From assembly GCA_025966435.1 (NCBI GenBank), contig JAICRQ010000021.1:1-17380 (forward strand): DNA of 17,380 bases. Direction: 5' to 3'. Of the stretch, positions 1-17,380 are shown in pieces. The stretch's first letter is position 1. Each line of letters opens with the position of its first letter. The position numbers and the translations under genes were made by a program. Below the pieces are notes generated by a model. The model had not been told where the DNA came from, searched no databases, and was given only the letters and a program-made list of their open reading frames with translations. This DNA comes from Anaerolineales bacterium (lineage in GTDB: Bacteria > Chloroflexota > Anaerolineae > Anaerolineales > Villigracilaceae).

Positions 1-683
1 AGACAATGCTGCCGATGCTAAAAGAATGGTGGGCGGCTCACGCTCCGCGCCTGCCTTTGCCGTTTGTGGATGTCTTCTGCGAAGACAACGCGTTCAGCCT
101 CGAGCAATCCCGCCAGATCCTGACCGAAGCACGGTCATTGGGATTTCCGCTCAAGATTCATGCAGACGAGTTTCGCAATCTGGGCGGCAGCACGCTTGCG
201 GTAGAACTGGGCGCAGCTTCCGCGGATCATCTTGTCAAAACCTCCGATGCAGATATTGCCGCCCTGGGCAAATCGGACACTGTAGCAGTCGCTCTACCCT
301 GTACGCCCTTCGGACTGGCTGAGAAAGAATATACTCCTGCTCGCAAATTAATAGAAGCAGACGCGATTCTTGCCCTCGCGACAGACTGCAATCCCGGCAC
401 ATCCTGGAATGAGTCGATGCAGTTTGCGATTGCGCTTTCCTGCCGTTATATGGGGTTGACCCCCGCGCAGGCCATTGCCGCCTCGACGATCAACTCCGCT
501 CATGCCATCCGGCGCTCTGACACGGTTGGCTCTATTGAAGCCGGTAGACAGGCAGATATGCTGATCCTGTCCGTGCCTGATTATCGTCACCTCGGCTACC
601 GCTATGGGACGAACCTTGTAAAGCATGTGATCAAAAGAGGGCAGGTGTATTCTGTCGATGTAGGATATTATCGAACCGCGTAA
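1..683 (+). CDS. hutI: Imidazolonepropionase, 5'-truncated by window edge
   Basis: HutI hydrolyses 4-imidazolone-5-propanoate to N-formimidoyl-L-glutamate, the third step of histidine degradation, in the cytoplasm. The reading frame is open from the window edge, so the N-terminal part of the roughly 400-residue protein lies outside; about 226 C-terminal residues remain. Visible family signatures are VDVFCE, the metal-site segment HADEF followed by a Gly-Gly pair, the SADHL segment, and TDCNPG with its catalytic/metal Asp. The C-terminal part has the usual amidohydrolase ending (GSIEAGRQADMLIL). The ATG at 6 is probably internal. The next gene is an arginase on the same strand, so this may be an amino-acid catabolism segment, but hutH, hutU and hutG are not visible. 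Assignment is confident from motifs; no truncation other than the window edge is seen. Confidence 0.93.
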   Translation, partial: TMLPMLKEWWAAHAPRLPLPFVDVFCEDNAFSLEQSRQILTEARSLGFPLKIHADEFRNLGGSTLAVELGAASADHLVKTSDADIAALGKSDTVAVALPCTPFGLAEKEYTPARKLIEADAILALATDCNPGTSWNESMQFAIALSCRYMGLTPAQAIAASTINSAHAIRRSDTVGSIEAGRQADMLILSVPDYRHLGYRYGTNLVKHVIKRGQVYSVDVGYYRTA

Positions 684-686
684 ATT

Positions 687-730
687 AAACACAAAGGATA
701 CTAAAGACTCAAAGGAAACCCTTTGTGTTT
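687..730 (+). terminator. Inverted repeat after hutI, possible terminator
   Basis: Eleven-base arms (AAACACAAAGG at 687-697 and CCTTTGTGTTT at 720-730) are perfectly complementary around a 22-base A-rich loop. The right arm ends in T residues. It starts four bases after the hutI stop and ends 19 bases before the rocF start. It could be a terminator or a dispersed intergenic repeat. The stem is A/T-rich in its outer part, so terminator strength is uncertain. Confidence 0.5.
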
Positions 731-749
731 AAATCATATGGAGGAATTC

Positions 750-1649
750 ATGCAAATTGACATCATCGGCGTTCCCATTGACCTCGGCGCGGACCGTCGC
801 GGGGTGGATATGGGTCCCAGCGCGATCCGATACGCGAATCTTCATCAGAAGCTCAAAGAGCTGGGATACACACTAGAAGACAAAGGCAATATCGAAGTGC
901 CTATCCAGGAAACGTGCGAAATCAACGATCCCAGGCTCAAATACATCGATTGTATTATTCCTATGGGACGACGTATTGCCGGCGCAGTGGCGACATCTAT
1001 TCAAGGCGGACGCTTCCCGCTCGTGCTAGGCGGTGATCACAGCCTGGCAGTTGGGTCGATCCGCGGCGCGGCAAAACATCGCAAACTGGGAGTCATCTGG
1101 GTCGACGCACATGCTGATTTCAACACCGCCGAAACAACTCCCTCAGGAAACATTCATGGAATGCCCCTCGCCGCATTATGCGGTCTCGGTGACCCGCGCC
1201 TGGTCTGCCTGTGGGAAGAGCAGCCTCCCGTCATTGACCCAAAGCGAGTCGCTGTCATCGGCGCGCGTGACCTCGACCCCGGCGAGAAGCGGAATCTGCG
1301 TGAGGCTGGCGTGATGGTGCAAAGTATGGAGCAGATCGACCGGGACGGTATGGTTTCTGTGCTGGAGAAAGCGATTCAGCGGGTCAGCCGCGATGTAGAT
1401 GGCATCTACCTGTCGTTCGACATGGACGCGCTCGATCCGCGCCATGCCCCCGGTGTGGGAACGCCTGTTACAGGCGGTTTGACCTATCGGGAAGCGCATC
1501 TCGCCTGTGAGGTGGTTGCGGAATCGGGCAAACTGATCGGTATGGATCTGGTGGAGGTAAATCCCATTCTCGATACCCAGAACCAGACGGCAATCAAGGC
1601 AGTCGAATTTATTCGCTCTGCGTTGGGCTCGCGTATTTGGAGCGGGTAG
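750..1649 (+). CDS. rocF: Arginase (ureohydrolase family)
   Basis: Arginase hydrolyses L-arginine to L-ornithine and urea using a binuclear Mn centre. The 299-residue length is typical of bacterial arginases. All metal ligands of the family are in place: His97 in GGDHS, Asp119/His121/Asp123 in DAHADFNT, and Asp224/Asp226 in SFDMDALDP. The N-terminus (IGVPIDLGADRRGVDMGPS) is the arginase signature. The ATG at 750 was chosen because GGAGG lies five bases upstream; an upstream in-frame TTG at 723 has no such support. It follows hutI by 66 bases. Because HutG (formimidoylglutamase) is in the same superfamily and would fit beside hutI, that alternative was weighed, but the N-terminal motif favours true arginase. 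Confidence 0.92.
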   Translation: MQIDIIGVPIDLGADRRGVDMGPSAIRYANLHQKLKELGYTLEDKGNIEVPIQETCEINDPRLKYIDCIIPMGRRIAGAVATSIQGGRFPLVLGGDHSLAVGSIRGAAKHRKLGVIWVDAHADFNTAETTPSGNIHGMPLAALCGLGDPRLVCLWEEQPPVIDPKRVAVIGARDLDPGEKRNLREAGVMVQSMEQIDRDGMVSVLEKAIQRVSRDVDGIYLSFDMDALDPRHAPGVGTPVTGGLTYREAHLACEVVAESGKLIGMDLVEVNPILDTQNQTAIKAVEFIRSALGSRIWSG

Positions 1650-1652
1650 TAG

Positions 1653-1703
1653 GGCGGGATGCGCGAAGCGTCCCGCCTTGTGAAGGCAGATTATCAATCT
1701 GCC
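1653..1703. repeat. Two consecutive hairpins after rocF
   Basis: The first stem (1653-1662 with 1668-1677) is ten base pairs, GC-rich, with one G-T wobble and a GCGAA loop. The second (1685-1692 with 1696-1703) is an eight-base perfect inverted repeat, GGCAGATT/AATCTGCC, with a three-base loop. Neither is followed by a clear T tract. They may form a composite transcription stop for rocF or belong to a REP-like dispersed repeat family. Confidence 0.5.
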
Positions 1704-1738
1704 CTATGCTAGCAGTTTCATGTCAAAAAGAGGCGCTC

Positions 1739-1767
1739 TTGTTCATCATCCAGAACGCGGCTACAAT
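1739..1767 (+). promoter_or_regulatory. Predicted sigma70 promoter of the response regulator gene
   Basis: TTGTTC (1739-1744), a 17-base spacer, and TACAAT (1762-1767) form a good vegetative promoter. Only six bases separate the -10 box from the ATG at 1774, so transcription would start at or next to the start codon and the mRNA would be leaderless. This fits the lack of any Shine-Dalgarno sequence upstream of that ATG. Confidence 0.55.
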
Positions 1768-1773
1768 GTCGCT

Positions 1774-2397
1774 ATGAATACTCTCTATGGTCCTATCCTG
1801 ATCGTTGAAGATGTCCCCAACGTGCTCGAATTGCTTGAAGTCACATTACGTTTCAAAGGCTATGCGGTTCTCACTGCACGCAATGGTGAAGAAGCCCTTG
1901 AGGTCATCTCGCGCCAGAGACCGGTACTGATCATCACCGATATTCTGATGCCAAAACTGGATGGGTACGCATTTGTGCAGAAGCTGCGCCTCAACCCGGA
2001 AACACGTAGCATCCCGGTTGTGTTTCTTTCCGCAACATATGTAACGCCGGAAGACAAGGACTTTGCGTTGAGCCTGGGCGCGGCTCGGTTCATGGAGAAG
2101 CCGATCGATACGGAAGACTTTTTATTGACCGTTGCCGAACTGGTCACACAGCAGCCATTTACATCCCCGCATCCCATGGATATGGAACGGTTCTATATAG
2201 GCTATCGCACACGCCTGGAAGATAAACTACGGCATAAGAACACCCAGATCGCGCGCGCCGAGCGGTTGCTCTCTACTCTGCCACCGGATCAGCGACCTGC
2301 ATACGAGGCACTGCTCCAACAATCCGTGCGCGACCGCGATGAGATCCAAACGGAACTGTACGGCATTTACAAAACCCTCGAAGAATTGAAAAAATAA
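1774..2397 (+). CDS. Single-receiver response regulator with C-terminal helical extension
   Basis: This 207-residue protein begins with a complete CheY-like receiver domain (about 1-125): acidic pocket Glu12/Asp13, phospho-acceptor Asp56 in ITDILMP, Ser86, and Lys109 in EKPID. No DNA-binding or enzymatic output domain follows. The last 80 residues are charged and helical, rich in Arg, Glu and Gln, and probably form a coiled coil that mediates dimerisation or partner contact. The ATG at 1774 is preferred over the in-frame ATG at 1720 because a promoter lies immediately upstream and the 18 extra residues do not belong to the receiver fold. No partner kinase is adjacent. The output is unknown; signalling by protein-protein contact is an inference. 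Confidence 0.85.
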   Translation: MNTLYGPILIVEDVPNVLELLEVTLRFKGYAVLTARNGEEALEVISRQRPVLIITDILMPKLDGYAFVQKLRLNPETRSIPVVFLSATYVTPEDKDFALSLGAARFMEKPIDTEDFLLTVAELVTQQPFTSPHPMDMERFYIGYRTRLEDKLRHKNTQIARAERLLSTLPPDQRPAYEALLQQSVRDRDEIQTELYGIYKTLEELKK

Positions 2398-2447
2398 CAT
2401 CTTCGGTTCAGTGCTGTGAGCCTGGCTGAATGATAAAGGATGATTTT

Positions 2448-3224
2448 ATGCAACCATCACTATCCTATGTGGAAAACCTCGCGCGCCAGGCTGGCGCGAT
2501 CCTGCGGGCGGGCTACGATACAGAACATCAGGTGGGCTATAAGGGCGTGATCGACCTCGTTACCGAAGTAGATCACCAATCGGAAGAATATCTCCTGGGT
2601 GAGATCCGAAAGGAATTTCCCGATCATCATATCTTTTCCGAGGAGAGCGGCATTATTCAGGGCAGCGATGAGCATATCTGGTATGTCGATCCAATAGATG
2701 GGACGGTAAATTATGCTCATCACATTCCCATCTTCTGTGTTTCGATTGGCTATGCCTTCCGTGGAACTCTTACGCTGGGCGCTGTTTACGACCCGATGCG
2801 CGACGAGATGTTTCTCGCCGAACGAGGCAAGGGAGCTTCCTTAAATGGGCGTGTGTTGCGGGTGTCTTCTGTCACCGAGTTGCAAAGAAGCCTGCTCGTG
2901 ACCGGTTTCCCCTATAATGCGTGGGATACGCCACAAGATAACTTCGATAACTTCGTGAAATTTGGGAAACTCTCGCAGGGCGTACGCAGGCTGGGGTCTG
3001 CGGCGCTCGATCTCTGTTATGTCGCTGCCGGGCGGTTTGAGGGCTTCTGGGAAATGGCGCTGAATCCCTGGGATGTGGCGGCTGGAGGGCTGATCGCTGA
3101 AGAAGCTGGCGCACGCGTGACCAACGTCACGGGCGAAGCCGATTACCTTTCATCGCCTCAATCTGTAATCGCCTGCACACCAGGGATCTATGACCGGATG
3201 CTGGAGGAACTTAACAGGAAATAA
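2448..3224 (+). CDS. suhB: Inositol monophosphatase family phosphatase
   Basis: This is a Mg-dependent phosphatase of the inositol-monophosphatase/FBPase/CysQ superfamily, usually acting on inositol-1-phosphate or a related sugar or nucleotide phosphate. The 258-residue length is typical. Metal ligands are visible: the EESG motif (Glu65/66), the family motif WYVDPIDGTVNY (Asp81, Asp84, Thr86), and the C-terminal NPWDVAAG motif with Asp209. The ATG at 2448 has AAAGGA seven bases upstream; an in-frame ATG at 2430 lies before that ribosome-binding site. It sits 50 bases after the response regulator and may be cotranscribed with it. Substrate choice within the superfamily (SuhB, CysQ or histidinol-phosphatase type) cannot be settled here. 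Confidence 0.88.
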   Translation: MQPSLSYVENLARQAGAILRAGYDTEHQVGYKGVIDLVTEVDHQSEEYLLGEIRKEFPDHHIFSEESGIIQGSDEHIWYVDPIDGTVNYAHHIPIFCVSIGYAFRGTLTLGAVYDPMRDEMFLAERGKGASLNGRVLRVSSVTELQRSLLVTGFPYNAWDTPQDNFDNFVKFGKLSQGVRRLGSAALDLCYVAAGRFEGFWEMALNPWDVAAGGLIAEEAGARVTNVTGEADYLSSPQSVIACTPGIYDRMLEELNRK

Positions 3225-3333
3225 TCGGTGTGAGAGGTAAAAATCGGTCTACATTGTCGTCTAAAATATGACAAACGTCAGGTGAAATCTCCCGGTAAAG
3301 CGGTAGAATAAGACTATGATCATCTGATTTACA

Positions 3334-6300
3334 ATGGCAAGCAGCAAACCCATCCCTATTAGTAAAACCAAAATTATCGTGCCGTATCGCCGGAACGAGA
3401 TACTTTCTCGTCCGCGGTTGCTGGAGAGCATGCAATCATTGCTTGACAATAAATTGCTGTTGCTATCCGCGCCGGCGGGATATGGCAAAACATCTCTTCT
3501 CATCGATCTGGCAAATCATGTGAATATGCCGGTTTGCTGGCTCTCGCTCGACCTGTTAGATCGCGAACCCCAGCGGTTTCTGGCTTACCTGATTGCATCA
3601 CTGGCGGAACAATTTCCGCGTATCGGAGAAGCCTCTCGCCCGCAGTTGAATCGCTTGAAATCCATTGAGGAGGATGCCGAATCTCTTCTCATTACCCTGA
3701 CAAACGAGATCTATGACCAGATCGTAGAAGATTTCCTTCTGATCATTGATGATTTTCATCTCCTGGATGATTTCCCGGTCATTTCTGCACTCGTGAATCG
3801 TTTCCTTGAGCTGGTGGTAGAGAACTGCCATGTTCTCCTTTCCTCGCGCACCCTGCCAAACCTGGCGGATGTGACCCTTATGGTTGCCCGCGAGCAGGTG
3901 GCTGGGCTTAGCCATGCGGAACTGGCGTTCAACCCTCGTGAGGCCCAGCTCTTGTATGTCCAAAATCATCGCCAGCACCTTTCAGAGGAAGCCGCTAAAG
4001 AACTGATCGAGCAGACCAGCGGGTGGATCACCGGCATGGTGCTGTCCAATTCGCCCGGTATGACACGCGTCTCCGGCGTAGACGCATTTGCCTACCTGGG
4101 TCGCCAGGTGCTTGACCAACAGCCTGAGCCTATGCGTGAATTCCTCATTCGCACCTCCCTGCCCGAGGAGTTTAACTCAGAATTCTGCGACTTTGTTCTG
4201 AGCCCGCTCTATCCTGAACCACAGAACTGGTTCAACTTTATGAGCTACATCTTTGAAAAAAACCTGTTCGTGCTGCCGCTCGGTGACGATGGGCGCTGGC
4301 TTCGTTATCATCCACTCTTTCGTGATTTTTTGCAAACCCGCCTAAAGGAGGAACGTCCAGGCGAAGTCCAGCCAATCCTCGAACGGATGGTCACCGCCTA
4401 TGAAAAGGCAGGCGAATGGGAAAAGGCATACTTCACCTGCAAGCAGGTAGGTGACTCCGAGGCGCTGGCAGGTGTGATCGAGCGCTCCGGTACTGCCATG
4501 CTGCAAACGGCACTCGTCACGCTGGAAGGCTGGATCAATAGCCTCCCGCCCGCGTATATCCGAAACCGCCCTGGCTTGATTTCATTACGAGGAATGATGG
4601 CAGCCATGAAAGGAAATCTGGAAGAGGCGGGTGAGTTACTTGACACGGCAGTGTCTGTGTACCGCAAAGAACATGACGCAGCTGGGCTTACCCTTGCCCT
4701 GACACGCCGTGCTCACACCCTTCGTCTTCTGGGGAAATATTCTGATTCCTTAAGAGATGTGGAAGAAGCTTTGTGGTTAGCAGAAGCAGAAGCGGACCTT
4801 CAACCCCTGTATGCCGAAGCCTTGCGTATTCGAGGGTTAAATTTATTTCGTTTGGGCCAGTCTCGGAGTGCCATCAATGACCTTGAGCATTCCCTGTCGC
4901 TTTATACGGAACTGAAAGAATCGGGGAGTATTCCTATGCTGTTGGGGGAAACCGCCATGGTTCACGCAGCGGTTGGAAATGTCGATTCGGCCACCGATAT
5001 GTTTCAAAAAGCCCTAAAAATTTGGCGTGTCGAGAAGAATTTATATTCACAAGCAGATACGCTGAACAACCTGGCAGTTTTTTATCAATGGATTGGCGAG
5101 TATGAGCTTGCCTCTGAAACGTACGAAAGTGGTCTGATTTGCGCTGTGAACAGTCATAACCAGCGTGCAGAATCTCTGATCCTTACGGGTCTCGGTGATC
5201 TTTATTCTGAGGTTGGGGAGTTTGAAGCGGCGGAACAAGCCTATGAGCAGGCAGAGGCTATTGCCAGTGGATTGCCAGGATTTTTTATTTCCAACTATCT
5301 AATTTTAGCGCGGGCAAACCTGACGTTACTGCAAGATGACTCCGAATCCACTTCTAAAATCTTGAAGTCATTTAGAAAGCATCTCAAGACAAATCCATCC
5401 TCCTATGAGCGCGGCTTATGGGCATTATTTGCGGGCCGCAACCATCTTCTAAAACAGGAACCCAGAAAGGCAATCTCTCTCTTACAGGAAAGCAAAGATT
5501 GTTTTCTGGAGGACGGGAGAGAGTCTGAGAGTCTGTCGTGCATGGTATGGCTGATAGGTGCCTACGACCAGGCGGGGCAAAAAGAAAATGCCAGAGGTGA
5601 ATTTCGCGAGTTATTATCCATTCGAAATAAGCCCACCCACAGCCTATTAATTACATTGCATCAGGCGCTGCCCTGGCTTAAGTCCTTGCAGGATGATCCG
5701 CAGGTGGGACGGAGCCTTACAGGCTTAATCGATAAATCGAATAAACTGGGTGAAAAAATTCTTTCTGTACGACGGACATTGCGCCGTTATGCCCAATCCA
5801 TTCAAATGCCGGCCGCCAGCCTCACAATCCGGTCCTTTGGGCGCGCCGAGGTCAGTGTCAATGGACGAGTGATTTCGATGTCTGAGTGGCGGACGAAATC
5901 TGTTAGAGACTTGTTCTTTTACTTTCTCTTCCTGCAAGAGGCAGTGACAAAAGAACAAATTGGTGTAGTTCTCTGGCCCGAGATTACAAGCATTCAGGCA
6001 CTTAAGGCACGCTTTAAGGATGATATCTACCGCTTGCGCCGCGCAGTGGGGAAGAACGCAATTGTGTTTGACGAGGTCTATTATCGTTTCAATCGCACAC
6101 TGGACTACGAATATGATGTGGAAGCGTTTGAGTCTTATATAAATCTTGCTCGGAAGTCCAGCGATGTTGCGAAACGCGTCGAATGCTATCAAAAGGCTGT
6201 AGATTTGGTTCAAGGTCCGTATTTAAGCGAGGTGGACGCATATTGGGCATCAGAAGAGCGTGAACGCTTGGGACAGATGTACATCTCAGCGTTAGAGGAA

Positions 6301-6543
6301 CTGGCTCATTTGTATTTAGATAGCAATCAAATCGAAAAATGTCTGCCCATCTGCCAGCTTGCTCTGGCTCAAGATCGCTACAATGAAATGATTTACCAGC
6401 TGGAAATGCGTGCGTACGCCGCCCTCGGCGATCGCGCCTCGATCGCTCGCCTGTACCAGGCATCTAAGGCGGCGTTGGAAGTAGATCTTGGGATCCCGCT
6501 TTCACAGGAAATGGAGGCGCTTTATCGGGAATTGACGGCTTAA
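3334..6543 (+). CDS. Large MalT-like STAND ATPase/TPR regulator with C-terminal SARP/BTAD domains
   Basis: The protein has 1069 residues. An N-terminal STAND-type NTPase (about 1-330) has Walker A SAPAGYGKT (45-53, Lys52) and Walker B LLIIDDFH (Asp139/Asp140), as in MalT/LuxR-family ATP-dependent activators. Residues about 370-800 are TPR-like helical pairs that would bind a ligand or partner. From about residue 830 a winged-helix OmpR/SARP-type DNA-binding domain is followed by a bacterial transcriptional activation domain (BTAD, about 930-1069), in place of the LuxR helix-turn-helix of MalT. The expected role is an ATP-driven, ligand-gated transcription activator. The ATG at 3334 has no clear Shine-Dalgarno; a TAGAAT box lies at 3304-3309 without a convincing -35. 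The target is unknown; the Gly-repeat peptide cassette downstream is a possible one by proximity only. Confidence 0.85.
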   Translation: MASSKPIPISKTKIIVPYRRNEILSRPRLLESMQSLLDNKLLLLSAPAGYGKTSLLIDLANHVNMPVCWLSLDLLDREPQRFLAYLIASLAEQFPRIGEASRPQLNRLKSIEEDAESLLITLTNEIYDQIVEDFLLIIDDFHLLDDFPVISALVNRFLELVVENCHVLLSSRTLPNLADVTLMVAREQVAGLSHAELAFNPREAQLLYVQNHRQHLSEEAAKELIEQTSGWITGMVLSNSPGMTRVSGVDAFAYLGRQVLDQQPEPMREFLIRTSLPEEFNSEFCDFVLSPLYPEPQNWFNFMSYIFEKNLFVLPLGDDGRWLRYHPLFRDFLQTRLKEERPGEVQPILERMVTAYEKAGEWEKAYFTCKQVGDSEALAGVIERSGTAMLQTALVTLEGWINSLPPAYIRNRPGLISLRGMMAAMKGNLEEAGELLDTAVSVYRKEHDAAGLTLALTRRAHTLRLLGKYSDSLRDVEEALWLAEAEADLQPLYAEALRIRGLNLFRLGQSRSAINDLEHSLSLYTELKESGSIPMLLGETAMVHAAVGNVDSATDMFQKALKIWRVEKNLYSQADTLNNLAVFYQWIGEYELASETYESGLICAVNSHNQRAESLILTGLGDLYSEVGEFEAAEQAYEQAEAIASGLPGFFISNYLILARANLTLLQDDSESTSKILKSFRKHLKTNPSSYERGLWALFAGRNHLLKQEPRKAISLLQESKDCFLEDGRESESLSCMVWLIGAYDQAGQKENARGEFRELLSIRNKPTHSLLITLHQALPWLKSLQDDPQVGRSLTGLIDKSNKLGEKILSVRRTLRRYAQSIQMPAASLTIRSFGRAEVSVNGRVISMSEWRTKSVRDLFFYFLFLQEAVTKEQIGVVLWPEITSIQALKARFKDDIYRLRRAVGKNAIVFDEVYYRFNRTLDYEYDVEAFESYINLARKSSDVAKRVECYQKAVDLVQGPYLSEVDAYWASEERERLGQMYISALEELAHLYLDSNQIEKCLPICQLALAQDRYNEMIYQLEMRAYAALGDRASIARLYQASKAALEVDLGIPLSQEMEALYRELTA

Positions 6544-6595
6544 ATGAACAAAAGAGATATGAATTAAAGCATCACATGTTTGATGCTGTTGACTA

Positions 6596-6634
6596 AAACT
6601 GCCCCGCCAGTGCTGGAACTTCGCAGGGCAGTTT
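6596..6634 (+). terminator. Branched hairpin downstream of the BTAD regulator
   Basis: Nine-base arms AAACTGCCC (6596-6604) and GGGCAGTTT (6626-6634) pair perfectly and enclose a smaller CCAG/CTGG stem (6607-6616). The right arm ends in TTT but no longer T tract follows. It lies 53 bases after the regulator stop and is probably its transcription terminator. A further hairpin, AGCATCA/TGATGCT, is at 6568-6587. Confidence 0.5.
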
Positions 6635-6871
6635 CTCTATCTCCTCAGAGAGGGGAAACAATTACATTTTCCAACTTTATCAATCCACTGGATTGAATCT
6701 CATTCTCGAAAATTTTGTATAGAATAGAGTTCAACGTCTCTACTCCTTAAGTATGTTTACACGTTTTGGTATTTGACGTAGAACGAGAGCATCCTGTGAA
6801 AATGATATAACAACCGGAAAAACGTTCTAGGGCGTAGCCTCTTGCTCCCACTTTTTAGTAAGCAGCCATAA

Positions 6872-6895
6872 TTTTGCATCCTGTTTTGCAGCCTG
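6872..6895. repeat. 12-bp tandem direct repeat upstream of peptide gene
   Basis: TTTTGCATCCTG is followed immediately by TTTTGCAGCCTG (11 of 12 bases identical). It ends 47 bases before the ATG of the Gly-repeat peptide. The position is suitable for an activator-binding site, for example a BTAD/SARP-type regulator, which commonly binds direct repeats of about 11 bases. That link is inference. Confidence 0.4.
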
Positions 6896-6942
6896 GGGGT
6901 GGGTAATATAGGGCAAATCAATCAAGAAAGAGGTAACACCCC

Positions 6943-7092
6943 ATGAACAATAGCTTCTGCCAACTCCCGACCAATATCGATGATCGTATGCCCGCCGATG
7001 GCGGGGGTGGTGGTCGTCGCCGGATGCCTGCTGATGGTGGGGGTGGCGGTCGTCGCCGGATGCCCGCAGATGGCGGGGGTGGTGGGCGGTAA
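6943..7092 (+). CDS. 49-residue Gly/Arg repeat peptide, candidate RiPP precursor or secreted peptide
   Basis: After a 15-residue head (MNNSFCQLPTNIDDR, with one Cys) the peptide carries a 12-residue unit, MPADGGGGGRRR, twice in full, then a third copy ending after the first Arg. GAGGT lies nine bases before the ATG. Between DNA copies every difference (Pro CCC/CCT, Ala GCC/GCT/GCA, Gly GGC/GGT/GGG, Arg CGT/CGG) is synonymous, strong evidence for translation and selection on the peptide. The stop is 21 bases before the next gene, which encodes a leader-like protein, so the two are probably cotranscribed. No known family is recognised. Repeated cores with Arg-Arg-Arg junctions suggest processing into small peptides, but a nucleic-acid-binding or membrane-active function is also possible. 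Confidence 0.75.
   Translation: MNNSFCQLPTNIDDRMPADGGGGGRRRMPADGGGGGRRRMPADGGGGGR
6988..7089 (+). repeat. 36-nt in-frame tandem repeat, 2.8 copies
   Basis: Copies are at 6988-7023, 7024-7059 and 7060-7089 (the last one lacks two codons before the stop). Each begins ATG-CCN-GCN-GAT and ends in Arg codons. The divergence is restricted to third codon positions, so the array is not a fresh slippage product. Confidence 0.9.
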
Positions 7093-7113
7093 CCTCTTTC
7101 TACGGAGATATCC

Positions 7114-7392
7114 ATGACTATGCTTTCTTTAGACGTTTATTCGGCTTCCTCCAGAGGTTTTCAAAAAGCTCCCGGTGCACGCAGTGCCTTGCATCGTCTC
7201 TTTGCGGCGGCGGTCGTCAGCGATCAGTTCCGCAAAATGCTGCTCCGGGCGCCGGAAGAAGCGCTGGCGAATGGTTACCTCGGCCAGACGTTTCCTCTGA
7301 CCGATCAGGAAAAGAGGATCATTAAGACCATTCGTGCCGAAACCCTGACTGATTTTGCCCAGAAAGTCAATCAGGCGCTGAAAACAACCTGA
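7114..7392 (+). CDS. Small protein resembling Os1348/Franean1_4349-type RiPP-precursor (NHLP-like) proteins
   Basis: The 92-residue protein has a core reading ALHRLFAAAVVSDQFRKMLL, then a PEEALANGY segment and FPLTDQEKRIIKTIRAETLTDFA. This pattern (helix, 'F...LL..PE.AL..GY', 'LT..E...I..I.A..L..FA') resembles the small proteins grouped with nitrile-hydratase-alpha-like leader or Os1348/Franean1_4349-type RiPP precursors, recalled as frequent in Chloroflexota and Actinobacteria. The ATG has GGAG six bases upstream. It lies 21 bases after the Gly-repeat peptide and 87 bases before the PAS-GAF-HD-GYP gene. There is no Gly-Gly cleavage site and no obvious core after the helical part, so it may be a regulatory or carrier protein rather than a precursor. 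No modification enzyme is adjacent. Confidence 0.65.
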   Translation: MTMLSLDVYSASSRGFQKAPGARSALHRLFAAAVVSDQFRKMLLRAPEEALANGYLGQTFPLTDQEKRIIKTIRAETLTDFAQKVNQALKTT

Positions 7393-7479
7393 AATTTCAA
7401 TCAAGCATCAGGCATATTTCATTCTATTGGGTCGCACTGATGTCACACTGGGTGACGCGGCGGAAATGGGGGCGCAGTG

Positions 7480-8997
7480 ATGAAGGGAGTCACGGTGCCC
7501 CGCGTCCGCCTAACAACGATGGAGAACTCATTGGTGAATTTATCGAGCATTGAACAGGCGCTTGAAGCGGTCCTTCAAACGTTTACCGACACAAATATTA
7601 TTCTGACCCCAGATGGGGAAATTTTAGATTTTAAATCGAATTCTTCCTTCTTTCGCAATATAGTTCCCAGCTCTATTTATAACAAGAGAATAACGGATAT
7701 TTTCCCTGCCCGTCTGGCGGAGCAATTCGGACAGGCAATGCGTACTGTGCAGCAAACAGGCAGTATCGTCCCTTTGGAGTATATGCTGCTTCTTTCAAAC
7801 CGCGAGTATTGGTTTGATGCCCGCCTAATTCCGATTTCTGATTCGAATATCATGCTGATCGCCCGCGACATCACGGACTGCAAGGAAACGAAGATCAAAA
7901 TGGAACGGCAGGTGCAGCAGCTTTCCATCCTGCGCTCGATTGATCTGGCGATCGCTTCCGGGTTGGATTTGAATCTGCTCCTCTCCATGCTGCTCGACCG
8001 GGTCATGGCACTTATGCACGTCGACGCGGCAACGGTGCTCTTGTTGAATTCCAAAACGAACCTGCTTGAGTTTGCGGCTGGAAAAGGGTTTCATTCCAAC
8101 ATCCTGCAATATACACGCCTGAAACTGGGCGAAGGGTGTGCGGGACGGGTCGCCCTTGGACGGGAAATGATTCACATCCCGGACCTCACCAAAGACCGCA
8201 TGGAATTTGACCGTTCTCCCTTGTTTGTGCAGGAGAACTTCGTCACCTATTGGGGCGTTCCTTTAATGGCAAAGGGTCGGGTGCTCGGCGTGCTCGAAAT
8301 GTTTCATCGCTCGTCTCTCAAGCCCGATAAGGATCTGCAAAATTTCTTTGTGATGGTGGCAGGGCAGGCAGCCATTGCCATCGACAGTGCCATGATGTTC
8401 AGCGAGCTTCAGCGATCGAACGTGGAATTGAGCCTGGCATACGATGCCACCATCGAAGGCCTATCCCGTGCTCTGGATCTGCGAGATAAGGAGACCAAGG
8501 AGCACACGTTCCGCGTGACGGATATCACAATAAAGCTGGCTGCCCGGCTAGGTGTAAAACAAGCCGATATGATCCACATTCGGCGCGGGGCGATTCTCCA
8601 TGATATTGGTAAAGTCGCGATTCCAGATCAGATCCTGTTCAAACCGGGACCTCTGGCACAGGATGAGTGGGCGATCATGCGCAGGCATCCCGACATTGCA
8701 GTGGAACTCCTTTCACCGGTAAGTTACTTGGAACCCGCGCTGGAAATCCCTCACTGGCATCATGAGAAATGGGATGGCTCAGGCTACCCGGACGGTTTGC
8801 GCCAGGAAGATATCCCGTTTGCTGCACGGCTGTTTGCTGTGGCAGATGTTTACGATGCGTTGACGTCCAATCGTCCCTATCGTGCCGCCTGGTCCAAATG
8901 GGAGGCGGTACAGTATATTGAAGAGCAGACGGGAACCCATTTCGATCCCAGGGTGGTTCCTGAATTTTTGGATTTAGTCAACACCAGTAATTTCTAA
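7480..8997 (+). CDS. PAS-GAF-HD-GYP signalling protein, probable c-di-GMP phosphodiesterase
   Basis: The 505-residue product has a PAS domain (about 20-140), a GAF domain (about 150-310) and a C-terminal HD-GYP domain (about 325-500). HD-GYP hallmarks are complete: the HDIGK segment (His374-Asp375), RRHPDIA, and HHEKWDGSGYPDG with the Gly-Tyr-Pro triplet from residue 435. Proteins with these residues hydrolyse cyclic di-GMP through a metal centre. There is no signal peptide or membrane segment, so it senses a cytoplasmic signal through PAS and GAF. A GTG at 7477 and the ATG at 7480 share a G-rich stretch upstream; an ATG at 7519 is an alternative start. It follows the peptide cassette and may be in its transcription unit. 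Confidence 0.88.
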   Translation: MKGVTVPRVRLTTMENSLVNLSSIEQALEAVLQTFTDTNIILTPDGEILDFKSNSSFFRNIVPSSIYNKRITDIFPARLAEQFGQAMRTVQQTGSIVPLEYMLLLSNREYWFDARLIPISDSNIMLIARDITDCKETKIKMERQVQQLSILRSIDLAIASGLDLNLLLSMLLDRVMALMHVDAATVLLLNSKTNLLEFAAGKGFHSNILQYTRLKLGEGCAGRVALGREMIHIPDLTKDRMEFDRSPLFVQENFVTYWGVPLMAKGRVLGVLEMFHRSSLKPDKDLQNFFVMVAGQAAIAIDSAMMFSELQRSNVELSLAYDATIEGLSRALDLRDKETKEHTFRVTDITIKLAARLGVKQADMIHIRRGAILHDIGKVAIPDQILFKPGPLAQDEWAIMRRHPDIAVELLSPVSYLEPALEIPHWHHEKWDGSGYPDGLRQEDIPFAARLFAVADVYDALTSNRPYRAAWSKWEAVQYIEEQTGTHFDPRVVPEFLDLVNTSNF

Positions 8998-9020
8998 CCA
9001 TTACCGTTGCTGGCTATCTC

Positions 9021-9049
9021 TTGACCTTCCCTCGATTCTGCATTAAAAT
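9021..9049 (+). promoter_or_regulatory. Promoter of tRNA-Arg
   Basis: TTGACC (9021-9026), a 17-base spacer and TAAAAT (9044-9049) make a near-consensus sigma70 promoter. The tRNA begins 15 bases after the -10 box. Confidence 0.75.
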
Positions 9050-9063
9050 GCCTGCCTGCAAAC

Positions 9064-9137
9064 GCCCTCGTAGCTCAGTGGATTAGAGCGCTTGCTTGCG
9101 GAGCAATAGGTCGCGTGTTCGAGTCGCGCCGAGGGCG
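9064..9137 (+). tRNA. tRNA-Arg (anticodon GCG)
   Basis: A full cloverleaf of 74 bases can be drawn: acceptor GCCCTCG with CGAGGGC, D stem GCTC/GAGC, anticodon loop TTGCGGA, and T stem GCGTG/CGCGC with loop TTCGAGT. The anticodon GCG reads CGC/CGU. A20, C35 and G36, the arginine identity bases, are present. The discriminator base is G and CCA is not encoded. Position 27-43 is a C-T mismatch, leaving four pairs in the anticodon stem. Most bacteria use an ACG (inosine) tRNA for this codon box, so GCG is unusual. Confidence 0.9.
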
Positions 9138-9148
9138 CCTCTTTCTTG

Positions 9149-9175
9149 GGAGCGGATCACCGCTCCTTTTTGTTT
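9149..9175 (+). terminator. Rho-independent terminator after tRNA-Arg
   Basis: A perfect seven-base-pair stem GGAGCGG/CCGCTCC with loop ATCA (9149-9166) is followed by TTTTTGTTT. It ends about 20 bases before the surE start, so surE needs its own promoter or read-through. Confidence 0.88.
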
Positions 9176-9196
9176 GGCTTAACTTTTGGAAAGTAT

Positions 9197-10006
9197 ATGT
9201 CAGGACCCAGACCACAAATTCTATTAACAAATGATGATGGGATTCTTTCCCCCGGGTTATGGGCGGCAGCGGCTTCGCTTTCGAAGCTGGGGTTTGTGAC
9301 GGTGACCGCGCCGCGTGAACAATCCTCCGGTGCAGGGCGCAGCTTACCCAACACCTCGGACGGGATCATTCAGGAGCAGCAAGTCCAGGTGAACGGTCAG
9401 GAGTGGACCGTATATTCAGTTGGAGGAACTCCCGCCCAAACCGTCCTGCATGGCGTGCTCGAAGTTATGAAGAGAAAGCCGGACTTAGTCGTTTCCGGGA
9501 TCAACTATGGTGAAAATGTTGCCACGGGCGTCACCATTTCAGGGACGGTGGGCGCGGCGCTGGAAGCGGCGTCTCTGGATATTCCAGCAATGGCGATTTC
9601 CCTAGAAGCTGCCGCGGAGTATCATCTCACCTATTCAGAGGAAGTCAGTTTTCTTGTGGCGGCTGTCTTTGCAGAGCGCATTGCACGCCTGCTACTGGAA
9701 AAGAAATTCCCACCCGATGTAGACCTTTTGAAAGTGGACGTGCCTTCCGACGCAACCGTGGATACACCCTGGCAATTAACTCGAGTTTCACGTCAACGAT
9801 ATTACGAGCCGCTGGCGCCCACGCGCGACTCGTGGGCCGAGCGCGCGATCGTAGGGTATCGCGACGCGGGACAGCTTGACCGTGAACCAGAAAATACGGA
9901 TGTCTATGTCCTGCGCAAAAAACGAATGGTTTCCGTCTCTCCGCTCAGCCTGGACCTGACCTCGCGCGTCGATTTTGTTGAGCTGGACCGGTTGATGAGG
10001 TCTTAA
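9197..10006 (+). CDS. surE: 5'/3'-nucleotidase SurE
   Basis: SurE is a metal-dependent phosphatase acting on nucleoside monophosphates, associated with stationary-phase survival. The 269-residue protein opens with the family signature ILLTNDDGI (Asp13/Asp14, metal ligands), then a REQSSGAGRS segment, and SGINYGENVATG with Asn103 followed by TISGTVGAALEA. The ATG at 9197 was chosen because GGAAAG precedes it and the SurE fold starts there; a longer frame from 9146 would run through the tRNA terminator. It faces the thioredoxin gene and shares a bidirectional terminator with it. Confidence 0.93.
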   Translation: MSGPRPQILLTNDDGILSPGLWAAAASLSKLGFVTVTAPREQSSGAGRSLPNTSDGIIQEQQVQVNGQEWTVYSVGGTPAQTVLHGVLEVMKRKPDLVVSGINYGENVATGVTISGTVGAALEAASLDIPAMAISLEAAAEYHLTYSEEVSFLVAAVFAERIARLLLEKKFPPDVDLLKVDVPSDATVDTPWQLTRVSRQRYYEPLAPTRDSWAERAIVGYRDAGQLDREPENTDVYVLRKKRMVSVSPLSLDLTSRVDFVELDRLMRS

Positions 10007-10007
10007 A

Positions 10008-10040
10008 CAAAAGACACCAAGATTTTCTTGGTGTCTTTTG
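10008..10040. terminator. Bidirectional terminator between surE and trx
   Basis: Fifteen-base perfectly complementary arms (10008-10022 and 10026-10040) surround a three-base loop. The outer bases are AAAA on the left and TTTT on the right, so each strand carries a stem followed by T residues. It lies between two convergent genes. Confidence 0.85.
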
Positions 10041-10053
10041 CAATCAAAACAAA

Positions 10054-10380
10054 TCAGTTGAAGTGGGGCGTAAATCTCGCAACCAGTTTTTCCTTGGGCA
10101 TAAAGCCGGTAATGCGTTCCTTGATCTCGCCGTCCTTAAAGAATAGCAGGGTGGGAATCCCCATCACACCAAACTGCATCACAAGATTGGGATTCGCATC
10201 CGCATCGATTTTCACAACTTTAACTTTCCCGTCCCACTCGCCAGCCAGCTGCTTGACGATGGGATCGAGCATCTTACAGGGCTGGCACCAGACCGCGCTG
10301 AAATCGACCAGCACGGGCTCCGACGAATCGAGGACTTCTGTTTTGAATGTATCTTCGGTCACATTTAACATTTCGGCCAT
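10054..10380 (-). CDS. trxA: Thioredoxin
   Basis: The 108-residue protein is a classical cytoplasmic thioredoxin that reduces protein disulfides. The active site is WCQPC (Cys32 and Cys35), with Gln where most thioredoxins have Gly, and the cis-proline is Pro76 in GIPTLLFF. The buried Asp26 is present in VDFSA. The ATG complementary to 10378-10380 has GGAGG five bases upstream, better than an in-frame start 12 codons earlier. It converges on surE; its promoter overlaps the region of the divergent tRNA-Lys promoter but is not clear. Confidence 0.94.
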   Translation of the reverse strand: MAEMLNVTEDTFKTEVLDSSEPVLVDFSAVWCQPCKMLDPIVKQLAGEWDGKVKVVKIDADANPNLVMQFGVMGIPTLLFFKDGEIKERITGFMPKEKLVARFTPHFN

Positions 10381-10426
10381 TCGAACCTCCACTGGAGTAG
10401 ATGTCGTTACCTGCAAACGTCTTACG

Positions 10427-10455
10427 TTGACGATGAATATTTCCCATGTTAGAAT
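10427..10455 (+). promoter_or_regulatory. Promoter of tRNA-Lys
   Basis: TTGACG (10427-10432), 17 bases, then TAGAAT (10450-10455) is a strong sigma70-type promoter. The tRNA begins 17 bases after the -10 box. Confidence 0.75.
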
Positions 10456-10472
10456 GCAGTCCGCTTTTAGAT

Positions 10473-10544
10473 GGGCGCGTAGCTCAACGGCAGAGCAGTG
10501 GCCTTTTAAGCCATTGGTTCAGAGTTCGAATCTCTGCGCGCTCA
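10473..10544 (+). tRNA. tRNA-Lys (anticodon UUU)
   Basis: A 72-base cloverleaf is clear: acceptor GGGCGCG/CGCGCTC with one G-T pair, D stem GCTC/GAGC, anticodon stem GTGGC/GCCAT with loop CTTTTAA (anticodon TTT), and T stem CAGAG/CTCTG with loop TTCGAAT. The discriminator is A and CCA is not encoded. Confidence 0.95.
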
Positions 10545-10605
10545 CAAGAAACACCTGAATTTGTTCAGAGCCTCCACAGGGGAGATGGCATCCAAATCTA
10601 TTTTC

Positions 10606-10630
10606 GAAGCACCCGTCAAGGGTGTTTTTG
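10606..10630 (+). terminator. Rho-independent terminator after tRNA-Lys
   Basis: GCACCC, loop GTCAA, GGGTGT and then TTTTGTTTT form a short GC-rich stem with a T tract, about 65 bases past the tRNA. Confidence 0.7.
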
Positions 10631-10692
10631 TTTTAAGCGGGAGTCCTTCCTGCAAGGGGTAAGCAGTATCACTGCCCTCAGGCCGCTATTAA

Positions 10693-10739
10693 GGTAATAG
10701 AGAGAATGTCGAAGTAAACTCGACATTCTCTCTATTACC
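10693..10739. repeat. 20-bp perfect inverted repeat between tRNA-Lys and the ComA-like gene
   Basis: Arms at 10693-10712 and 10720-10739 are perfectly complementary over 20 bases, with a seven-base loop. No T tract follows on either strand, so a normal terminator is unlikely. A CTATTA at 10686-10691 can pair with TAATAG at 10695-10700, competing with the copy at 10732-10737, so two exclusive folds are possible. The rest of the 376-base gap (10545-10920) has the tRNA terminator, a GTCTA/TAGAC hairpin near 10831-10846, and no convincing gene or clear promoter. Confidence 0.8.
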
Positions 10740-10920
10740 AAGCGTTCCCCCTTTGCATCCCCATTCCAAAAGACTGAAAATCTGTCATGATTGTAAGGTG
10801 TACCCTACCCTACCTCAAGAAGACGTCCGTCTATTCCCCTAGACAGTTGTACTGTTGCTTCAGGGCTTGAATTGAGGAGTGATTTTTGTTAGGCTTAACG
10901 TATTAGAGATTGGAAGAAGA

Positions 10921-11595
10921 ATGAAAAATAAAATCCAAGTGATTATTATGGATGACCACCAGAGCATCGTGGATGGTTATCAGTTCCGGTTGAGCCAGGT
11001 TCCTGAGATTGAAGTCGTAAAGACGCTGGAATACGGGGAGGACCTCGAACCAACCCTGAAGAAACACCCTGTGGATGTTTTAATTTTGGATGTAGAAGTA
11101 CCTGCCTCACGGGAAAACCAGAATTCGTATCCTATTCTCCACACGATTCCAAAGCTGCTTAAGATGTATCCTCACTTAGCAATCCTGGTCATTAGTATGC
11201 ACAATGAACCGGGCTTGATCCGGGCAATCGTCGAGGCGGGGGCAGTAGGCTATATTCTGAAAAACGACAGCAGTAAGATCCAGGAACTAGGAAAGTGGAT
11301 TCTCTCTATCGTGAATGGCGATCCTTGTTTCAGCGATAAAATCTTAAGGGTGTTTCCAGGAAGAATCAACGAACCATTCACGGCTCGCCAGCTCGAGGCA
11401 CTTTCCCTGTGTGCCGCCTATCCAAACAGTAAAACCGCTGAGTTGGCAGCCAAAATGAAAATCGCCAATTCGACGCTGCGCAACCTCCTTTCCGCCGTTT
11501 ACTTAAAACTGGGTGTGCAAACCCGGGCGGCAGCGATTGCCAAAGCGAAACAAATGGGAATCATCACTCCTGATTCGGCGCTGATGTCGCCGTAG
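10921..11595 (+). CDS. ComA-like NarL/LuxR-family response regulator
   Basis: This 224-residue two-domain regulator has an N-terminal receiver (about 5-125) with Asp11/Asp12 in MDDHQS, phospho-acceptor Asp57 in LILDVEVP, a Ser in VISMH and Lys in YILKND. A LuxR-type helix-turn-helix (about 155-215) follows, beginning FTARQLEALSL and ending YLKLGVQTRAAAI. B. subtilis ComA has the same layout at 214 residues. The ATG at 10921 has GGAAG just upstream; a GTG at 10879 is the alternative. The 3' end overlaps the convergent ComQ-like gene by 32 bases. Given the nearby HisKA_3 kinase, the family known to pair with NarL-type regulators, it is the probable phosphorylation target. It likely activates genes of the locus; orthology to ComA is inferred from context. 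Confidence 0.85.
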   Translation: MKNKIQVIIMDDHQSIVDGYQFRLSQVPEIEVVKTLEYGEDLEPTLKKHPVDVLILDVEVPASRENQNSYPILHTIPKLLKMYPHLAILVISMHNEPGLIRAIVEAGAVGYILKNDSSKIQELGKWILSIVNGDPCFSDKILRVFPGRINEPFTARQLEALSLCAAYPNSKTAELAAKMKIANSTLRNLLSAVYLKLGVQTRAAAIAKAKQMGIITPDSALMSP

Positions 11596-12535
11596 GCAGA
11601 CCAGGAGGCGAGAGCCCCAGGCTTTCAAAGAGTTTCCACACCGGCGCGATCACGCCCTCGATCAGAGAGTCCACAATCTCTTGATTGGCAAGAGTGGTTT
11701 TGTTCAAGATTTCCCGGGCGATTTGATGTCTGCGTATTAATTGATCCACACAGTAACTAACAGCCCCGCAGCGGATCAAAATCTCCTGTGCCTCCTGTAG
11801 CGCGTTCCCAACACAAATATCTTCATACAGTTCCATGAATCGCGCCCGGGCAGGGTGTTCCACCGTTAGCGCAAAAAGAACGGGTAACGGCTTTCGTTTC
11901 TGCAGCCAATCGGGGTTGGCGGGCACGGCCATTGTGTCGTTCAAGTCGTCGTGGAGTTGGATCATCTCGCCATATAACCGACCGAGTTGTTCCAGGTTTT
12001 GAGTAACCTCTTCTCCTGCTTCCGCGAGTAGTGCCCCCATGTGGATCGCGCACCCGTAAAAGGGCGCGCTTTTGTTTTCCACCACGCGCCAGTAGGATGT
12101 TTCGTCTATCGGGTTCTGAACGTCCAGTTCCTGACCGTGCGCTGTCGTGAGCATCATGCGGTTCAGGCTGTCCAATGCTTCCTGCCGGGTCGAAGAACTG
12201 GAGCCGCTTGTGATGAGCGCGTCCATGCCCGCCGACTGGAAGGCGATAGCAAGATTGGAAGCTCTCCCATGCCCAATGTACCGATATTCTCCGCGCGGGT
12301 CGTCATCCAACATGTCATCTACCAGGATAATGCTGATCTGCGCGCAGGCGAGCGCGGCCGAGGCAGGGACCGCCTTTTCTGCGGGTTTCCCAACAGCATA
12401 GCAAGCAAGAACTGGTAACTGCCAGTCGCGCGGCTGCAAGGTCGCTGCGCGTTGAAGGATCGTCTTCATCTCCGCCCATGTGTCAAAGATGGGCAAGGTC
12501 AAGAGATAATCAGTCGTTCGTTGATATATATCCAT
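11564..12535 (-). CDS. Isoprenyl diphosphate synthase-fold protein, ComQ-like pheromone prenyltransferase
   Basis: The 323-residue protein belongs to the polyprenyl synthetase family. The first Asp-rich motif is VDDMLDDD (Asp73, Asp74, Asp77), the second is QLHDDLND (Asp196, Asp197, Asp200), and GQELD (134-138) and ENKSAPFY (about 153-160) lie between them as in the family. These Asp groups bind Mg and allylic diphosphate. Its position directly after a Trp-containing mini-gene and between a NarL-type regulator and a ComP-like kinase suggests a ComQ-type role: transfer of an isoprenyl group to tryptophan of the peptide. The ATG has AGGAG eight bases upstream. A housekeeping polyprenyl or geranylgeranyl synthase is the alternative; no isoprenoid pathway gene is adjacent. 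The C-terminal 20 residues are Pro/Ser-rich, partly encoded in the overlap with the regulator gene. Confidence 0.85.
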   Translation of the reverse strand: MDIYQRTTDYLLTLPIFDTWAEMKTILQRAATLQPRDWQLPVLACYAVGKPAEKAVPASAALACAQISIILVDDMLDDDPRGEYRYIGHGRASNLAIAFQSAGMDALITSGSSSSTRQEALDSLNRMMLTTAHGQELDVQNPIDETSYWRVVENKSAPFYGCAIHMGALLAEAGEEVTQNLEQLGRLYGEMIQLHDDLNDTMAVPANPDWLQKRKPLPVLFALTVEHPARARFMELYEDICVGNALQEAQEILIRCGAVSYCVDQLIRRHQIAREILNKTTLANQEIVDSLIEGVIAPVWKLFESLGLSPPGLPTATSAPNQE

Positions 12536-12552
12536 ATTTCTTTCTCCTAAGA

Positions 12553-12578
12553 GACGGGCCGGAGCTTTCCGACCCGTC
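12553..12578 (-). terminator. Strong hairpin between the ComX-like and ComQ-like genes
   Basis: An 11-base-pair stem with one G-T wobble and a four-base loop (AAGC on the - strand) lies in the 70-base gap after the peptide stop. The following sequence has only a few T residues before the ComQ-like ribosome-binding site, so it may be a partial terminator or an mRNA-stability element that makes peptide message more abundant than enzyme message. Confidence 0.65.
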
Positions 12579-12605
12579 CGAGTGTACTGCTATGTGTTCC
12601 TTCCT

Positions 12606-12773
12606 TTAGCTTTTCTTATTCTGTTCGGCCCAGTCCTGCCAACTGAGGTCACTTTCCAATGCCTGCATCTGTGTGCGGCTGGTTCTTGTAAGCAGATGCA
12701 TTGTCTTAAAGTATGCATCTGTTCCCTTGGACTTGGGACTAAGAAGCTTATAGAAAGTTTGCATGTTAAGCAT
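12606..12773 (-). CDS. ComX-like pheromone precursor peptide, 55 residues
   Basis: The 55-codon gene reads MLNMQTFYKLL at the start and ends ALESDLSWQDWAEQNKKS. AAGGAG sits seven bases before the ATG, a good ribosome-binding site. Trp45 and Trp48 lie near the C-terminus, where ComX peptides carry the tryptophan that ComQ prenylates; B. subtilis pre-ComX is also 55 residues. The peptide has no signal sequence and no transmembrane segment, as in ComX. It lies directly upstream of the isoprenyl synthase gene on the same strand and divergent from the ComP-like kinase. Differences from Bacillus: gene order is X-Q rather than Q-X, and eight or more residues follow the Trp. An in-frame TTG six codons earlier overlaps the ribosome-binding site and is unlikely. 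Family membership is inferred from size, Trp position and context. Confidence 0.75.
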   Translation of the reverse strand: MLNMQTFYKLLSPKSKGTDAYFKTMHLLTRTSRTQMQALESDLSWQDWAEQNKKS

Positions 12774-12815
12774 GTTTGTTCTCCTTATCAATTTGAAAAT
12801 TTGAATACAACTGTC

Positions 12816-12844
12816 TTGTGAAATGAGTTTGTGAACTGTATAAT
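12816..12844 (+). promoter_or_regulatory. Predicted promoter of the ComP-like kinase gene
   Basis: TTGTGA (12816-12821), 17 bases and consensus TATAAT (12839-12844) point toward the kinase gene; transcription would start near 12851, giving a leader of about 100 bases. On the opposite strand TTGGAA and TAGATT (about 12849-12876, spacing 16) are a weaker candidate for the peptide-synthase unit, so the two promoters would overlap. Confidence 0.6.
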
Positions 12845-12918
12845 CTAATCACCTCCTTTCTCATTCCAACTGAAAATCGAGTCGTTGCTCTATTTTCTTC
12901 ATTGCCTTGAGTTCACAA
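12816..12918. promoter_or_regulatory. Candidate regulator sites (TTGTGAA) in the divergent control region
   Basis: TTGTGAA occurs at 12816-12822 and 12829-12835, 13 bases apart on the same face, and in inverted form as GTTCACAA at 12911-12918. TTGTGAAC (12829-12836) and GTTCACAA form an eight-base inverted pair. The first copy coincides with the -35 box of the kinase promoter. The ComA-like regulator is the obvious candidate ligand; this is inference. Confidence 0.4.
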
Positions 12919-12948
12919 CCATCGTTTGTTAGCTACAAGCAGAACATA

Positions 12949-15237
12949 ATGAATACAAACAGTTCATCAACTCGTCGTTTTACTGATTATGTCTTGCCTT
13001 CTTTTGTCCTTGGAGTTCTTTTAATTTATACATATGCCAAATTCTTTGAGCATCCTTACACCGGGTTCCGTCTTGACTCAGCTGGTAAAGTTTTCCTTAT
13101 TTTTGTGGAGCAGGAGACAGAACCTATACTGCAAGTCGGGGATCAAGTAATCGAGATCGACTCTGTTAGGTGGGAAGATTACAGTGAAGATTTACGCTTG
13201 AAAATTTTCGAGAACGCAACGCCCGGCAAGATCATTGATCTTCTGGTGGAACGGGAGAATCAAACTATCTTAATCCCCTGGATAGTTGCCGGCCCCAACC
13301 TCGGTGAAATCCGCGATTTGCTAATTAGCGAGGGCTGGTTGGGATTTTTCTTTTGGATAGCAGGAACCTTTGCCTTGCTCACCCTGCGCCCAAGGGATAC
13401 ACGTTGGCGGCTTTTCATTGCTTTTAACTACTTGACAGCAACGTTTTTAGTCATTGGAAGTGGCGTTTCGTTCTACCATATTTGGGAGAGTGCCATCCTG
13501 ATGAGAGTCCTTGTTTGGTTTTGTATCCCAGTCTACTTGCATTTGCACTGGCTTTTCCCTAAACCCTTGAGTCGTCTTCCAAAAACTATCCTTTGGCTGG
13601 GTTATTTAGGTATTGGTCTTCTTGCGATTGCCCAGTGGTTCGATGCGCTTCCTAATGATCTTTTTTTTCTTGGATACTTTCTGGCTGTATTAGGAAATGT
13701 CATCCTTCTTATTTTCCACGCTGTGAAACAACCTGAAACAAGACGTGATCTAGGTGTGTTGCTATTGATCCTAGTGATTGCTTTTCTCCCTTCTGTTGTG
13801 ATAGGCATCGTTGGGGGATTTGTGACCGAGGAATTAGCACCGTGGCAGCCCTGGGTTGGTGGTAGCGCGCTATTGAGTCTTCCTCTTTTCCCTGTGGCGT
13901 ATGTCTATGCAGTTCATCGTCGTCGCTTGGGGAACTTGGAATTGCGCGTTAACAATCTGCTTTCATCCTTTACGTTCATAACGTTGATTGGGACAATAGC
14001 GCTTGCTTCCATGATAATACTGGCAGGGCAATTTTCGCTAGCTGGGGCAAGTGTTATTTTTAGTGGCATTGGATTTCTTACTGCTTCTATCCTTGTCTTT
14101 TTAGGGTTTGCTCCTTTTCAAGCTTTCTTTGAACGTCGTATCCTTGGTGTTCCATTGCCGTCAAAACGCCTGCTGGAGTCCTTTTCCACTCACATCACTA
14201 CAAGCCTTTCCCAGAGCGATTTGATCCGTGTTCTGCAGGAGGAGGTTTTCCCCAGTCTCTTAATTCGTCAGTTTGCTTTTCTCCATTATGACCAGGGCTC
14301 GCTAAACGTCCTTTCCACAATGGGATTGCATCAGGAGCCTCTGCCTGGTCAACAGGATGTATCGTACTTAATGGAGCAATCCGGGAAATATCGCTCCCCA
14401 GACCTCACGACAGGAGATCCATCGTTTGCCTGGGTGCGCCTCATCCTGCCTCTCAGGCTGGGTAACCAGTTACATGGATTCTGGCTGCTCGGCCGCCGCG
14501 ACCCCGATGACTTCTATTCCCATCAAGAGATTCTGACTCTGACTTCTCTTGCCAACCTGACGGCGATTGCCTTGAGCAACATCCTCCAAACGGAACGCCT
14601 CACGTCTATGTATCAGGCAAACATCAACCGTTATGAAGAGGAACGTGTGAGTCTGGCGCGTGACCTGCACGATAGCATCTTGAATGAGCTGGCGGCATTG
14701 CCCATCCGCAGTGACGCGCCTGTTTTTTCTCCCTCCTTCCAGGATGCGTACGACAGAATCTCTGACCATCTTCGTGAAATCACCCATCACTTACGACCCT
14801 CGATGCTGTCCTTCGGGTTAAAGCTGGCACTGGAGTCGTATGCAGACAACCTGAGGCAAAGGAACCTGGACTCTGTGGAGATCCTTACAAATATCCAGGC
14901 AGATAGCGAGTGCCGGTATCCGCTCATGATCGAGAGCAACATCTACCGAATTGTGCAGGAAGCCTGCGAGAATTCGCTGCGCTATGCGCAGGCGAAAACA
15001 TTATCCATTTCTGGGAACTTGGCTGAAAATCAAATCGAACTCCAGGTTGCCGATGATGGGGTGGGACTCGATCCGAATACCAGTCTTAACTTCAATGACC
15101 TGCTGACTCACAGACATTTTGGCCTGGCAGGGATGCACGAGCGGGCAAGCGTGATCGGCGCGGAGCTGCACATCGTTTCCAAACCCAATGAAGGGACACA
15201 GATACATCTAACATGGCAGTCGAAAGAGAATATTTAG
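12949..15237 (+). CDS. ComP-like PDZ-containing membrane sensor histidine kinase (HisKA_3)
   Basis: The 762-residue kinase has TM1 (about 11-30), a PDZ-like domain (about 33-115, with VFLIFVEQETEP and LQVGDQVIEID) outside the membrane, then nine more hydrophobic segments between 130 and 395. A GAF-like region (about 415-555) and a linker helix follow. The dimerisation/phospho-acceptor box is SLARDLHDSILNELA with His574, the HisKA_3 type. The ATP-binding domain has an N box with Asn675 (IVQEACENSLRYAQA), DDGVGL and FGLAGMHERA. B. subtilis ComP (about 769 residues) has the same order: TM, PDZ-like loop, many TMs, HisKA_3, ATPase. The ATG at 12949 has no strong ribosome-binding site; a TTG at 12907 is the alternative. 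It would sense the modified peptide and phosphorylate the NarL-type regulator. The 5' half is visibly more A/T-rich than the 3' half. Confidence 0.85.
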   Translation: MNTNSSSTRRFTDYVLPSFVLGVLLIYTYAKFFEHPYTGFRLDSAGKVFLIFVEQETEPILQVGDQVIEIDSVRWEDYSEDLRLKIFENATPGKIIDLLVERENQTILIPWIVAGPNLGEIRDLLISEGWLGFFFWIAGTFALLTLRPRDTRWRLFIAFNYLTATFLVIGSGVSFYHIWESAILMRVLVWFCIPVYLHLHWLFPKPLSRLPKTILWLGYLGIGLLAIAQWFDALPNDLFFLGYFLAVLGNVILLIFHAVKQPETRRDLGVLLLILVIAFLPSVVIGIVGGFVTEELAPWQPWVGGSALLSLPLFPVAYVYAVHRRRLGNLELRVNNLLSSFTFITLIGTIALASMIILAGQFSLAGASVIFSGIGFLTASILVFLGFAPFQAFFERRILGVPLPSKRLLESFSTHITTSLSQSDLIRVLQEEVFPSLLIRQFAFLHYDQGSLNVLSTMGLHQEPLPGQQDVSYLMEQSGKYRSPDLTTGDPSFAWVRLILPLRLGNQLHGFWLLGRRDPDDFYSHQEILTLTSLANLTAIALSNILQTERLTSMYQANINRYEEERVSLARDLHDSILNELAALPIRSDAPVFSPSFQDAYDRISDHLREITHHLRPSMLSFGLKLALESYADNLRQRNLDSVEILTNIQADSECRYPLMIESNIYRIVQEACENSLRYAQAKTLSISGNLAENQIELQVADDGVGLDPNTSLNFNDLLTHRHFGLAGMHERASVIGAELHIVSKPNEGTQIHLTWQSKENI

Positions 15238-15336
15238 TTGTTAAGGTTCAGTCATGCCAGCGGGCTTCTTGATAGCCGTATGCACGTTGATAGCTGCGTT
15301 ATACAGGTGGATACAAGTCAAATCCATAGCTTTTTG

Positions 15337-15363
15337 CTTGAATTTCTCAAGTAATACTTGAAT
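15337..15363. promoter_or_regulatory. CTTGA half-site cluster upstream of the HTH-membrane gene
   Basis: CTTGAAT occurs at 15337-15343 and again at 15357-15363, with an inverted TCAAG at 15347-15351. The cluster ends 16 bases before the GTG start of an XRE-type protein and could be its own operator. The remaining sequence of the 142-base gap shows no clear promoter or terminator. Confidence 0.3.
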
Positions 15364-15379
15364 CCGGGAAATTGCCTTC

Positions 15380-16519
15380 GTGAATACCTTTGGTGAAACC
15401 CTTCGCAGATTACGGCGGATAAGTCGCGATCCTGAGAACCCCGGGCAGCCTCTTTCGCAGGCTCATCTGGGTGAGTTGATCGGTCATACAATGAGCGATC
15501 GAGGGGTTACTGGTGCGGCAATCAGTGAGTGGGAACGCGGGAAGAGCAGAATCAAAGCAGAGGATCGTGATGTGCTACTGGCGCTTGTTAATGTTCTCTA
15601 CAAATGCGGTGGAATCAAGACATACCTTGATGCCAATGAGCTGCTGGAGGCGGGAAATTACCGGGCACTGAACGTCAGAGAAACGCAGGCAGTCTTTGGA
15701 TCTGTTGCTGTTGAATTAAAGGCAGAATCCCCCCATCATGATCCAGAGAAGCCTAAACCCCTTGTTTCACTTTTAATACAGCGGCTTTTATCCATATCAG
15801 ATCCTGAATTCCAAAACTTAATGGACAAAGCCGAAAAAGGTCCGCCTCCTACCTGGCCGCGAGTCCTTGCTGCGTTCATGAGAAAAACCTCAGAGAGGGT
15901 CTCTTTCACCCCAAAGATTGTGCTCTGGATGGGCATCTGGGGGATGGCCTGGTGGTTGATCACTCCGTCCATGCGATGGCCGTTCGAAAACCGAGTTGTT
16001 GCTCTAGAAGCAATCGGAATGTATGTTGTTGGGAGTCTTGTTGTTCCCCTCTTGATTGGAACGCTCGTTGATACAAAGCATAATGAATATTGGCAAGCGC
16101 AAGAGCTGGCAGATTCCAGACTTCTGCGTCTGTACACATATCAAGGCGCTGGAATTGGCTTTAATCTTGGCTACTTCTTTGTCCTTCCCCTGGTTCTTAT
16201 CTGGCATTATCTAAATCTGGGACCGTCCGTCTGGCTTGAAATCATTGCTGTTACCCTGGGGCTGGTTCTGGGGAATATGTCTGCGCGGGTGGTCCCACAT
16301 AACCTTTGGCTGGCGTATCGTCGTTTGCATCTCACAGATGGCGCCATATTTTTTGTTGTAGCATTCATTGGACCCTTGTGGGGAATCTTTTTTCTGGAGT
16401 ATTACTCAGTTCTTTTGACACCGTTTTGGGGAGGCATAGTTATTTTGGCAGCGCTCCTGCTGTTTATCATCATCCCAATCGGACAATCGAAGAAAAAGAC
16501 GGATACAGAACAAGCATAA
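15380..16519 (+). CDS. XRE-type HTH domain fused to a six-segment membrane domain
   Basis: The 379-residue protein begins with a Cro/CI-type helix-turn-helix (about 5-75), including LSQAHLGELIGH and GAAISEWERGKSRI. After a charged linker (about 95-170) six hydrophobic stretches follow (about 175-192, 205-230, 255-277, 282-303, 320-341, 345-367), ending in a lysine-rich cytoplasmic tail. It is probably a membrane-anchored transcription regulator sensing an unknown signal. Translation starts with GTG at 15380; the Shine-Dalgarno is weak. It lies 142 bases after the ComP-like gene on the same strand with no terminator between, so it may be cotranscribed with it and take part in the peptide response, for instance in immunity or signal sensing. 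No enzyme motif was recognised in the membrane part. Confidence 0.7.
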   Translation: MNTFGETLRRLRRISRDPENPGQPLSQAHLGELIGHTMSDRGVTGAAISEWERGKSRIKAEDRDVLLALVNVLYKCGGIKTYLDANELLEAGNYRALNVRETQAVFGSVAVELKAESPHHDPEKPKPLVSLLIQRLLSISDPEFQNLMDKAEKGPPPTWPRVLAAFMRKTSERVSFTPKIVLWMGIWGMAWWLITPSMRWPFENRVVALEAIGMYVVGSLVVPLLIGTLVDTKHNEYWQAQELADSRLLRLYTYQGAGIGFNLGYFFVLPLVLIWHYLNLGPSVWLEIIAVTLGLVLGNMSARVVPHNLWLAYRRLHLTDGAIFFVVAFIGPLWGIFFLEYYSVLLTPFWGGIVILAALLLFIIIPIGQSKKKTDTEQA

Positions 16520-16583
16520 CCTTAAATAAAACAACCGCGTTCAATATTTTAAGCCAAGCGCCAGCTTTGCGTAGGAACAGGCG

Positions 16584-16592
16584 TGCTATAAT
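16584..16592 (+). promoter_or_regulatory. Extended -10 promoter of dnaE
   Basis: TGC followed by consensus TATAAT (16587-16592) is an extended -10 element; no good -35 lies at 17 bases. Transcription would start near 16599, leaving a leader of about 77 bases before the dnaE ATG. Confidence 0.55.
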
Positions 16593-16675
16593 CGCGGTCG
16601 GTTCAATTGTCACATTGTTTGGTTGTTGTATCGTCCAACTCCCAGGCTGACACACTCCCCGAATCCGAATCCAAT

Positions 16676-17380
16676 ATGTCCTTTGCCCACCTCCACGTCC
16701 ACACGGAATACTCCATGCTCGATGGCTTCTCGAACATTAAGAAGCTGGTGAGGCGTGTGCAGGAGTTGAACATGCCGGCCGTGGCGATTACCGACCACGG
16801 CACGATGTTTGGGGTGATCGATTTTTACAAAGCGGCGAAGGATGCCGGGGTCAAGCCAATCATCGGAGTGGAAGCGTACATGGCAGCCCGCGGCATGGCG
16901 GACCGCGATCCCAAGCTGGATCGTTCTTCTTTCCACCTGCTTTTACTTGCTGAGAATGAAACAGGCTACAAGAACCTGCTCAAAATCTCCTCCGCGGCGC
17001 AGCTTGATGGTTTTTACTACTACCCTCGCATCGATCATGACTTTTTAGCGGCACATTCGGAAGGAATCATCTGCACCTCCGGGTGTATGTCCGCCGAAAT
17101 CCCGCGTGCGCTGCTGAACGATAATCCTGAAGAAGCGGTCAGGCGCATGAACTGGTATTACGATGTTTTCGGTCCCGACCGCTTTTTTGTCGAGTTGCAG
17201 CAGCATAACATCAAAGAAATCACGGATTTGAACCGTAAATTGATGGAGATGGGGGCACGTTACTCCGCGAAATATATCGCGACGAATGATGTCCACTACA
17301 TCAACCAGAGCGACTCGCGCTTGCAGGACATCCTGCTCGCCATTCAGACCAACACACTGCTCAGCGACCCGGACCGTATG
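16676..17380 (+). CDS. dnaE: DNA polymerase III alpha subunit, 3'-truncated by window edge
   Basis: The frame is open from the ATG at 16676 to the window end (235 codons), covering the N-terminal PHP domain and the start of the next region. PHP motifs are intact: HLHVHTEYSMLDG (His7, His9), ITDHGTM (Asp40, His41), and TNDVHY. The segments IIGVEAY and HLLLLAENETGYKNLLKI are typical of bacterial DnaE. DnaE is the catalytic subunit of the replicative polymerase; an intact PHP domain often means built-in metal-dependent proofreading or structural function. No Shine-Dalgarno is obvious before the ATG. Because PolC has a different N-terminus, DnaE is favoured. Confidence 0.93.
   Translation, partial: MSFAHLHVHTEYSMLDGFSNIKKLVRRVQELNMPAVAITDHGTMFGVIDFYKAAKDAGVKPIIGVEAYMAARGMADRDPKLDRSSFHLLLLAENETGYKNLLKISSAAQLDGFYYYPRIDHDFLAAHSEGIICTSGCMSAEIPRALLNDNPEEAVRRMNWYYDVFGPDRFFVELQQHNIKEITDLNRKLMEMGARYSAKYIATNDVHYINQSDSRLQDILLAIQTNTLLSDPDRM

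Follow-up and report, generated by a model that had tools for sequence, protein, structure and literature searches.

Prenylated peptide systems described so far

Signalling by lipidated peptides of the ComX type is known from Bacillus and its relatives. A 2014 census reported ComQXPA-type loci in Firmicutes only. In Bacillus ComQXPA (PMC4008528, PMC9620489), genes in the order Q-X-P-A on one strand encode a prenyl-synthase-fold enzyme without a GKxxRP motif, a precursor of 50–60 amino acids with a Trp near its C-terminus, a kinase with a TM-PDZ-nine-TM sensor and a NarL-type regulator. ComQ constitutes its own InterPro family, in which the FARM is present and the second Asp-rich motif (SARM) is reported lost. 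PalP-PalX-PalQ of Paenibacillus likewise combine a histidine kinase and a Trp-ended precursor with an adjoining isoprenoid-synthase-fold prenyltransferase, and the available part of their description (PMC10853753) presents PalX/PalQ as a RiPP rather than a pheromone. The same fold is found in ChrPC and Ord1, trans-IDS-like Trp/indole prenyltransferases of which Ord1 acts on free tryptophan; unlike the locus reported here, the available part of their description includes no signalling kinase (PMC13290415).

Gene arrangement and distribution of the locus

The window analysed, i.e. the whole stretch of 17,380 nt, contains four adjacent genes with counterparts in ComQXPA, which are listed with the elements next to them:

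10921..11595, + strand: NarL/LuxR-type response regulator with a ComA-like role (Response_reg and weak GerE)
11564..12535, − strand: trans-isoprenyl-synthase-like enzyme, proposed peptide Trp prenyltransferase (PF00348, own clade, motifs, AlphaFold)
12606..12773, − strand: 55-aa peptide ending SWQDWAEQNKKS, proposed pheromone precursor (family HMM, conserved residues, purifying selection in relatives)
12774..12948, no strand: spacer separating the divergent peptide and kinase genes, with the Shine-Dalgarno sequence of the peptide and a recurring promoter/CACCTCCTT block
12816..12844, + strand: candidate sigma-70-like kinase promoter TTGTGA-17-TATAAT (10/12 consensus matches)
12949..15237, + strand: ComP-like sensor histidine kinase with TM, PDZ-like loop, about nine TM, GAF-like, HisKA_3 and HATPase parts (Pfam, AlphaFold model, profile comparison with ComP)
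15380..16519, + strand: XRE-type HTH protein whose C-terminal part has hydrophobic segments, a frequent fifth gene (weak HTH_31, below cut-off)

The original prediction had named this four-gene neighbourhood, guessed Chloroflexota as its host and pointed out that the arrangement of the genes (A+ Q- X- P+) departs from the Bacillus operon. All four genes were read in the window, the taxon proved right and the difference in order holds. The enzyme and regulator genes overlap by 32 bases at their 3′ ends. For the regulator an alternative in-frame GTG start exists at 10879. The kinase may start at TTG 12907 or ATG 12949, and its relatives begin near ATG 12949. The peptide starts with an ATG that is preceded by AAGGAG seven bases upstream, the TTG at 12791 being a mechanical start only. 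Between 10700 and 13000 five sigma-70-like sites were found versus 1.9 expected, and a search for a common palindrome in the peptide-kinase spacer gave a best dyad in 2/28, the same as in shuffles.

A total of 106 loci were read, of which 72 were kept after removal of duplicates and of enzyme matches below 250 bits. The kinase gene is divergent as in the window in 29 loci (layout A), while 33 show the order X-Q-P (layout B). A response regulator gene converges with the enzyme gene in all 29 layout-A loci; within the fetched flanks it was present at only 2/33 layout-B loci. The gene pairing is conserved across Chloroflexota and Acidobacteriota-labelled genomes, i.e. in phyla other than the Firmicutes hosts of ComQXPA. 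Genome contigs were scanned with one short pattern (DD[MI]LDx[DE]PxG), which does not imply absence elsewhere. Distant enzyme-sensor-regulator operons occur in the genomes G059 and G046, where a search for a peptide gene gave no convincing candidate. Where a layout-A locus extends for 4.3 kb or more on the kinase side (27 loci), a homologue of the XRE-type HTH protein adjoins the kinase in 13 cases. An enzyme encoded on an Acaryochloris plasmid has no annotated kinase adjoining and forms a long branch in the tree. An anti-phage function was considered and rejected, as PADLOC gave no matches for enzyme or peptide.

The precursor peptide

The window peptide carries Trp residues at positions 45 and 48 and continues for seven residues beyond the last Trp, as had been predicted in outline and within the range of ComX (52–73 aa, Trp 5–10 residues from the C-terminus). 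The prediction was to be given up if the peptide frame was not conserved in relatives. It is conserved: of the 68 nonredundant loci, the window counted, 65 have a match to the family profile immediately upstream of the enzyme gene and in the same orientation, and a 66th was recognized by eye. The match is present in 35/37 such loci fetched after the profile had been built. Phe7 and Trp45 are invariant in 41 aligned peptides (the peptide set), and all 67 peptides have a Trp within their last 20 residues, followed by a tail of 0–19 residues. The C-termini conserve little except Trp. In 26/26 close peptide pairs pS exceeds pN, indicating purifying selection; these pairs, like the 90 divergence pairs used below, have members in common and are not independent. 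By conservation, position upstream of the enzyme and selection, a chance origin of the 55-aa ORF is rejected. That Cys prenylation is the general rule is rejected as well, since a Cys is found among the last 35 residues of just 2/67 peptides.

The precursors are not recognizable as ComX and often have a W-x-x-W core. For none of the 41 peptides was a match to PF05952, the ComX family, listed at E ≤ 1 (filters remove most matches above 0.1), whereas three ComX from Bacillaceae plasmids matched this family at 2e-5 to 3e-20; comparison of the peptide profile with a ComX profile gave 0.1%. Family scans of the 41 peptides yielded single weak unrelated matches and no NHLP or other leader family, except one Nif11 match (1/41, E 0.07). 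The leader is short, and the peptides differ in this and in the length of their tail from PalX, which in the available description has an NHLP leader and a strictly C-terminal Trp (PMC10853753).

The synthase-fold enzyme

The enzyme (323 aa, PF00348 at 66 bits, AlphaFold model with pLDDT 94.9) was predicted to have an isoprenyl-synthase fold with both Asp-rich motifs, and DDMLD (residues 73–77) and DDLND (residues 196–200) are indeed present. The donor DDxxD is invariant in the family, and GQxxD and a Lys are retained as in housekeeping geranylgeranyl and polyprenyl diphosphate synthases, which also share the fold and the DDxxD motifs. GKxxRP and RRG are isopentenyl-diphosphate binding motifs. 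GKxxRP is present in 18/18 rows termed housekeeping-type, i.e. lower-scoring PF00348 homologues from the genome of the window and its relatives with assumed function, but in 0/24 rows of the enzyme family, where Trp replaces the motif Pro in 24/24. RRG is likewise found in 18/18 housekeeping-type rows and is reduced to a single Arg-Gly (DPRG) in most family members. The intact DDLND sets the enzyme apart from ComQ and resembles PalQ, which by its description (PMC10853753, available in part) retains both motifs with a Gln three residues ahead of the SARM Asp. ChrPC and Ord1 are described with the same Gln-SARM arrangement as the window enzyme (PMC13290415, in part), and Ord1 (PDB 9v4g) was among its structure and sequence matches.

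In phylogenetic trees the enzyme family (set of 28) forms its own clade, apart from the housekeeping-type synthases (100/100) and separated from 13 ComQ rows at 100/100. As ComQ rows served database relatives of a B. subtilis ComQ query together with two plasmid genes beside annotated comX. ComQ was placed nearer the housekeeping-type enzymes in the first tree and joined to the enzyme family, with just 80/54, in the second, from which six long or odd rows had been removed; both trees carry a long-branch warning. Grouping of the synthase with housekeeping synthases, named in advance as a refutation of the prediction, was seen in neither tree. The enzyme profile matches ComQ with 98.5% probability, and ordinary prenyl synthases also match the enzyme by fold and by profile. 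For the Family 2 encapsulin cargo prenyltransferase NF041169 the enzyme scored 88.2 bits against a curated cut-off of 450.

Sensor kinase and response regulator

Like ComA, which combines a receiver with a GerE/LuxR DNA-binding domain, the regulator contains Response_reg (45 bits, over the cut-off) and GerE (22.1 bits, just under the cut-off of 23.5), in agreement with its prediction as a NarL/LuxR regulator. The kinase had been predicted to combine ten TM segments, a PDZ domain and HisKA_3. The AlphaFold model supports the ComP-like layout with one helix, a small PDZ-like beta domain and about nine membrane-length helices. In the window kinase, however, Pfam does not detect a PDZ domain (PDZ_2 in 3/40 relatives scanned), simple hydropathy counting yields 7 helices for the sensor, and HisKA_3 reaches 20.7 bits with a cut-off of 24; HATPase_c is over its cut-off and GAF is weak. 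A Foldseek search with the sensor model gave no match at E ≤ 0.001; the PDZ-bearing DegS, Deg9 and RseP appeared at E of about 0.3–0.6 with high Foldseek probability amid unrelated rows. The likeness of the membrane part to seven-helix proteins stays at the level usual for helical bundles.

Profile comparison revealed detectable homology between the sensors of the window family (set of 28) and ComP over 320–370 columns. Of the ComP set (n=14, including the two distant members P0170 and P0171), 13/14 and 14/14 sensors beat the best of 56 membrane decoys in alignments of 276–366 columns. In the reverse test 7/40 sensors of the Chloroflexota/Acidobacteriota-labelled family did not exceed the best decoy, the kinase set of 40 mostly omitting kinases cut by contig ends. 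Judged by these profiles, the sensor domain is homologous to that of ComP. Layout-A kinases have HisKA_3-like cores (LHD motif in 17/29, HELRTP in 0/29) and layout-B kinases, in contrast to ComP, HisKA-like or other cores (HELRTP in 16/33, LHD in 0/33). According to these motifs, one sensor family is joined to different kinase cores.

A proposed signalling pathway and its alternatives

We consider it likely that the locus serves cell-to-cell signalling, in which the enzyme prenylates a Trp of the peptide, the ComP-like kinase senses the lipidated fragment and the regulator acts. The 55-aa peptide would carry a recognition segment (MLNMQTFYKLL) with the conserved Phe at its N-terminus. The first Asp-rich motif of the enzyme would bind a prenyl diphosphate; in place of isopentenyl diphosphate, the enzyme would accept the C-terminal segment of the peptide and prenylate one Trp of the W-x-x-W core, Trp45 or else Trp48. 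Proteases and exporters may then free a short lipidated fragment, whose binding to the membrane sensor would lead to phosphorylation of the regulator and to transcription changes of target genes, presumably in dependence on cell density.

Among loci flanked by 3.5 kb on either side, 46/50 have the sensor, and the remaining 4/50 have enzyme and peptide with no such sensor nearby. The sensor was found in 11/12 enzyme genomes versus 5/49 others (Fisher p 1e-7, uncorrected for kinship); these five are strong matches in relatives without enzyme, two of them at contig ends. Several results count against the pathway: these sensorless loci and enzyme-less relatives, the few regulators seen in layout-B flanks, the 7/40 sensors below the best decoy, and the likeness of the enzyme to ordinary prenyl synthases in fold, profile and remnant Arg-Gly, together with the position of ComQ in the first tree. 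In addition, no dedicated exporter or protease stood out among the neighbours that recur, which were looked over without annotation gene by gene. Kinases lacking the peptide gene in most related loci had been a further refuting outcome; peptide and kinase occur together in most. In 90 pairs, picked for enzyme identity of at least 48%, mean identity was 38% for the peptide and 43% for the sensor versus 55% for the enzyme, 52% for the kinase core and 58% for the regulator.

A prenylated peptide acting mainly as membrane-active or antimicrobial RiPP, with a kinase that senses the peptide or its damage and controls production or immunity, is an unlikely explanation. Precursor and modifying enzyme are RiPP-like, cores can be hydrophobic and W-rich (e.g. 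WGWYWDW), some loci miss the kinase, and PalX/PalQ offer a RiPP precedent in the available description (PMC10853753). Nevertheless, most well-flanked loci have the ComP-homologous receptor, divergence is highest in peptide and sensor, as in pherotypes, and no recurrent exporter or immunity gene was noticed. Still less probable is that the enzyme makes a small isoprenoid (short-chain diphosphate or terpenoid) sensed by the kinase, with the peptide as enzyme regulator or chaperone. The PF00348 fold, both Asp-rich motifs, the remnant Arg-Gly past the first motif and the named entries among the best 120 database relatives (polyprenyl, octaprenyl or GGPP synthases) fit this idea, but GKxxRP is lost and the peptide C-termini conserve little besides Trp, as expected for a modified core. 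Furthermore, the genome holds a separate housekeeping-type prenyl synthase with 27% identity to the locus enzyme; with the own clade and the motif loss, this rejects the enzyme as the housekeeping copy. Small ORFs do arise by chance, and the sensor is also found where enzyme and peptide are missing, but an ordinary two-component system next to an isoprenoid enzyme that has no connection with it, with a spurious ORF in between, can be practically dismissed, given the evidence for the peptide and the gene pairing kept across both groups.

Signalling by a prenylated peptide is thus the best reading of the locus. As read from the sequences, its mechanism resembles that of ComQXPA and its descent is in part shared with that system, because the peptide is conserved, GKxxRP is lost as in ComQ and the sensor is homologous to that of ComP. 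It is not a strict ComQXPA system, because the peptide is not detectably ComX, the enzyme lies outside the ComQ clade and the gene order differs. The "exact part list" of ComA, ComQ, ComX and ComP in the original prediction was therefore too strong, as the SARM is kept and some related kinases occur without peptide or enzyme. Of its alternatives, deep relative or convergent assembly, common descent applies to the sensor, and the peptides may be unrelated.

Significance

These loci suggest that lipid-tagged peptide signalling is older and more widespread than thought, and that the receptor would be older than the Bacillus pheromone. We lean towards the view that signalling by prenylated-Trp peptides is ancient, modular and not limited to Firmicutes, present in Chloroflexota and Acidobacteriota, in which a TM-PDZ sensor shared with ComP is connected to varied outputs, a peptide-prenyltransferase cassette with peptides unrelated to ComX was inserted in different orientations, and receptor-only genomes are listeners or relics. 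Acidobacteriota have a Gram-negative envelope, which the lipidated peptide would need to cross if this is true. With its tens of natural enzyme-peptide pairs, the family is a resource for the chemistry of Trp prenylation, and it presents a testable case for receptor-peptide co-divergence. Its dozens of Chloroflexota and few Acidobacteriota-labelled loci would mean a proposed language for groups that are largely uncultured.

Gene set and locus layouts

The four neighbouring genes of the original prediction, encoding a response regulator, a synthase-fold enzyme, a peptide and a kinase, are present in the window as described there:

10921-11595, + strand, response regulator
11564-12535, − strand, synthase-fold enzyme
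12606-12773, − strand, peptide
12949-15237, + strand, kinase (alternative TTG start at 12907)

The genome of the window (G000), from the Chloroflexota class Anaerolineae, is incomplete, with 3.84 Mb in 635 contigs. The enzyme ATG has a Shine-Dalgarno sequence (AGGAG) eight bases upstream. Because another one (AAGGAG, at seven bases) sits before the ATG of the peptide, the latter was assigned a length of 55 residues (MLNMQTFYKLL...SDLSWQDWAEQNKKS).

The layout of the window, with the kinase gene divergent from the peptide and enzyme genes (layout A), was found at 29 loci, all of which have a convergent regulator gene. In layout B (33 loci) the kinase gene follows the enzyme gene on the same strand, the peptide gene lies upstream where seen, and a regulator occurs in the fetched flanks of only two loci. 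Ten loci match neither layout. In loci L198, L199 and L203 (genomes G021, G049 and G039, the last with a full locus elsewhere) a regulator-kinase pair with the family sensor lies on one strand, and peptide and enzyme genes do not adjoin it. These pairs may be listeners, relics or sensors of a different cue. In L198, as in the window, a PHP-domain gene that we take to be dnaE-like follows after a few kilobases. In the simplest reading, a peptide-enzyme cassette would have been inserted in reverse between the regulator and kinase genes, or would have been lost from this position.

When 61 relatives were compared, 11 of the 12 genomes with the enzyme (E < 1e-34) and 5 of the 49 others had the sensor (E < 1e-100), counts that ignore kinship. 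At the level of loci, it is present in 46 of the 50 with 3.5 kb on both sides (absent from L090, L110, L156 and L158).

Several further arrangements were observed. The close loci L154, L156, L157 and L158 encode peptides ending in WGWYWDW or WGWNWDW; their fetched flanks lack a ComP-like kinase and show a receiver-like protein convergent with the enzyme. More distant enzyme-sensor kinase operons occur in genomes G059 and G046 (L204, L206, L207, L044); the regulator comes last in L204 and L206 (order Q-P-A), and the short Trp-ended ORFs upstream show no clear conservation. In two related loci, L110 (10604-16927) and L071 (12010-18615), the response regulator gene is adjoined by an ORF of more than 2100 aa that carries a ketosynthase motif and resembles a polyketide synthase, an arrangement that brings to mind the control of surfactin synthesis by ComA. 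A fifth gene recurs in 13 of 27 layout-A loci (window 15380-16519); it encodes an XRE-type HTH protein whose C-terminal segments are hydrophobic. Window positions 3334-6540 encode a probable transcriptional regulator, a large protein in which MalT-like TPR repeats are combined with a BTAD domain.

At window 12839-12861 and in the corresponding layout-A spacers, CACCTCCTT directly follows a TATAAT box for the kinase. Its peptide-strand reading, AGAAAGGAGGTGAT, forms a very strong Shine-Dalgarno-like block located some 80 bases ahead of the start of the peptide, in addition to the peptide's own Shine-Dalgarno sequence. [AG]CCTCCTT lies near the kinase start in 18 of the 29 layout-A loci, at least one of which (L071) resembles a chance or coding match.

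A conserved peptide upstream of the enzyme

A search with a single peptide detected seven more in a set of 466 small ORFs taken from twelve loci, and an iterated profile yielded 31 peptides and two matches judged false from 6047 small ORFs. From 106 loci read, 72 nonredundant enzymes were kept, 68 of them with 600 bases upstream. A peptide match directly upstream on the same strand was found in 65 of these 68; the peptide of L132 was recognised by eye as the 66th, L128 (648 bases upstream only) was without a match, and no upstream peptide was seen in L078. For loci fetched after the profile was built, the upstream peptide was matched in 35 of 37. Run on 15,422 small ORFs from all 106 loci, the profile gave 69 peptide matches in the 72 loci (E < 0.05). 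Three of them lie downstream of the enzyme, as second peptides in the Acidobacteriota-labelled loci L135, L140 and L146; the other 66 are upstream of it.

Synonymous differences exceed nonsynonymous ones in 26/26 close peptide pairs. All 67 peptides (L132 counted) carry a Trp within the final 20 residues, and 56 contain W-x-x-W, including all 29 of layout A. On these results, the 55-aa ORF is a gene. When 41 peptides were aligned, Phe7 and Trp45 were the sole invariant residues, with Trp48 nearly so, and Trp45 would therefore be the likeliest prenyl acceptor.

The enzyme family

Besides the window enzyme, G000 encodes a separate housekeeping-type prenyl synthase. Two trees, with support of 100/100 and 100/99, unite the enzyme family in a single clade that excludes 18 housekeeping-type sequences and 13 ComQ sequences. 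The three groups share GQxxD and a Lys, and DDxxD does not vary among 28 family members. GKxxRP serves isopentenyl diphosphate binding in chain-elongating enzymes. This motif is present in 18/18 housekeeping-type sequences, whereas it was found in 0/24 family and 0/13 ComQ sequences; all 24 family sequences have Trp at the position of its Pro. RRG after the first motif, present in 18/18 housekeeping-type sequences, is absent from the family and from ComQ, and 19 of 24 family sequences have an Arg one column before the RRG place, in DPRG. Going by its motifs, the window enzyme is no ordinary synthase.

Profile comparison of the family with ComQ gave 98.5% probability, but ordinary synthases are relatives of both as well, and the trees disagree on ComQ as sister of the family. 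The predicted enzyme structure (pLDDT 94.9) has the common fold. The second Asp-rich motif is kept, as is the Gln three residues before it, which is invariant in 28 members. In this the family differs from ComQ, for which passages of PMC10853753 report loss of the second motif, and matches the Trp prenyltransferase PalQ, to which passages of the same paper and of a review (PMC13290415) ascribe both features. The Gln spacing is non-discriminating, since the housekeeping-type copy of G000 (FQVQDD) shares it.

The sensor and its kinases

In its model (pLDDT 89), the window sensor has a single membrane helix, then a small beta domain, then about nine more helices of the membrane type. The ComP model outlined in passages of PMC9620489 comprises ten helices and a PDZ-like first loop. 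Profile matches to ComP sensors reached 97.9% over 322 columns for layout A and 98.7% over 372 columns for layout B. With 56 polytopic decoys as control, the best decoys scored 27 to 29, over at most 100 columns among the six matches listed per profile; ComP-set sensors reached scores as high as 78, in alignments of about 300 columns. Profile A placed 13 of 14 ComP-set sensors above the best decoy (not P0171, and P0153 barely), profile B all 14. In the reverse test 33 of 40 family sensors exceeded the best decoy, the window's own narrowly (33.8 vs. 28.5). By these matches, the receptor sensor is related to that of ComP.

Output domains of 40 kinases scanned were HATPase (38), HisKA_3 (17), HisKA (14), receiver (3) and HD (2). 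The LHD box (HisKA_3-like) occurs in 17/29 layout-A and 0/33 layout-B kinases, HELRTP in 0/29 and 16/33, respectively; the remaining kinases have neither. The sensors of both layouts match each other with E 1e-84. That two kinase classes have one sensor in common suggests that the sensor is the portion linked to the peptide.

Distribution and relation to known systems

A single short pattern, scanned against one genome for each GTDB species, gave 67 loci, some from the same genome, in records all titled as metagenome assemblies (60 Chloroflexota, 6 Acidobacteriota, 1 'bacterium'). The Acidobacteriota-labelled L119 enzyme falls among Chloroflexota in trees; those of L135, L140 and L146 group in a clade of their own. 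A protein database search scored 7996 candidates, of which 976 match at E ≤ 1e-5, and the named ones among the best 120 relatives listed are annotated as polyprenyl, octaprenyl or geranylgeranyl diphosphate synthases. Of 396 class genomes drawn evenly, 53 match at E ≤ 1e-15, distant paralogues counted.

A 2014 census reports that comQXPA-like loci occur within the Firmicutes, with 'none outside the phylum' (PMC4008528). The discussion of a KEGG-based survey states that chloroflexi contain the kinase-regulator pair, in passages naming no enzyme or peptide (PMC8895600). Among the top-listed open-licence PMC papers, we found no report of this system in Chloroflexi/Chloroflexota or other phyla.

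The sequences show the genes present, their conservation, the lost motif and the homology of the sensor. We infer that a prenyl group would be transferred to an acceptor Trp, that the peptide would be exported and sensed, and that genes would be regulated in response. Peptide and sensor diverge more than enzyme and regulator, a pattern similar to that reported for Bacillus, in which ComX and the N-terminus of ComP vary, though ComQ does so too (passages of PMC4008528). Since neither the ComX and ComQ tests nor gene order placed the locus within ComQXPA, it was set apart; on present sequence evidence it is related to, but no strict member of, ComQXPA.
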